Assembly (NCBI GenBank): GCA_030425045.1
Contig: JAUHVL010000013.1
Coordinates: 1-64,000 of the forward strand
DNA: 64,000 nucleotides
Source: a bacterium
GTDB lineage: Bacteria > Bdellovibrionota > Bacteriovoracia > Bacteriovoracales > Bacteriovoracaceae
Direction: 5' to 3'
The translations under genes and the position numbers were made by a program. The notes beneath the pieces are model-generated. The model was not told the DNA's origin. It saw only the letters and a program-made list of their open reading frames with translations, and did not search any database. Shown here piece by piece: positions 1-64,000 of this stretch (within the stretch, counting starts at the first letter, position 1; each line of letters begins with the position of its first letter).

Positions 1-197
1 CTCATCAGATCAAAAAAACCCATATATGACACCAATGGTTAAAGGTTGCTCACTATTATATCCCTAGAAAAAACATCATGAAAATGGTTTGAACTGTCTT
101 AATCACTTTTTCTAAACAATTTAGAATAAAATAATGTATGACATTATTTCGATGACCTGCTTAAATACTATTAGTTATCACTTATCGAGAGAGAGTA

Positions 198-1223
198 TTG
201 TTAGCAAGTCTTGAAATAAATAGATCTCTATTGTCTAGCCTTCTTATCGTTTTTTTTATACTCGTTGCCGGCGTCAGCACCGTTATCAGCGAAATTTTTC
301 AAGAAAATCTTGAGATTTCAAAATATAGAAAACTTCTTAATGCCGATGACCTCACTAATCTAAAAAGCCTCGTGATAAAAAATAATATGGGTGAGTTTGT
401 CTTTGAAAATGATCTTTCAAGAAGTGGTCGCTCCTGGAGAATTACTTCACCAAGAAAGCTTCTTGCAAATGGCACCATAATTAACTCAATTGTGGAATCA
501 CTATCGAAACTCAAAATCAGGTATGTTTACCAAAAAGATAAAATTAACCTCTCAAACTTTTCACTAAACAACCCACTTTTTGAAGTATCCATTGAAAATG
601 CAGCTGGTAGCAAAACGAATATCTCTTTTGGTTTAATAAACCCCATTGACCGCTCAACCTATGCCATGCTTTCAACGAATACTGCCATTTATCATATTGA
701 TTCAACCTCAATACCTTTAAACTCATTAAATCTAACTGACCTCATCGATACAAGAGTCTTTCCTCATGAGAATAAAAGTGTCACGAGTGTCGATATTTTT
801 AAAGGTACAACTCAAAATTATCATCAACTTGCCTTGACTAAAAAAGAGAATAATTGGTTTGGGAAAAATGATAAAGAGTTAGACAACCCAAAAGTTGTCG
901 AGTACTTAAAACATCTTTTTGAACTCAGATCTCAGCTAATCCTCGACAGAATGACTCCAGAACAATTAGAAAAAGTTCAAACATACTTAAAGAAACCTCA
1001 GTACACAATTAAAGTGAGTAATCGAAGTAATGAAAGTTATCTTTACTCTGTCTCCCAACCAATCCCCGATATTCCAGAGATGAAACTTAAAAAGTGGCAG
1101 TATGTTGTCGTCTCCACGCCAGACTTTCATCACGCCTATATACTTAATAAAAATTTCTTGAAAAAACTCAATGTTACTGAAAATCGGCTGAAGTATCTCG
1201 ATATTAAGAAGCTTTTTTATTAA
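198..1223 (+). CDS. DUF4340-like membrane-anchored protein
   Basis: The 341-residue product has one N-terminal hydrophobic segment (about residues 12-30), then an extracytoplasmic region rich in beta-strand-like sequence. The layout (a WRI-type segment near residue 80, then an FGL segment near 142) resembles DUF4340 proteins, which often accompany gliding-type ABC transporter genes; no transporter gene is visible here. The start is TTG at 198, behind a GAGAGAGAG purine run, and it gives a normal signal anchor. The last 20 bases overlap the convergent HD-GYP gene. The family assignment is by pattern only and the function is unknown. Confidence 0.75.
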   Translation: MLASLEINRSLLSSLLIVFFILVAGVSTVISEIFQENLEISKYRKLLNADDLTNLKSLVIKNNMGEFVFENDLSRSGRSWRITSPRKLLANGTIINSIVESLSKLKIRYVYQKDKINLSNFSLNNPLFEVSIENAAGSKTNISFGLINPIDRSTYAMLSTNTAIYHIDSTSIPLNSLNLTDLIDTRVFPHENKSVTSVDIFKGTTQNYHQLALTKKENNWFGKNDKELDNPKVVEYLKHLFELRSQLILDRMTPEQLEKVQTYLKKPQYTIKVSNRSNESYLYSVSQPIPDIPEMKLKKWQYVVVSTPDFHHAYILNKNFLKKLNVTENRLKYLDIKKLFY

Positions 1224-2658
1224 CAACTTTTGAATTTGAAGGAAGAACATAATTCTTGGCAATTTTTGCGGGGTCAGCAAATACTTTAATTAAGTTCTCG
1301 ACAACTCTTGAGTTATAACGTGTCAGCTGATCTCTTCTTGTTAATAACTCTTTTAATGCATCAATTGGCTTTAACTCTTCGTCTTGAATAATATGGGCAA
1401 AATCATCGGCCAAACATACAATATTAGCGAGAGTTAATATCTTTGAACCTTTTTTCCCATAGGGAAACCCAGTGCCATCAAAATATTCATGATGCTGAAG
1501 AACAATTTGTTTAACAGAATTATTGAGCATTGGGTTGCCATCAAGTAACTCATAACCTTTTTCAACATGTGTTTTATATACTTCAAGCTGCTCTTCTGAC
1601 ATATCGTCACTATTCATGTGTAATAGCTCTTCAGGTAACGCCATCTTGCCTATATCATGAAATAAGCAAGCCAAGGCCGTACACCCAATTGTCGTTTTAG
1701 ACTGCCACTCAAATTGTTTAATAATACTCGTTGAAAAAATTGATACCAGATAGGAGTGTGTGAAAGCATTGGGGTCGAAGTCTTGATAAGAACGAAGAAT
1801 CTTATAAAGGTCATCTTGCTCTTGAACGAGGTTAAATACATTTTCTGCGATTTCTTTTCCTTGATCGAGAATCTGAGGCTTCAACCCTTCTTGAAAGCTC
1901 TGCTCTAGAAACTTTTCAGAGACGTTTTGCAATAACTTCATTTTCTTTTCACCGGCAACCTTATCACTGCCAATGACTTTTTTTGCAAAGTAATTATTAA
2001 ACTTTACATACTTATAAAGATCTTCTCTTTTGAAATAAAAGTACTCTACCTTCTTTTCATTTTTATATTTATTGATTCGCTCTTCATCAAGCTTATCTCC
2101 AGCATGAAGAATTTTAACATAACGCCCACTTCTTAATTGAACAAAGAGATCAAAGAGAACTGGCTGAGAGGTATAGAACTCACTTATTTTAACTTTGGTA
2201 AACTTACTATCTTCAAGGTCCATTTCCTCTTCAGGGCCCAACTCCTTTCGACGAGGAATATTTGAAACCATCTCGCCGACAGATTGATGTCCCTCTAAGA
2301 GTTGTTTTAAATCTGGAAATTCAAACGGCTTAACAATTGTTTCTGTTGCTCCCATCTTTTTGATGACAGAAGGAGTAAGTGCATCTTCATCAGCTTCTTC
2401 ACTATCATCTACATCTGTTATGCAAATAACTTTTTGATTAGCATGACGAGTTTTAATAAATTTTAAAACCTGAGGACCTGAATGATTCTTGGTATGAATA
2501 TTTAAAATGACGGCAAAGAACTTTTCATTACTCAAAGCAATCTGAGCATTCTTTCCATTATTAACGATCTTAACGTTATAGAGAATATTCTCAAAAAAGC
2601 CTTTAGCGGCCATGAGCCATTCTTCATCAGGATCTACAATGAGTAAGTTTAAAGCCAT
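1204..2658 (-). CDS. Pseudo-receiver plus HD-GYP domain protein (putative c-di-GMP phosphodiesterase)
   Basis: The 484-residue protein has a CheY-like N-terminal domain (about 1-120), a middle region (about 150-250) like the DUF3391 part of HD-GYP proteins, and an HD-GYP domain (about 290-460). In the receiver the usual phospho-acceptor Asp is Asn53, although acidic residues 9-12 and Lys110 remain, so it probably does not accept phosphate in the normal way. In the HD-GYP domain H334-D335, H364 and H389-H390-E391 with D394-G395 are intact, and the GYP signature reads GFP (397-399). HD-GYP enzymes hydrolyse cyclic di-GMP, and the metal ligands suggest this copy is active. A divergent paralogue with most of these residues lost lies at 56925-58244. 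The ATG at 2658 has no clear Shine-Dalgarno and sits behind an inverted repeat. Confidence 0.9.
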   Translation of the reverse strand: MALNLLIVDPDEEWLMAAKGFFENILYNVKIVNNGKNAQIALSNEKFFAVILNIHTKNHSGPQVLKFIKTRHANQKVICITDVDDSEEADEDALTPSVIKKMGATETIVKPFEFPDLKQLLEGHQSVGEMVSNIPRRKELGPEEEMDLEDSKFTKVKISEFYTSQPVLFDLFVQLRSGRYVKILHAGDKLDEERINKYKNEKKVEYFYFKREDLYKYVKFNNYFAKKVIGSDKVAGEKKMKLLQNVSEKFLEQSFQEGLKPQILDQGKEIAENVFNLVQEQDDLYKILRSYQDFDPNAFTHSYLVSIFSTSIIKQFEWQSKTTIGCTALACLFHDIGKMALPEELLHMNSDDMSEEQLEVYKTHVEKGYELLDGNPMLNNSVKQIVLQHHEYFDGTGFPYGKKGSKILTLANIVCLADDFAHIIQDEELKPIDALKELLTRRDQLTRYNSRVVENLIKVFADPAKIAKNYVLPSNSKVVNKKAS

Positions 2659-2665
2659 TTTTTAA

Positions 2666-2710
2666 CCGTAAAAATTAGTGAGATTTCAATCTCTCAATAG
2701 ATCTTTACGG
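2666..2710 (-). promoter_or_regulatory. Nested inverted repeat in the leader of the HD-GYP gene
   Basis: Outer arms CCGTAAA (2666-2672) and TTTACGG (2704-2710) enclose an inner perfect 6-bp stem, GAGATT/AATCTC (2680-2693). On the minus strand the structure ends 7 bases before the HD-GYP start codon and would cover the place where a ribosome-binding site should be. It has no T-run typical of a terminator. A translational control role is inference. Confidence 0.35.
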
Positions 2711-2777
2711 CAAAAATGTATTGAAAATTTAGTTTTTTAAGAAGAAAGAATGGTAACCCTATGAAATTACAGCGATA

Positions 2778-2954
2778 CTATTTAATTTCTTTATGTACAG
2801 TATGACGTCTTAAAAAAGGATTGTACTTCTTAAGCTCAAGACGATCAGGAGTTGTCTTCTTATTTTTAGTTGTAGTGTAACGTGAAGGTGGTTTTCCCTC
2901 TTTTCTAGCTTCAGTACATTCTAGTGTTATGATTACTCTTGGACCCTTGGCCAT
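2778..2954 (-). CDS. rpmG: 50S ribosomal protein L33
   Basis: A 58-codon gene reading [16 protein letters not shown] at the start, with the L33-typical middle [20 protein letters not shown] and RRHTVHKE near the end. It is a structural protein of the large ribosomal subunit. Only one cysteine (Cys13) is present, so it is the zinc-free (C-minus) form that lacks the paired CxxC motifs. ATG at 2954 follows GGAG with normal spacing. In many genomes rpmG sits with secE/nusG or a tRNA; here it stands alone between the HD-GYP gene and small exported proteins. Confidence 0.95.
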
Positions 2955-3066
2955 GACAAACTCCTAAATTATTCACTTACCAAAATTAATGTTGATTTTG
3001 GACTCAGGGAAGCAATTTAAACCATTTTAGATTGCTCTGACAAGTATAAACTGTTAGAAAATACAT

Positions 3067-3342
3067 ATGTTTACCATAGATAATTGGTCATATTCATGCT
3101 TCAAAAGTAGCTCTCTTCAGGTGATCATTTCACTCGGAGGCTCATTTGACGAGTCCAGCAGTGAACCAATCGTTGAATACCTTGTGACGGTACTTGACGA
3201 AAAGCAAAATGAAACATTCCAGCAAAATTTCAATAACTTAGAGAAAGCCGTCGACTTTGTTAATGATCGCTATGGTCTGTGGAGTTTTGAAGAATTAAAA
3301 GCAAATGACGGTGATGGCTGTGGAAGCTGCGAGGCTCACTAA
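3067..3342 (+). CDS. Hypothetical protein with C-terminal CGSC motif
   Basis: The 91-residue product has no signal peptide. It is mildly acidic and ends in GDGCGSCEAH, which could bind a metal or form a disulfide. No strong ribosome-binding site is visible before the ATG. The next gene on the same strand starts 22 bases downstream, so the two are probably co-transcribed. I do not recognise the family. Supporting it as real are its position on the coding strand in a compact region and the absence of a competing frame. Confidence 0.55.
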   Translation: MFTIDNWSYSCFKSSSLQVIISLGGSFDESSSEPIVEYLVTVLDEKQNETFQQNFNNLEKAVDFVNDRYGLWSFEELKANDGDGCGSCEAH

Positions 3343-3364
3343 GAGTAAAAAAGGAATGTTAGGG

Positions 3365-3877
3365 ATGAAATCGATAATGAGAAATAGCTTTAGCTTAAAA
3401 AAAATGTTTCTTATTTTGTGTATAAGTCTGAGCTCAACCACTTTTGCAGATACGGACGCCTTAACCTTACTTTATTTTATTAAACAAAATATTAGCTCTC
3501 AGGCCATTTGCCTTTACCAAGGAGTGAATAATCTCCAGGAGTGTGACGATGTAAACTCGGCCGAAGCAATCTGTATGTTAGGTGGTCGTAATAATTTATT
3601 AAAGTGTAAAGATGTTAAGCTACCCCAAGCACTCTGTATGTTAGGAGGAGCTTCCAGAGGACGCTCATCTTGTTCAAGTGTTACAAAAGTAGCTGAAGGT
3701 TTATGCCTAACAGATAAAAATAATAATAAAAATACATGTAAAGATGTAACTGAAGCTGAAGCGATCTGCCTAGCAGGTGGTCGTAATAATGGAACTTGCA
3801 AAGGGGTAAATTTGGTTCAAGCCTTATGCCTAGCTAATAGCAATAGCTCGAAAACTTCTTGTAGTTATAATAACTAA
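3365..3877 (+). CDS. Secreted protein with six tandem cysteine-pair repeats
   Basis: The 170-residue product has a signal peptide (about 1-28, ending TTFA) and a mature part made almost wholly of about 21-residue repeats of the form [AG][IL]C-x(9-11)-C-x-x-V. Cysteines fall at 49, 60, 70, 81, 91, 103, 114, 125, 135, 145, 155 and 166, so spacings are always 10-12. GGRNN recurs at 73-77 and 138-142. Such regularity suggests a disulfide-stabilised solenoid or a repeated ligand-binding unit outside the cytoplasm. I chose ATG 3365 because AAGGA lies 9 bases upstream and the signal peptide then has a short basic N-region; in-frame ATGs at 3356 and 3377 are alternatives. The family is unknown to me. 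The end overlaps the convergent gene by 4 bases. Confidence 0.85.
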   Translation: MKSIMRNSFSLKKMFLILCISLSSTTFADTDALTLLYFIKQNISSQAICLYQGVNNLQECDDVNSAEAICMLGGRNNLLKCKDVKLPQALCMLGGASRGRSSCSSVTKVAEGLCLTDKNNNKNTCKDVTEAEAICLAGGRNNGTCKGVNLVQALCLANSNSSKTSCSYNN

Positions 3878-5280
3878 ATTTCACAAGGAAATTCAAAGAG
3901 GCATTTCTCTTTCACTTCTTTTGCAACACATGCGGGAACCATTTTCTCCCAACCTTTTTCATTATTTTGAATCATTTTAAGGACAACTCGAGACCAAATC
4001 TTAAACGCATCCTGATTAAAGTCTTCTATGTCATGTATTAATTTCTCTTCTCTTAAATATTTTAATAATAAGTGTTGGTTGTCTGTTCTCTTAACTTCCA
4101 TACTTGATAAGATCATATTATTTTTTTCATTTAGCGCCGGATAAACAAATAGTCTCGTTCTTCTTGCAAGGAGGGCCCCCAAACTTCCAAGTATTCCACC
4201 AAAATGTTTTGAGTAGTTTTTCTCATCAAATACTTCCTGAAGATTATAAAAACCCATAGCATAGGCAATATCCATTTTCGTACACTGAGCAAGGTAATAA
4301 TTTAAATCTCCATAAGTTTCATAACTGGTGATAAGAGCGTGGTGACCGAGACTTCCCAATAAATCGACCCGAGCGAGAAAATCTTCAGAAATCACTTCCC
4401 CTCTTTCTTTGAGTTTATTCATCGAAATCTCAGGAAGAATAATAATATTATCCTTCTCTTTATCACCGAGTAATTCTGAAAATTTCTTATGCCCTTGTTC
4501 AAGCATATCAATATTAAACAAAGTTGGAGGTCGGTATGATCCACGACTTATCAGAATATTTTTTTTGTAAAGCTCATCTTTTGGCTGACAGGCATGTCCT
4601 TCTTGGTCGAACATGACTGCACCACAATAAGCCTGCTTCACCAGCTCTAGAAGCCATAAGCGCGTATCTGTTCCCTCAAATGCAGGACCTTGCGTATCGA
4701 TAAAGTCGATACTTAATCTTTCTTTTCCGAGGTAATCTAATAAGGCACTTATAAATGTTTCTCTATCTTTAGAATAGGTAAAACAAGAGTGAATTAAATT
4801 CGTTCCCAGGATTCCTAAAGCCTCTTGTTGTTGCAAATTGATCTGATCGAACATTTCAACATGAATAACAATTTGGCTCGCTTTTGCGTTTGGTTTGTGT
4901 TGAAAACGAACACCTAACCAACCATGCCCTGAAGTTTTATACTTAAAACTTGTGGCGGCGACAGTATCAGCAAAAACAAAAAAACAGGTTTCGTCACCCC
5001 TTGCCTTTTCAAGTCTTTGAACAAGCTGATCAAACTCACGGGCCAACATCCGCTCTAGTCTTTCTTTAGCGACATAACGATCAGACTTTCCATAAATTTC
5101 ATCACTAATGGCCATATCATAAGCCGACATCGACTTTGCAATGGTACCGGCCGCTCCTCCTGCTCGAAAAAACTGCCTGGCAACCTCTTGGCCGGCCCCA
5201 ATTTCAGCGAAGCTTCCGTAAATTTCCGGCCTTAAATTTATTTCAAATGCTTTTTGTCTTGGATCTAATCGCCTTTCCAT
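3874..5280 (-). CDS. Conserved protein of unknown function (often mislabelled TonB-dependent receptor)
   Basis: The 468-residue protein starts MERRLDPRQKAFEINLRP and carries AEIGAGQEVARQFFRAGGAA near residue 27 and SAYDMAISDEIYG near residue 52. These strings mark a widespread, highly conserved family that databases commonly name TonB-dependent receptor. There is no signal peptide, TonB box, plug or barrel pattern, so that name does not fit and a soluble cytoplasmic enzyme is more likely. The GAGQEVA stretch hints at a nucleotide- or cofactor-binding turn, but no catalytic role can be claimed. ATG 5280 follows GAGGAAGG. Confidence 0.88.
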   Translation of the reverse strand: MERRLDPRQKAFEINLRPEIYGSFAEIGAGQEVARQFFRAGGAAGTIAKSMSAYDMAISDEIYGKSDRYVAKERLERMLAREFDQLVQRLEKARGDETCFFVFADTVAATSFKYKTSGHGWLGVRFQHKPNAKASQIVIHVEMFDQINLQQQEALGILGTNLIHSCFTYSKDRETFISALLDYLGKERLSIDFIDTQGPAFEGTDTRLWLLELVKQAYCGAVMFDQEGHACQPKDELYKKNILISRGSYRPPTLFNIDMLEQGHKKFSELLGDKEKDNIIILPEISMNKLKERGEVISEDFLARVDLLGSLGHHALITSYETYGDLNYYLAQCTKMDIAYAMGFYNLQEVFDEKNYSKHFGGILGSLGALLARRTRLFVYPALNEKNNMILSSMEVKRTDNQHLLLKYLREEKLIHDIEDFNQDAFKIWSRVVLKMIQNNEKGWEKMVPACVAKEVKEKCLFEFPCEI

Positions 5281-5411
5281 GGACTGACCTTCCTCTTGCT
5301 ATGACAGATTTTCAGGATGTTATTGAGTTTCTATTTTAAGTGTAAACTGAGCCGGTGAAAAGTATTAGACAGGTAAATATCTAAAATCTCGTAAAACTGA
5401 GTAAAATAACT

Positions 5412-5438
5412 TAAAAAAGCCTCTCATCACTCCGATAA
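5412..5438 (+). promoter_or_regulatory. Candidate sigma-28 (FliA-type) promoter
   Basis: TAAA (5412-5415), exactly 15 bases, then TCCGATAA (5431-5438) match the flagellar sigma-28 consensus TAAA-N15-GCCGATAA at all but one position. It lies about 57 bases before the start of the small membrane protein at 5495 on the same strand. A sigma-70-like TATAAT also occurs at 5454-5459 but lacks a good -35. The assignment rests on the motif alone. Confidence 0.5.
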
Positions 5439-5494
5439 AGTAAGAATATACGCTATAATATAGTGTATCCCTGCTCTATCAGGAGGCATTTTAG

Positions 5495-5626
5495 ATGGGA
5501 GAAAATTTCGTAATTCAAGTATCGTCGATTGGGATTATTGTTGGATCACTACTGATTCATCTCCAATGGCAAAAACACCAGCTTAAGAAAGCTTCAATTA
5601 AGGTTAAAAGTAACTCGAGAAAGTAA
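5495..5626 (+). CDS. Small single-span membrane protein (43 aa)
   Basis: This short gene begins with ATG 8 bases after a perfect AGGAGG (5481-5486) and ends at TAA 5624-5626. The product is MGENFVIQVSSIGIIVGSLL and onward: a polar start, one hydrophobic helix (about 7-23), and a basic tail with about ten Lys/Arg/His residues, so it should sit in the inner membrane with the tail in the cytoplasm. The strong ribosome-binding site and the upstream sigma-28-like promoter support a real gene. The function is unknown. Confidence 0.65.
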   Translation: MGENFVIQVSSIGIIVGSLLIHLQWQKHQLKKASIKVKSNSRK

Positions 5627-5707
5627 AAAAAAGAGTCACTTCTTGTAAAATTTTTGTTTTTCATAACACTTATTGCGCAAAGCACATTTGCCTGATATTA
5701 ATGTGTT

Positions 5708-6709
5708 ATGAATAAAGCTTACTCCTCACTTATTCTATTCTCTCTTTTGTGTGCAAATAGCTTTGTTCATGGTTTAGATATTATTCATGATCCTGTTATT
5801 TACGGAGAAGATGATCGAATTGAGGTGACACTTCACCCAAATCTTACGACTCAAACATTAGCTGCAGGTGTGGCCGGTCAAGTTTGGAATAGACAGTTAA
5901 TCGAGAAAGAAAACTCTAGTGAGTTCACTTTTGTCAAAGAATCACTCTCATCAGTTTATAATATTTGCCCTACAGAAAAGTTTAGCGAACAGGCAATACT
6001 ACCTCGCTGTACAGGTTTTCTTGTGGCCAAGGATATTTTAGTCACTGCTGGCCATTGTTTACAAAGCAGTAGTCAATCGAACCTGCCCAGTGATGTTTGT
6101 AGACTCACCTCATGGGTATTTAATTATCACTCTGGTAGTGAAACATTTCAAAAAGAAGAAATATATCAATGCGATAAAGTTCTCGCTTTCAATGAAAACT
6201 TAGACTATGCCGTTATAAAGCTTGAAAAAAGTGTGAGCGAGAAACAAGTTCTGTCATTAGACTATTCAAGCCCAAAAGATAATGAAGAAGTGTTTTCTAT
6301 TGGCCATGGTCTCTTCCTTCCTAAAAAAGTTTATGAGGGCGGCCGTTTATTTACAGGGACTGGACTCGTTGAAAACGACTACTCAACTCAATCTGAATAT
6401 ATAGTGAAAGGTGGACTAACTCCTATTGGAGAAAGTTCTCATCAAGGTAACTATGTCGAAGAAGATGAAACACTCAATATTCAATCTTATATCGCAAATC
6501 TAGATACTTTTATGGGAAATTCAGGTTCTCCCGTTTTTTCAAAAGAAACAAATAAAGTAATCGGAATACTTGTGGGTGGTGCAGAAGACTTTACTTACGA
6601 TGAACGAAATAGTTGTTACTTGTATAACAAAAAAACAAATGACCGTGAAGTTGCAGAAGAAGAGATTCTTCCCATCACCGTTTTGAAAGATATACTAGGC
6701 GCTCTTTAG
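5708..6709 (+). CDS. Exported trypsin/V8-like serine protease
   Basis: The 333-residue protein has a signal peptide (1-22, ending FVHG) and an S1-type peptidase fold. The catalytic triad is visible as TAGHC (His116), NLDYAVIKL (Asp166) and GNSGSP (Ser272). Cys101 and Cys117 flank the His strand as in chymotrypsin-like enzymes. The GNSGSP form resembles the V8/glutamyl endopeptidase side of the clan, but specificity cannot be read. The protein should act in the periplasm or be secreted; such proteases are numerous in predatory bacteria. It overlaps the convergent ATPase gene by 15 bases. Confidence 0.92.
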   Translation: MNKAYSSLILFSLLCANSFVHGLDIIHDPVIYGEDDRIEVTLHPNLTTQTLAAGVAGQVWNRQLIEKENSSEFTFVKESLSSVYNICPTEKFSEQAILPRCTGFLVAKDILVTAGHCLQSSSQSNLPSDVCRLTSWVFNYHSGSETFQKEEIYQCDKVLAFNENLDYAVIKLEKSVSEKQVLSLDYSSPKDNEEVFSIGHGLFLPKKVYEGGRLFTGTGLVENDYSTQSEYIVKGGLTPIGESSHQGNYVEEDETLNIQSYIANLDTFMGNSGSPVFSKETNKVIGILVGGAEDFTYDERNSCYLYNKKTNDREVAEEEILPITVLKDILGAL

Positions 6710-8152
6710 AATTTTTTCTCTCCAATAAGCTGCAGAAAAGTCGGTGCTTTCTTTAAGTTTCTCAAATCTAAATAATTGTTTCTGATAGGGATCACATTGA
6801 TGATGATAATCTTGATTTCTATAATCTATAAAATTATCAAAATAATGATATTCAACTAAACCTTTCAGAAAGTATCTTAATTCAGAAATATTTCCAGGCC
6901 ATTTATAAACTTTCATTTTTTTTAAGAAAACTTCAGAAAGTTCTTTTTCTGGAATATCTTTTTGAGAACAAATTTCTCTCAATAAGAAATCAACCAAAGC
7001 TGGTAAATCTTCACCTCTTTCTTTTAGGGCCGTGGTTGTAATACTGTCACCTTCGAAGTAAGAAGGAGTATTTTCTTTTGATATAAAAATGTATTTATTA
7101 TTTTTATATAACTTAACAAGCTTTTGCACTTTGATTTCATTTGATTCTTCTAAGAGATGCATATTATCTAAAATAATTACTTTTTCTTTTTCTGAATTTT
7201 GACAGGTTTGCTCTAATCGATCGATTAAATCCTGTTGATTATATAGAGAAAATAGAAAATGAATTTCATGCTCACTTGAGTTGAAGAACTCTTCTGAAAT
7301 GACTTTTGCAAGTAGAGTTTTGCCACTTCCGAAAGGTCCGTGAATCCATAAATTACCTTTATTAACTTTATGAAACTGAATCGACTTTCTCATCTTGACG
7401 ACGGGAGCTGAATTGCCAACAATTTTATAGGTTCGAAACTGATGCTTTTCTGGACTTAAAACTCTCCCCTCTTCTTCATTCATTTTTAAAGAATAAGAAT
7501 TATCGAGGAGAAACTCTAAAAAGTAACATAAGATATACATTTCTTGTTTTCTATCCTCATCAACTTCCCCCCAAGCTCTTAACTTATAACGATTGTGCTG
7601 ATCGACAGAAATGGAGAGGTCAGGGAGACCCATTTTATCTTTTTTACAAGAGAATATCTTTGAATCATATTCCGTATCAACTAACTCGAGCCCTTGAATA
7701 TTCCAAAGAGAAATAAAGCTTTCTGTAAACTCTTTCCATTTCTCATCAGTTACTTCAATGGTATCGATCTGACCTAATAAAGTGGAAAGGTCCTCAACAT
7801 TAAAAAACTTTGTAAACTTTCTAGTTTTAAGAGAATGCTCTAACTCTTTTTCGCTTAATGACTTACACCAAGAAAACATAAAGGAAAGGCATTGATAATA
7901 ACTCGAAAACTCAATCTGATAAAAATACTCTTCATCTCCATACGAATAAAGTTGCTTAAGCTCTTTATCAAAGACTAGGTCAAACTTTCCAATTTTAGCT
8001 AAAACAGGTGGTTGAATAGCATGTCGAGATTTAAATATTATTTTATCAGGGTGAATTTCAACTGGTGCTCCAATATAGACCCATTCACCAGAGAAGTCTT
8101 GTTTTCCCCTCAACCAAACTTGATTTATATTAATAATTGGATTTATTGACAT
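6695..8152 (-). CDS. NtrC-like AAA+ ATPase lacking GAFTGA and DNA-binding domain
   Basis: The 485-residue protein has an unfamiliar N-terminal half (1-240) and a sigma-54-activator-type AAA+ domain (about 240-435). Walker A is GPFGSGKT (272-279), Walker B is VIILDN (325-330), and LKERGEDLPALVDFLL (near 376) and WPGNISELRYF (418 on) are the classic sensor and lid motifs. The GAFTGA loop that contacts sigma-54 is absent: the Walker A to Walker B interval is short. No Fis-type helix-turn-helix follows. It therefore cannot be a standard sigma-54 activator and may be a remodelled regulator or scaffold. It is divergent from the 8286 gene, whose C-terminal half may be a related degenerate domain. 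Confidence 0.85.
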   Translation of the reverse strand: MSINPIININQVWLRGKQDFSGEWVYIGAPVEIHPDKIIFKSRHAIQPPVLAKIGKFDLVFDKELKQLYSYGDEEYFYQIEFSSYYQCLSFMFSWCKSLSEKELEHSLKTRKFTKFFNVEDLSTLLGQIDTIEVTDEKWKEFTESFISLWNIQGLELVDTEYDSKIFSCKKDKMGLPDLSISVDQHNRYKLRAWGEVDEDRKQEMYILCYFLEFLLDNSYSLKMNEEEGRVLSPEKHQFRTYKIVGNSAPVVKMRKSIQFHKVNKGNLWIHGPFGSGKTLLAKVISEEFFNSSEHEIHFLFSLYNQQDLIDRLEQTCQNSEKEKVIILDNMHLLEESNEIKVQKLVKLYKNNKYIFISKENTPSYFEGDSITTTALKERGEDLPALVDFLLREICSQKDIPEKELSEVFLKKMKVYKWPGNISELRYFLKGLVEYHYFDNFIDYRNQDYHHQCDPYQKQLFRFEKLKESTDFSAAYWREKILKSA

Positions 8153-8285
8153 ACAATCTCCAGATTCCTTATCGGATTATTTTATTAATTTATGAAAAAC
8201 CTCCCCTGTACCTGAGTATTTTGATTAATCACGATTAAGCTAAATAAATCATCGATAAATACCGAAAATTATAAGAGTGATGACA

Positions 8286-9224
8286 ATGAGAAAAAATAAA
8301 CAAAAACAAATCGAACTACTACAAGACTTTTTTTTAACTAAAAAAAATTTAGTTTTTCAGGAAATTGATTGGGGTAATATCTTTTCTTGGTCAAAAAACC
8401 TCGACCTCAATGCTGAATTAAATCATCTAACTGAAATATTTAGCTTGAACTCTCTTACTCTTTTTGATCCTTCAGGGAAAATTATCTCCTACGCGAAGTC
8501 TCCATGTGAGTGGGATAAATTAAAAGTAAAGTTTAATACTTTCAACGAAAAGTGGGTTAAATCTTACAATCAAAGTGAATTTCAAATAGGGATAAGCATA
8601 GAAAATATAAGAAAACAAAACTTCTATATTTCAATGCGTGCTAACAAAGAAAATTTTAAATTTGAGAATATAAAAATCTTAAGTAGTATTCTCGTTCTAC
8701 TATCACTGTCTACTAAGCAAAAAGAAAGGGAAGATGAAAACATTATAAAAATTGATTCTCACCAACATACGGCCTTTCCTGTTATAGAAGAAAGCAAACT
8801 CCATGTTGTCAGAACGTCGAATATCACAAAACACAGCGCTAATATAAAAGAAATTACCCAACAACTTGGATATAAACCGCAAGTACTTAATCCAAGTAAT
8901 GTAGAATTCAAAAATAATGAAAATGAAATTTATATTATCAACAATATTCAAAACTGGGATCACTTACAGCATGACTTTTATGACAAGTACTTAAAAGAAA
9001 GTACTGAAGGAAGAAGCGCTCCCACTGTTTTACTTTGCTTTGATTCAGATCCTCTCTATCTTTATAGAAAGGGAAAACTTATCGAACAAATTTTCAACCT
9101 TATTTCGAATGTTCAATCCTACGAGTATTCGTTAGAGACAATAAAAGAGTCCGTCCTTGATGAAAACAAACTAAAAGAAATTTTTGATACAGTTTGGTCA
9201 GAGGCAGAAAATAAAGCTGCTTAG
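8286..9224 (+). CDS. Protein of unknown function, possible degenerate AAA regulator, first gene of the RND operon
   Basis: The 312-residue cytoplasmic protein has an N-terminal region of mixed helices and strands (about 1-145) that could be a GAF- or PAS-like sensor. In its C-terminal half, EIYIINNIQNW and FDSDPLYLYRKGKLIEQIF resemble the Walker B and sensor I stretches of sigma-54-type ATPases, but no Walker A is present. The start is ambiguous: GTG 8277, ATG 8280 and ATG 8286 are in frame, and AAGAG at 8273-8277 is best spaced for 8286. It ends 9 bases before the RND gene, so it is probably an operon partner. The domain reading is speculative. Confidence 0.8.
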   Translation: MRKNKQKQIELLQDFFLTKKNLVFQEIDWGNIFSWSKNLDLNAELNHLTEIFSLNSLTLFDPSGKIISYAKSPCEWDKLKVKFNTFNEKWVKSYNQSEFQIGISIENIRKQNFYISMRANKENFKFENIKILSSILVLLSLSTKQKEREDENIIKIDSHQHTAFPVIEESKLHVVRTSNITKHSANIKEITQQLGYKPQVLNPSNVEFKNNENEIYIINNIQNWDHLQHDFYDKYLKESTEGRSAPTVLLCFDSDPLYLYRKGKLIEQIFNLISNVQSYEYSLETIKESVLDENKLKEIFDTVWSEAENKAA

Positions 9225-9233
9225 GAATAAACA

Positions 9234-11858
9234 ATGGGATTATTTTTTTTACGAGTCATTAAGTTTAAAAAAGTAATCTTAACGATCATTTTTATCTTCA
9301 CTGCCCTGTCTCTTTTAGAGTTAAAAAATATTAAAATCGATACGTCGATGGATGGCCTAGCAGCAAAAGAAAGTCCTGAAAAGATTCTTCACACTAATGC
9401 TGTCAATGAATTTGGTGGTGAAAAGATGGCCACTATATTTATTCAAGACCCAGAACTTTTCAGTAAAGAAAAGCTAGCTCAACTCCAAGAGCTAAGTTGG
9501 AAATTACTTGAAATTCCAGAACTAGTTTCTATATATTCTGTTTTCACAACGCCTTATATTTATAATGATGGTGAAATACTTCATACCTCACCTCTCTTTG
9601 AAGAGCTTCCAGAAAGTCCTGAAGAAATACAAAAAAAACTACAAAACATTTCTGAAGATAATAGTTATCGAAAGTTTATCATAAGCCCAGAAAACAACTC
9701 AATGCTCATTACAGTTCAATTTGATACATTACAACGCTCTCTTGAAGAGGTATCAGAGCAAGTTGACAATCTCATGAAGCCTTACCTTTCAAACTATAAA
9801 ACAATTTATCAAGTTGGTACTCCTGCACTAATGAGCTTTACCAAAGATAATATTATCAAATCATTTATCATTATCTTACCTGCGATTATTTTAGTTATCT
9901 CTTCTTTGATTTTTCATGGGACAAGATCAATGAATGCTGCTCTTTTACCTTTCATTGTCGCCTCCATATCACTTATATGGACATTCGCTTTTATGAGCCT
10001 AATCAATATTCCCATTCAAATCCTTACATCATGTGTTCCAGCAATTGCCTTTGTCCTTGGTTCTACTGAAATCACTCATCTCCTCAGTAAGTATAAACAG
10101 TTTTTAAATCGTGGGTTTGACCATAGAGAATCAATTACACTGATGGGTGATAAAATTGGATTGGCCATTATTTTAACGGCGGTAACGACAACACTGGGGT
10201 TCCTAACCATTACAGTTAATGAAATTGAAATGTTAAGACAATTTGGTCTCATCTGTGCTGTCGCACTCGCTTCAAACTTTATCTTGATGATCTTCTATCT
10301 TCCAATCCATCTCGATTTGTTTAAAGATAAAAAAACAAAGGTTAAAAGAAATATCATTCTTGAATCTATACGGAATCGTTTTCTAGAGACATTTGAATTT
10401 CTTATTACCAAAAAGTATCTTTTCGTGGTCATTCTTCTCGTCGCTACTTCATCTCTATACTTTAGCAAAAAAATTAAAATCGAAAATATCTCATGGTCTC
10501 AGATAAAAGAATCTAGCTATCTCAAGAAAAACCTCTACCGAGTAAATGATATTTTCCCTGGTACGAATGTTATGTATTTTATCGTAGAGGCAAAGAACGG
10601 TAACTTTAAAGACTCAAAGAACCTCACCTACCTAAGCACTATCCAAAATAAAATATCTCAATTTAATCAAGTTCATCATACTCAATCGCTAGCCGATAAT
10701 ATTGAGTTAATACATAGAGAATTTAACAAAGACTCTATTATTTTAGAAAAGGTACCAAAAGATAGTGCAATGATTTCACAATATTTACTTTCTTTTAGTC
10801 GAGATAATCTCGCCCCCTTTGTCTCAGCAAACTATAAAAGGGCCCTTATTCAAATGAGGCATACCAATTACGATACGCCAAACTACAATAAACTTGTTGG
10901 GAGTCTAGATAACTTTATTGAAAATGAAGTGAATAAAGATGAGTTTCATGCTTATTACACAAGTTCTGATAAAATATTAAATAAAGCAACAAACAGTTTA
11001 ATTATTTCTCAGATTAACTCTCTATCAATCATTATCTTAATTATTATTGCAGCTGTAACTTTTCTTTTTAGAGATATAAGAATTGCACTCATTGCCGTAC
11101 CTTCAAATTTAATTCCTATCATTATGCTCTTTGGTCTTATGGGGGCCTTTGGTATCCCCCTCACCACAGGAAGTGCTATGGTCGCGGCGATAACAATTGG
11201 CATAGCCGTAGATGATACCATTCACTTTTTTGTTCAATATAGTAATAACCTAACACGGGATTCAGATCCAATTATTGTTGCTAAGAAAACAATTGAAGAC
11301 TCTTCAATGGCCATTGTTACAACATCAATTGCCCTTGCCACAGGGTTTTGCCTGCTTGCCATTTCTGACTTTATCCCGCTATTTCAGTTTGGTCTTCTTT
11401 CTTCTTTTGTCATCATACTTGCTATGTTTTGCGATTTAATTATTACTCCAACATTAATTACAATTTTTCAATTAAGTAATGTCGTTTCTTATGATAATAT
11501 TTTTCTCACACAAATTCCGATTAAAGAAATTTTAAATCAACACCCTTTCAAGGGCATGAATGTTAAATCTTTAAAAGACCTTGTCAGGCAAATTGGAATT
11601 ACTCACCTAAAAAAAGACCATACATTTGATATTAAGAAAAATAATTTTTATCTTATTCTTATTAAAGGGCAAATATCTCAACTAACAACGGCAAAGCGCT
11701 CCAATGACAATGATGAGCATCTCGTTTTAAATGAATTTAGCGAGGGGCAGGTAACAACGCTCAATCAAAACTCTCAAGTATTCTACCGTGCTAAAGAGAA
11801 TTCCAAGTATATTCTTGTTAGTGAAGATTTTCTAAAAAAACATATCTTAAACGAGTAG
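9234..11858 (+). CDS. RND/MMPL-family permease with C-terminal cNMP-binding-like domain
   Basis: The 874-residue inner-membrane protein has the duplicated RND layout: one helix (about 10-27), a periplasmic loop, a helix cluster (about 208-360), a helix near 397, a second loop, and a second cluster (about 595-755). The second half keeps GIAVDDTIHFF, the usual proton-relay region; the equivalent in the first half reads GSTEITHLL, without the Asp pair. Residues about 765-874 form a soluble tail resembling a cyclic-nucleotide-binding domain (HPFKGMNVKSLKDLV, FYLILIKGQIS, SKYILVSEDFL), which is unusual. It is followed by a LolA-like gene and a FecR barrel, a common RND partnership that suggests lipid or lipoprotein transport. 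AGGAATAAACA precedes the ATG. Confidence 0.92.
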   Translation: MGLFFLRVIKFKKVILTIIFIFTALSLLELKNIKIDTSMDGLAAKESPEKILHTNAVNEFGGEKMATIFIQDPELFSKEKLAQLQELSWKLLEIPELVSIYSVFTTPYIYNDGEILHTSPLFEELPESPEEIQKKLQNISEDNSYRKFIISPENNSMLITVQFDTLQRSLEEVSEQVDNLMKPYLSNYKTIYQVGTPALMSFTKDNIIKSFIIILPAIILVISSLIFHGTRSMNAALLPFIVASISLIWTFAFMSLINIPIQILTSCVPAIAFVLGSTEITHLLSKYKQFLNRGFDHRESITLMGDKIGLAIILTAVTTTLGFLTITVNEIEMLRQFGLICAVALASNFILMIFYLPIHLDLFKDKKTKVKRNIILESIRNRFLETFEFLITKKYLFVVILLVATSSLYFSKKIKIENISWSQIKESSYLKKNLYRVNDIFPGTNVMYFIVEAKNGNFKDSKNLTYLSTIQNKISQFNQVHHTQSLADNIELIHREFNKDSIILEKVPKDSAMISQYLLSFSRDNLAPFVSANYKRALIQMRHTNYDTPNYNKLVGSLDNFIENEVNKDEFHAYYTSSDKILNKATNSLIISQINSLSIIILIIIAAVTFLFRDIRIALIAVPSNLIPIIMLFGLMGAFGIPLTTGSAMVAAITIGIAVDDTIHFFVQYSNNLTRDSDPIIVAKKTIEDSSMAIVTTSIALATGFCLLAISDFIPLFQFGLLSSFVIILAMFCDLIITPTLITIFQLSNVVSYDNIFLTQIPIKEILNQHPFKGMNVKSLKDLVRQIGITHLKKDHTFDIKKNNFYLILIKGQISQLTTAKRSNDNDEHLVLNEFSEGQVTTLNQNSQVFYRAKENSKYILVSEDFLKKHILNE

Positions 11859-11954
11859 TTTTTCCTTCGACAACCAGAGTTATTTTCTACAAATATCCTA
11901 CTCTTTTCCGGAAGTTATGCGATAATAATTTGTACAAATATTTCAGGACTTATC

Positions 11955-12746
11955 ATGAGAACTCTACTTTTTATACTTAGCTTTTTTATCTTTTCTTACT
12001 CAAATGCTAACTGTGAGATGGATGCCAAAACAATTATGGATAAGGTTGTTAATACTCAATCAGCAAAATCTGAAAGAGAAATTCAACAGCTATTTCTAGT
12101 GGACGTGAAGTCAAATACTAAAGAAAAAAGAACCATTGAAAGATATTCAATTGATGATAAAAATGGCAATACTAAGTCTCTCATTAATTTTACGGCCCCT
12201 GCAGATATCAAAGGTACAGCACTCCTAAGTTGGAATACAAGTGGTAGCAAAGACCAGTGGCTCTATATTCCCGCAAATAGGAAATTACAGCGCATCGGTT
12301 CAGGAAGTAAAAAGAACTATTTTATGGGAACGGATTTCACCTATGCTGATCTAGATGGTGAAATTAGATCCGAAAACAAGTATACATGTAAAAATACCAC
12401 TAGCTGTAATAAGGGAAAAGCAAACTGTTTTGTCATAGAGGCCCTCCCCGCTTCAAGTGCTATTAAAAGAAAAACAGGATATAAGAAAAGAATTCTTTTC
12501 ATTGATAAAAACAAGTTCGTTACTTACAAAATCGATTACTTTAATCTTGCAGGAAAACATTTCAAAACAGGTCGATATCAAAACTGGCAAAATTTTGGAA
12601 AAACGATGAGGCCTGAAGTCGCAAGTATGGACCGTCATGAAAAGCATAAAACATTTATCAAAATCGTAGAGAGAAATATAAACAAAAAACTTGATGATGT
12701 TGTTTTCACAAAAAGATACTTAGAAAAAAATATGCATCAAAAATAA
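11955..12746 (+). CDS. Outer-membrane lipoprotein-sorting (LolA-like) periplasmic protein
   Basis: The 263-residue protein has a signal peptide (about 1-18) and a LolA/LolB-like fold pattern as in COG2834. The family strings include INFTAPADIKGTALLSW, QWLYIPANRKLQRI and FMGTDFTYADL, the last two being typical of the lipoprotein-sorting group that pairs with RND permeases. It should shuttle a lipid or lipoprotein through the periplasm. It lies 96 bases after the RND gene and 17 bases before the FecR barrel gene on the same strand, so the three probably form an envelope pathway. Four cysteines (about 147-160) could form disulfides in the mature protein. Confidence 0.9.
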   Translation: MRTLLFILSFFIFSYSNANCEMDAKTIMDKVVNTQSAKSEREIQQLFLVDVKSNTKEKRTIERYSIDDKNGNTKSLINFTAPADIKGTALLSWNTSGSKDQWLYIPANRKLQRIGSGSKKNYFMGTDFTYADLDGEIRSENKYTCKNTTSCNKGKANCFVIEALPASSAIKRKTGYKKRILFIDKNKFVTYKIDYFNLAGKHFKTGRYQNWQNFGKTMRPEVASMDRHEKHKTFIKIVERNINKKLDDVVFTKRYLEKNMHQK

Positions 12747-12763
12747 AGTAATGGTTTTTTTCA

Positions 12764-14818
12764 TTGATTAGACAAATTTTTTCGCTTCTATTTTTTCTCA
12801 CTTTTAACTTTACTCATGCTGATACGTTTTTAAATACTGACGTTAAAAAAACTATTGGAAAAGTCGATTCTGTGAAAGGAAATGTTGTTTTACATCAAAA
12901 CCAAAATATACTTATACAATACGCCAAAAAAAACACTCCCATCACAAATAATATCTTCATTAAAACCAGAAGGAATTCAAAAGTAGTTATCAAGTTTACC
13001 AAAGGAGAATTATTAACACTTGGACAAAACTCGAGAGTCTATATTTCTTTTGCCAACAAGTATGGAAGAGTCTCTGTAAAGTTATTAAAAGGAAGGCTTC
13101 TTATTCAAGACTATGGACTAGGTAGAAAAAATATTATTGGAAGTGTCAAAAAATCAAAGTTTGCCTACTCAGGTGAATATTTGGCCATGAGCTTAGAGAA
13201 CAACAAAGAGAGAATCTTCACTTCAAAAGGTAATAAAGTTTATAAATACACACTTTCTGGAAAACAAAAAACTAGTTTTGAGGAAGCTGACTTGAATAAA
13301 CTGATCAACAAAAGAATTCATGGTGAGAAAAAACTCTATTCTCTAAAAAAAGAGACTCAGCCAGAAGAGAAAAAAACTAATCTCGATGAGAAAAAAATTG
13401 TTGATAACGATAATACTAACTTAGAAGATGAAATAAACAGCCTATTTGGAGAGGAAGGTAGCGTCTCAGTAAGTAATAATTCAAATGAGAAAACTGATAT
13501 AGAAAGTGAAATAGAAAGTTTTTTTGGTGAAGAGCCTAAAACGACAAAACAAAAACCAAACCAAGTCTTCATCGATGATGACTCCGAAAGGTTTAAAATT
13601 GATGTCGACTTTATGCTAAGAGGAGTCGGCTTTATTCAAGACCCTAAAGAAGAAGACACCGTTGATGATACATCCTTTGGTCTTGAAGGAAGAGTTGGAC
13701 TCGGAAACAAAACAGTCATAGGTTCGAAGAGTTCTGTTACATCAGCAGGATGGCTAGAAATTGGTTCGCGAAAACGAACATATGATGATCTTGATAATTT
13801 ATATGACAGTAGGAAAGAAAGAAGAGGCTACCTCAACTTAAATGAAGCCTATTATCAACTCAATATGGACAATAGTGATTTTACTATTGGGAAAAAAGTT
13901 TATCGAACGGGAAAAGGAATGATCTTTTCACCATCTGATCGAATTACACCAAAAGATACTCTTATTCCTTCCGATCCTCTTTTTCTTGGAAATTATCTCA
14001 TCAATTTTGATCTTTACTTAGGTAAATTTGATTTCTCTTTCGTTTTATTACCCCTCTTTAAACCAAATCGAACCCCTCCTCCCTTCAATAGGTGGACTGT
14101 TCTACCTCAAGGAGCTGATTTTAATGTCACCTCAGAGTATCCCTCAGGTCTTGCATGGAAAAATCTTCAATCATTCTTTAAAGTTGAAGCGACTTTAAAT
14201 GGTTGGGATTTATCGCTTGGTATTTACAACGGACCAAACCCAGAACCTGTCGTAAGAAATGATATCGTTGATACTTCAAATGGTCCTTCCTTTACTCTCG
14301 TGAGAGAATATATTCCTGTTACAAATATTAACTTTGGTTTTTCTACAACCTTTCAAAGGCTTGAAATTCACGGAGAAATTTTAAAACAAAATGCTAGCGA
14401 AGGAAGAGACGATAGCTATACGATGTATATGATCGGTGGTTTTTATACCATCGATGAATGGTGTAAGCTCATCGGAATCGATCAGATTACAACGGTTCTT
14501 GAGTTTACAAACGAAAACACCCATAAAAAGCAAAGCTATCCTTATTATGTTGCGAGTTCTTCAACCTCTCGCCTTTTTCAGAGAAGTTTTATTGGTAGTA
14601 CAAATATTCAATTTAATGACAGAACTTCGTTTACTTATGACTTTCACAATGACAATAAGAAAAAAGGTAGAGCTCAAGCTTACAGTATTAACTACACCTT
14701 TAGAAATAGCGGAAAAATAAAATTTAAATATGAAGACTTTTCAGGTACTGGTACGTCAATCTATTCCATTTGGGACCATAATGATAATTTCTCAGTAGAA
14801 TATCGTTATAATTTTTAA
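12764..14818 (+). CDS. FecR-domain outer-membrane beta-barrel protein
   Basis: The 684-residue protein starts at TTG 12764, because the signal peptide (1-19, ending FTHA) begins right there and no ATG is in frame. Residues about 30-170 resemble a FecR/DUF-type strand domain. A charged linker follows with two copies of a short motif, DEINSLFGEE (222-231) and SEIESFFGEE (248-257). The rest (about 275-684) is an amphipathic-strand barrel ending in YRYNF, a normal Bam signal. It is the last gene of the RND/LolA-like set and is probably the outer-membrane component. The end overlaps the convergent gene by 4 bases. The protein at 38052-39944 has the same architecture. Confidence 0.87.
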   Translation: MIRQIFSLLFFLTFNFTHADTFLNTDVKKTIGKVDSVKGNVVLHQNQNILIQYAKKNTPITNNIFIKTRRNSKVVIKFTKGELLTLGQNSRVYISFANKYGRVSVKLLKGRLLIQDYGLGRKNIIGSVKKSKFAYSGEYLAMSLENNKERIFTSKGNKVYKYTLSGKQKTSFEEADLNKLINKRIHGEKKLYSLKKETQPEEKKTNLDEKKIVDNDNTNLEDEINSLFGEEGSVSVSNNSNEKTDIESEIESFFGEEPKTTKQKPNQVFIDDDSERFKIDVDFMLRGVGFIQDPKEEDTVDDTSFGLEGRVGLGNKTVIGSKSSVTSAGWLEIGSRKRTYDDLDNLYDSRKERRGYLNLNEAYYQLNMDNSDFTIGKKVYRTGKGMIFSPSDRITPKDTLIPSDPLFLGNYLINFDLYLGKFDFSFVLLPLFKPNRTPPPFNRWTVLPQGADFNVTSEYPSGLAWKNLQSFFKVEATLNGWDLSLGIYNGPNPEPVVRNDIVDTSNGPSFTLVREYIPVTNINFGFSTTFQRLEIHGEILKQNASEGRDDSYTMYMIGGFYTIDEWCKLIGIDQITTVLEFTNENTHKKQSYPYYVASSSTSRLFQRSFIGSTNIQFNDRTSFTYDFHNDNKKKGRAQAYSINYTFRNSGKIKFKYEDFSGTGTSIYSIWDHNDNFSVEYRYNF

Positions 14819-16101
14819 TCTCCAATAAGTTCACCATTGTTTCGATCGAGGTTGACTCCCTCCTCCTTTGCTCTTTTTAAGAAGAAGTTTATTTTATGCT
14901 CTTTGCTTTCAAATGTATCTGGTACGTAACCTTTCTGTTTTTGCAACTCTTTAACTTCTCTTTCTTTTTCTTCTGAAATTTTCCTTTGAAGTTTTTGGAA
15001 CTGAGTTTCCTTTAGCTTTTTCAAGTCAGATGAAAAGTTAGACCCAAATTTTTTCAGAGCAAACTCATAGAGAGAGTTAACTTGCATATAACCAGCGTCT
15101 CCTCTTTCCATAAAATTTATCATCTCAGCAAAAAAAGAAGATCTCTCCATATCATGGGTCCAGGCAGAGTATAGATAGATCATCCCCTCTTGATTAACTT
15201 TTTTATGGTAGGGAAAAGTATTATATTCTGAGTAAAGCATGATGGCATTTTCTTTATCGCTTCTTAAAAAAGAGACTTCATTGAAGAACTTATTTCTAAA
15301 ACCTGTTGCAGCTATATCATTTAATTTTGACCTTAAATAAAACTTATATATTTTATCTTTTGCCAAATAGAAAATCACCTCTTGTTCATACTGCTGAGGT
15401 TTTCCTAACTTCGTCTCATCATCAATTGTTTTAACAACCCCCATTTTTCTTTTACTCCAAAAATTTACACTTCTTAACTCAGTTGTATTAAATACATTCA
15501 TTCGCAATTTCAAAATGTAAATATTGTATAGCATTTGAAAGATTACTTTATCTGGATTATTTACCAGGTTAGAAATTTTAAAATCATCAATCTTTCTTGA
15601 TTCTTTAATGTCTAATATAAATAAATCTTCCCAAATTTTTTCAAAGCTAAGTCTCGCAAAACGATTTTTAAAAAATGGTAACGTAAATACTTTATCTTGA
15701 AATTTTGTATCTAAAGAAACTTCTTCTTTTAGCAAAAGAGTGACCATTTCTTTTTCTTTTTGATCCAACAACTTAAAACCAATACTCGGCTCCTCCCCCT
15801 TTAGATCGATATAAGGCAAAGTTATAAATAAAGGATGATGAACTGGTAGTGGTATTTCAAAAGTTTTAAAATGTAGACCTTTCCAAACATTATTATCTGA
15901 TACAATTAATCCATCGATTTCTTCAAGGTCATATTCTTGACCAACTCTCACAACGGAAGTTGATTTTTGAATTTGCAGATACTCATTATCCATACCATGC
16001 AAAAGTGCTGTATCATAAAAAGAATTTGGTGTTGCCAGCGCTAGATAAATAACAGCGACAATCACTAAAACGAATACAGTAAAAAAAAGTGTTAGTTTCA
16101 C
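14815..16101 (-). CDS. Membrane-anchored hypothetical protein
   Basis: The 428-residue protein starts with GTG at 16101 and has an N-terminal hydrophobic anchor (about 4-22), so most of it should lie in the periplasm. The remainder is a mix of strands and helices, with a Lys/Glu-rich helical stretch near 370-395 and an end of DRNNGELIGD. No catalytic motif is apparent and I do not recognise the family. Its convergent neighbour is the FecR barrel. The ribosome-binding site is weak. Confidence 0.82.
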   Translation of the reverse strand: MKLTLFFTVFVLVIVAVIYLALATPNSFYDTALLHGMDNEYLQIQKSTSVVRVGQEYDLEEIDGLIVSDNNVWKGLHFKTFEIPLPVHHPLFITLPYIDLKGEEPSIGFKLLDQKEKEMVTLLLKEEVSLDTKFQDKVFTLPFFKNRFARLSFEKIWEDLFILDIKESRKIDDFKISNLVNNPDKVIFQMLYNIYILKLRMNVFNTTELRSVNFWSKRKMGVVKTIDDETKLGKPQQYEQEVIFYLAKDKIYKFYLRSKLNDIAATGFRNKFFNEVSFLRSDKENAIMLYSEYNTFPYHKKVNQEGMIYLYSAWTHDMERSSFFAEMINFMERGDAGYMQVNSLYEFALKKFGSNFSSDLKKLKETQFQKLQRKISEEKEREVKELQKQKGYVPDTFESKEHKINFFLKRAKEEGVNLDRNNGELIGD

Positions 16102-16196
16102 AATAACTTTATCGTCATTGTATTATTAACACTTTACCCTGAACTACCCGAGCTTTTTACTCCCCCAAAATTATGAATTTTCAAGGTGCTAGAGAC

Positions 16197-16223
16197 TAAA
16201 ATTATTTCAAAATACTTCGATAA
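16197..16223 (+). promoter_or_regulatory. Candidate sigma-28 (FliA-type) promoter
   Basis: TAAA (16197-16200), 15 bases, then TTCGATAA (16216-16223) give a perfect -35 and a -10 with the core CGATAA. Transcription would begin a few bases before the GAGGTGA ribosome-binding site (16231) of the lipoprotein gene at 16243, leaving a short leader. The assignment is motif-based only. Confidence 0.4.
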
Positions 16224-16242
16224 GAATAATGAGGTGATTTTG

Positions 16243-16965
16243 ATGAAGATAAAGAATTTATCAATTAGTTTAGTATTACTATTCATTGTTTCTTGCCAGC
16301 CAGATTCAGACGCAAGAAAAACGAGAAAATCGGGACAAGGAAGTTCAGCAAATTCTGTTCCTAATTTATTTACAACAACGACCCCAACATATAATCCAAC
16401 ACCCGTTGAGGACAACCCCTATGACTCAGACGATACCGACACCTTTTTATCTATTCCAAATGGTGCCGCCACCTGTACTTGGTCAAGAGATGGGATGGCC
16501 GATTGGCAATATAAAGGAGCTCATTTAAGCTCTGGAGAAAATGACTTAAACGATGGGATGTATAATATTTGTATTTCATCTACTGACCCCACAACCATTT
16601 ACTTCCAGATGAAGCACCCGCCGAATGATCATCAAGTATGTTTTGTTCCTACAATTCACTCTGGAAGCTTAAAGACTTATATCGGTGAACCAAGATGTGA
16701 ATCTGTTACCACATCTCAAAAGATTTATACTCTGAAGCTCTATGCAAATAGGCCTGGCTATACAAGCAGCATCTTTACAGGTGTTATGATTATGCGAGAC
16801 AAGGCCTATTTTTACGCTCCCCCCTTTAATCAGTTAATTCTATCACCAGATGCCTTTATCTACTGTAATCAGTGGCTTGCTGCCTATAATGACTCATCTT
16901 ACTGTGAGAGCTTTGCCTCTGGTGGCCATTACGAATATCACCAATTCAGCCGCACGGGGCTTTAA
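16243..16965 (+). CDS. Lipoprotein of unknown function
   Basis: The 240-residue product starts at ATG 16243 after GAGGTGA and has a lipoprotein signal peptide with lipobox IVSC (Cys18). A low-complexity Ser/Thr/Pro/Asp linker (about 20-70) leads to a globular domain with several cysteines (for example ATCTWSRDGM, YNICIS, HQVCF, PRCES, IYCNQW, SSYCES), probably disulfide-bonded outside the cytoplasm. The family is not recognised. Asp at +3 and +5, with Gln at +2, does not match the strict Asp+2 inner-membrane retention rule, so outer-membrane sorting is likely. Confidence 0.85.
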   Translation: MKIKNLSISLVLLFIVSCQPDSDARKTRKSGQGSSANSVPNLFTTTTPTYNPTPVEDNPYDSDDTDTFLSIPNGAATCTWSRDGMADWQYKGAHLSSGENDLNDGMYNICISSTDPTTIYFQMKHPPNDHQVCFVPTIHSGSLKTYIGEPRCESVTTSQKIYTLKLYANRPGYTSSIFTGVMIMRDKAYFYAPPFNQLILSPDAFIYCNQWLAAYNDSSYCESFASGGHYEYHQFSRTGL

Positions 16966-17079
16966 ACCTCTTTATCTAGAATACCTAACAAGAATATAAT
17001 ATTAAGTAAGCTTTTTTGCGCTTCCCGTCATCCATTCATAATGCTAGAAAATAATGATACTTCAAATGAAAGGATTTAC

Positions 17080-17523
17080 ATGAAAAAGTTAGCATTGATT
17101 TTATCACTCGTATTTTTGGGACAAACTTATGCCGCTTCTTGGAAAACAAAGGCCATAGAGGAAACAGTTTATGCTGAGTTAGAAAATACTGTTCAACTTA
17201 AAACTTTTTTCATGAAAAAGAAAAAAAGTTCCGAATACTTTATCAACTCTTTAAAACAACTTACCTATCGAACTTTTTGGAATGAAAAAGTGGTTCAAGG
17301 AAGTGTTGATATTGAAGAGATTGCAACAGATGAACTGGAGTTCATTCTCGATAGAGAGTTTTCAGAAATCAATATTTCAACGTTAAAAACATTACCTGAA
17401 TTTGATAATCTTAGTTTTTATCTTGGTACACATGAGACGGCAAAAGAAAGCTGTATTGATTTACTATTGTTTGAGTGGAATACAAAAGAAGCTGCGTTGT
17501 ATTCAGAGTGCTTTGATAATTAA
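17080..17523 (+). CDS. Small exported protein of unknown function
   Basis: The 147-residue product starts at ATG 17080, 6 bases after AAGGA; an upstream in-frame ATG at 17041 would spoil the signal peptide. A clear signal sequence (1-18, ending QTYA) precedes a charged helical domain with two cysteines near the end (ESCIDLLLF and YSECFDN), possibly one disulfide. It overlaps the convergent zinc-finger gene by 4 bases. I do not recognise the family. Confidence 0.8.
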   Translation: MKKLALILSLVFLGQTYAASWKTKAIEETVYAELENTVQLKTFFMKKKKSSEYFINSLKQLTYRTFWNEKVVQGSVDIEEIATDELEFILDREFSEINISTLKTLPEFDNLSFYLGTHETAKESCIDLLLFEWNTKEAALYSECFDN

Positions 17524-18398
17524 TTTTTAACGACACCTTGAATTAATTCACCAAGTTTATAATTTGAGTAAAGTTCACCATCCAATGTGGGAAAACTTAA
17601 TATAGGGATTAGTGTTTCTTTGTCCTTAGAGGGTCCCTGCTTCAACGAGTAGCAAACGACTAAGTAATAAAATGAAATCGTATCTTTAACTTGGGCCTTG
17701 ATATAGGTAAAAATCTCGTCGCCTTCATCATCTTTTAATTTAAAAATTTCATCTGGGTTTTGCATTGTTGGGTCTAAATACTCTTCATATAAATGAAAAC
17801 TTTCAAAGGGTATATCTGCGGGCGATCTTTTATCGAGCATTTCGGCCAAATAAGAAGATTTTTTACTTTCAAGTAACGTCAGAGTCTCGGCATCAATTTC
17901 AAGAACACTAGATGACGAAGAAGATTTACTTATGCTCATTTCCGTTTTCGTTCCAACTTTAAACTTTTCTAATACTCTTTCATCTTCAGTGGCCGTCATA
18001 AAAAGAATAAATGAGGGTTTATCTGCATACATAAAAGATAACACAATTAGTGAGAATGACTTATCATGATCAATCTTAAACCTTTTTATTAAGGTGTAGA
18101 GTTTATCTTGAAACTCATTTTCTTGACACCAAATTTCATCTGGTGTGGTTAATAATTCATCAATTTTTTCATCATCACTTAAAAAATCAACTAAGTGTTT
18201 TTCATGTAAGTCTAGCTCACTTCTAAACTTTTTTTCTTCCGAATCATAATAGTCAACGAGCGGAGAGAAAAAACCTTCGATGCATTTATCACTGCAAAAG
18301 GACTTATTGGAGTCCTCTTCGACAAATAAAAACTCTGATAAGTTATGACTAATTTTTTTACACTGATAACAATAGAATACGAGTTTATTAGATAGCAA
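17520..18398 (-). CDS. Protein with N-terminal zinc-finger-like cysteines
   Basis: The 292-residue cytoplasmic protein begins with two cysteine pairs, CYQC (10-13) and CSDKC (35-39), which fit a small zinc ribbon. The rest is acidic, with a Ser-rich run (SISKSSSSSS near 155) and no recognisable catalytic motif. The start is TTG 18398, 6 bases after AAAGG. It lies 12 bases downstream of the barrel gene at 18411-19349, so the two are probably co-transcribed. The function is unknown. Confidence 0.8.
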   Translation of the reverse strand: MLSNKLVFYCYQCKKISHNLSEFLFVEEDSNKSFCSDKCIEGFFSPLVDYYDSEEKKFRSELDLHEKHLVDFLSDDEKIDELLTTPDEIWCQENEFQDKLYTLIKRFKIDHDKSFSLIVLSFMYADKPSFILFMTATEDERVLEKFKVGTKTEMSISKSSSSSSVLEIDAETLTLLESKKSSYLAEMLDKRSPADIPFESFHLYEEYLDPTMQNPDEIFKLKDDEGDEIFTYIKAQVKDTISFYYLVVCYSLKQGPSKDKETLIPILSFPTLDGELYSNYKLGELIQGVVKN

Positions 18399-18410
18399 TT
18401 TTAACCTTTC

Positions 18411-19349
18411 TTATAGTGAGACACCAAAGTTTGCAAAAACCGAATTTCCATAAGCACCATGAAGAGACCACAGTCTGGCCCCCAGCAACTCAGCATCGTT
18501 TATTCTTCTAGTTCTAAAACTTGCACCGAGTTCAAGTAGCACAATAGGGCTTAAGTTTAATCCTAACTTAGGAATTACGGTAGCAAATTTTACTTTTTCT
18601 TCAAGCTTATTAGGCTTATCTGAACTTGAGCTTGAAATTGAATACATGTGGCCATCAACGGAGAATCGAATTTCATTCGATGTCATCCAACCTAAACTTG
18701 CTGAAAGTCGACTGATATTTCCAATTTCTAATTCCTCTTCAGAGTCAGCGTCTCCCGTTAAGCGAAGTTCGTAACCTAGACCTAAGGCCAATTGATTAAA
18801 CCTTTTTGCAGTTGTCACTCCAACAATTTGATCTGTCCGACTATGAGCGAATTCAGACTCTTGACCTAAACTCACTCCACCGTAAAAATCGACAAGAGCA
18901 ACTTCTGATGGGGGACCGAAACGAAGCCAATTTAAACCGAGGATCAGTTCGGGATTTCCTTTTTGACTTGATCCCCCCTCTGTCAAAAGCTCACTTGAAG
19001 AATCGGCCTGCCAGTATGAAGCATCAAGATACAAATTATAAGGAGTGTGAAACTTTCCTTTCAGACCCAGAAAATGAGCTTTCCCTGAGCCTTCAGAGAA
19101 CTTTGCTTCTACTGTTTTATACCAAGTCGACATACTCAACACTCTCTCTCCAGATCGTGCCGAACCTCTTCTGCTAACTTTTCTCGTACTTGTAGCTGCG
19201 GGAGCAGATTCTCTTGGTGCACTAACTCTTGATGCTCCTGAATTTTTTGGCTTGTATTCTGGTTCTGTATAGTCAACTAATGCGAAACAATTTGTGATAG
19301 ATAAAATTAAAGTGATAAAAAATGAATTGAATGCAGTTTTTCTTTCCAT
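18411..19349 (-). CDS. Outer-membrane beta-barrel protein of unknown function
   Basis: The 312-residue product starts at ATG 19349 behind GGGAG, giving a signal peptide (about 1-24, ending NCFA). A basic Ser/Pro/Ala-rich linker (about 30-70) precedes a domain of alternating hydrophobic strands typical of an 8-12 stranded barrel, ending in FANFGVSL. An in-frame ATG at 19391 would add 14 charged residues ahead of the signal peptide and is less likely. The zinc-finger gene follows 12 bases later. Confidence 0.8.
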   Translation of the reverse strand: MERKTAFNSFFITLILSITNCFALVDYTEPEYKPKNSGASRVSAPRESAPAATSTRKVSRRGSARSGERVLSMSTWYKTVEAKFSEGSGKAHFLGLKGKFHTPYNLYLDASYWQADSSSELLTEGGSSQKGNPELILGLNWLRFGPPSEVALVDFYGGVSLGQESEFAHSRTDQIVGVTTAKRFNQLALGLGYELRLTGDADSEEELEIGNISRLSASLGWMTSNEIRFSVDGHMYSISSSSSDKPNKLEEKVKFATVIPKLGLNLSPIVLLELGASFRTRRINDAELLGARLWSLHGAYGNSVFANFGVSL

Positions 19350-19619
19350 GATTGCTTGCTCCCTCTTCCTAATGGACAACAATTCCTTCATCTATTCTAC
19401 CTAAGTTTATCAATTTATCCAATTGTCCGACTCTTTCAATCACCTTTAATTGCAGTAAAACTTACATACCTTCAATAGCTTAGAAAGGTCTTTTTGAAAG
19501 ATAGAAGTTTTAAGGAATTTTAGACACATTTCGTAGGTAAAGCTTACCCGACTTATTCTTAATACTGATGATTGATAGGATTAAAGAGAGAAGAAACAAG
19601 TTGTATCACGGAGGTTCAT

Positions 19620-19922
19620 TTGGAGTTTTTTCACAAAGACAGTCAATCTATCAAATCTTTAGTAGAATTAGGTGTACATGGGTTTTTCCCCCTGTTTGAA
19701 GATCACTGGCAAGGTACTATGGAATTTTCCAAAAAAAGTCTCACTGGTAAAGAAAAAGTACAAGCAAAAAAACTCTTCTCTAGAATTGCGGGCCACCGTG
19801 GAATTAATAGAAAAAAAACTATCGTCATGAGCATGAGTGAAGATGAAAGAAACCTTCTTGCTAGGGCCTTTATGAAAATGGTTGAAATGAAAATTTTAGA
19901 CTCCAAACCAGGACTTCAATGA
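19620..19922 (+). CDS. Small cytoplasmic protein of unknown function
   Basis: I place the start at TTG 19620, 5 bases after the strong site CGGAGG; an earlier in-frame TTG at 19572 has no good site. The 100-residue product has a HWQGTMEFSKKSL stretch and a basic helical region (KKLFSRIAGHRGINRKKTI), so nucleic-acid contact is possible. It overlaps the next gene in an ATGA arrangement, opening a four-gene operon with a periplasmic protein, the coiled-coil-sHSP fusion and a lipin-like phosphatase. The family is not recognised. Confidence 0.7.
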   Translation: MEFFHKDSQSIKSLVELGVHGFFPLFEDHWQGTMEFSKKSLTGKEKVQAKKLFSRIAGHRGINRKKTIVMSMSEDERNLLARAFMKMVEMKILDSKPGLQ

Positions 19923-20203
19923 AAGTATTAACTCTCATATTAACAAGCGTACTAACATTAAGTGTATTCGCTGAATATAGGGTTTATCAGTATCACATCA
20001 AATCAAGAAACATTTATAGTTTTGATCAAAAGTCATATATCGTCACATCAAATTTAGATCCTGTAAGTTACCTCGCCTACCACGGTGGAGAAGGTAGCTT
20101 AAAAATAGACCTGCTAAGAACCTGGGTTTGCTATGGACAAACTTCAGGAAGAAACTATTGCAACCCGCCTATCGAGTCCAAAGGAGATGGTGCTAGCCCT
20201 TGA
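19919..20203 (+). CDS. Small exported protein of unknown function
   Basis: The 94-residue product has a signal peptide (about 1-18, ending SVFA) and a short mature domain with two cysteines (TWVCYGQTSGRNYCNPP) that could form a disulfide. The start ATG overlaps the previous stop (ATGA), and the stop overlaps the next gene's TTG start (TTGA), so translation is probably coupled throughout. The function is unknown. Confidence 0.75.
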   Translation: MKVLTLILTSVLTLSVFAEYRVYQYHIKSRNIYSFDQKSYIVTSNLDPVSYLAYHGGEGSLKIDLLRTWVCYGQTSGRNYCNPPIESKGDGASP

Positions 20204-21390
20204 AAGTCGATCAGCAGACTATTGAGTTAAACAAACAAAGGATTGAGGATCTCAACCGCAATCAAAAGAATTATATCAAGGCAAGAGAAAAAGAACTTGA
20301 CGGTGTTAAGCTGTTCCACCAAAAACGTATTGCTGATACAAAAACCTCTAATGAACTCGACCTCATTGATGTCCGTAATACTAATGAACAAAAGTTCATT
20401 AAAGAAAATGAAGGCCATCAAGAAAAGTTAACAAAACTTAAAGAAAATCAAGATCAGCTCAAAAAAGTTCTCACGAGAGAGAAAGAACAACTTGAAGGTA
20501 ATCAACGAGAATCGTTAAAAAATATTAACGAACAATACCAAGAAAAGATTATTGATGCCCACTACAAAGGCAGAGAAAAAGAACTCGAAGTTAATAATAA
20601 AATCAATGAAACCATTAAAGATTTTGAATCTGATCGCAATGCTAGTCTTACAAAACTAAAAAACAAAAATCTTAATACACTTGTCTTAGCTGAAGCTGAT
20701 CAAAAGAGAAAAGTTAATGATGTTCAAAATGCTCTTGATAGAGAGCTACTCCAAAAGAGACTTGAGTTTACTAAACAAATATTAGATCAAAAATCACTTC
20801 ACAATAAGAAAGTTGATCAAATTACAAATGAAAATACGTGGGAAATAAAACAACGAGAGGACTCACATAATTATAATTTGAAAGATCAACAGAATAGACA
20901 TGCAGAACACCTGAAGTCAGATAAAGCGGCTTTTGACGAGAAATTTAAGAAGCTTGTCGAGAATCAACAAAATGCTATCAATGAGCTAGAAACAAAACTA
21001 GCTAAACAAACACAGAGTCTTAAAGAATCACATAGTAATAACTTTAAACATAGCCAAACAGTTCTTACAGATCCTTTTTATAGGATTACAAAATTAAATC
21101 CTAAAGTTATTGAGAAGCCAGACTCGTATATAATTAGTATAGAAACTCCAGAACATGAAAAGGATAAGTTCACTGTTTCAGTCAATAAAAGAAAGATAAG
21201 GTTTAACCTGGCCCGCAGAATGGAGGACAGGATTGAGAACCAAGATAGCAAAAACAATAACACGGTCTATACAGGACATCGAACAGAAAGCTATACCAAA
21301 GAATTTCATGTGGATCATATTCTTGAACCACGAAATGTAACCCATAAATGGGAGAATGGTCAGCTTTACTTTAAAATCAAAAAAGCTTAA
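20200..21390 (+). CDS. Long coiled-coil protein with C-terminal Hsp20/alpha-crystallin-like domain
   Basis: The 396-residue product is almost entirely charged helix from about 1 to 285, with heptad-like Lys/Glu/Gln/Leu patterns typical of a long coiled coil. Residues about 290-396 look like an alpha-crystallin domain: YIISIETPEHEKDKFTVSV, a basic insert, TKEFHVDHILEPRNVTHKWE, and NGQLYFKIKKA, which corresponds to the conserved end strand of small heat-shock proteins. The N-terminal arm of a normal small heat-shock protein is short, so this fusion is unusual. The start is TTG 20200 with AAGGAG 13 bases upstream and a 4-base overlap with the previous gene. The chaperone role is inferred. Confidence 0.82.
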   Translation: MKVDQQTIELNKQRIEDLNRNQKNYIKAREKELDGVKLFHQKRIADTKTSNELDLIDVRNTNEQKFIKENEGHQEKLTKLKENQDQLKKVLTREKEQLEGNQRESLKNINEQYQEKIIDAHYKGREKELEVNNKINETIKDFESDRNASLTKLKNKNLNTLVLAEADQKRKVNDVQNALDRELLQKRLEFTKQILDQKSLHNKKVDQITNENTWEIKQREDSHNYNLKDQQNRHAEHLKSDKAAFDEKFKKLVENQQNAINELETKLAKQTQSLKESHSNNFKHSQTVLTDPFYRITKLNPKVIEKPDSYIISIETPEHEKDKFTVSVNKRKIRFNLARRMEDRIENQDSKNNNTVYTGHRTESYTKEFHVDHILEPRNVTHKWENGQLYFKIKKA

Positions 21391-21400
21391 AACATAAGAT

Positions 21401-22570
21401 ATGAAACGACCTCATATCGTTCACTTTTTATCCGTTATAACAGAAGAACATCTTCATATCAGATGCTCTGTTACCTTAAAAGACTCCCCTCCTCTCAATG
21501 AAGATAAAACAGTTCAGAATATGGCCATTGGACTTGTAAAAGGAATTGAAAAAGAATTACCAAAACCAAGTTTTCCCATACAAGCCTATCAACTTCTTGG
21601 AAGTTATGAGTTTCAAATAAAAGTGATTGGACTCAAAGATACTCATCAGGAAGTTTATAAAAAAACATTGGAAACGGACTCTTTTGGAAACTTGAACTTT
21701 AAAGTTCCACTCAATGAAGCGAGAAGAGAAATTTCTGTGTTACAAATTTATGAAGTGGGCCATCTGTCTGGAGTGGAACTTCACCTTGGAACTTTTATAC
21801 CTCTTACGATTCATCATCCTAAAAAACTCGTGATCAGTGACTTTGATAAAACACTTGTGGATACTCGTTATTCAACGACAACTGAACTTTATACCTCTCT
21901 CACTAAACCTGTAGAGTATTTCCCAACGGTACCCGGAAGTGTAAGCCTTATTAAAAGTTATATTAACCGTGGCTATCACCCTTTTATACTTTCAGCATCT
22001 CCGCATTTTTATGAAGATGCCATGAGGGACTGGCTCTATAAAAATCAAATTTTCACAGCAGGGATTTTTCTCAAAGATTATAGAAAGGTTTTTTCAATAC
22101 TCGAGGGAGACCTAACCCCAAAAGATCTTAAAGTTCAGGGTATTTATAAATTTAACCACCTACTCGATATAATTTTGATGACAGGGCTTCCTGATAAACT
22201 CGTCCTCATGGGTGATAATTTTGAAGCTGACCCTATTATCTATTTAACATTAACAAGAATCATCATTGATAAGATCGAACCTTTTCATATGTGGAACCTT
22301 TTAAAAGGCCATGAGTCTTTTCAAATGAGTCAAAAGCAAAAATCACAGTTCTTAAGTAAGCTTTATCAAATAGCGACAATGGTCAAGGCCAGAAGCGCAG
22401 CCGAGAAAACAGAAATTAAAATCTATATCAGAAAAAAAGCCGGTGATGATCGCTTTGAAGCGCCTCACTTTTTAAAAGATTTTCAAAACTATGTTGAGTT
22501 ATACGAAGGTAATCCCGAGTTTAACGATAAAAAAGTAATTCCGGAGCAAACAGAACCACAAAACCAATAG
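21401..22570 (+). CDS. Lipin/App1-type phosphatase-domain protein
   Basis: The 389-residue cytoplasmic protein has a C-terminal HAD-superfamily domain of the DUF2183/App1 (phosphatidate phosphatase) type. DxDxT is ISDFDKT (Asp147, Asp149, Thr151), motif II is HPFILSASPHF, and motif IV is LMGDNFEADP. The N-terminal 130 residues form a strand-rich domain as in App1 relatives. It probably dephosphorylates a phosphorylated lipid. It is the last gene of the 19620-22570 operon, and its final 50 bases overlap the convergent small membrane protein. A second, exported relative lies at 26423-27220. Confidence 0.85.
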   Translation: MKRPHIVHFLSVITEEHLHIRCSVTLKDSPPLNEDKTVQNMAIGLVKGIEKELPKPSFPIQAYQLLGSYEFQIKVIGLKDTHQEVYKKTLETDSFGNLNFKVPLNEARREISVLQIYEVGHLSGVELHLGTFIPLTIHHPKKLVISDFDKTLVDTRYSTTTELYTSLTKPVEYFPTVPGSVSLIKSYINRGYHPFILSASPHFYEDAMRDWLYKNQIFTAGIFLKDYRKVFSILEGDLTPKDLKVQGIYKFNHLLDIILMTGLPDKLVLMGDNFEADPIIYLTLTRIIIDKIEPFHMWNLLKGHESFQMSQKQKSQFLSKLYQIATMVKARSAAEKTEIKIYIRKKAGDDRFEAPHFLKDFQNYVELYEGNPEFNDKKVIPEQTEPQNQ

Positions 22571-22757
22571 AAAAATACAAACCCATTTTGTGAAAGCGAT
22601 ACATTCTTTCAGTTCCCACTTTATTTCCCAGACTTTTGGTCATTGGCAACATGCTCCAATTAAATCCAAGGATCTCCAAATAGATTCTTGCTATAGCCAA
22701 TAGCATTAAAGCGATAAGAATCGATGTATCAAGGTTTGTCGTTAAAAGGTGCGACAT
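22521..22757 (-). CDS. Small membrane protein of unknown function
   Basis: The 78-residue product has two likely membrane helices (about 10-30 and 57-75) joined by a polar loop with MTKSLGNKVGTERMYRFHK. The start ATG at 22757 lies 6 bases after GGAGGG. The 3' end overlaps the phosphatase gene by 50 bases, but the strong ribosome-binding site, the membrane pattern and a sigma-28-like promoter just upstream support a real gene. The function is unknown. Confidence 0.7.
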   Translation of the reverse strand: MSHLLTTNLDTSILIALMLLAIARIYLEILGFNWSMLPMTKSLGNKVGTERMYRFHKMGLYFSIGFVVLFAPELLFYR

Positions 22758-22782
22758 ATTTGGCCCTCCTTATTACATCAAC

Positions 22783-22809
22783 TTATCGGAATTGAAATCG
22801 TAAAAATTA
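22783..22809 (-). promoter_or_regulatory. Candidate sigma-28 (FliA-type) promoter
   Basis: Read on the minus strand, TAAT (22809-22806), 15 bases, then TCCGATAA (22790-22783) match the sigma-28 consensus with one mismatch in each element. It sits about 25 bases before the start codon of the small membrane protein at 22757. The assignment is motif-based only. Confidence 0.4.
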
Positions 22810-22928
22810 ACCCATTACGTTATTAACGGCTTGCGATACTCTACGAAATTTATCAGATTTTTCTTTTTGAAATATTCTGAAAATGGTAAAAATCTGCATT
22901 GCACGAACTAAAAAGGACACACACAAAT

Positions 22929-23828
22929 ATGCAAAATCTTTGCTGGACCATACTCTTTGTTTTACTGCTCTCAGGTTGCCATAATCAAGCTCCCTTAGGA
23001 ACTATCGACAACCCTATTAAACTTTATTTCACTCCATCAGTTGATGCTGATTCAATTGCTTCTAACTCTGAAGAATTTATTAAGTATCTTGAGAATCAAA
23101 CGGGATTAATTTTCAAAACAGGAATTCCAACGAACTATGTTGCTGTTGTTGAGGCGTTTGGTTCAAAGAGGGCCGATATTGGAGTGATGAATTCTTTTGG
23201 TTATATTATGGCCAATCAAAAGTATGGAGCGAATGCATTTCTAAGAGTTATCAGACATGGAAACGATTATTACCAAGGACAAATTATTGCTCACGTTGAT
23301 AGTGGCATAAACAGCGTCAAAGATATTGATGGAAAAAGGTTTGCTTATACCGACCCTTCATCAACTTCAGGTTATATGTTTCCTCTAAAGATTTTACAGG
23401 ACAACAAAGTCACTCCAAGTAATACAACTTTTGCCATCAAACATGACAATGTTGTTACCATGATCTATCAAAAACAAGTTGATGCGGGATCAACTTATTA
23501 CTCTCCCCCTACGGAAGAAGGTGCCATTAGAGATGCAAGAGATCGTGTAAAAACTCAATTTCCCGATGTAGAGGAAAAAGTAAAGATCATTACAACAACA
23601 GAAAAAATCCCCAATGATCCTTTTGTCTTTAGAAAGGATTTACCACAACCCATAATTGATAAATTTATTAAGGCCGTTAAATCTTTTCTCCAAACAGAGA
23701 CGGGAAAAAACGTCTTCAAGAATATTTATTCTGTTGATGGTGTGGTGGACACAACTAACACAGACTACGATGGGTTAAGAGAAATGATCAAGTCCATCGA
23801 TATCGATACTAGTAAACTTATAAAATAA
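22929..23828 (+). CDS. phnD: Phosphonate/phosphite-type ABC transporter substrate-binding lipoprotein
   Basis: The 299-residue product starts at ATG 22929 and has a lipoprotein signal peptide with lipobox LSGC, so the binding protein is membrane-tethered. The PhnD-family pattern is clear: YFTPSVDADSI near the start, FGSKRADIGVMNSFGY, DIDGKRFAYTDPSSTSGYMFP and PNDPFVFRKDLP. It should capture phosphonate, phosphite or a related oxyanion in the periplasm and deliver it to PhnE/PhnC. The ATP-binding and permease genes follow directly. No C-P lyase or phosphite dehydrogenase gene is present in the window, so the true substrate cannot be told. Confidence 0.92.
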   Translation: MQNLCWTILFVLLLSGCHNQAPLGTIDNPIKLYFTPSVDADSIASNSEEFIKYLENQTGLIFKTGIPTNYVAVVEAFGSKRADIGVMNSFGYIMANQKYGANAFLRVIRHGNDYYQGQIIAHVDSGINSVKDIDGKRFAYTDPSSTSGYMFPLKILQDNKVTPSNTTFAIKHDNVVTMIYQKQVDAGSTYYSPPTEEGAIRDARDRVKTQFPDVEEKVKIITTTEKIPNDPFVFRKDLPQPIIDKFIKAVKSFLQTETGKNVFKNIYSVDGVVDTTNTDYDGLREMIKSIDIDTSKLIK

Positions 23829-23837
23829 AGAAAAACT

Positions 23838-24605
23838 ATGAATGAAATTCTTACCGTCGACAATTTAGAAAAGGTTTACCCTAACGGAACAAGAGCTCTT
23901 AACGATGTTAGCTTTAAAGTTAATAAAGGTGAGTTTCTCGTGGTTATTGGTCTTTCAGGATCAGGGAAATCAACCCTACTTCGCTGTATCAATAGGCTCC
24001 ATGACCCAACTGCAGGTAGTATTAGGTTTAATGGTTCTGAAGTAACAGAGCTTAAAGGCTCTCCTCTAAGAAGTCTTCGAGCAAAAATTGGTATGATTTT
24101 CCAACATTTTAATCTCGTTCCAAGAAAAACGGTTATGACCAATGTCCTAACAGGAACACTTTCTCGAACAGGAACGATTGCTTCAATTTTTGGAATCTTC
24201 TCACAAGAAGATAAAAAAAGAGCGAAGGAACTTATTGACCTTGTTGGTCTTACAGGCAAAGAGCAACAAAGAGCGGACAACCTTTCAGGTGGACAACAAC
24301 AGCGTGTGGCCATAGCAAGAGCACTCATGCAAAACCCAGAAATCTTATTAGCAGATGAGCCGGTTGCTAGTTTAGACCCCTCAACCTCTCACTCAGTTAT
24401 GAATTATCTTAAAAAAGTTCAAGAGGAACTTGGAGTTACCGTTATTTGTAACCTCCACTTTCTTTCTCTTGTTAGAGAATACGGTACAAGAGTTATTGCA
24501 TTAAAAGATGGAAAACTCGTTTTTGAAGGTCCACCTACTGATATCGATGAACAATGGTTTCAAACAATTTATGGTGAAGACGCAGTAGAAGTTACCATCA
24601 ACTAA
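23838..24605 (+). CDS. phnC: Phosphonate-type ABC transporter ATP-binding protein
   Basis: The 255-residue ATPase has Walker A GLSGSGKS (near 38), the Q-loop region MIFQHFNLVPR, the signature LSGGQQQR, Walker B ILLADEP and the switch region CNLHFLSLV. The FNLVPR and TVICNLH strings are typical of PhnC rather than of amino-acid ABC ATPases. It powers import through PhnE. It lies 9 bases after phnD and 21 bases before phnE in one operon. Confidence 0.95.
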   Translation: MNEILTVDNLEKVYPNGTRALNDVSFKVNKGEFLVVIGLSGSGKSTLLRCINRLHDPTAGSIRFNGSEVTELKGSPLRSLRAKIGMIFQHFNLVPRKTVMTNVLTGTLSRTGTIASIFGIFSQEDKKRAKELIDLVGLTGKEQQRADNLSGGQQQRVAIARALMQNPEILLADEPVASLDPSTSHSVMNYLKKVQEELGVTVICNLHFLSLVREYGTRVIALKDGKLVFEGPPTDIDEQWFQTIYGEDAVEVTIN

Positions 24606-24626
24606 AATAATCGAATAGGATTACAT

Positions 24627-25700
24627 ATGACTGAACAAACACTAGAAAATAAAGCGGCACTATCTCCAAACTTTGCATCACCGACGAAGTTCGTCAAAGC
24701 TTTAATACTCGATACTCTAATCTGGGCCTATATCTGCCTTGCTTCGTACAAAATTGTTTATACGAAATTAATTATCGCAGACCGGTTTGCATCCTTTTCT
24801 TGGTCTCAACCACTCACTTGCTTGGGGCTTGGTTTTGTACTAGCGTTAGTAATCTTCTTTACTCCTTTATCAGTTGGTAAAGAAATGTTTCTAGCGAACA
24901 AATACGATAGAGATCACAAAAATCCAATGAAAATGCCTTTCGCCTTTGTGATCTACTTTACAGTTTTTCTTACATTTATTTCAGGAATTTATGTTAGCCA
25001 GGTTTCTATGCGTGAATTCTTTTCAGAGGCCGGACTACTTGGAGCTCAACGAATTTTTGGCGCTCTCCTTGCTCCCAACTTTGCTATTATTGATCAAGCT
25101 GTCTTTGCTGCTGTCGAAACTATTTATATGGCCTTTATTGCAACAACAATTGCTCTTCCCTTTGCTTTTACAATTGGCTTTTTTGCAGCAAGAAACCTCA
25201 TGTCAAGTTCAATGTGGGCATTTGGTGTTTATAATATAACTCGTTTCTTTCTCAACACCACAAGATCAATTGAGCCACTTGTCTGGGCCATTATCTTCTC
25301 TGTTTGGGTTGGGATTGGCCCCTTTGCTGGTATGTTAGCTCTTTGTCTTCACTCTATATCTTCGCTAGCAAAACTTTACTCTGAGCAAATTGAAAATATC
25401 TCGGAAGGACCAATTGAAGCAATGAAAGCTACGGGTGCTTCCCCTATTCAAGTCATTTGGTATGGAGTCGTTCCTCAGATTGTTCTCCCTTACCTGTCTT
25501 TTACAATTTATCGTTGGGATATCAACGTAAGAATGGCGACTATTATCGGTCTCGTTGGTGGGGGTGGTATTGGTACAATGCTCATGCAGTATCAAGGCCG
25601 TGCCATGTGGAACGAGGTGGGTCTCTTGGCCATCGTCATTGCAGCTATTGTCTGGGTAATGGACTGGAGTTCTTCAAAAATTAGGGCCGCAATTAAATAA
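24627..25700 (+). CDS. phnE: Phosphonate-type ABC transporter permease
   Basis: The 357-residue membrane protein has about seven hydrophobic helices. The coupling region reads IEAMKATGASPIQVIWYGVVPQIVLP, the EAA-loop segment typical of binding-protein-dependent permeases, split here around residues 259-284. TRSIEPLVWAIIF and GLVGGGGIGTML are PhnE family strings. At 357 residues it is longer than usual because of an N-terminal extension with extra helices. It is the only permease gene in the cluster, so it probably acts as a homodimer. AGGATTACAT precedes the ATG. Confidence 0.94.
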   Translation: MTEQTLENKAALSPNFASPTKFVKALILDTLIWAYICLASYKIVYTKLIIADRFASFSWSQPLTCLGLGFVLALVIFFTPLSVGKEMFLANKYDRDHKNPMKMPFAFVIYFTVFLTFISGIYVSQVSMREFFSEAGLLGAQRIFGALLAPNFAIIDQAVFAAVETIYMAFIATTIALPFAFTIGFFAARNLMSSSMWAFGVYNITRFFLNTTRSIEPLVWAIIFSVWVGIGPFAGMLALCLHSISSLAKLYSEQIENISEGPIEAMKATGASPIQVIWYGVVPQIVLPYLSFTIYRWDINVRMATIIGLVGGGGIGTMLMQYQGRAMWNEVGLLAIVIAAIVWVMDWSSSKIRAAIK

Positions 25701-25702
25701 CA

Positions 25703-25972
25703 ATGAATAGACCAACTCGATTTAAAGTAGAGTCACTTAAGGCCATTATCGACTTCACATTAGAAGGCGAATTTAAAGCACAGTATTACGCCGTTGTCGT
25801 CAATGAGTCTTACACCGGCTGCTGTCTAGCCGCGAGAAACGATGGTCATATAAAAGAAAATACGAATATCCGAGTGAAGGTTGGAGAACTCAAAGAAATG
25901 AAGGCGAATATTCGTTGGCTTAAAAAAATTGATGAAGATATTATTAAGTTTGGTATTGAGTATCAGGAATAA
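25703..25972 (+). CDS. PilZ-like small protein
   Basis: The 89-residue product begins 2 bases after the phnE stop and is probably the last gene of that operon. The pattern (MNRPTRFKVESL, a VVVNESYTGCCLAA segment in place of the usual DxSxxG turn, then MKANIRWLKK and KFGIEYQE) resembles a PilZ domain. PilZ domains bind cyclic di-GMP through RxxxR and (D/N)xSxxG; here the R-segment is partial (RPTR) and the second motif is NESYTG. c-di-GMP binding is therefore uncertain. Confidence 0.65.
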   Translation: MNRPTRFKVESLKAIIDFTLEGEFKAQYYAVVVNESYTGCCLAARNDGHIKENTNIRVKVGELKEMKANIRWLKKIDEDIIKFGIEYQE

Positions 25973-25973
25973 C

Positions 25974-26423
25974 TTAAAGGTCTTTTCTTAAAATAATTCG
26001 TAGTTTACCACTAGAATTTATCACTGTTCCTAAAATTGAAAATCCCGATTTAATATTGAGACAAATCATTTCTTTAAAATTATTACTCGTTTTTGTTTCA
26101 ACAGATCTGTAACCTTTCTCTTTTAAATACTCATGTTGTTGAGTCATTAATTTCTTACCAATCCCCTGACCTCTCAATTCAGGATGGACTCCTCCAAGCC
26201 AACTGTAAAAAACCGTTTGTTTTTTTTCATACCCCATCTTAAAACCGACAAGTTTTTTATCTTGATAAGCAAGTATTGTGAAAAGGTTATTTTTGGTGGA
26301 AGATTCATAGTGAAATGAATCTAGACTTTCAGGGCTTTCGTTAAAGATTACATTTTTAAAATTAGAAATCTCATCAAAAATATCTTTGTTATAACCTTTT
26401 ATATTTTTAAAAGAAAGTTCCAT
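25974..26423 (-). CDS. GNAT-family N-acetyltransferase
   Basis: The 149-residue protein starts at ATG 26423, which overlaps the stop of the upstream phosphatase gene (TAATG), so translation is likely coupled. The acetyl-CoA-binding motif is GVHPELRGQGIGKKLM (R-x-x-G-x-G form), followed by ETKTSNNFKEMICLNIKSGF, the usual region before the last strands. The acceptor substrate is unknown. An in-frame codon at 26465 would extend the protein into the upstream gene and is less likely. Confidence 0.88.
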   Translation of the reverse strand: MELSFKNIKGYNKDIFDEISNFKNVIFNESPESLDSFHYESSTKNNLFTILAYQDKKLVGFKMGYEKKQTVFYSWLGGVHPELRGQGIGKKLMTQQHEYLKEKGYRSVETKTSNNFKEMICLNIKSGFSILGTVINSSGKLRIILRKDL

Positions 26424-27220
26424 TACAGTCTCTGGTGATAATCTTGCCAAAGGTTTTTTGCCCACATTTCAGCAGTGTCTTCACAATACAATATACCTTC
26501 AAGAGCACATTCCACATCTTTAATTCTTTTTTCTAAAGTTTTGAACGTGTATCGTGGAATTAATTTTTGACTTTTATACTGAGCTTCAATACTTGTTAAA
26601 ATATCGTTTGATAAATAGTAAAAATGTTCAAAGTCTCTCAACTCCATTTCACTAAAAAAATAATTGAGACCTGGAATCTTTTGAACCTCCCATCCCGTTT
26701 GCCAATAAGTCGCATAGGTTGAAACATCACGAATATAAATTTGAGAGTCTTTGATATTCATATCATTTACAATATCGTGATAGACTTTTGGATCTTGATC
26801 AGAATTATCTCCAAATAAGAACAACTTTAAATCATTTGAGTTTTCTTTTGATAACACACTCTTAAGGCTTCTATATTTGTATTGATAAGTTTTACCATCT
26901 CCAATTTTTCTTAAGATCGTTCTTCCAAACGGAAAATCGTGTTTATCTAACCATTTTTCTTGATTAAAAGTAGCATCATAAGCAGCACTCAAATAAAGAA
27001 ACTCCACCTCTTCACCTTGAGACTCATAATATGTTTTTATTTCGTTATAAAGCTTGGACATTTCCACATAGGGATCAGCTTTTAAAAAATACCAAACAAC
27101 AGAAACACTGTTTGTTGAGTTTGCTTTTTTGATTGTATCGTCAATATCACTAATGACGAGAACTTTGGCCTTAACACTAAAAAAGAAGACACTAAGCGCC
27201 ATAACTATAATCGATTTCAT
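26423..27220 (-). CDS. Exported lipin/App1-type phosphatase
   Basis: The 265-residue protein has a signal peptide (1-18, ending SVKA) directly followed by the HAD DxDxT motif ISDIDDTIK (Asp25, Asp27). Motif II is FLYLSAAYDATF and motif IV is LFGDNSDQDPKVY, as in DUF2183/App1 phosphatidate phosphatases. With its signal peptide it should act on lipid or phosphorylated substrates in the periplasm. Its ATG follows AAGGAGTGAGTTA. It is translationally coupled to a GNAT gene. A cytoplasmic relative is encoded at 21401-22570. Confidence 0.87.
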   Translation of the reverse strand: MKSIIVMALSVFFFSVKAKVLVISDIDDTIKKANSTNSVSVVWYFLKADPYVEMSKLYNEIKTYYESQGEEVEFLYLSAAYDATFNQEKWLDKHDFPFGRTILRKIGDGKTYQYKYRSLKSVLSKENSNDLKLFLFGDNSDQDPKVYHDIVNDMNIKDSQIYIRDVSTYATYWQTGWEVQKIPGLNYFFSEMELRDFEHFYYLSNDILTSIEAQYKSQKLIPRYTFKTLEKRIKDVECALEGILYCEDTAEMWAKNLWQDYHQRL

Positions 27221-27351
27221 TAACTCACTCCTTGAGAATACTCTTTAGCCTATCCCTAAACTCACCTCTTTTCGATCGCCTAGCAGCTATTCCGACAGGC
27301 ATAGTCAACTATATAGACGATCACCATCTATTTGGTTAAATTAGCTAACCT

Positions 27352-27912
27352 ATGGGATTACTTTATCAATTTCCAACCACAGACAACGAATTAGACGATC
27401 GTATAACGATCTCCAACGAGATGGTTGTCTTAAAGAGTTATGGTCTGCCAATGATTTTTTGGGGTTATTTGGCAGGGATCCTATTTATGTTGGCCATTAT
27501 GTATCTTGCGATCTCTGGGCCAATTCAAACGATATTTAGTGGTGAAGATGAGATAAATAAAATGATCGCCATGGCCGTGGTGCTTCTTTTTATCGCTATA
27601 CCGCTCACACTTTTTGTTCTACTTTTTTATGAAAAAATTATCATCAAAGAGAAAAACAAATTTACGATTGTTCATAAAGTTTTTTGGCTTCCCTATTTTA
27701 AAAGAAGCTTTATTGCTGAAAAAATTCTTGTAGAGAATATGGAAGGAACTCCAAATGTCGCGAAGATGGAAAACCGTCCCGAACTAAAAGGCTTCCAAAA
27801 TAGAGGTTATTTTAACTTATTTGCTTATGATCAGAATAATCGAAAGTTTCTACTCGATCGAAGTTCTCAAAAAAATACTATCGATAAAATCGCTGAGCTT
27901 TTAAAAATTTAG
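27352..27912 (+). CDS. Two-helix membrane protein, PH-like layout
   Basis: The 186-residue protein has a short cytoplasmic start, two adjacent membrane helices (about 34-58 and 72-95) and a C-terminal soluble domain beginning EKIIIKEKNKFTIVHKVFW. This helix pair plus strand-rich tail resembles small bacterial PH-like membrane proteins, but the match is loose. No ribosome-binding site stands out before the ATG at 27352. It overlaps the convergent gene by 4 bases. Confidence 0.75.
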   Translation: MGLLYQFPTTDNELDDRITISNEMVVLKSYGLPMIFWGYLAGILFMLAIMYLAISGPIQTIFSGEDEINKMIAMAVVLLFIAIPLTLFVLLFYEKIIIKEKNKFTIVHKVFWLPYFKRSFIAEKILVENMEGTPNVAKMENRPELKGFQNRGYFNLFAYDQNNRKFLLDRSSQKNTIDKIAELLKI

Positions 27913-28163
27913 CTCGGTTTATTTTTGGATAGAACAACATTAATATCTCTTTCAATTTCTTCCATTGATTTACCTAGCTTTAATCCAAGAGATTTAATTT
28001 CGTCATTTTCTTTTGAGAAACGATCTGTAAGCTGAAGAATGAGCTCTGAATAACGGTACTCAATTTTCATTCTTTCTTTTTCTTTAGGTGCCAGAAAATG
28101 AGCTGCTACAAATAGAATTATTAAGATAGCGGTCATTGAAAAAGCAATTACTTTCAATTCCAT
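27909..28163 (-). CDS. Small single-span membrane protein
   Basis: The 84-residue product has one N-terminal helix (about 5-25) and a charged cytoplasmic tail with a predicted coiled-coil-like run (ERMKIEYRYSELILQL and onward). The start ATG at 28163 follows GAGGTG. It lies 17 bases after the ferredoxin stop and is probably the last gene of the rpoH-pnp-dut transcript region. The function is unknown. Confidence 0.72.
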   Translation of the reverse strand: MELKVIAFSMTAILIILFVAAHFLAPKEKERMKIEYRYSELILQLTDRFSKENDEIKSLGLKLGKSMEEIERDINVVLSKNKPS

Positions 28164-28180
28164 ATAAACACCTCTTGTTG

Positions 28181-28471
28181 CTAGTCTTTTTTGATGAGCT
28201 CAATAGAAAGCTTACCTTCTACCGGTAGCCTGCAACAAAGCCTTTCTTTTGTAATATAAAAAACATTACCGAGATATTGGTTCTCTTCTAAAGTAAGGGC
28301 AGGCAGGTGTTCTTTACCTTCTGTAATTTTGATAACACACTCTCCACACTTACCGTAGCCACCACAAGAAGATCGTAGTGGAATTTTATGCTCATTAAAA
28401 ACATCGTAAAGGTTTTTACCTTTCTCTGCTTTTATGACTTTACCATCAATTGTCAGCTCAATTTCTTCCAT
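28181..28471 (-). CDS. 2Fe-2S ferredoxin-type protein
   Basis: The 96-residue plant-type ferredoxin fold carries CGGYGKCGEC (C-x5-C-x2-C) and a distal RLCCRL that supplies the fourth cysteine ligand. It should act as a soluble one-electron carrier. ATG 28471 overlaps the previous stop (TGATG), so translation is coupled to the PHA-region gene. A TTG at 28474 directly before it is a less likely start. Another ferredoxin with tighter spacing is encoded at 60446-60697. Confidence 0.9.
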   Translation of the reverse strand: MEEIELTIDGKVIKAEKGKNLYDVFNEHKIPLRSSCGGYGKCGECVIKITEGKEHLPALTLEENQYLGNVFYITKERLCCRLPVEGKLSIELIKKD

Positions 28472-28755
28472 CAAACTTTGCCTTTTAGCTCACCTTCTAT
28501 TCTTGAAAGAACAGTTTTTTTGAAAGGTCTCAACATCATCGATAAATTTAAATCTATCAAGACATGATCTTCTTTAAAATTTAACTCTAAGTCAAAACCT
28601 TTCCCAGAAGCCTTCATATTTGCATTAGAATCATCGTAAGAAACATCTGCTTTTACTTGAAACTTCGCTATATAGTCGTCTGTAATTTTACTTTTGGCAT
28701 AAGCATAAGCTTCATCTGCACTCGAACATTTAACGTACTGAACTTTTACACTCAT
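28471..28755 (-). CDS. Polyhydroxyalkanoic acid system family-like protein
   Basis: The 94-residue protein has the pattern of the PHA granule-region family (PF09650): an N-terminal strand and helix with AYAYAKSKI, a middle FDLELNF, and the diagnostic end IDLNLSMMLRPFKKTVLSRIE. In other bacteria such genes lie near polyhydroxyalkanoate loci, but their biochemical role is unclear and no PHA synthase is seen here. The start follows AAGGAGTCTTT. The stop overlaps the ferredoxin start. Confidence 0.75.
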   Translation of the reverse strand: MSVKVQYVKCSSADEAYAYAKSKITDDYIAKFQVKADVSYDDSNANMKASGKGFDLELNFKEDHVLIDLNLSMMLRPFKKTVLSRIEGELKGKV

Positions 28756-28764
28756 AAAGACTCC

Positions 28765-29235
28765 TTAAGAAACTCCAGTAGAGCCAAATCCACCGGCACC
28801 TCTTTCTGTTTCACTGAGATTGGATTCTAAAGAAAAAACAGCTTGAGTAACCGGGGCCAAGATTAACTGGGCCAAACGTTCACCATGACTAACAGTTACT
28901 GCTTCATTACCAATATTGGCCATGATGATTTTAACTTCACCTCGATAATCACTATCAATTGTTCCTGGACTATTCACAACCATAAGAGATGTTTTAAGAG
29001 AAAGTCCAGAGCGCGGTCTTACTTGGATTTCGTATCCGTGAGGAATTTCCATCGCCAGACCTGTCGGAATTAAAACTCTTTCAAAAGGCTTAATCGTCAA
29101 TCCTTCAGATCTAAGCTCTTCAGGAAAAGAAGCTTTAATATCTGCTCCTGCAGCACCTTCCGTTTGATAGGAAGGTAGCTCAAAAGCAGAATCAAAATGT
29201 TCTAATTTTAAAACATTAACTGTTACTTTATTCAT
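28765..29235 (-). CDS. dut: dUTP diphosphatase
   Basis: The 156-residue trimeric-type dUTPase has all five motifs: GADIKAS (I), RPRSGLS (II), GTIDSDYRGEVKI (III), GERLAQLIL (IV) and RGAGGFGSTG (V). It hydrolyses dUTP to dUMP and pyrophosphate, keeping uracil out of DNA and feeding dTMP synthesis. Its ATG overlaps the pnp stop by 4 bases (ATGA), so the two are co-translated. The length is normal for the family. Confidence 0.97.
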   Translation of the reverse strand: MNKVTVNVLKLEHFDSAFELPSYQTEGAAGADIKASFPEELRSEGLTIKPFERVLIPTGLAMEIPHGYEIQVRPRSGLSLKTSLMVVNSPGTIDSDYRGEVKIIMANIGNEAVTVSHGERLAQLILAPVTQAVFSLESNLSETERGAGGFGSTGVS

Positions 29236-31367
29236 ACGTTGGCCTCAACCTTTTCTAAAGGTCCAGCAGCTTTAATTGAGAATTTAAGACGACCCATACG
29301 ATCAATTTCAAGAACTTTGATTTTAACTTCTTGTCCTTCTTTTAAGTAATCGTTTACATCCTTAACTCTTTCTTCTGCAATTTCAGAAACGTGAACGAGT
29401 CCAGAAACACCAGGAGCAATATCAACAAAAGCACCGTACTCTTTTATCGTGACAACTTTTCCTGTGTAAATATCGCCTTCTTTAGGTCCATTGATCTGCA
29501 TATCAATTAGTGAAATACAGTCATTGAGAATTTGAGAGTCTGATCCAAGCACTTTTACAGTACCGTCTTCTTCAATATTAATTTCTACTGCATACTCTTC
29601 TTGAATAGCTTTTATGTTCTTTCCACCAGGACCGATGAGAGCTCCAATTTTATCTGGCTCAATTTTTGTACTAACAATACGAGGAACACCATCTTTAAAT
29701 TCCTGTCTTCCTACCGAAATTGTTTTCGCCATTTCTCCAAGAATATGTAAACGACCTTCCATCGCTTGGCCCATCGCCTTCTCTACAATCTCTCTTGTAA
29801 GACCAGTAATTTTAATGTCCATTTGGATCGCCGTTACACCTTTGTCTGTACCAGCAACTTTAAAGTCCATATCTCCAAGGTGATCTTCGTCCCCTAGAAT
29901 ATCTGTTAAAATCTTGAAACGATCTCCGTCTGTTACAAGACCCATCGCGATTCCCGCGACTGGAGCTTTAAGAGGAACACCGGCATCCATTAAGGCCAGA
30001 GAAGCCGAACATACCGATCCCATTGAACTTGAACCATTTGATTCTAAAACTTCACAGACGACTCTTGTTGTATAAGGAAAAGTTTCTTCATCTGGCATAA
30101 CGGCCTTCACACCTCTTTCAGCAAGGTTACCGTGACCAAGTTCACGACGACCAACACCTCTTACCCCTCTAGCTTCACCAACAGAGTAAGGAGGGAAATT
30201 ATAATGAAGGTAGAACTTCTGATAGTCTGTTCCAACAATACGATCACTCATTTGCTCACCTGTTTTTCCACCAATCGTAACAGCGGCCATAACTTGAGTT
30301 TCACCTCTTGTGAATAATGAAGAACCATGAGGAGTATCGAGAATATTTGTTTCTGTCTCAATTGCTCTTACTTCATTAACTGCTCTTCCTGCGATTCTTT
30401 TTTCTTCATCTAAGATATCGGCTCTCATCATATTATAGAGGAGTTCATCGACCCCTTTATAAGCTTCTTTTCCAAAAGCATCTTTCTCTGTTAGCCCGTA
30501 AGCCTCAGGATTTGCTTCCATAGCTGCTTTAGCTTCAGAGATAATTGCTTTTACAGCTTTTTGACGTAGCATCTTATCGTTAATGCTTAAGCTTTCACGA
30601 GCCTTACCTGAAAACTCTTCTGTTACTTTAGACATTAATGTTTCATTTGGTGCAGCTGACTCGAAAGATCTTTTTGAGATATTCATTTCAGCAGCAGCTT
30701 TATTTTGTAGCTCAACAAATTCTTTAATATGATCATGCCCAAACCAGATCGCTCCTAGAACTTCATCTTCTGGAACAATATCGGCTTCACCTTCCACCAT
30801 TAAAATGGCATCACTTGAAGCAGCAACAGCAATTTCCATATCAGACTCTTCCCATTGAGAGATTGTTGGGTTTAAAACGTATTGCCCATTAATCCGTCCA
30901 ACTTTACAAGTTCCAATAGGTCCTTGGAATGGAATATCAGAAAGAGTAAAAGCCGCTGATGATCCAAGACCAGCAAGAACTTCAGGGTCACCACCTTCAG
31001 GGTTAAAGGAGACAACTGTACATGAAACAACAGTGTCAAACATATACCCTTCAGGGAATAATGGTCTTAAAGGTCTATCGATTAATCGAGCATTTAATGT
31101 TTCTTGATCTGAAGGTCTTCCTTCACGTTTTCTAAAACCACCTAAAAACTTTCCAGCGGCATAGAATTTTTCTGTGTACTCGACAAGAAGAGGAAAGAAG
31201 TCCTGGCCATCTTTCATTTCAGTGGCCGAACAAACTGTTACTAAAACTTGTGTTCCTTCACAGCTTACTAAAACAGAACCATCAGCTTGTTTTGCCAATC
31301 GCCCAGTTTCAATTGTTACCTCTTTGCCGCCATAGTTAAGCGACCATGTCTTTTTGTTTTCGTTCAT
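29232..31367 (-). CDS. pnp: Polyribonucleotide nucleotidyltransferase (PNPase)
   Basis: The 711-residue enzyme has two RNase PH domains (about 10-230 and 315-545), then a KH domain (IGALIGPGGKNIKAIQEE) and an S1 RNA-binding domain (GAFVDIAPGVSGLVHVSEIA), the standard order. It degrades RNA 3' to 5' by phosphorolysis in the cytoplasm. I chose ATG 31367, giving MNENKKTWSL, because GGAGAAAAT lies directly upstream; an in-frame ATG 10 codons earlier falls before that site. The upstream leader carries hairpins, described separately. It lies downstream of rpsO, as is classic, and overlaps dut. Confidence 0.98.
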   Translation of the reverse strand: MNENKKTWSLNYGGKEVTIETGRLAKQADGSVLVSCEGTQVLVTVCSATEMKDGQDFFPLLVEYTEKFYAAGKFLGGFRKREGRPSDQETLNARLIDRPLRPLFPEGYMFDTVVSCTVVSFNPEGGDPEVLAGLGSSAAFTLSDIPFQGPIGTCKVGRINGQYVLNPTISQWEESDMEIAVAASSDAILMVEGEADIVPEDEVLGAIWFGHDHIKEFVELQNKAAAEMNISKRSFESAAPNETLMSKVTEEFSGKARESLSINDKMLRQKAVKAIISEAKAAMEANPEAYGLTEKDAFGKEAYKGVDELLYNMMRADILDEEKRIAGRAVNEVRAIETETNILDTPHGSSLFTRGETQVMAAVTIGGKTGEQMSDRIVGTDYQKFYLHYNFPPYSVGEARGVRGVGRRELGHGNLAERGVKAVMPDEETFPYTTRVVCEVLESNGSSSMGSVCSASLALMDAGVPLKAPVAGIAMGLVTDGDRFKILTDILGDEDHLGDMDFKVAGTDKGVTAIQMDIKITGLTREIVEKAMGQAMEGRLHILGEMAKTISVGRQEFKDGVPRIVSTKIEPDKIGALIGPGGKNIKAIQEEYAVEINIEEDGTVKVLGSDSQILNDCISLIDMQINGPKEGDIYTGKVVTIKEYGAFVDIAPGVSGLVHVSEIAEERVKDVNDYLKEGQEVKIKVLEIDRMGRLKFSIKAAGPLEKVEANV

Positions 31368-31385
31368 ATTTTCTCCATAACAATA

Positions 31386-31486
31386 GCAACCACCCATGTG
31401 GCGGTTGCAAAAAATTTAATGAAATATTGGTGGGATTCAAAGAATAGTTCAAACAAACCTCAGGGTTTGTTTCAAATATCCCCTGA
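31386..31486 (-). promoter_or_regulatory. Structured pnp leader with competing hairpins
   Basis: Three inverted repeats lie between the rpsO terminator and pnp. A 9-bp perfect stem AAACAAACC/GGTTTGTTT has a 4-base loop (31451-31472). A second pairing, TCAGGG (31460-31465) with CCCTGA (31481-31486), uses part of the same bases, so the two cannot form together. A third stem, GCAACC/GGTTGC (31386-31408), stands just before the pnp ribosome-binding site. None is followed by a T-run. In E. coli the pnp leader is a hairpin cut by RNase III and used for PNPase autoregulation; similar control here is inference. Confidence 0.5.
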
Positions 31487-31524
31487 ATTCTCCACAGCTC
31501 TATTTCGGGTCTATTTTAAAAGAT

Positions 31525-31554
31525 AAAAAAAGAGGAGGCCAATAAACCTCCTCT
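31525..31554 (-). terminator. Intrinsic terminator after rpsO
   Basis: An 8-bp perfect stem, AGAGGAGG/CCTCCTCT (31531-31538 and 31547-31554), with an 8-base loop is followed on the minus strand by a run of T (the A-run 31525-31530 on the plus strand). It stands 27 bases after the rpsO stop. Because pnp lies farther along on the same strand, it should limit rpsO-to-pnp read-through. Confidence 0.85.
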
Positions 31555-31580
31555 ATTTTTAATCATTTTTTGATTTTTTA

Positions 31581-31859
31581 TTACTTTCTTAGGCCAAGAT
31601 CACCAATAAGTGACTTGTACTGATCTTCACTTTTCCCCCTAAGGTACTTAAGAAGTGAACGACGACGACCAATCATTTTTAAAAGTCCGCGATTTGAATG
31701 GTAGTCATGGATATTTTTCTCAAAATGTCCTTTTAATCCATTAATGCGCTCTGTCAAGATTGCAACCTGAACAGCTGTACAACCAGCATCTTTCTCACCA
31801 GAACCATATTTGGCCCCAAAAGTTTTTACAATTTCCGCTGTTTTTTCTGTAGTAATCAT
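31581..31859 (-). CDS. rpsO: 30S ribosomal protein S15
   Basis: The 92-residue protein starts MITTEKTAEIVKTFG at ATG 31859 behind GGAG, and has the S15 core strings VQVAILTERINGLKGHF, DYHSNRGLLKMIGRRRSLL and YLRGKS. S15 binds 16S rRNA early in small-subunit assembly. The usual length is 89 residues, so this copy is slightly longer at the N-terminus. It lies 61 bases after rpoH and is followed by an intrinsic terminator and then pnp. Confidence 0.97.
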   Translation of the reverse strand: MITTEKTAEIVKTFGAKYGSGEKDAGCTAVQVAILTERINGLKGHFEKNIHDYHSNRGLLKMIGRRRSLLKYLRGKSEDQYKSLIGDLGLRK

Positions 31860-31920
31860 TTTTTCTCCTTTACTTGCCAACCACCGAGCCGAAACCCAGT
31901 TGAAGGTGCTGGACGTCAAT

Positions 31921-32847
31921 TTACCGAATATAATCGGCCATGTAAACCTTTAAATTCTTGAGTAAACGCTCTTCAATTTGACGAATTCGCTCACGAGAAA
32001 CGCCGTATTCATCAGCAATTTCTTGTAAACTTGGAGGAATATCTTGGAGTAATCTTTTGGTAAAAATATCGCGATCTCGATCTTTTAAGCCCTTAAGATA
32101 GTCCTTAAGATGATCTTGTAGAATTTTAAGATCATTCGACATGGCCACTTGTTCCTCAGGACCTTCTGCTTCATCGGCTAATATATTACTTAAGGCACTA
32201 AAATTACTCGAGTCATTATGAGAACTTGGGGCATCTATACTGACCTCGCCACCAGTTGAGCTTAAACGTTGATCCATCGTCATCACCGTTTTCTCAGAGA
32301 CCCCCATATTTTCGGCCAAAAGTTTTGTGTCGGGTCTGATTCCCTGGGCCTCAAGCCGGGCCTTTTCTTTCATTAAATTAAAAAATACTTTTTTCTGTTC
32401 ATTAGTGGTTCCAATTTTCACAAGATGAAAATTATCAAGAATAAATTTTAAAATATAAGAACGTATCCACCAGCTTGAGTAATAACTTAACTTGGCGCCT
32501 TTTTCGGGATCATAATTACTCACGGCCTTCATCAATCCGATATTCCCCTCTTGGATAAGATCCATGATGTTTTGCCAAGCCGACCGATATTCCATAGCAA
32601 TTTTAACAACGAGTCTTAAATTGTGGACAACCAACTTTCGAGCAATCTCAATATCACCAGATTCTTTTAATGCCTTAGTTAAGGCTTTTTCTTGCTCAAT
32701 TGATAGAAGCGGATAACGGTTGACCTCTTTCATATAACGAGTAAGCGGATCAAGCGCACTTGAACTATCATCATAGACAACGAGGTCCCTCTTATCTGTT
32801 ACGATAGGTAGACTTTCGTCTTTTAAAGAATCATCTTCCTTACTCAT
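31921..32847 (-). CDS. rpoH: RNA polymerase heat-shock sigma factor (sigma-32 type)
   Basis: The 308-residue protein has sigma-70 region 1.2/2 (DPLTRYMKEVNRYPLLS, GNIGLMKAVSNYDPEKGAKLSYYSSWWIRSYI split over 101-132), an RpoH box QKKVFFNL (151-158) that marks sigma-32 rather than RpoD or RpoS, and a region 4 helix-turn-helix, LQEIADEYGVSRERIRQIE. It should direct RNA polymerase to heat-shock promoters. The start ATG at 32847 has no visible Shine-Dalgarno: the preceding bases read AAAAATCCCCC. Translation may depend on structure or coupling to the gene 20 bases upstream. Confidence 0.95.
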   Translation of the reverse strand: MSKEDDSLKDESLPIVTDKRDLVVYDDSSSALDPLTRYMKEVNRYPLLSIEQEKALTKALKESGDIEIARKLVVHNLRLVVKIAMEYRSAWQNIMDLIQEGNIGLMKAVSNYDPEKGAKLSYYSSWWIRSYILKFILDNFHLVKIGTTNEQKKVFFNLMKEKARLEAQGIRPDTKLLAENMGVSEKTVMTMDQRLSSTGGEVSIDAPSSHNDSSNFSALSNILADEAEGPEEQVAMSNDLKILQDHLKDYLKGLKDRDRDIFTKRLLQDIPPSLQEIADEYGVSRERIRQIEERLLKNLKVYMADYIR

Positions 32848-32867
32848 GGGGGATTTTTATCATATTT

Positions 32868-34526
32868 TTAGCGACCAGGTAACAGCTCTTCGAGCTTTTT
32901 GATCCGTTTGTTTCTCTCACCAGCGTCCTGAGCAATTCTCCATCTCTCATGGGTGTAGCGCAACGCAAAGATGCCATAGTGAAGGTTAACAGGAATACTC
33001 ATCATACCTTTTGGTTCCTGAAAATAGTTTCCAATATAACGGCTAACTTGCTCTAAAATCTCAATCGCGACTAACCTCTCTAGACCTTGTTTCCAAGGGG
33101 GAATTTCAAAACGAAGTCTAGCATCTTCAACTTGATCTTTAATAATAACTTGAAAAGGCTCTAGTACTTTTTTCATTTCTTTTTCGTCATTGATATTTAC
33201 ATCTTTCCAGTTTTCTCTCGCCCAAGAAATAAACTTTTTACTGACGTTGATATTAAAAGTACTTTTAATTTTATCATTCATGGCAATAGAATTATCAAAC
33301 TCACCAAGAATAACATCAATATTAACTTCAAACTCAGGTAAATATTCATTAAAGAATTTTTTTCGATCAACAACCTTTAAGAGAAGTCTTTCTTCATATA
33401 AGAGATCTTGCTGATAGTTTTTAATTTGGTTTTCTGCCCACTCTCTCCAGGATTTATCCATGCTAGCTTTGAGAGCATCTTTCATCACATTATATTTTTC
33501 AACTCTATTCATGAAGTCAGGCACTCCCGTAATGAGGGCCACAAATTGTCCTGCTTGAGCATTCTGATCATCAAAGGTCATTGTTTTAATAATCTCTAAA
33601 ATTTCTGGAACTTGACCGTTATATTGAAAATCTGAGTTTTTAAAATCAGCACAAAAAACCCTATCAAAATCATCTTTATAACTCTGTCCCCCCAAGGATA
33701 ATCTTAACCTTTTAAAAATTTCAGAGGTTTCTCTTTTTCTACAAATTAAATTTTCACAAATAACGGATGCTGTTTTTGTACTCTCTTTTAGTTTTGTTTT
33801 GTCTTCTGAAAGATCAAAGTCATAACCAGATAACTGGCGGTTAATAAAGCTCATAATCATGGGATCTTTTACAAAAGGAACCATCAATCGAAGATTATCC
33901 ACATCATTTCCCCATGAACAAAAGGCCTTAAAAAGATCAACAGTTAATGACATCTCTTGTGTCTTCGACGTGGTCTCTCTCGTTGTTTGCCAGAGTGCTT
34001 TTGGAAAGTTTTCATCACCCTCTACACTTGGCAATGATATAGACTCATCAAGGGTGTAATACTTTTTAAAATTTGCTTTGAGTTGCTTAATACTAATGAC
34101 TGAGAGGTTTTGAGAACAATAATTCCCGACCAAACCATCTACCATATTATTAAACTCGTCTTCACTAAACTCAAAAAACTTTGAATATTCCGTTAAGGCC
34201 CTGGTTGTGAGATCCAAACCAATATACTGAAGAGTCGAAAGTAAGGATCTCTTTACTTGAACCCTACTCCAATTATCAACGTAGTTAATTTTAATATTAT
34301 TTTGACAATAATTATTGAGGTTATATCCCTCATCTGCAAAGGCTATATAATTACTCAACTTTTTGCCTTTTTGAGACTCTTTTTCCTCAAATATATAGCT
34401 AACAGGGTCGTTCTCTTTAAAATATTGTTTTGATAAATCCCCTAGCATTAAGCTTTCAAGTGGTACCAAAGCATACACTTGATTTCCGAGGATAAGTATC
34501 AACAAAATGTAAAAAATTTTTCCCAT
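32868..34526 (-). CDS. Large exported protein of unknown function
   Basis: The 552-residue protein has a signal peptide (about 1-19, ending VYAL) and a mostly helical mature part with scattered cysteines (for example YCQNN, NYCSQN, FCSWGN, VICENLICRK, FCADF) that may form disulfides in the periplasm. No known domain is apparent. It lies 20 bases upstream of rpoH on the same strand, so rpoH may share its transcript. A CCGATAA string lies upstream (about 34540-34550) without a matching -35. Confidence 0.82.
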   Translation of the reverse strand: MGKIFYILLILILGNQVYALVPLESLMLGDLSKQYFKENDPVSYIFEEKESQKGKKLSNYIAFADEGYNLNNYCQNNIKINYVDNWSRVQVKRSLLSTLQYIGLDLTTRALTEYSKFFEFSEDEFNNMVDGLVGNYCSQNLSVISIKQLKANFKKYYTLDESISLPSVEGDENFPKALWQTTRETTSKTQEMSLTVDLFKAFCSWGNDVDNLRLMVPFVKDPMIMSFINRQLSGYDFDLSEDKTKLKESTKTASVICENLICRKRETSEIFKRLRLSLGGQSYKDDFDRVFCADFKNSDFQYNGQVPEILEIIKTMTFDDQNAQAGQFVALITGVPDFMNRVEKYNVMKDALKASMDKSWREWAENQIKNYQQDLLYEERLLLKVVDRKKFFNEYLPEFEVNIDVILGEFDNSIAMNDKIKSTFNINVSKKFISWARENWKDVNINDEKEMKKVLEPFQVIIKDQVEDARLRFEIPPWKQGLERLVAIEILEQVSRYIGNYFQEPKGMMSIPVNLHYGIFALRYTHERWRIAQDAGERNKRIKKLEELLPGR

Positions 34527-34583
34527 TTATCGTTATCCTTATACCTTTTTTAAGTTATCGGTCTCAATTCCGATTCAATAAGT

Positions 34584-35978
34584 ATGAGTTTAAAGATACT
34601 TACTATTGAGAAATTTTTTCTCATTTTATTTACTCTGCTTTCGGGCCCTGTCTATCCGGATAGACTCCCTGATGGTTTCGATTGGTCTGGCTATAACCAA
34701 AGTAAAGTTAATCAATTGATTCAAGTTGAACAAAGAGATAAAAGATATAACGAATATCTCCATATGCAACTCAGTAAGCAAAGTTTGATCAATGGAAACT
34801 TGGCCATGGCGAAGTTTCATTTAACTAAAGTCAGAAATGACGAAAATACTCTTTATCGAATAAAATTGCGATATTTGGCCTTGATTAGTTTTATCGAAGG
34901 TGAATTTGATACCAGCTTGAAATATCTAAACAATCCTCTACTCTCTGGTGATATTAAATACTATGCGAGAGTTTGCTCATTAAAAATGGCGATTCATTTG
35001 GCAAAAGCAGACAGTAAGGCCTTTAGAAAAGATCAAGCTATCTGTAATGAATTAAATAGTCGTTACGGAAAAAATGATTTCGTTTGGACTGAAACTCTTT
35101 CCTTAATTCTCTTAGGATTTGAGAACATTTTAGATAAAGGAATCATTAGGTCACTCAGAAGAGTTTATGGCACCATAGAATACATTCAAGTATGGATGAA
35201 GCTTGCCCTATTCGTTAATCAAGAAGACATTATCATTGATACCATAGATGAACTTCCTATTCGTACCTATCAATCTAAAAAGATCAGAGAGCTTATTGCT
35301 TTTGCCTTTTATCGCAAGCAAAATTACGAAAAAGCTCAAGCCTTTATTGAAGATATTAACACACCCAATGCCGATAATATTCGTGGTAATATCATGCTTA
35401 AAGACAATAAACTTGAACTTGCCTATGGGCATTTCCAATTGGCCCTTTCAAAGAGAGAAAACTCTGTAAATGCCCTAGAGCGAAGCATACCTTTATCCTG
35501 GAAGCTAAAACAATGGGAAAAAGGTTTTAACTTTACTCAACGACTATTCAAAAAAAATCAAGATCAAAATAAAAAAGATGCTCTTCTAGCGGCTTTTCAA
35601 ATACAAAAAGATGATTTTAAAGGCGCAGGCAAAAAGTTAGAAAAACTGAATAAGACCTATATCAATTTTCCGCCTCGAAAAATTCAACTAATGAATAGCT
35701 ATAACTCTCTTAGGCAGCAAGATATGAACTCTTTACTCTTTTATAGTAAAGTGGCTTGTAATAAAGGAGATGGCACTAACTGTTGGATATATCAACAGCT
35801 ACTACGTTGGGAAAACTTAGGGCAAACTATTGAACGTGATGAGAAAGTCATCACAAAAGACTTTAGTGTCGATCAGTTAAAAAACACACCCAAAATAAAA
35901 CCCCTTTCTGAAAGTATTATTATTGATCAATCTGATATTGAAGAGATCGATAGCCAAGACACAAAACTAAATTTCTAA
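34584..35978 (+). CDS. Exported TPR-like helical repeat protein
   Basis: The 464-residue protein has a signal peptide (about 1-25) and a mature part of repeated helix pairs with TPR-like spacing (for example FHLTKVRND, LRYLALISFIEGEFDTSLKYL, IAFAFYRKQNYEKAQAFIED, LKDNKLELAYGHFQLALSKR). Such solenoids usually bind other proteins in the periplasm. The acidic C-terminal tail ends SQDTKLNF. The 3' end overlaps the convergent histidine kinase gene by 12 bases. Divergent from the 32868 gene with a 57-base gap. Confidence 0.82.
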   Translation: MSLKILTIEKFFLILFTLLSGPVYPDRLPDGFDWSGYNQSKVNQLIQVEQRDKRYNEYLHMQLSKQSLINGNLAMAKFHLTKVRNDENTLYRIKLRYLALISFIEGEFDTSLKYLNNPLLSGDIKYYARVCSLKMAIHLAKADSKAFRKDQAICNELNSRYGKNDFVWTETLSLILLGFENILDKGIIRSLRRVYGTIEYIQVWMKLALFVNQEDIIIDTIDELPIRTYQSKKIRELIAFAFYRKQNYEKAQAFIEDINTPNADNIRGNIMLKDNKLELAYGHFQLALSKRENSVNALERSIPLSWKLKQWEKGFNFTQRLFKKNQDQNKKDALLAAFQIQKDDFKGAGKKLEKLNKTYINFPPRKIQLMNSYNSLRQQDMNSLLFYSKVACNKGDGTNCWIYQQLLRWENLGQTIERDEKVITKDFSVDQLKNTPKIKPLSESIIIDQSDIEEIDSQDTKLNF

Positions 35979-38030
35979 CTCAATGACAAAACATGTATTT
36001 AGATTTTTATGATCGATATACATTTTTCCATTTTGTTGCTCTATCAAACTTCTCGATAGGCTTAAGCCTAAGCCTGTCCCTTTTCCAATAGGCTTCGTTG
36101 TAAAAAAAGGTTGAAAGATTTTTTCTTCTAAGGCCAAATCTATTCCTTTTCCGGAGTCAATGATTGAGAAAACCATATGCTTTGAAGTTTTTTCAATTTT
36201 TATAACTATCCATTTCTCCCTTTGTTCTTTTATGGCGTCGTAAGAGTTATTTAATAAATTTAAAAGAACTTGTGATAACTGAACCCTTAAACAGCGAAAC
36301 ATTGAGTTCAGCAACGTTTCGGAAGCCTCAACTTTTAACTCAACACCATTCATTTTCATTTTTTCAAAACATAGACCCGTTACATCGTCGATAATATCTT
36401 GTACTTTTTCATATTTTGGTTCGGATGAGGCATCTCCTCTTGAAATGGTTCTGAGGCCAGTAATAATTTTATTAATTCGATGGACGGTCTGTTCAATAGT
36501 TTTACAAGAACTCAGAATAACCTCTTTATCGAGTTTTCCGTTTTCTACAGTTCTTGAAATATTACACATAGCCAAACTTATTATAGTTAAGGGATTATTA
36601 ATTTCGTGGGCAATTCCTCCGGCCATTTCACCAAGAGATGCCATTTTCGAACTCTCTATTGCAACCGCTCTTTGTTCATCTAACTCATCTGTTCTTTTTT
36701 GTACTTTGTGCTCTAATGATTCTGCGTGATCGTGTAATTCCTTATCTCTCTGACGAATTGTCTCTGTCATCGTATTAAATGCGTCAGCAAAAGCGCCCAG
36801 CTCATCACTTCTAGACACTTTAACCTTCGTCTTAAAATCACCCGAGGTTATTTTTTTTGCTGCGGAGTAAAGCTCTTGAATAGGCTGACTTACTTCTTTT
36901 TTTAGAACAAGCCAAATCATTGTCACTTCTAATAAGAGTGAAATGATCGCTAATAAAATGACAAAAAGAATACCATCAAGTGCCGAAGATGTGATGAGAG
37001 ACTTTGGATAAACAACAACAAAATACCATCCTGGACCTTCTATTTTTCCAAACGCCAATAAATCATTGCCATCGGAATGTTCAACCACCGACAGACCATC
37101 TCCAGCCCCCAGAATACTGTCTTTTAAGCCTTTTAAAAAACGATCACCATCTTTATTGATATCAAAATATCCACTTCTATCTTTGAGTTCTTTAACTTTA
37201 TTAGGATGTAAAATAAGTCTTCCATCTTCTCTAAAGATAACATTGTATGCGCCAGGAAGACTTACATGGCTTGCCCTTTCAAGAAGTTCCTTTAACATGA
37301 TATCGTGACCAATGGTCAGAAGATGCTGATCATTTTTATAGACAGGAGTTTCTGCAGAAGTCATCCAAACTTGTCCAACTTTATCGTAAAACAAACCAGT
37401 CCATACCATTTTTCGTTCAGGATTATTTTTTTCATCAGCTATCCAAACATATTCCTCTTTTGTCATATCAAAAGATGCATCCATTTCCATAGTCCAGTTT
37501 GGAACTTCAGGCCAGTAAATCACCATTACATTTTCGGGCGTTGTGAAGTATGTATCTTGAAAATTACTCCTAAAAACTGGCCCATATTTTTCAGCTAAAT
37601 CTTTTAGGTATGTAACGAGGTTTTTTTTCTCTTTTGTAAAACGATAATGTGGAGGAATAAAGACACCTGCCATTGTCTTCCCATCGTAGGGAAGCTTATT
37701 TCGAAATGTTCCATCTTCTTTTCTTTCTACAAAGAGATCAAATTTATTTTGAGAGTGTTGTAATTCATCAGACTCAAGAAATTTTTCTATTTTTGTTTTT
37801 AAAAAAGCATGACTTTTTTCGGCTTGCTCGAAAACAAATGTTTCTCTTTGAGTTCTTTCATCAACATATTTTTCGAGAGTATGAATTGTACTTTCTTTTA
37901 AATTTGAAAAGAGGTGTAAGTAACTAAAGACGGAACTTATTAAGACGATAATCGTTACTCTGACCGAAAGAGATCGAAGTATTCTTGTGGCCAAACTTTG
38001 AACGATATGAATTTGATTCGATTCACTCAT
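35967..38030 (-). CDS. Membrane sensor histidine kinase with Cache-type sensor and HAMP
   Basis: The 687-residue protein has a helix near 23-42, a large periplasmic sensor (about 45-340) of Cache type, a second helix near 345-368, a HAMP domain (about 368-425), a coiled coil, and a kinase core. The H-box is MAGGIAHEINNPLTII, the N-box LLNLLNNSYDAI, G1 IDSGKGID and G2 GKGTGLGLSLSRS, all intact. It should autophosphorylate on the H-box histidine. No response regulator gene is adjacent, so it is an orphan kinase. It lies 21 bases after the FecR-domain barrel gene, in the same transcript. Confidence 0.93.
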   Translation of the reverse strand: MSESNQIHIVQSLATRILRSLSVRVTIIVLISSVFSYLHLFSNLKESTIHTLEKYVDERTQRETFVFEQAEKSHAFLKTKIEKFLESDELQHSQNKFDLFVERKEDGTFRNKLPYDGKTMAGVFIPPHYRFTKEKKNLVTYLKDLAEKYGPVFRSNFQDTYFTTPENVMVIYWPEVPNWTMEMDASFDMTKEEYVWIADEKNNPERKMVWTGLFYDKVGQVWMTSAETPVYKNDQHLLTIGHDIMLKELLERASHVSLPGAYNVIFREDGRLILHPNKVKELKDRSGYFDINKDGDRFLKGLKDSILGAGDGLSVVEHSDGNDLLAFGKIEGPGWYFVVVYPKSLITSSALDGILFVILLAIISLLLEVTMIWLVLKKEVSQPIQELYSAAKKITSGDFKTKVKVSRSDELGAFADAFNTMTETIRQRDKELHDHAESLEHKVQKRTDELDEQRAVAIESSKMASLGEMAGGIAHEINNPLTIISLAMCNISRTVENGKLDKEVILSSCKTIEQTVHRINKIITGLRTISRGDASSEPKYEKVQDIIDDVTGLCFEKMKMNGVELKVEASETLLNSMFRCLRVQLSQVLLNLLNNSYDAIKEQREKWIVIKIEKTSKHMVFSIIDSGKGIDLALEEKIFQPFFTTKPIGKGTGLGLSLSRSLIEQQNGKMYIDHKNLNTCFVIELEI

Positions 38031-38051
38031 CTATTTTCACAAAAAGATAAA

Positions 38052-39944
38052 CTAAAGAATAAAACCAAGGTTAAGCCCATAGCTCGAACCTTTTTGAACA
38101 GCGGTGGTAGAGTAATTAATATTTGAGACACTATATTTTTCGACATACCGACTTGCACCCAAACCGAGCCACCATTTACGACTCCACCAGTACTTGGTTG
38201 AAAGTTTTGCCTTAGCACCAATTCCAGAACCAATATCAAAATTCCCAGGTGAGCGCCCTAGGGAATACATAGCTGAGAGCATACCATCGAGACTCCATCT
38301 TCCTTTTGAAAAAAGCTCAGTATCAAATACTAAGTGGAACCTTGGAAGTGTCACTCTTTTCATTGCATCATTACCTGAGCCTGCGTCTGTTGTGGCGTTA
38401 TGATCTAAAAAATACAATTGCTCTAGCCCACCAATTAAAGCAATATTCCAATCTGGACTAGCGGAATAACGATACCCTAGTTTCATTTTAAACAACCTCT
38501 CACCGTCTTGAGGTGCTCCGGATAACTCCGATAAAGGATAAGATAAGTTCTGCCATGAAACTTCCATTGTTGGCTGCCACTTTAAGGAAGATTCATGATC
38601 CCAACGTAAGGTGTACTCCATTGAATCTTTAGACTTATAATCTCTATCGGCAGCAGCTGTATCATTTGACATACTCAAAGTGTGATCGACAAAATCAACT
38701 GATAAGCTCACAACATTCTTACTAATGAGCTCTCGTTTACTTAATATTCCTAAAGTGTAAATGGAGTCATTTTCCTTCCCCACTACGATATTTTCATGAA
38801 GTGATACTTTTAGTTTTTCAAAGTTTTGATCAATGGACTGTTTAAGTTCTTCTTGGGCACCTTTTTTAAGTTTCTTCTTTAAAACACCTTTATTAGGATC
38901 AAGTGTTAAACCAATAGGTGCAATATATTGACCGGTAATGCTATCGAGATCACCAATTTTATCTGCGACAAATATTCCTGCAGGCTTAAAAAAGACACTC
39001 TCTTTTGCCGGGGGAATATAGAGACCAGATGAAATATCCCAAAAACCACCTGCTTTTGGAGCATATTTTTTATTGGATAAATCGATGAGACCCGAAGCTG
39101 GTGTATTCGGTATTTCAAAAGGAATGTCCGTCTTATTTTTTTTAAGAACAATTGTCGCTTTATTTAACTTTTCTTCATCATAAATATATTTCAAGTTAGC
39201 ATTTCTAAATAAAATATTAAGTTGGATCGGTGATATTAACGTTGGCATACTCGTTCGTTTTATAAGCCCAACAGTTTCACTATACTGACCGGCGGCCACA
39301 GTAACGGCTTCGAATTTATCCAGCGCAAGCTCAATTTTCTTATCATCTGGAGCTTCTTTTCGTTCAATATTTTTCAATCTAATATTATTATTTTCATCTC
39401 TCTCATACTCTTTTTCGAGTTTAGAGGAATAGAGCTTTTGTTTTCGAAGTTTTGATAAGTTTATACGAGCAAATCTAACAGCACCTTTAAAGGTTATAAC
39501 CGTCGTCTTTTTATTTTCTTGGTTATAATGAACAAGAAACTCTGTACCCTTAACTCCAACTAATCCCGTTGGAGTCAATACGTAAAATTTCTCCATCTCT
39601 CCAGTAGACTGATCTTTTTCAATCTTAGGTCTAATGATTCCTTTAGTTAGATAAATGATCGTGGCCGATTTTTTTTCATGAGACTCAATTTTTATATTTG
39701 TATCTGGACCTACGACAATTGTTGAGTTGTCATGAAAACGTAATCTCGCATAAGAGTCTTTTCTGGAGTTAATAATAACTCCCTCGTTAACTTTACTACC
39801 CGTTTCAAGGATACGAGCTTGAAAACTTCCGGATTTGTCCTGTAAAACTCTCCCATCAATTTTATCTATTTTGATAAAATCGGCGAACGTGTCTGTGAAA
39901 AAAGTAAGTAAAATTAAAATAAAAAAAGATCGATGTCTTAGCAT
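38052..39944 (-). CDS. FecR-domain outer-membrane beta-barrel protein
   Basis: The 630-residue protein starts at ATG 39944; a TTG 4 codons earlier is possible. The signal peptide ends near residue 21. Residues about 25-165 form a FecR-like domain, with ARILETGSKVNEGVIINS and GLVGVKGTEFLVHYN as the diagnostic strings. After a basic linker, the second half (about 390-630) is a run of amphipathic strands ending GSSYGLNLGFIL. FecR-like domains normally sit in periplasmic signal-transducing proteins. The kinase downstream suggests a sensing role, but that is inference. The same fusion occurs at 12764-14818. Confidence 0.86.
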   Translation of the reverse strand: MLRHRSFFILILLTFFTDTFADFIKIDKIDGRVLQDKSGSFQARILETGSKVNEGVIINSRKDSYARLRFHDNSTIVVGPDTNIKIESHEKKSATIIYLTKGIIRPKIEKDQSTGEMEKFYVLTPTGLVGVKGTEFLVHYNQENKKTTVITFKGAVRFARINLSKLRKQKLYSSKLEKEYERDENNNIRLKNIERKEAPDDKKIELALDKFEAVTVAAGQYSETVGLIKRTSMPTLISPIQLNILFRNANLKYIYDEEKLNKATIVLKKNKTDIPFEIPNTPASGLIDLSNKKYAPKAGGFWDISSGLYIPPAKESVFFKPAGIFVADKIGDLDSITGQYIAPIGLTLDPNKGVLKKKLKKGAQEELKQSIDQNFEKLKVSLHENIVVGKENDSIYTLGILSKRELISKNVVSLSVDFVDHTLSMSNDTAAADRDYKSKDSMEYTLRWDHESSLKWQPTMEVSWQNLSYPLSELSGAPQDGERLFKMKLGYRYSASPDWNIALIGGLEQLYFLDHNATTDAGSGNDAMKRVTLPRFHLVFDTELFSKGRWSLDGMLSAMYSLGRSPGNFDIGSGIGAKAKLSTKYWWSRKWWLGLGASRYVEKYSVSNINYSTTAVQKGSSYGLNLGFIL

Positions 39945-40017
39945 GAGTAATTCCAAATAAGTATATTTAGTATTGTCTCTAAAAGTCTTAATCAGGTCAA
40001 TCTAGGCGAATTGAGTC

Positions 40018-41535
40018 TTATTTGAGTGGTTTCATTTCTGTTCCATCAAAACAGAACGTCACTTCTTTATCTTCTTGTATCGTGGTCAAGTTTACAGGTC
40101 TCGTCCAAAGAGCATACAGGTTTCTCAATGTCGCTGCTGCATACTCCATATCAAGCTCTACACCTTGAAACCTGTGGACAATATGAAGTTCACCTCTATT
40201 AGCAAAATTACTAGACTCAACTTCAATGATGGGATTACCAAAATTCGTAAGAGAAATGAGCAGCTTTTGCTTAATTGCCTCAAAGTCTCTGGTGTCGATC
40301 TCAAACCTTCCCGTTCGAGAATTGTATTTATAAGTAAAGAGCTGCTGTCTTTCGCAAAAGTCTCGAGTAAAAAACTCATCTATAAAAGTAATATCATTGT
40401 GGCTTTTCCGAACCTCAAAAATCTTTTCTCTACCCTTCCCAGCGTTTGTGTTCCAATTTTCTCTTACAACCATATCAGTACATTCATTGTACTCTTTACC
40501 AAACATTCCTCGATCCCAGCGGTATTCAATATCTCTAAAAAGTTCTATACCAATTTTATAAGGATTAATTTGCTTACGACTCATGGCCATTACACCCGCG
40601 TGTTTATCGGCAAAATCGATAATTTCGCTTGATCGTAATACATTTTGAGTCATTATTTTGGAATGCCAATAACTTGCCCATCCCTCGTTCATAATTTTCG
40701 TCATTCTTTGAGGAAGAAAATAATAAGCCTCATCTCGTAAACAGCCTAAAATATCTGCTTGCCACTCTTTTAAGGGAGCGTTCTCAACGAGGAACATCAT
40801 AATATCTCGATGAGAAGCAGAACTTGGCTCAGGTGAAAGAGCGTTATTGTTTTCTTCGAGGAGTTCACGCTTCATCTCTGACTTTTTGGCATGGTTTTTC
40901 TTTGACCTAATAAAACTATCAAGATGTTTACTTCTACCAGAATCATCATCTTCTTTGAAAAACTGCTCGTAATATTCATTTTCTTTTTCTTGCCTAGATC
41001 TTCTGACCTCAGGTGTTTCAAAAAGAACATTAATATCCATCAAGTTTTCAATTGAATGGACTCTATCAATAAATTCTTCAACTTTATCTTGTCCAAACTT
41101 TTCCATATAACGACGAATTTTCGTACCATGATTTGCCATGGTATCCATCATCGATCTATCAGTATTTGAGAACCAAGCGTTATTCTTAAAAAAATCAGCA
41201 TGACCATAAACGTGTGCCATCACAATTTTTTGATCGACAAGATGGTTGGCACTTAAAAGGTAAGCATAAACAGGGTCTGTATTAATTACCATTTCATAAA
41301 TTTTACTCAACCCATAAGCATATGATTTTGAAAGCTGGTCATATTCCATCCCAAACTTCCAGTGTGGATAACGAGAAGGAAACCCTCCTTGGGCCGCAAG
41401 AATATTAATCGTATCGTAGTCACATACTTCAAAAACGACCGGATAAAAATCAAGTCCATAATCTACGGCATGGCCATGAATTTCTTCTTTTAGCTTTAAC
41501 AACTCTCCATCAATTGGCTTGGTACGGTTGTTCAT
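40018..41535 (-). CDS. spoVR: SpoVR family protein
   Basis: The 505-residue protein matches the SpoVR/YcgB family: [57 protein letters not shown], and [13 protein letters not shown] farther on. SpoVR is linked to spore cortex in Bacillus but is widespread in non-sporulating bacteria, where its biochemistry is unclear. It follows prkA and the DUF444 gene, a conserved trio. ATG 41535 overlaps the upstream stop by 4 bases, and GGGAAGGG provides the ribosome-binding site. Confidence 0.95.
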
Positions 41536-42644
41536 TTTCCCTTCCCTAGAAACTCTTTAATTGAATCAAGAATTGCTTCTTTATTTTTTATTTTTGACAA
41601 AATAATAGCATCTTCTTCTTCACCATAGTGAGCACTGAGATCCTTATAAAATTGTCCTGAGCCATAGCGACTCTCTACTTGGCCATAACAAAAAACATTT
41701 GAAGCCGGTAAAATATCTTGATCTAAAATATTCAAGCATAATTTTGTATCATCCGTACTCCAGTTATCACCATCACTGAAATGAAAGGGGTAAATATTCC
41801 ATTCACTAGGATTGTAATCGCTTTCAATAATTTCTCTACAAAGTTTGAAAGCTGAAGATATTAAAGTCCCACCAGACTCTCTTGTTCTAAAAAACGTATC
41901 TTCATCAACTTCTTTTGCTGTCGCATCGTGGATAATGTATCGAATCTCAATATCTTTATATTGACTCTTAAGCCATAAGTTAATCCAAAAGGATTCTGTT
42001 CTCACAATCTCTTTTTGCTCATCACCCATTGAACCTGAAACATCCATCATATAGATAACAACTGCGGAGTTCTCAAATTCAACAACTTGTGAGGAGGAAC
42101 GATATCTCATATCACTTTTTGTCGGGACAATAATCGGATTTTTATCGTCGTAGACTCCACTAGCGATTTGCCTTTTGAGAGCTTCTTTATAGGACCTTTT
42201 AAAATGCTTAAGAGAATCCGGACCAACAGTTCCGATAGAAGAATATCTATTTGTCGTCGACTGAAGGGTCTTTTTTCCTTTTGGTTCAATATTGGGAAGC
42301 GCTAATTCGTCACCTAAAATACTAGCCAACTCTTCAATAGATAATTCTACTTCTAACTCTTTATTTCCCTCACCTTCTCCTGCTTCACCTTGCCCTGGTT
42401 GTTCCTCTCCTTGTCCATCGACAGGTTCACCAGACTGGCCATCACCTTGACCGACACCACCTTGTTGTCGGTCTCCAAATTTAAATCGAGGTGTATCAAT
42501 TGAAGGCATGGGAACTTTATAGACCCCATCTCCCTTCGGAACAGGCATCTCGCCATTAGAGACATACTTTCTTAAATTATCCCTAATCTTTCCCTTTACA
42601 ATTTTTCTAAATCTAGCGAAATCCTTTTTGATAGGATGACTCAT
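41532..42644 (-). CDS. YeaH/YhbH family (DUF444) protein
   Basis: The 370-residue protein has the DUF444 layout: a basic start ([20 protein letters not shown]), a Gly/Gln/Glu-rich linker (about 60-95), and a von Willebrand A-like domain with the MIDAS string MMDVSGSMG and a later [15 protein letters not shown]. It is encoded between prkA (15 bases upstream) and spoVR (4-base overlap). In enterobacteria YeaH acts with the PrkA-type kinase YeaG in stress and starvation responses. GGAG lies before the ATG. Confidence 0.94.
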
Positions 42645-42659
42645 GAGTTCTCCATTTCT

Positions 42660-44720
42660 TTAAGATTTTGCAGAATCACCTTTGGCAAAAATTGAAGCAA
42701 CAAAGTTCAGTGCATCAGTTGCACAAATTTCACAGTACCCGAAGTTCTTAATAAGTCTCGACTTGACCACATCAATTTTTTCCTGAGTTTCCTTGTCGAC
42801 AACTTTTGAAATAATTGTCGTTAACTTTATTGAATCTTTTTGGTCTTCAAATAATTTTAACTCGAGTGCACGGTGAAGTCTTTCATTCATCTTATAGTCA
42901 AACTGCTTTCCTTCAATGGCCAGAGCACCGATATAATTCATAATTTCTCTACGGAAATCATCTTTGCGAGATTCAGGAATATCAATTTTTTCTTCAATCG
43001 ATCTCATGAAACGCTCATCTGCATCTTCTAGCTTATTAGAATATTTATTTCTAATTTTTTCTCTTTGAGTATAAGCTTTTACGTTATCAATATAATTACC
43101 ACAGAGAGTTTGAATAGCATTCTCATCGACACTAATTGCCTTTTGAACGTCATTTTTTACAATGTCTTCATACTCTTGTCTGGCGGTAGTGAGTAGTTCT
43201 CTATAGTGATCAAGTTGTTCGGGCGAGTTAATAAGTGAGTGATGTTTTAACCCCGCTTCTAGTTCATTAAAAACCATAAAAGGGTTGAGGCAACCTACTT
43301 CATTATTTTTAACGAGAGCATTAGAAATTTTATCTTGAATATAACGAGGAGAAATTCCTTCAAGACCTTCTCGAATGGCCTCTTTACGTAGTTCTTTTAC
43401 ATTGTCTTCATTATAGCCAGGTAGAGTTTTTCCATTATAGAGCTTTAATTTTTGCATCAATGTAAGGTCAGCTTTTTTAGGTGGCTCTAATCTCGTAAGG
43501 ACAGACCATAATGCAGCCATATCCATCGTATGAGGAGCAACATGCATATGAGGTATTTTCTCGGTGTTAAAATCTCTTTTATAAATTCTAACTTCGTTAT
43601 CAAGTCTGGTTATATAAGGAACGTCGATTTTTACCGTTCTATCCCTTAGCGCTTCCATAAATTCATTATTTTGAAGTTTTCTAAACTCAGGCTCATTCGT
43701 ATGACCTAAAATCACTTCATCAATATCTGTTTGAGCAAACTTCTTAGGCTTAATCGATTGCTCTTGAGAGGCTCCTAGTAAGTCATAAAGAAAGGCAACA
43801 TCAAGTTTTAACATCTCGATAAATTCAACAACACCTCTATTGGCAATATTAAATTCACCATCGAAGTTAAAGGCCCTTGGGTCGGAGTCAGAACCATATT
43901 GAGCGATTTTTCGATAGTTGATATCACCCGTTAACTCTGTCGAATCTTGGTTTTTCTCATCTTTCGGTTGGAACGTCCCAATTCCTATTCTATCTTTTTC
44001 AGAGAGAAGAAGTCTCTTTACTCTAATATGCTTAATAACCTGGTTCCAATCGCCATCATACTGTTGCATGAAGTGATTTAAAATATAGCGATCAGCAGGA
44101 TTCACTTCCCCTTTGATCTTAATTTTATACTCACCCATTTTACGGCCACGGTTTATTTCTTCTAAAAATTGTCCTCTCACCTCAGGTGGAATTAGCTTTA
44201 ATGGCTCTTCATGCATTGGTGAGGGAAAAGTCTTTTGACCACCAAATAATTCGAGCTCAGTTTCACTCACCCATTCGTAGGTAAACATGGCACCTTCATC
44301 TGTACGAGAATAATGTTCTAAACCTTTTTTAATAAGACGAGCGATCGATGACTTAGCCGAACCTACTGGTCCATGTAAAAGTAAAACTCTTTTTTCCGTT
44401 CCATAACCTGCGGCAGCTGATTTAAAAAAGTTAACTAACTTCATTAAGTGAACATCAATTCCAAAAACGGCATCTTTACCACTACCTATCGGATCATCAA
44501 AGAAGTGATAGCGTGTAATATCTTTTTTATATTCTCTATAGTTTGAAGTCCCAAAGCCAAGAATCATATCGTGAACACGTTGAAAAGAATTTCGTGCAAT
44601 ACGAGGATCTTCAGCAACCATATTTACATAGTCTTGAAAACTTCCACTCCAATGAAGATGAGAAAAGTCCTTCGCTCTAAAGTTTTCTTCCATAAAATTT
44701 GAAATATCGATTGTGGCCAT
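42660..44720 (-). CDS. prkA: PrkA-type serine protein kinase (YeaG family)
   Basis: The 686-residue protein starts [17 protein letters not shown] at ATG 44720, with GGGGGAC upstream. It has an AAA+ ATPase region with Walker A GPVGSAKS (117-124) and the PrkA C-terminal domain, including [14 protein letters not shown] near the end. Family members are reported as serine kinases, with AAA+ protease activity described in Bacillus. It heads the prkA-DUF444-spoVR operon and is divergent from a PP2C phosphatase gene, the kind of enzyme that could reverse its reaction. A TATAAT-like -10 lies at 44772-44777, with only a weak -35 (TTTTGG, 44795-44800). Confidence 0.95.
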
Positions 44721-44835
44721 TAGTCCCCCTGACTTTGTAATTGGAATTAAGCGCTCACCATGCGCATAAATATTATATCTTACCCGCACGTCTACCAAAA
44801 GACTCATTTCTCATAAATTTTCAAAACTTACTTCA

Positions 44836-44864
44836 TTGACATCAATCACAATAATACTGACAAT
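44836..44864 (+). promoter_or_regulatory. Candidate sigma-70 promoter for the PP2C gene
   Basis: A perfect -35 TTGACA (44836-44841), a 17-base spacer and GACAAT (44859-44864, four of six matches to TATAAT) precede the phosphatase start by about 31 bases. This makes a start codon within TTGACA, or at the ATG of GACAATG, unlikely. Confidence 0.5.
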
Positions 44865-44895
44865 GAAAAAGTCTGCTTTATATTTAAGAGGATTA

Positions 44896-45642
44896 ATGGG
44901 ACTGTTTTGCTCAGGTATAACTGATATTGGAATGACTCGAAAGAGTAATCAGGATTCCATATACCTAAACCCAGATATACCTCTTTTTGTTGTCGCCGAT
45001 GGAATGGGTGGCCACAACGGCGGTGATATCGCCTCTGCCCTGACGGTGAAGCATTTACCCAAATTCTTTTTAGAAAATATTTCAAAGTTCAAACCAGATG
45101 AGTTGCAAAGAAAAGCAATCTCCTACGTCAATAAAACGATCAAAAGACACGGAGAAGCAGATCCCAAACTCGTAGGAATGGGGACAACTGTCGTTTCTCT
45201 TTTTTTTAGCGGCGCACATCTTTATCTGGCCAATATTGGTGACTCTCGAACTTATCTTGTAAATCGATCACAATTATTTCAATTGACTCGAGATCACTCC
45301 TTAGTACAAGAGAAACTTAATTTAGGACTTTATAATAGAGAACAAGCTGCAGCAGACCCTCAAAAAAATGTTTTAGTACGTACTGTTGGTTTTGAAGATG
45401 AAGTAGAGGTCGATCTCTTTACTTACAAAGTTCAAAAAAATGATATCTTTATTAGCTGCTCCGATGGACTGCATAGTAAAGTTAGTGATCACGATATTCA
45501 ATCAATTGTTAACACCATAATACCCGACCCTTCCAGTGTGATTCAAGAACAGGTTGACGCAGCTGTACGTTATTTAGTTGAGCTCGCCAATAAAAATGGC
45601 GGTAATGATAATATTTCCGTTATCATTGTCATCGCTCAATAG
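44896..45642 (+). CDS. PP2C-family serine/threonine protein phosphatase (Stp type)
   Basis: The 248-residue protein starts MGLFCSGITDIGMTRKSNQD at ATG 44896 after AGAGGA. Metal-binding and catalytic motifs are ADGMGGH, ANIGDSR, TRDHS, SCSDGL and GGNDNISVI, the bacterial Stp order. It dephosphorylates Ser/Thr in the cytoplasm. It is divergent from prkA across about 175 bases, so the pair could form a kinase/phosphatase switch. Earlier in-frame ATG 44863 and TTG 44836 fall within the predicted promoter. The M23 peptidase gene follows 14 bases later. Confidence 0.93.
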   Translation: MGLFCSGITDIGMTRKSNQDSIYLNPDIPLFVVADGMGGHNGGDIASALTVKHLPKFFLENISKFKPDELQRKAISYVNKTIKRHGEADPKLVGMGTTVVSLFFSGAHLYLANIGDSRTYLVNRSQLFQLTRDHSLVQEKLNLGLYNREQAAADPQKNVLVRTVGFEDEVEVDLFTYKVQKNDIFISCSDGLHSKVSDHDIQSIVNTIIPDPSSVIQEQVDAAVRYLVELANKNGGNDNISVIIVIAQ

Positions 45643-45656
45643 TATGATATTTAGCC

Positions 45657-46745
45657 ATGGATCGTTATTTTACTATTATGATAGTGCCGGAACGAGAAAA
45701 AGGTGTCCATTCAATTAGGATCCCTCATATCCTGTTTCGCGCGATAAGTTTTCTCATTGTTGCCAGTGTTTTTATACTTGGTATCTTTGCTTATGATTAT
45801 TGGAAAATCTTAAGAGAGATTCACCGAAATAAACACCTCACTATTGAAAACCGTCAACTCAAAGAGCAAATACAATTATTTCAAATGAAAATAAACTCCC
45901 TGAGTGACGACCTAGAGAGAGTTCATATTTTCGAAAAGAAACTTCGAATTATCACAGGTCTTGAAGACGTCGATATGACGAGACATTTAAAAGAGGAAGA
46001 TAAAATTCCCGCTGAAGATGCTAAAGACGTAGAGCCCAGTCAATCTTTTTATAAACCTGTTCAAAACGAACTCTATAAAAACCTCGATGAGCTTAAAAAC
46101 TTTTCTGATAATGAAAAGTATCTCGATTTAAAAAACTTATATGAACAAAAAATTGCTACACGCTTTGGCCTTCAGACGGGCTACAACTACACCAAAGAAT
46201 GGAGTTTGCTCACAAAACAAAGTTTTGAATTAGCTTCCCAATTCGCTGAGTTTGATTACAAATTTTCTTTAATAAAAGACTATGTAAAAAGCCTTGAAGT
46301 GGGGATACACCATCTCGATAGTTTTTTACTCGATAAAGATAGCTTTTTAAAATCAACTCCTTCCCTCTTACCGACAAAAGGTTGGATCACAAGTTATTAT
46401 GGTCCAAGAATAAGTCCAACAGCAAAAAGATTAAGAATGCATGAGGGAATTGATATCGGAGCAAGACCTGGTACTCCCATTGTGGCCACTGCTGACGGAC
46501 GTGTTGCCAACGCTGGAGTGAAGCCGGGATTTGGTTACTTTGTTCAAGTAGATCATGGATATGGAGTAGAAACTTTTTATGCCCACGCAAAAAAACTTTT
46601 TGCGAAAAGAGGACAAGTAGTTAAACGTGGTGACCTTATAGCCGCCATTGGAAATACAGGACAATCAACAGGACCGCATTTACATTATGAAATAAGAGTC
46701 AATGGTACACCTGTAGACCCACTTTATTTTTTATTAGATCGATAG
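45657..46745 (+). CDS. M23-family (LytM) murein peptidase, membrane-anchored
   Basis: The 362-residue protein has an N-terminal membrane helix (about 30-50), a coiled-coil region (about 55-110) and a C-terminal LytM domain. The zinc ligands are present as HEGIDIG (His and Asp) and HLHYEIR (His-x-His), and the YAHAKKL region supplies the fourth catalytic-site residue, so the enzyme looks active against peptidoglycan cross-links. It should be anchored in the inner membrane and act on the wall. It follows the PP2C gene and precedes secA. No clear Shine-Dalgarno precedes the ATG. Confidence 0.93.
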   Translation: MDRYFTIMIVPEREKGVHSIRIPHILFRAISFLIVASVFILGIFAYDYWKILREIHRNKHLTIENRQLKEQIQLFQMKINSLSDDLERVHIFEKKLRIITGLEDVDMTRHLKEEDKIPAEDAKDVEPSQSFYKPVQNELYKNLDELKNFSDNEKYLDLKNLYEQKIATRFGLQTGYNYTKEWSLLTKQSFELASQFAEFDYKFSLIKDYVKSLEVGIHHLDSFLLDKDSFLKSTPSLLPTKGWITSYYGPRISPTAKRLRMHEGIDIGARPGTPIVATADGRVANAGVKPGFGYFVQVDHGYGVETFYAHAKKLFAKRGQVVKRGDLIAAIGNTGQSTGPHLHYEIRVNGTPVDPLYFLLDR

Positions 46746-46772
46746 CTAGCGGAAGATCAGGAGTAGAATCGC

Positions 46773-49328
46773 ATGTTAAATTCACTAAAAGCGCTGTTTG
46801 GTACAAGAAACGATCGCGAATTAAAAAAGATGTTACCACTTGTTAAACAAGTTGGTGCCATGGAAGAGCAGATGAAAAAAATGAGTGATGAAGAACTCAA
46901 AGCTCAAACCGAAAAGTTTAGATCTCTCTTAAAAGATGGTGCCACACTTTCAGATATTGTTCCTGAAGCCTTTGCTACTGTTAGAGAAGCTTCACAACGT
47001 GTACTAGGCTTAAGACCTTACGATGTTCAGTTAATGGGTGGCATGACTTTATTTGAGGGAAAGATTGCCGAGATGAAAACAGGTGAAGGTAAAACCCTGA
47101 CTGCTGTTTTCCCTCTTTATTTGCACGGTATAACAGGTAAAGGTGCTCACCTTGTAACAGTCAATGATTATCTCGCAAGTCGAGATGCTGAAGAAATGGG
47201 AGAGCTCTATAAATGGCTTGGCCTAACTGTTGGTTGTATTGTTGCCGATATGGATGATGAAGAGAGGCAGCAAGCCTATCAAGCAGACATCACTTATGGA
47301 ACGAATAATGAATTTGCTTTTGATTACCTTAGGGACAATATGAAATTTGACCTCGAGGAATATGTTCAAAGAGGTCATAATTACTGTATCGTCGATGAGG
47401 TCGACTCTATTTTAATTGACGAGGCGAGAACTCCCCTTCTCATCTCTGGTCCCAGTGAAGGAAATACTGATCTCTATGCCGTTGCCAACAGAGTTATTCC
47501 AAAGCTAACTAAAGAAACTCATTTTACTGTGGATGAAAAATCATCGACGGCCATTTTTACAGATGACGGGATTACCAAAGTTCAAGAAATCTTAAATATC
47601 GAAAATTTATTTGACCTTCAACATAACGAACTTCTTCACCACTTAAACCAATCTCTTAAAGCACATAACCTTTTCAAAAGAGATGTGAACTACGTCGTTA
47701 AAGAAGAGAGAGTTATAATCGTCGATGAGTTCACTGGCCGATTGAAGGATGGCTCACGATGGAGTGATGGTCTTCACCAAGCAGTGGAAGCAAAAGAAGG
47801 CGTTCCTATAAAATCAGAAAATCAAACACTCGCCTCTATTACTTTTCAAAACTACTTTAAAATGTACGATAGCTTAGCTGGTATGACTGGTACAGCGGCC
47901 ACAGAAGCAGAAGAATTTCGACAAATCTACAAGTTAGATGTAACGGTCATTCCAACTAATGTACCTATTGCAAGGGTTGATGATCCCGATGTTATTTACA
48001 AATCAAAAGCTGCCAAAATAAAAGCAGCCACGGCATTAATCAAAGAATTACATGAAAAAGGACAACCCGTTCTCGTTGGTACAAGTTCAATTGAAAGTTC
48101 TGAAGATTTTCACAATGCTCTTACCAATGCAAAAATTCCTCACGAAGTTTTAAACGCTAAACAACACGACCGAGAGGCACAGATTATTGCAAACGCTGGC
48201 CACAAAGGTTCCGTGACCATTGCCACCAATATGGCCGGTCGGGGTACCGATATTAAACTCACTCCTGAAACAAAAGAGTTGGGTGGGCTTTATATTGTTG
48301 GTACTGAAAGAAACGAAGCGAGACGAATTGATAATCAGCTGAGAGGTCGATCTGGACGACAAGGTGATCCAGGCCATTCTAAATTTTACTTAAGTCTTGA
48401 AGATGATTTGATGAGAATTTTTGGATCTGATCGAATTAAAGGAATCATGGGGACATTAGGTATGGAAGAAGACGAGCCTATTGAGCATCGAATGATCACC
48501 AATGCCATTGCCAAAGCACAAAAGAAAGTTGAAGGACATAACTTTGAAATAAGAAAACACCTTCTCGAATATGATAACGTGATGAATGATCAAAGAAAAG
48601 TCATCTATCGTATTAGAAAAGATATTCTCTCTGATAAAGGAAACAGAGAGTTCGTTGATGAGATCATTGAAGATGTAGCAGGTATGTTAGTCGAAAACTA
48701 TCGGCCACAAAAAAAGGTTCCTCTTGAAAACTGGTCTTGGGATGAAATGAAAACTGGTTTTAATAATACCTTTTATAGTTCTCACGATGTCAGTTTTGAA
48801 GATTGTGTTAAAAATGGAGGAGCTGAGCCTGAAGTTTATCTAGCAGAGACAGCAAAAAATATTTTAAAAGAGAAATTCCAACCATATGATGACGAGCAGG
48901 TTAAACTTGCGACTAGAGAAATTCTCCTCTCAACATTCGATAAGTTTTGGAAAAACCATCTTCAAGCAATGGACCACGTAAAAGAAGGGATTAATCTTAA
49001 GGCCTACGCTCAAAAAGATCCTCTTACTGAATATAAAAGAGAGGGATTCAACCTTTTTGAACAGATGAGAATCGATGTAAAAAAAGCCTTAGTTGATAAC
49101 TTTTTCAATGTTAAACTTTATTCTAAAGAAGAGATAGAAGAATTAAGAAGACAACACGAAGAAGAGCTACAAAGACAACTAGAGGCTCATAAAAGAGCTC
49201 AAGAAGAAGCGGAAAGACAGGAAGCTCTAAGAAAGCAACCTGTAAGAAGATCGACAAATAAAGTTGGTAGAAACGATCCTTGCCCTTGTGGAAGTGGTAA
49301 GAAGTTTAAACAGTGTCATGGGGCTTAA
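46773..49328 (+). CDS. secA: Preprotein translocase ATPase SecA
   Basis: The 851-residue protein has Walker A MKTGEGKT (101-108), the DEAD-type motif [16 protein letters not shown], the SAT-type string [14 protein letters not shown], and the C-terminal zinc motif [13 protein letters not shown] that binds SecB and ribosomes. It drives Sec-dependent export. The ribosome-binding site is AGGAG. The stop overlaps the next ATG (TAATG), so the acidic downstream protein is translationally coupled to SecA. Confidence 0.98.
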
Positions 49329-50743
49329 TGGGCGACGAAAAAAACGACCTTACAAGAATTGAAGACCTCTCAGAATACCTCCATCCTGATGATCCGGAAG
49401 CTGAAGCTGTTTTAAATAACGCTTCTTTTTCTGAAGAAAATAATCAAGAAGATTCAAGTGAAACATTTTTAGATGAAGATGAGTCAGACGTTCTTTTAGA
49501 AGACGAGCTCGAAGAGGATAATGAGCTTTCTTTTGCAGAAACGGAAAATGAAGATGTTTTCAATGAAACTCCAGATTTAAATAGTGATGAGCTACTTGAA
49601 GAGGAAGAGGAGCTTGAGGATGAACCAGACTTTTCATTATCCCAAGATAGTGAAAACGAAGAGTTTGAATCTGAAGCAATAGATCTCGATGAAGACATCC
49701 AATTTGATCAAGATGTGACAGAATTAAGTGACTTGAGCGCTGATGAAGAAGCTACGACTTTTAGCGAGCCCGAAGATATCTCAGAAGAACTTAACTTCGA
49801 TATCCCCGAAGGACCCAATGAGGAGCAAATTGAACAGCAAAATGATGAGGTTTCTCTTGTAGCGGATGAATCTGGAGAACTTTCTTTTGGTGGAGTTGAA
49901 AAAGAGTCTGATCCAAACGATATAATTGAACCACTTAATGTAACATCACCCCCAATGGTGGAATCAGAAGTCATTAAAGACGATGAGCCAATAAAAAGTA
50001 CAGAAGAAATGGCGAATACAGGGCCATACCAATACAAAGAGAGAGAAAACTTTCAAGAAATTCGTAACTTTGGAAACAATCTAAGTTATGGCATTATTTC
50101 AACACAAGCAAATCCTCCCTTTAGTATATTGATTGAAAACATCACATCGAGAAGAGATGGAGAATACTTTATTTCTGTCCTTAAAGAGCACGGCCTCGTC
50201 AATGAATCTAATGAACAAGATTTTTTAACATCTCTTGAATATGGCAGACTTCTTATCAGTCAAATTAGTGAGTATAGCGCAATTTATCTTGCTCATAAAT
50301 TTAGGGCCTATCCTGTAAGCTTAAAAATGGGACTCGCCGATGATATTCATTCATCAATTAATTATGATGATGAAGGGCAAGGTAAAGTTTCTTTCCAAAA
50401 TATTAATCAAAATATTTACCAAGAGAAAAATTTAGAGCAAGGTCCCGAATCCCATATTGTACTCAGTACCTCATTATCCCTAGAAAGTTATTTTGTTGAA
50501 GAGTATCTTGATATTCTGACGGTAGAAAAAATAATTTCTGAGGATGAATTTCTTAACGAGCAAGAAAATATTGTTCAGTCAGAGTATTACCAACCGATGA
50601 TGGACCGGCTCAAGAACAAAGCTCGAAATATTGGGGCGAATGGTGTTGTCGGTATTGACTTTCAACACTCATATTTAGAGAACAGGGCCTCTTACAAGAT
50701 TCTCTGTACAGGTAATGCTGTCTTTCTCAAACAAAAGGTATGA
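49328..50743 (+). CDS. Very acidic protein with C-terminal YbjQ-like domain
   Basis: The 471-residue product starts at ATG 49328, within the secA stop (TAATG). Residues about 1-225 are highly acidic and low in complexity (many Glu/Asp runs such as EEEEELEDE), probably disordered. The rest is globular in two parts: about 255-320, then an end segment RNIGANGVVGIDFQHSY followed by GNAV, which resembles the YbjQ/heavy-metal-binding fold (AxxxGANAVVGV pattern). It is coupled to secA, so an export-linked or chaperone-like role is possible. The YbjQ match is by motif only. Confidence 0.83.
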   Translation: MGDEKNDLTRIEDLSEYLHPDDPEAEAVLNNASFSEENNQEDSSETFLDEDESDVLLEDELEEDNELSFAETENEDVFNETPDLNSDELLEEEEELEDEPDFSLSQDSENEEFESEAIDLDEDIQFDQDVTELSDLSADEEATTFSEPEDISEELNFDIPEGPNEEQIEQQNDEVSLVADESGELSFGGVEKESDPNDIIEPLNVTSPPMVESEVIKDDEPIKSTEEMANTGPYQYKERENFQEIRNFGNNLSYGIISTQANPPFSILIENITSRRDGEYFISVLKEHGLVNESNEQDFLTSLEYGRLLISQISEYSAIYLAHKFRAYPVSLKMGLADDIHSSINYDDEGQGKVSFQNINQNIYQEKNLEQGPESHIVLSTSLSLESYFVEEYLDILTVEKIISEDEFLNEQENIVQSEYYQPMMDRLKNKARNIGANGVVGIDFQHSYLENRASYKILCTGNAVFLKQKV

Positions 50744-51951
50744 TGAAAAATAATAATGACTCTCATTGGTCTGTAATTATCGTCGGAGGCGGCATTGTCG
50801 GTGCCGGTATTTTCAGAGATCTCTCTAAACATGGAGTGAAAACACTTCTCATTGATAAAAATAAAATTTCATCACAAACGAGTAAATCTAGCTCTAAAAT
50901 GCTTCATGGGGGAATTCGCTACTTAGAAAACTTTGACCTCGGTCTTGTAAAAGAAGCATTAACTGAAAGAAATCTTTGGTTAAAAATTACTCCTCACCTT
51001 TGTTATAAAGAGAATTTTCTCATTCCTGTATACTCAAATAGTAATCGCCCGCTTTGGATGATACTTGTAGGAATCGGAATCTACCACTACCTCTCAGGGC
51101 AAATAAGTAAACTTTTAAGTTTTAAAAGTAGAAGTGAGTTAAAAAAATCTTTTCCAGAACTAAGAACATCAGACTTAAGAGGTGCTGGACTTTATGAAGA
51201 TGCTGTTGTCGATGATGAGCAGCTAACCATCGAGGTGGTAGAAGATGCACTTCATAATAAAAGTTGTGATGTCCTTGAAAATCATGCACTCAAAAGTCTT
51301 GTTAAAAAAGGTGATCGTTATTTCCTAACTGTTTATAGTGGTGAGCAAAAGTTGGAACTTAGTTGTGACGAACTTGTTTTTGCGACAGGACCTTTTACCG
51401 ATTATTTATTACAAAATCTCAACTGCTTTCCTTGGACATCTAAACTACTTCTTTCTAAAGGAAGTCATATTTGGATAGATAAAAAATCTTTAACATTACC
51501 TAACCCCGTTGTTCTCACGCCTAATGATGGAAGAGTTATTTTTGTCATACCTTATCCCGACAAAATTTTAGTTGGAACAACTGAGGTGAAACTAGATGGT
51601 CCTCCAAAAGAGATCAAACCGAGTGAAGAAGAAATTGATTATCTCATCTCAAACCTTAATGAGTTTTTTTCAAACACAACGATAACCAGAGATCAATTAA
51701 TTGGCTCTTATGCTGGAATTAGACCTCTCGTTAAAGAAGGCTCTTCTGATTTAGGTAATACAAGTAGAGAGCATCATATTTACCAACCAGATCGAAATGT
51801 TTATGTCATTCTCGGTGGTAAGTATACGACGTTTCGAGTGATGGCCTCAGATGTAGCGTCAAAAATTATTAGGAAAATGAAGAGGCCTTATATGCCACAT
51901 TTATCGATGGAGCCTTTTAAAAGCGAAAAGAAAGACCCAGAAGTGCTCTAG
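50740..51951 (+). CDS. glpD: FAD-dependent glycerol-3-phosphate dehydrogenase
   Basis: The 403-residue protein has the FAD-binding Rossmann motif IIVGGGIVGAGIFRDL, SKMLHGGIRYLENFD, GLYEDAVVDDEQL, VVLTPNDGRVIFVIPY and GGKYTTFRVMA, the GlpD pattern. It oxidises glycerol-3-phosphate to dihydroxyacetone phosphate and passes electrons to quinone at the inner membrane. At 403 residues it ends soon after the GGKYTTFR motif, so it lacks the usual C-terminal helical domain of the about 500-residue enzyme. It overlaps the acidic-protein stop by 4 bases and the convergent barrel gene by 35 bases. Confidence 0.93.
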   Translation: MMKNNNDSHWSVIIVGGGIVGAGIFRDLSKHGVKTLLIDKNKISSQTSKSSSKMLHGGIRYLENFDLGLVKEALTERNLWLKITPHLCYKENFLIPVYSNSNRPLWMILVGIGIYHYLSGQISKLLSFKSRSELKKSFPELRTSDLRGAGLYEDAVVDDEQLTIEVVEDALHNKSCDVLENHALKSLVKKGDRYFLTVYSGEQKLELSCDELVFATGPFTDYLLQNLNCFPWTSKLLLSKGSHIWIDKKSLTLPNPVVLTPNDGRVIFVIPYPDKILVGTTEVKLDGPPKEIKPSEEEIDYLISNLNEFFSNTTITRDQLIGSYAGIRPLVKEGSSDLGNTSREHHIYQPDRNVYVILGGKYTTFRVMASDVASKIIRKMKRPYMPHLSMEPFKSEKKDPEVL

Positions 51952-52987
51952 GGCCGCTAACCTTTTTCGTATACTCATCTCCGGTATCATCAAACTTATA
52001 CTTTTCACTTCTCACGTAATAATCAATGACACCTCTAAAGCCAATTCCGTTATTCAGGTAATATTTAGCACCAAGGCCTATCTGGAAAAAGGTATTTGAG
52101 CCTTCGATTGTATTTGTAGAAGAACTTGATGATGAAATTCCTTCAGTGGTATCTTCAACTGAACCGACACCAGCTCCGATTTGTCCAAAGTAAACCATTT
52201 GATGAGTTCTAGGGTTTTCATTAAAGTGAAAATTAAAAGCACCACCATATTCAAATACGCCAATAGTGATAGAAGTATTAGCAATAGATGTAACTTTTGC
52301 AACGTCTCTATGAATAAAGGCACTGAAGGAAACGCTTCTAAAAAATCCTGTCGATTCGGTGAAATACTTTTCAAATCCTAAAGTTGCATTAATATTTGAA
52401 TCACCACTTGTATAAGAGCCTGAAGCATTCTGATCAACAGTTGAGCTCAAACTACTGAAGTGTAAGAGGCCAAAAATTTCAAGAGATCGATAATCAAGAA
52501 AAGACCTTTCCATGTCATAATCCATCATGGTCCCCTCTTTAAAATCTTTCAAATCAACTCTTTCATTTTTCGATAAGTCATCCATCTCCGTTTCATTGAC
52601 AATATTGCCTTCAGCTTGGACCACTTCAACACCTTGGGGAACAAAGTCTGGCCTTAATGCTTTTGAGGCATCCTCTGTTACTTTTACAGGTTTCGAAATT
52701 TTTATATTCACAACTTTATTAGTAAAAACTTTTGTACCATCTACAATTCTGTATAGTGACCAAATTGTTCTGGTTGGTGATGCTTTGACAACAGTTCCTC
52801 TTGCAATTACTCCTGTCGTTATAAAAAACTTAGCATGATCTCCAGCAACCAAACCATCCTCTAGCCCTCGATTAAGAAGAACCGTTTTTCTTGACTCGGA
52901 AACTTTTAAAAATCGAGCTGTTAACTTTTCATCGATTTCGAGTGCTTGAAGAGAAGACATAAGAAAAATAAATAAAATCAATCTCAT
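51917..52987 (-). CDS. Outer-membrane barrel protein with N-terminal NRG-type domain
   Basis: The 356-residue protein has a signal peptide (about 1-16), a small strand domain (about 20-100) with TVLLNRGLEDGLVAGDHAKF and IWSLYRI, a linker, and a barrel (about 165-356) ending in LLGLSFRF with C-terminal Phe. The same N-terminal domain is found in the upstream gene, 15 bases away on the same strand, so the two are an operon of paralogues. Its role is unknown. Confidence 0.83.
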   Translation of the reverse strand: MRLILFIFLMSSLQALEIDEKLTARFLKVSESRKTVLLNRGLEDGLVAGDHAKFFITTGVIARGTVVKASPTRTIWSLYRIVDGTKVFTNKVVNIKISKPVKVTEDASKALRPDFVPQGVEVVQAEGNIVNETEMDDLSKNERVDLKDFKEGTMMDYDMERSFLDYRSLEIFGLLHFSSLSSTVDQNASGSYTSGDSNINATLGFEKYFTESTGFFRSVSFSAFIHRDVAKVTSIANTSITIGVFEYGGAFNFHFNENPRTHQMVYFGQIGAGVGSVEDTTEGISSSSSSTNTIEGSNTFFQIGLGAKYYLNNGIGFRGVIDYYVRSEKYKFDDTGDEYTKKVSGPRALLGLSFRF

Positions 52988-53002
52988 AAACTATTTCCAA
53001 AC

Positions 53003-54571
53003 TTAAAAATAAATATTTAGTCCAATTCCAACTTTCAACTCTCGAGTAGAAAAAGTTGAATAAATATTATCATCTAAAAAGCTAGTATTCGTGTAATTGT
53101 ACTGATCATACTGAGCGACAAAGCTTGCACCAAAGCCTAGTTTAACAAACTCTCCCGAAGTATCTCCTGCTTTAAATCGGTACTTAACTCCAGCTCTAAC
53201 CGAAGGGAAAGTATTGTATTCAAACTCATATTCTTTACTTAAATTAGGAGAAAAAACATCTGCATTTCCTGCTTTATAACCAAAACCAATAAATGGCATA
53301 TATTTATGAAGAGAAATGGGAGCATTCATAAAGTAATAATGAACATAAGCATTTATACTTCCAAAACCAAAACGACCATTTATCGTATTGATATCGTAAT
53401 TCCCCACCCCTCTTTCTAACTCGATACTAAAAGTATAATTTCTTAATCGCTCACTTGTTCTTAGTAGATAGAGTTCATAGGCCAGAGAAATGGCATAGTT
53501 AGACCCCTGGTAACTGGGGTCTTCTGTTGAGGTATGATTGGTCATATTATTGGAATACACGAGAACGAATTCATGATCTAAACTTTGTTCTAACGATTTT
53601 TTCTGACGAGCTAATTCTCTTTCAATTCCTGAATTAATAAAAAATTCTCTTAATTCTTGGTCAGACATCTCTCTTGAAAAAAGAGCACCTCTATCCTTGA
53701 TTAAATGAGTAGCGGCAGGATTAACAAGATTATCTTCTTTTTGCTTACTTTGAAATCGATCATAAATACTTTCATCGCTAGACTTTTTTCTCGTTTCAGT
53801 CGCCCCATCAACAAAAGACTCTGAGTATAACTCTTCAAGGCCATATTTTTGAGCATTCACTTTTGACATTGAAAATAAGGCCGTCGAATCAAAGACTCCT
53901 TTTTCAATATTTCTCTTCACCAGCTCTGTTTTCTCTGGTTGCATCACTCGCGGTGAACGTAAAACAGCGCGAGAAGTTTTAAGCCGATAATCGTATTCTC
54001 CCGCTCCATGCTTTTTCCAGTTCTTTGCTTGATCTGTTGTTATATCATCAGTACGGTAGAGCTCCGTTTCCACCAGGTTATCATCAATGAGGTACTGATC
54101 GTCTCCAAAAATAAGTTGCATGGGGACTTCTTCACTCTCTTCTTCTTTAAACTGCTGTAATCTTTTCCCTCGAGGGACAACTTTATGAACATGTTTAGCA
54201 TTGAACGGTCGCCTAGGATCTCTTCCCTTCATAACGAAGGCCAATCTCTTTCCTGTTCTGATATGAAACTGTCTTCTGATTCGCTTAAAGTACCAATAAC
54301 TTTTTGAGTCCTTTAATTTGATGACCTCACCTTCAGCAACGTAATAATACTTTGGCTTTCCCACACCTTTTTTATCATCTTTAAAAAAAACATGGGCCGT
54401 TTCTCCAAGTGTAAGACCCTCAAGCTCACCTCTATTTACGATGACGCTTTTACCACTACTGCTGGCCTGAAAGATTTCAAGCTCGTAAACATTATTTGAT
54501 AGGATGTTCCTTTGACACCAAGTCTGCTGAATAAAGAATATTGAAATAAAGAGAAAAATCCTTTTTCTCAT
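53003..54571 (-). CDS. Outer-membrane barrel protein with N-terminal NRG-type domain (longer paralogue)
   Basis: The 522-residue protein starts at ATG 54571 with AGGAGAG upstream; a GTG two codons earlier is possible. The signal peptide ends near residue 19. Residues about 25-120 share the pattern KSVIVNRGELEGLTLGETAH and YWYFKRI with the downstream paralogue. A long charged middle region (about 130-340) precedes a barrel ending in VGIGLNIYF. The middle region is absent from the paralogue. Its role is unknown. Confidence 0.83.
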   Translation of the reverse strand: MRKRIFLFISIFFIQQTWCQRNILSNNVYELEIFQASSSGKSVIVNRGELEGLTLGETAHVFFKDDKKGVGKPKYYYVAEGEVIKLKDSKSYWYFKRIRRQFHIRTGKRLAFVMKGRDPRRPFNAKHVHKVVPRGKRLQQFKEEESEEVPMQLIFGDDQYLIDDNLVETELYRTDDITTDQAKNWKKHGAGEYDYRLKTSRAVLRSPRVMQPEKTELVKRNIEKGVFDSTALFSMSKVNAQKYGLEELYSESFVDGATETRKKSSDESIYDRFQSKQKEDNLVNPAATHLIKDRGALFSREMSDQELREFFINSGIERELARQKKSLEQSLDHEFVLVYSNNMTNHTSTEDPSYQGSNYAISLAYELYLLRTSERLRNYTFSIELERGVGNYDINTINGRFGFGSINAYVHYYFMNAPISLHKYMPFIGFGYKAGNADVFSPNLSKEYEFEYNTFPSVRAGVKYRFKAGDTSGEFVKLGFGASFVAQYDQYNYTNTSFLDDNIYSTFSTRELKVGIGLNIYF

Positions 54572-54658
54572 TTCCACTTCTCTCCTAAGGGTAAGATTAC
54601 CTTATCTTTTCAATATTTTAGCACATCACAAAAAAATATTAGGGCGGCAAGAAGGTTC

Positions 54659-54943
54659 ATGACTAACAGCGCAAATCTTAAACGTGATCAAGCTCTTGCT
54701 AACAAACTGACAATTCACTATAAAGGTAGAATTAAATCTATTAGGGAGCGCCAGATGGCAAAGAAAAGCTACAAACAATACTTTAACTATAAGTGCACTA
54801 TTACTGAAGAAGAGTTTAGAGTAACAAAAAAATCAGAAAACCCTGAAGAGCTCGTTTCTGTTAATGCCTATTATGAGCTTCATCCTGATGAAGATGACAG
54901 ACCTGAGGCCGTTAAAAAGCAACTAGGTTTATTAGAAGATTAA
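54659..54943 (+). CDS. Small conserved cytoplasmic protein of unknown function
   Basis: The 94-residue product is hydrophilic, with a basic N-terminal half (IHYKGRIKSIRERQMAKKSYK) and an acidic C-terminal half (ELHPDEDDRPEAVKKQLG). No signal peptide or known motif is visible. It starts at ATG 54659 after AGAAGG and ends 15 bases before trxB, so it is probably co-transcribed with thioredoxin reductase. The family is not recognised. Confidence 0.75.
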   Translation: MTNSANLKRDQALANKLTIHYKGRIKSIRERQMAKKSYKQYFNYKCTITEEEFRVTKKSENPEELVSVNAYYELHPDEDDRPEAVKKQLGLLED

Positions 54944-54958
54944 AAACTGGAGAATAAA

Positions 54959-55891
54959 GTGGAAAAGTCAAAAGTTATCATTATTGGTTCAGGACCTGCT
55001 GGCTATACTGCCGCCCTATACGCTTCAAGAGCGAATTTAAACCCGATTTTGATTGAGGGAAGAGAACCAGGTGGTCAACTCACGACAACTACCGATGTTG
55101 AAAACTTTCCCGGATTTCCAGAAGGAATTATGGGGCCTGACCTCATGGTTAATATGAAAAAACAGGCCGAAAGATTTGGAACGAAATACGTTAATACCCT
55201 CGTTTCAAAAGTCGACTTCTCTCAAAGGCCATTCAAGCTTGCTTGTGAAAATGGTGATCAATACGAGGCTGAAACAGTGATTCTTGCAACAGGAGCCTCA
55301 GCTAAATACCTAGGGCTTCCCCACGAGCAAGAGCTTATTGGTAAAGGCGTAAGTGCCTGTGCAACTTGTGATGGTTTTTTCTACCGTGAAAAAATTGTTC
55401 ATATTGTAGGTGGTGGAGACACTGCTATGGAAGAAGCGATCTTTCTTACAAAGTTTGCTTCAAAGGTTTACGTTCTTGTAAGAAGTGACAAACTAAGGGC
55501 CTCAAAAATAATGCAAGACAAGGCCATGGCAAATGAAAAAATAGAATTTCTTTGGAATACATCAACAGAGGAAATTCTTTTTGACCAAAGTGGTGTTACG
55601 GGAATTAAAGTTAAAAACAATCAAACTGGTGAATCAACAGAAAGACAAACTGATGGTTTCTTTGTGGCCATTGGTCACACTCCCAACACAGGTTTCCTAG
55701 AGGGACAAATTAAAACTGATGAAAATGGTTATATAATTCCTCCTAATCCCCCTCACCCAGATACAAATGTCGAAGGTGTATTTGCCTGTGGAGATGTACA
55801 AGATCACTACTATAGGCAAGCTATTTCAGCGGCAGGTAGTGGCTGTATGGCGGCCATTAGAGCGGAACGTTTCCTCTCAGAAAACGAATAA
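54959..55891 (+). CDS. trxB: Thioredoxin-disulfide reductase
   Basis: The 310-residue flavoprotein has the FAD motif GSGPAGYTAALYASRA, the redox-active CATC (Cys134 and Cys137), the NADPH motif GGGDTAMEEA, and a final ACGDVQDHYYRQA. It transfers electrons from NADPH to thioredoxin in the cytoplasm. The start is GTG 54959 after GGAG. A hairpin follows the stop. The length is normal for the low-molecular-weight class. Confidence 0.97.
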   Translation: MEKSKVIIIGSGPAGYTAALYASRANLNPILIEGREPGGQLTTTTDVENFPGFPEGIMGPDLMVNMKKQAERFGTKYVNTLVSKVDFSQRPFKLACENGDQYEAETVILATGASAKYLGLPHEQELIGKGVSACATCDGFFYREKIVHIVGGGDTAMEEAIFLTKFASKVYVLVRSDKLRASKIMQDKAMANEKIEFLWNTSTEEILFDQSGVTGIKVKNNQTGESTERQTDGFFVAIGHTPNTGFLEGQIKTDENGYIIPPNPPHPDTNVEGVFACGDVQDHYYRQAISAAGSGCMAAIRAERFLSENE

Positions 55892-55910
55892 TTTCGAATA
55901 TACTCTTTCT

Positions 55911-55933
55911 ACGGAGGAAAAAACTTCCTCCGT
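55911..55933 (+). terminator. Probable terminator after trxB
   Basis: A 9-bp perfect stem, ACGGAGGAA/TTCCTCCGT (55911-55919 and 55925-55933), with a 5-base loop lies 20 bases after the trxB stop. The following bases (CAGCTTTGT) are only weakly T-rich, so termination may be partial. A second T-run, after the short stem CAGC/GCTG, lies at about 55999. Confidence 0.45.
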
Positions 55934-56094
55934 CAGCTTTGTAAAAAGTAATCTTTTTTTAGTGATTAACTTGAGTAACTTCCTCAGCCTCGCTGCTTTT
56001 TTTTGACATCACATGATAAATTTTAAAAAATATTTATATCGCTGATTATCAAGGACAAGGTATCGGCTAACTCAAACACCAAGGAAGGTGAATC

Positions 56095-56928
56095 GTGATT
56101 TTCAACTACAATACCCTCTCAGTAGAACTTCAAAAAGAGACAAAAAGCATCTTTGTAACACTCAACAGACCAGAGGTTCAAAATGCTATTAATATCGAAA
56201 TGCTGTTTGAACTTGAGGGACTATTTGGTTGGTTAACCTCTCACTTAGAAGTGAACACAGTTGTTTTAAGAGGATCTGATAACTATTTTTCGAGCGGCTT
56301 TGACCAAAGAGAACTCGAATTAATGGGACAAGAAAAGTTAATAAAGTATCTAAATCGATTTCATAAACTCATAACGGGAATGCAGTTTCTACCACAAACA
56401 ATTATCTGTGATATGGGTGAAGGTGCCCAAGGAATGGCCATTGAGTTTTGCCTAGGAGCTGATATCAGAGTCTCAAGCGATCACTCATCTCTAAAGTTTA
56501 ACTGTCTTCAAAATGGATGGGTTCCATGCAGTGGAGGAGTCTCGATCCTATCAAACTTAATTGGAACATCACTAGCGAGACAATGGACCCTAAGCTCATC
56601 AGAAGTGGGTTCTCATCAGTTACTTAGCTCTGGTCTTGTTATGGAGCTTTATCGTGAAAATGGAGAAGCTCTGGTTAATAAATTATTACAAAATATTTCA
56701 AAGCAAGCACCTATTGCTAGGATTCAAACAAAAAGATCATTTTTAGAAAAAGAACTTGAGGCCCAACAAGAAGTTCAACATAACGATACTCGATTTGCTT
56801 ATGCCGGTCTTCACTTAAGGGAGTGGTCAAAGAAAGACTACAAAGAATTTATTTCAGCAAGAGAAATGGCCTACGCTCTCCAGAAAGAAAATAACACTGA
56901 AGAAAGAACAGGTCCTAAGCTCGTTTAG
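56095..56928 (+). CDS. Enoyl-CoA hydratase/isomerase (crotonase) family protein
   Basis: The 277-residue protein starts with GTG 56095 after AAGGAAGG. It has the crotonase pattern: VTLNRPEVQNAIN, the first oxyanion-hole region SSGFDQREL and the second region GEGAQGMAIEFCLGADIRVSS. In typical hydratases the second motif is xGxAxGgG; here the reading AQGMAIE leaves catalytic class open (hydratase, isomerase or other). It should act on an acyl-CoA. It overlaps the convergent HD-GYP paralogue by 4 bases. Confidence 0.88.
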   Translation: MIFNYNTLSVELQKETKSIFVTLNRPEVQNAINIEMLFELEGLFGWLTSHLEVNTVVLRGSDNYFSSGFDQRELELMGQEKLIKYLNRFHKLITGMQFLPQTIICDMGEGAQGMAIEFCLGADIRVSSDHSSLKFNCLQNGWVPCSGGVSILSNLIGTSLARQWTLSSSEVGSHQLLSSGLVMELYRENGEALVNKLLQNISKQAPIARIQTKRSFLEKELEAQQEVQHNDTRFAYAGLHLREWSKKDYKEFISAREMAYALQKENNTEERTGPKLV

Positions 56929-58244
56929 GCCAGAGACCTTTCCAATAATTGATAAGCTTTAAGAAAATTACCTTCGTCGTACTTTGCTTCCAATTCAGCT
57001 AAGACAATACCCTTATTCTCAGGACTCATCCCCAAATGATAAATCTTATGAATGAAGTCGTGTGCCAAAATAAAGATACAAGAGAGTGGTTTAACTTGCG
57101 TGCTATCGAGGGCCTTAGGAAAACCCTTTCCCCCTGGTCTCTCACCCTGCTGAAGTACAATGGTATGAGCGTCATGAGGAAAAATTTTACACTTTAATAA
57201 GATATCAGCAGAAACCTCTGGGTTCTTTAAAAAGATTTTCTTTTGCTTTTCATCGAGCTTTTTGAACATTGTAGACGATTGGTCTCCAATCATTCCAAGA
57301 CCTGTCCCAATCAAGCTAGCATCATGTAATAAAGCGGCAGAGCAGATCTTTAAATGGTTTTCAGGAGTATTCCAATCACTAATATTGATCATCGCCATTC
57401 CAATATAGGATGCCATTACACAATGTTCTGCCTCATAATTCGTAGACTTGGTGAGCAGCTCTAATAATTTATCTAGTTTCTTTTCCTGAGAGAAATTGCT
57501 GGCCGTACTCACTAATGTTTTATGCCCTAGTTCTAACGTCAGAGGTGAAACACCTAGATTTTTTAAATTCTGTTTAATCGTTTCATTAGAGACAATTGAT
57601 AAAAGATGCTTATCTTCGGAGGTTAGATTTTCATCATCAAATTTTTCAACCAATTTCTGAGTGGCGAGGTTAGAAAACTCTCCAATCGATTCTTTATCGA
57701 CATAGAGTTTTTTTACTTTTCTTTTAACGAGATCTTCAATAATCTCTCCGGTAAACTCACTTCCCTTTTCAATATACTTTATATATTTTGTGGGAGAGAG
57801 CTTTACAAAGATACTACACACCGCTTGATCGAGATTTCTCAAGTGATCAATCTTTATTTCTCTGTACTGATCATTCAACCTATTTCTAAAGACATCTAAC
57901 GAGCTGGCGACAATTCCCTCAAGAACCTTCGGATCAATCGGCGTTGGAGCTCTCACAATATCATCTTGAGCTTCTAAAAAGGTCTTGGCTTTTGCCGACG
58001 TCACTTCCCCTTCAGATATATCGATAAAAGGAATGATCGAAAAAGTCTTCTCTAAGAGATCGATTAACTCATCGATTGAATCAACATTTGAATCACCAAT
58101 AATGAGACAGATATCTTCTTCTTTTTCGAGAAGGACTTTTGCTTCCTCTCCTGATTTCACATGGGCCATCTCCGCGCTAAACTTAAGTTTTAGCATGGTC
58201 CGAATACGGGAGTTAATATCTGTTGCTAAGAAAATAATTTTCAT
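56925..58244 (-). CDS. Degenerate HD-GYP-type regulator
   Basis: The 439-residue protein has the same architecture as the one at 1204-2658: receiver-like N-terminus (about 1-115), DUF3391-like middle (about 140-195), and an HD-GYP-like domain (about 260-439). H307-D308 (LLHDA) is kept, but the HHExxDG motif reads QGERPGG (366-372) and the helix His is lost, so the c-di-GMP phosphodiesterase site is not intact. The GFP turn (374-376) is kept. A binding or scaffolding role is more likely than catalysis. Confidence 0.87.
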   Translation of the reverse strand: MKIIFLATDINSRIRTMLKLKFSAEMAHVKSGEEAKVLLEKEEDICLIIGDSNVDSIDELIDLLEKTFSIIPFIDISEGEVTSAKAKTFLEAQDDIVRAPTPIDPKVLEGIVASSLDVFRNRLNDQYREIKIDHLRNLDQAVCSIFVKLSPTKYIKYIEKGSEFTGEIIEDLVKRKVKKLYVDKESIGEFSNLATQKLVEKFDDENLTSEDKHLLSIVSNETIKQNLKNLGVSPLTLELGHKTLVSTASNFSQEKKLDKLLELLTKSTNYEAEHCVMASYIGMAMINISDWNTPENHLKICSAALLHDASLIGTGLGMIGDQSSTMFKKLDEKQKKIFLKNPEVSADILLKCKIFPHDAHTIVLQQGERPGGKGFPKALDSTQVKPLSCIFILAHDFIHKIYHLGMSPENKGIVLAELEAKYDEGNFLKAYQLLERSLA

Positions 58245-58360
58245 AGAATCTCTATTCTATAATCAAATCAAAAAAAAACAATTGAGAAAAAAAATCTTAT
58301 TATTAACAAATATTTAGAAAAAGTGATCTAAGACAATGAGTTGGAAACCTGTGTACAATT

Positions 58361-58537
58361 TCAGTCAAATATATCCTTTTTGCATTTATTCATACAACTA
58401 GACTTTTTAGATCGATCATACTTACCGTACTTCATATTACATTTTTGTTCACAAACTTCCATTCTCTTATCGTAGTAAACATCCTTAGCTGTTCCACAAC
58501 CAAATAATAAAAAAGGTAAAACAAAAATATATTTCAT
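58361..58537 (-). CDS. Small lipoprotein with twin CX3C motif
   Basis: The 58-residue product starts at ATG 58537 after GGAGGA and has lipobox LFGC (Cys14). The mature peptide carries CEQKC (29-33) and CMNKC (48-52), a CX3C-x14-CX3C arrangement. Twin CX3C pairs usually make a helical hairpin held by two disulfides, which suits an oxidising envelope compartment. It is short but has a strong ribosome-binding site and a clear lipobox. Its function is unknown. Confidence 0.75.
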   Translation of the reverse strand: MKYIFVLPFLLFGCGTAKDVYYDKRMEVCEQKCNMKYGKYDRSKKSSCMNKCKKDIFD

Positions 58538-58870
58538 AAATTCCTCCAAGGTATTTTTTATTATACATAACTTTTACTTTTTATTTTTTTGTTGTGTTGA
58601 TTCTGAATTTTGTTTTTAGATCATAGAAAAAAAAAGGGGTCCCCCTGCAAAGGACCCCTCTCTTTTTGGCTTCCTGCCACGAGCCCAAGAAACATCCTGT
58701 CTCTTGTTAATATAATTATAAACCCTATTTTTTTCTGCTCCAAATAAAAATAAATCAGGAAAAGATTTCCACAATAATTCTTTATGAATGGTGTGTCTAA
58801 TCAATTGACTTCAATTATCAATAACAGCAAAATAAACATGTATACCCCTTATAATGAACCAGAATAAAAC
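58538..58870. other. Intergenic region without a convincing gene
   Basis: This 333-base stretch contains a strong minus-strand terminator (described separately) and the leaders of the two flanking genes. A 62-codon minus-strand frame at 58616-58804 runs through the terminator hairpin and is not credible as a protein. A minus-strand transcript ending at the terminator could be a small RNA, but I see no clear promoter for it. Confidence 0.5.
58627..58658 (-). terminator. Strong intrinsic terminator, no obvious gene upstream
   Basis: On the minus strand the stem GGGGTCC/GGACCCC (58652-58658 with 58636-58642) is followed by nine T residues (plus-strand A-run 58627-58635). There is no convincing minus-strand protein gene ahead of it, so it may end a small RNA. 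Confidence 0.75.
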
Positions 58871-59197
58871 ATGAAGAAGTTAATATTATTTTTAAGAAGA
58901 ATTGGTTTACTAAAATCACCCTTTAAAATTCAGTCATTTACCTTCTATATTCCTGCTCCTCCTCAAAGAAACACTAGCTATAGGGAAAAGCAATTTGATC
59001 AAACTTTTTGTGATTTTATTAATCATGGTTTCAAAATTATTTCTATCAATACCCAAGGTCATGTCGGGGGTAATCACTCCGGAATGTGGTTTATTTGTGT
59101 TGTTCAAGCCTTAACAGAGGAAGCAGATCAACTTAATTTATCTGAAATTTCTGATCGTAGTGAAAAAACGGAAGGACTTTACCATCTTGAATACTAG
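58871..59197 (+). CDS. Small cytoplasmic protein of unknown function
   Basis: The 108-residue product starts MKKLILFLRRIGLLKSPFKI, a basic and hydrophobic start with no clear cleavage site, and has a compact domain around FCDFINHGFKIISINTQGHVGGNHSGMW (split over about 46-73). I do not recognise the family. A TATAAT (58850-58855) lies just upstream without a good -35. It overlaps the following lipoprotein gene. Confidence 0.65.
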   Translation: MKKLILFLRRIGLLKSPFKIQSFTFYIPAPPQRNTSYREKQFDQTFCDFINHGFKIISINTQGHVGGNHSGMWFICVVQALTEEADQLNLSEISDRSEKTEGLYHLEY

Positions 59198-60461
59198 ATT
59201 CCTTTCTTTAATCCTTTCACTTTTTTACTTATCTGGTTGCTCTAGCTTCCTTAATCTTTTTAAAAATGAGCCTAACTATAAATTAAAACCTACTGTTGAA
59301 AAACAACACTATTGCTTCAAAAGAAACAAACTTAATATCGCTCATCAAAATAAAGATATAGTGAAAACGTTTGAAAAAATTCACCTCAATATTTCCAAAA
59401 AATATCGTTTTAGTTTTAGTGAAAAAGCAGTTCTTTGGAGTTTGCTTCAACTTGCCTTCTCACCGAACAACACCTCCCCGTCATCTAGATTTCAAGTGAT
59501 CCTTGGAAATAAAGAATCTTATAAAATTTTTGACTTTAATAAAAAGGATCCACGGCTCAAGCTCAATCAGACTTTTCTTGATGGCCTTCAAATGATTCTA
59601 AAGTCAAGTAGAAGTAAAAGGTCATTACGACAGATACTTTCAATAGCACAAAATGAATTTCCCTTAGATGTCGAAGTTGATGATACGCTCGCACGCTTTA
59701 TTCAAAATAACAGAGCTCAACTTCAAAAAAGTCGCTACACAAGAAAAGCTTTTTTTAAGGCAAAAAACCCATTACAACCGGGAGAGACTTTTCGAAGACT
59801 TAATTTTGATAAGCTCAACAAACTCATCAAGAAGACAAATCATAGATCACAACAAGCTCCTTTGTTTCAAATAGAACTCCCTAGTGAAATAACACAAGGA
59901 TCTGAAGTCGATTGCAATATGGACTTAAATTTATATGCGAGATCCATCTACCTTCTAGACAAAGGAAAAAAGAACAATAATATCTTTGCACTTTATACTG
60001 ACAGCGGTGAGTTCTTCATAGGGATCACAACCCTATCTCCAAACTGGAAACCTCTCTATAACAATTACCTCATAAGCTCAGAGCAAGTCTCCAAGCCACA
60101 ACCAATCTGTATCCTTAAAAATGAATTTAATAAAAAAGCTGTCGTTATTAGCTTTAAAGACCGCGATCCAGGACAACATATTTTTCACTTACTACAATAC
60201 GGACTGACAAGTGCACGAGAAAATAACGAATTCTTTGAATTTATAAAATACCCTAGACATCAGTTTCTCCTAAGTCCACCACGGCTTACCTTTGAGTCCT
60301 CGAGAGGATCAACAAAACAGCTTCAGTCTTTGTTAAAATTAAATTTTCCCGTTTATAATGCATCATCATTAGCTGAAGTGTGGGTATTCAATCAAATGGG
60401 ATCATCTTCACTCATCACTGATGATCGTAATCACACCTACCAGTCATGTCATATCAATTAA
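59187..60461 (+). CDS. Lipoprotein of unknown function
   Basis: I place the start at TTG 59187, about 9 bases after GGAAGG, giving MNTRFLSLILSLFYLSGC with lipobox LSGC; GTG 59160 is the alternative and would add 9 charged residues. The 424-residue product is basic and mixed alpha/beta, with two later cysteines (DCNMD and PICILK). No known domain is visible. It overlaps the previous gene by 11 bases and the next by 16 bases, so a tightly packed operon continues to the ferredoxin and exonuclease. Confidence 0.78.
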   Translation: MNTRFLSLILSLFYLSGCSSFLNLFKNEPNYKLKPTVEKQHYCFKRNKLNIAHQNKDIVKTFEKIHLNISKKYRFSFSEKAVLWSLLQLAFSPNNTSPSSRFQVILGNKESYKIFDFNKKDPRLKLNQTFLDGLQMILKSSRSKRSLRQILSIAQNEFPLDVEVDDTLARFIQNNRAQLQKSRYTRKAFFKAKNPLQPGETFRRLNFDKLNKLIKKTNHRSQQAPLFQIELPSEITQGSEVDCNMDLNLYARSIYLLDKGKKNNNIFALYTDSGEFFIGITTLSPNWKPLYNNYLISSEQVSKPQPICILKNEFNKKAVVISFKDRDPGQHIFHLLQYGLTSARENNEFFEFIKYPRHQFLLSPPRLTFESSRGSTKQLQSLLKLNFPVYNASSLAEVWVFNQMGSSSLITDDRNHTYQSCHIN

Positions 60462-60697
60462 TCATTTATGGGCGCGCCTCCCAAAAAATAATAAAAAAGA
60501 TCACACTACCAAATGAGAAAGCCTCACTGGATTTACTAACTCTTCTGAGAGAAGAAGGTATTCCCATTGCATCTAGTTGTGATGGCGAAGGTGTTTGTCA
60601 TAAATGTCTTGTCAACTCGAACTTAATTTCATGCCAAATAACTCTTCTCGACTTTTTGAAAGAAAACGAAGCTGTGATAGATGTTGATTATCTCTAA
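60446..60697 (+). CDS. Short 2Fe-2S ferredoxin-like protein
   Basis: The 83-residue protein has CDGEGVCHKC (C-x5-C-x2-C) and, only 8 residues later, a fourth cysteine in LISCQ. In the ferredoxin at 28181-28471 the last Cys is about 30 residues farther along. The plant-type fold is probable, but the loop before the fourth ligand is unusually short. It overlaps the lipoprotein gene by 16 bases and precedes the exonuclease gene. Confidence 0.8.
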   Translation: MSYQLIIYGRASQKIIKKITLPNEKASLDLLTLLREEGIPIASSCDGEGVCHKCLVNSNLISCQITLLDFLKENEAVIDVDYL

Positions 60698-60718
60698 TAA
60701 TAAACCTATCATTTGAAG

Positions 60719-61303
60719 ATGCGTTACCTATCCTTTGACATTGAAGCAACTGGTCTTGATGAGCATGACTTCATGATTGAGTTTGCTGCCGTCCCTTTCT
60801 GTACTGAAAGTAAAACAATTGAGAACTCTTTAACATTTCATCACTATATTAAATGTCCTAGCTTTGAAGAACTTAAACCAAAACTCAATCCATGGGTAAT
60901 TGAAAATAATGAAGGCCTTATAAAGAAAGCGCATTCAGAAGGGCTTGAAATTTTAAAATTCAAAGAGAACTTTGAAAACTACCTCCAATCAGAGCAAATT
61001 CAAAATTATTTTAGTTGCGAAAAAATCACTCTTTTTGGAAAGTCTGTTAGTGCAATCGACCTACCCTTTATGAATAGAGACCTTGGCTGGAACTTTATGC
61101 GAGACCACTTTGTTCACAGACAACTTGACCTTTCAGCGGCCACTTATGCCTTAATTGACCTGAACAAACTGCCAAAAGAGTGTACCTCTGGAAGTGCCCT
61201 TATGAAGCACTTTAATATGGGAGAAGTCGCTCATACGGCCCTAGAAGACGCTATCAATACCGCTAAGCTTTATTTACAAATACTCAATAAGTTCGCCCAG
61301 TAG
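60719..61303 (+). CDS. DEDDh-type 3'-5' exonuclease domain protein
   Basis: The 194-residue protein starts at ATG 60719, or TTG two codons earlier. It carries Exo I FDIEATG (Asp and Glu), Exo II region FGKSVSAIDLPFMNRD (Asp), and Exo III HTALEDA (His and Asp), the DnaQ/RNase T pattern. It should remove nucleotides 3' to 5' from DNA or RNA; the exact substrate cannot be told. It lies 21 bases after the ferredoxin gene. Confidence 0.9.
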   Translation: MRYLSFDIEATGLDEHDFMIEFAAVPFCTESKTIENSLTFHHYIKCPSFEELKPKLNPWVIENNEGLIKKAHSEGLEILKFKENFENYLQSEQIQNYFSCEKITLFGKSVSAIDLPFMNRDLGWNFMRDHFVHRQLDLSAATYALIDLNKLPKECTSGSALMKHFNMGEVAHTALEDAINTAKLYLQILNKFAQ

Positions 61304-61405
61304 ACTCACAGCAGCATCTCGCCCCTTATATACATGGACAATTATAAAATTCTATTGGATACTGCCCCCCAAAATCGTAACGTTATGAATTAATAGGAGT
61401 TCAAT

Positions 61406-63454
61406 GTGACCACGAACGCTCCCAAGAAGTACTCAATTAAATCAACTGACAAAAGTACATTAAAAGCTTGGTACCAATTAATGGCCCTTGGAAGAAAAAT
61501 TGATGATCGAGCACCCAATTATTTAAAACAAGCAATTGGCTGGTCTTATCACGCACCCTACGCTGGTCACGATGCAATTCAACTTGCAATTGGACAAGTC
61601 TTTACGATTGGAGAAGACCATCTCTTTCCTTATTACAGAGACATGCTTACGTGTTTGGCCGCAGGAATGTCCGCTGAAGAACTTATTTTAAACGGAATTT
61701 CAAAAGCAACAGACCTTGCCTCAGGTGGACGTCATATGAGTAACCACTTCGCAAAGCCAGAGTGGAATATTCATAATGTTTCTTCGTGTACAGGTAACCA
61801 CACTCTTCACGCTGTCGGTGTTGGAAGAGCGATGAAAAGATACAACCATAAAGGTGTCTCAATTTCCTCACAAGGGGAATCGTCAACATCAGAGGGATAT
61901 TGTTACGAGGCCATCAATGGTGCCTCAAATGAAAAACTACCAGTCATCTTTGTCTTTCAAGATAATGGATACGGTATCTCTGTTCCAAAATGTGATCAAA
62001 CGGCAAACGAGTTTGCTGCAGATAATTTTAGAGGTTTTAAAAATCTAAAGATCATTCACTGTGATGGAAAAGATGTTTTTGATTCTATGAATGCGATGAC
62101 GATGGCAAAGGCGCACGCAATTAAAAAACAAGAGCCTGTCATTGTTCACGCGCAATGTGTTCGTATCCATTCACACTCTAATTCTGATAAACACGAGCTC
62201 TATCGCGACGAAAAAGAGAGAGCGGAAGCTTTAGCTCAGGATCCTCTAAAGCACTTTAGAGAAAGTTTGATTAAAAATAAAATTTTTACGGAAGCGCAGC
62301 TAAATAAGATCGATGAAGAAGTTCAAGGGCAACTACTTGAAGCTCATACTGCGGCAATGAAAGCACCTAATCCAACTCCTGAGTCAATCTATGACTATGT
62401 TATCCCTGAAGCTTACCCAGCAACGAAATATCAAGATGGATCTCACCAACAAAGTGGTGAGGCAATCAAGTTTATCGATGCATTAAATTCAACTCTTAAA
62501 GCTGAGTTTAGACATAATCCAGATACTTTTATCTGGGGACAAGATATGGCCAACAAAGACAAGGGCGGAATCTTTAATGTCTCTAAGGGAATGCAACAAG
62601 AGTTTGGCAAAGAGAGAGTTTTTAACGCTCCCATTGCCGAAGACTTTATCGTGGGAACAGCAAATGGTTTTAGTCGCTTTAAAAAAGAGGCCCGCATAGT
62701 TGTCGAAGGTGCGGAGTTTGCTGATTATTTTTGGCCAGCAATGGAGCAAATGGTAGAGTGCTCACATGACTACTGGAGATCCAATGGAGCCTTCTCGCCT
62801 AATATCACGATAAGACTTGCCTCTGGTGGTTATATCGGTGGTGGTTTATACCACTCTCAAAATATTGAAGCCTCTCTTCTACCTTTACCAGGGATAAGAA
62901 TCGTTGTTCCCTCCTTTGCTGATGACGCTGCTGGCTTGCTGAGAACCTGTATGCGTTCTGAAGGTATATCTGTCTTCTTAGAGCCTAAAGCTCTTTATAA
63001 TGCCAAGCAGGCCATGACTGTTGTGCCTGATGATTATGAAGTTCCTTTTGGAAAAGCAAAAATAAGAAAAGAAGGTTCAGATTTAACGATCTTAACTTAT
63101 GGAAACCCAGTTCACTTCTGTTTAAATATTGCTGAGACTTATTCTAAAGAAAAAAATATTGAGATCGAAGTTATCGATCTTAGATCTCTCAATCCATTAG
63201 ATGAAGAGACAATTTTAACTTCTGTTGAAAAAACAAACCGCTGTTTAATTGTCCACGAAGACAAAGTCTTCTCAGGCTTTGGTGGTGAGCTCTCTGCACT
63301 TGTTATGGAAAAAGCGTTTGAGAAACTTGATGCTCCTGTCATGAGAGTGGGATCTGAGTTTACTCCAGTCGGATTCAATAGAATTTTAGAAAAAGCTGTC
63401 TTACCTAATGAGCAAAAAATTACGGACGCAGTTGAAAAGGTTCTTAACTACTAA
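61406..63454 (+). CDS. Fused alpha/beta E1 component of a 2-oxoacid dehydrogenase complex
   Basis: The 682-residue protein joins an E1-alpha domain (about 15-330) and an E1-beta domain (about 345-682), normally two genes. The TPP-binding string reads QGESSTSEG, with Glu where many family members have Asp, followed by FVFQDNGYGIS. The beta part has GQDMANKDKGGIFNVSKG, APIAEDFIVGTANG, and the transketolase C-terminal strings IEVIDLRSLNPLDEETIL and CLIVHEDKVFSGFGGE. It catalyses decarboxylation of pyruvate or a branched-chain 2-oxoacid; the substrate is uncertain. GTG start after AGGAGTTCAAT. Confidence 0.94.
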   Translation: MTTNAPKKYSIKSTDKSTLKAWYQLMALGRKIDDRAPNYLKQAIGWSYHAPYAGHDAIQLAIGQVFTIGEDHLFPYYRDMLTCLAAGMSAEELILNGISKATDLASGGRHMSNHFAKPEWNIHNVSSCTGNHTLHAVGVGRAMKRYNHKGVSISSQGESSTSEGYCYEAINGASNEKLPVIFVFQDNGYGISVPKCDQTANEFAADNFRGFKNLKIIHCDGKDVFDSMNAMTMAKAHAIKKQEPVIVHAQCVRIHSHSNSDKHELYRDEKERAEALAQDPLKHFRESLIKNKIFTEAQLNKIDEEVQGQLLEAHTAAMKAPNPTPESIYDYVIPEAYPATKYQDGSHQQSGEAIKFIDALNSTLKAEFRHNPDTFIWGQDMANKDKGGIFNVSKGMQQEFGKERVFNAPIAEDFIVGTANGFSRFKKEARIVVEGAEFADYFWPAMEQMVECSHDYWRSNGAFSPNITIRLASGGYIGGGLYHSQNIEASLLPLPGIRIVVPSFADDAAGLLRTCMRSEGISVFLEPKALYNAKQAMTVVPDDYEVPFGKAKIRKEGSDLTILTYGNPVHFCLNIAETYSKEKNIEIEVIDLRSLNPLDEETILTSVEKTNRCLIVHEDKVFSGFGGELSALVMEKAFEKLDAPVMRVGSEFTPVGFNRILEKAVLPNEQKITDAVEKVLNY

Positions 63455-63669
63455 TGCCTAATCTGATCTTTTGGAGTTCCTATCTCTATGTTGCCATGAT
63501 GGGCTTGATTGGTTCTATTTATATAAGTTACCTTATAAAAAAAGCTGTCGCCGATAGAGTTCGAGATTACGAAGAGTCGAGTCGCTGGGGGGTACTATCA
63601 GATATTCTCATGTACCCCATTCTTTTAATTTATGCAGTGGCGACCTATACCCTATCAACCTTCTCTTAA
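63454..63669 (+). CDS. Small two-helix membrane protein
   Basis: The 71-residue product has two hydrophobic helices (about 8-28 and 48-68) joined by a charged loop (KKAVADRVRDYEESSRW). Its ATG overlaps the E1 stop (TAATG), so translation is coupled to the dehydrogenase gene. The 3' end overlaps the convergent gene by 15 bases. The function is unknown. Confidence 0.72.
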   Translation: MPNLIFWSSYLYVAMMGLIGSIYISYLIKKAVADRVRDYEESSRWGVLSDILMYPILLIYAVATYTLSTFS

Positions 63670-63999
63670 AAGTGGTTGAGCTTTAAAAAGCTCATCGTTA
63701 ACTTTTTTAACCACCTCAAACTTAATCTCTTGCCCAACATTAGTTTCTTTTATGACCTTTTGTTGTTTTTTCGAAAGACTCTTTTTCAGCAGTTGTATTT
63801 CTACAATGGACTCTCCCATACAAACTTTATAATCAAAGCTAAACTTACTTTCTCTTAAGAATTGTATAATTCTTCCTTGATATAAACCTGTTCTTTGCTC
63901 TTTTGAATAAACGTGAAATGTAAGAGGCATTGTTCTTCTATCAATTTTTGCCTTTTGAGAAAGCCTTTCAATTGAGTCATGATGTTTTGTTCTCATCAC
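63655..63999 (-). CDS. Hypothetical protein, possibly partial at the window edge
   Basis: The visible 114 codons run to the right edge, with in-frame GTG 63999 and ATG 63996, so the true start may lie outside the window. The sequence is basic and strand-rich (for example DYKVCMGESIVEIQLLKKS), with no recognised motif. It could be a PilZ-like domain: SKEQRTGLYQGRIIQF might fit a ligand-binding turn. That reading is weak. Confidence 0.6.
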   Translation of the reverse strand: MMRTKHHDSIERLSQKAKIDRRTMPLTFHVYSKEQRTGLYQGRIIQFLRESKFSFDYKVCMGESIVEIQLLKKSLSKKQQKVIKETNVGQEIKFEVVKKVNDELFKAQPLLREG

Positions 64000-64000
64000 T

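Follow-up and report, generated by a model that had tools for sequence, protein, structure and literature searches.

The window analysed here, a 64,000-nucleotide stretch of contig JAUHVL010000013.1 from a member of the Bacteriovoracaceae (Bdellovibrionota), encodes a protein that couples a single long predicted helix, at a constant register, to an alpha-crystallin domain (ACD) at its C-terminus. We refer to this protein as rod-ACD. Its gene, the two parts of its product and the genes around it are the following:

17520..18398, minus strand: divergent gene for a PBECR2-domain protein, made of two similar halves, with an N-terminal CxxC...C finger-like motif in the window's family
18411..19391, minus strand: accessory gene for a secreted or outer-membrane-like protein, without a Pfam match
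19620..19922, plus strand: small helical protein of about 100 residues, with a TTG start favoured by the orthologues and by a GGAGG just upstream
19919..20203, plus strand: small exported protein of 94 residues, without a Pfam match, with a signal peptide, the mature end AEYRV, an invariant Trp and two Cys residues
20200..21390, plus strand: rod-ACD gene, 396 residues, TTG start
20215..21069, plus strand: long hendecad coiled coil (residues 6-290), predicted helix with an 11/3 period, phase locked to the ACD
21070..21387, plus strand: alpha-crystallin (HSP20) domain, opening with a DxFY motif and ending at the last beta strand
21401..22570, plus strand: APP1-type (lipin-like) phosphatase (Pfam APP1_cat, E=2.6e-9) with intact HAD motifs

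The TTG start of the rod-ACD gene agrees with the MKV/MKI start of most orthologues, and no signal peptide was detected in the product, which comprises a coil of about 285 residues followed by a C-terminal ACD of about 106 residues. The full-length window protein falls below the Pfam HSP20 threshold, but its isolated C-terminus (21064-21387) matches the model (E=1.2e-4; 22.5 bits, the gathering score being 20.8), as do 29 of the 46 orthologues scanned at full length (best 3.4e-10). AlphaFold2, run on 46 orthologues, predicts a single helix over residues 6-290 (pLDDT mostly 75-95, lower towards both ends) and then a beta-sandwich, for which Foldseek searches of the PDB with either the full model or the domain alone returned small heat-shock protein (sHSP) and alpha-crystallin ACDs as the best matches, and a few other HSP20-like folds, e.g., the CS domain of USP19, in lower rows. 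A profile search of PDB sequences recovered sHSPs only (best 3.1e-11). The hallmark sHSP positions are kept, viz., the GxL motif in the last strand and the conserved Arg in beta5. In the window's family the chain ends 0-2 residues after the ACD and the C-terminal IXI extension is absent; outside it, a few lineages have tails after the ACD, some of them with loose IXI-like matches. The sequence-only reading of this locus had described a coiled coil of some 285 residues ahead of an alpha-crystallin-like domain, an architecture unlike that of normal small heat-shock proteins, and both points are borne out by the modelled helix, the HSP20 matches and the length of the coil. The same fusion also recurs beyond the window, its protein being matched in 110 of the 129 genomes of the same family.

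No informative name for the proteins examined came from NCBIfam, PADLOC or PHROGs, weak matches to ZorA and DrmMII being read as coiled-coil or chance similarity. Eukaryotic NudC and the CS-domain proteins likewise combine a coiled coil with an HSP20-like beta-sandwich, as rod-ACD does, with a much shorter coil in NudC. A closer affinity of the C-terminal domain to CS than to HSP20 was not seen: the one orthologue that matched Pfam CS (7.9e-5) scored better with HSP20 (2.1e-8), which is the recurrent match in the Pfam scans.

The long coil predicted on first reading stands, and its type proves to be hendecad. Hydrophobic residues recur with a period of 3.65-3.67 residues in the alignment of 46 members (power 29, with 95% of shuffles below 8), whereas the heptad period is at background (power 1.9). 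When the 53 full-length orthologues are analysed individually, 52 show the same best period (the exception being L085), and the median 11/3 power in a comparison set of 404 unrelated ORFs is 0.86. Counted from the DxFY motif, the phase is identical in 53 orthologues (resultant length 0.96), and in successive 77-residue windows it holds to about 300 residues from the ACD in most of them, with shifts at the extreme N-terminus of long coils and a weak signal in some of these windows. Common descent by itself predicts some of the phase agreement next to the ACD; the persistence of the phase at a distance, among lineages whose coils range from 240 to 452 residues, is more telling. Past its first eight residues, the coil shows no internal indel among members of the window's family. 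The coil is free of Pro throughout its length, and hydrophobic residues are enriched at about 3-4 of every 11 positions, a pattern more in keeping with a coiled-coil core than with the broad face of a lipid-binding 11-mer helix, an alternative that we consider less likely. With their register locked, these proteins also provide naturally occurring hendecad coils over a wide span of lengths, from about 240 to 450 residues.

Ala occupies 2 of the 76 core positions in the window protein and 3-7% of them in the family. Ala-poor hendecad cores need higher oligomers (PMC9858780), a rule that favours three or more chains for rod-ACD over a simple dimer. Long rods built largely of hendecads also occur in FilP and Scy of the actinobacterial DivIVA superfamily, but these have Ala-rich cores and a DivIVA motif at the N-terminus (PMC9858780), whereas the core of rod-ACD is Ala-poor and its added domain is the C-terminal ACD; Pfam scans of the window protein and its orthologues gave no match to the DivIVA motif. 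A 2023 survey of hendecad families, known here through its citation in PMC11676326, may mention the rod-ACD protein.

Rod-ACD is present in most Bdellovibrionota. The family profile matches 332 of the 369 genomes of the phylum at E<=0.001, many of the weak matches being plain Hsp20. Among the 242 genomes that are at least 90% complete, 227 are matched by the ACD profile, with a best E below 1e-16 in about 195 and a weaker or absent match in 47 (counted by hand from the table). In the genomes opened, the gap at a best E of 1e-16 separates rod-ACD well from plain Hsp20, and one further genome (G241) has a genuine rod-ACD cut by the contig end. Plain Hsp20 genes are also present in the genomes checked. 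No relative emerged when contigs were scanned with the window protein; a further search gave six named Bdellovibrio relatives, including B. bacteriovorus strain kdesi. An orthologue of 427 residues lies at about 1.2015 Mb in a genome (G132) that we take to be that of B. bacteriovorus HD100, and counting genes back from pilA places its tag at an estimated Bd1265-1270. In a Pseudobdellovibrio-like genus the coil is short and non-hendecad and the ACD is kept. One genome of this genus (G173), presumably that of Pseudobdellovibrio exovorus JSS, has a rod-ACD gene (3741-4145 of locus L214) that consists of a 134-residue coil with no ACD detectable downstream in six frames, and its PBECR2-domain, small and exported genes are intact.

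The rod-ACD gene belongs to a conserved neighbourhood. Across 54 loci from many families, which are not independent since several come from one genus, 52 have the PBECR2-domain gene within 6 kb of rod-ACD, 48 the small gene and 47 the gene for the exported two-Cys protein; the two small proteins that had been assigned to its operon are thus recovered as conserved partners. The usual order is a PBECR2-domain gene divergent from a series running from the small through the exported to the rod-ACD gene, which comes last. The exported gene overlaps the start of rod-ACD by 4 bp, an arrangement shared by roughly half of the loci in the window's family. Profile searches of the PDB with the three partner proteins gave no match. 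The PBECR2 model is matched at E=3.4e-9 by the window gene and at 9e-21 by the HD100 orthologue; the name derives from nuclease folds, and catalysis by these proteins is putative. Most members of this family outside the window's family end in SSH/H, and most members of the small family outside the window have a C-terminal His. The listed ORF for the small protein starts at 19572, upstream of the start adopted here. A Pfam match of the small protein to a viral VP30 model (3e-4), barely over the cut-off, was treated as chance.

Some genomes without a strong ACD match keep the PBECR2-domain and small genes, the other two being absent, and others have the exported gene elsewhere, e.g., beside a TatC-like gene. 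The module is thus not an obligate unit. Loci of family f14 (L210 3286-3630, L211 3401-3754, L212 3827-4171 and L223 3143-3493) have the gene for the exported two-Cys protein next to a TatC-like gene and one for a conserved 121-residue helical protein, and contain neither rod-ACD nor the PBECR2-domain gene.

With the chances in our judgement about evenly balanced, we propose that rod-ACD is a stiff multi-chain cytoplasmic rod whose clustered ACD heads serve as a scaffold or tether. With bulky, Ala-poor cores, the hendecad helices would assemble, almost without twist, into bundles of at least three chains. The resulting stiff rod, with some 26 repeats and a length of about 43 nm in the window protein, would gather several ACD heads at one end. 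Ordinary sHSP cages are closed by a C-terminal IXI tail; as these heads have none, the peptide groove and the dimer edge would remain open to partner strands or to other heads, such that copies might be linked into a network or partner proteins held at a set distance. The chain number and the parallel packing of the rod are what we infer, the modelled AlphaFold2 monomer having a pTM of 0.30. Counting against the scaffold is the Pseudobdellovibrio-like genus, whose retention of the ACD with a short non-hendecad coil suggests that the long rod is not always needed. A protein of the proposed kind would be a scaffold or tether with chaperone-type heads rather than a free, stress-induced holdase.

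The latter is what rod-ACD would be if it were an ordinary small heat-shock protein acting in general stress, its N-terminal region being a long coil that sets oligomer size and its neighbours incidental. The ACD fold, the GxL motif and the beta5 Arg, which it has in common with the Hsp20/alpha-crystallin proteins (Pfam PF00011), speak for this reading. The remainder of the molecule departs from theirs, with a 285-residue hendecad helix in place of the short, variable and flexible N-terminal region, about twice the usual size and, in the window's family, no IXI extension. A coil register conserved over hundreds of residues is unlike the variable N-terminal regions of sHSPs, and a syntenic partner set recurs across families. 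Moreover, the genomes checked have separate plain Hsp20 genes, so that rod-ACD is not a general holdase by default, and we consider this explanation unlikely. A narrower chaperone role is conceivable, in which rod-ACD is dedicated to the exported two-Cys protein encoded upstream and keeps it unfolded before export. Where both genes occur they are almost always neighbours, with the 4-bp overlap noted above, and several reduced genomes without rod-ACD are likewise devoid of the exported gene, though they keep the PBECR2-domain and small genes. However, two families (f13 and f14) have the exported protein without an adjoining rod-ACD, in f14 beside the TatC-like gene, and conversely f26, f20 and G241 have rod-ACD with no exported gene detected beside it, making such a dedicated partnership quite improbable.

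Rod-ACD might alternatively be an intermediate-filament-like cytoskeletal protein, its rods joined end to end via the ACD heads into filaments under the membrane, in a role like that of Ccrp. The long Pro-free coil and heads able to pair would suit this, and Ccrp of Bdellovibrio bacteriovorus, a long coiled-coil protein from the same phylum, has a mechanical role and prevents cell indentation, according to the title of the work cited in PMC8938487. Ccrp and the intermediate-filament-like proteins are, however, heptad-based rods, in contrast to the 11/3 period of rod-ACD. The place expected in HD100 for Bd2697, which we presume to be the Ccrp tag, is occupied by a different, Ala-rich coil of 407 residues with a signal peptide, no 11/3 period and no ACD, and the HD100 orthologue of rod-ACD, at 1.20 Mb, lies off that place. 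Its identification with Ccrp was accordingly set aside; rod-ACD is probably not Ccrp itself, which tells against the filament reading, and we hold that reading to be rather unlikely.

Returning to the scaffold, a more specific version of it takes in the partner genes: rod-ACD and the small, exported and PBECR2-domain proteins may together form a scaffold system, a spatial organiser at the border of cytoplasm and envelope in which rod length would act as a lineage-set spacer, and which would have been trimmed or lost in the small-genome and Pseudobdellovibrio-like lineages. We advance this version tentatively, as a possibility that is doubtful at present. A link of the chaperone to a membrane or filament function had already been suggested from the operon context; with a signal peptide in one partner and none in the rod, such a tie is conceivable.

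Rod-ACD itself combines known domains. Of greater interest is the gene module at the level of the phylum, a multi-gene unit widespread in a group known for predation, with a function not described in the literature searched. Rod-ACD also presents a chaperone domain permanently tied to an apparent rigid spacer, which differs from the known working of sHSPs. Literature searches of partial coverage for Bdellovibrio together with Hsp20 or coiled coils, for Bd2697 and for the likely HD100 tags returned nothing relevant, and the main text of a Tn-seq study of HD100 type contains no Bd12xx tag. The presence of an orthologue in HD100, within the genetically tractable B. bacteriovorus, renders the question of function testable.

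Two of the remaining neighbours are accessory. The lipin-like phosphatase that had been counted as part of the operon does adjoin rod-ACD downstream, but it lies outside the conserved core: it accompanies rod-ACD in 19 of the 21 loci from the window's family and in 0 of the 33 others. The secreted or outer-membrane-like protein encoded at 18411..19391 is comparably restricted (15 of the 21 family loci, 0 of the 33 others). A second, shorter APP1-type phosphatase (26423-27220; Pfam APP1_cat, E=8.7e-20) is encoded on the opposite strand 4 kb from the first, and between 22899 and 25700, after the APP1 gene, lie three genes whose predicted products resemble the binding protein, ATPase and permease of a phosphonate-type ABC importer.
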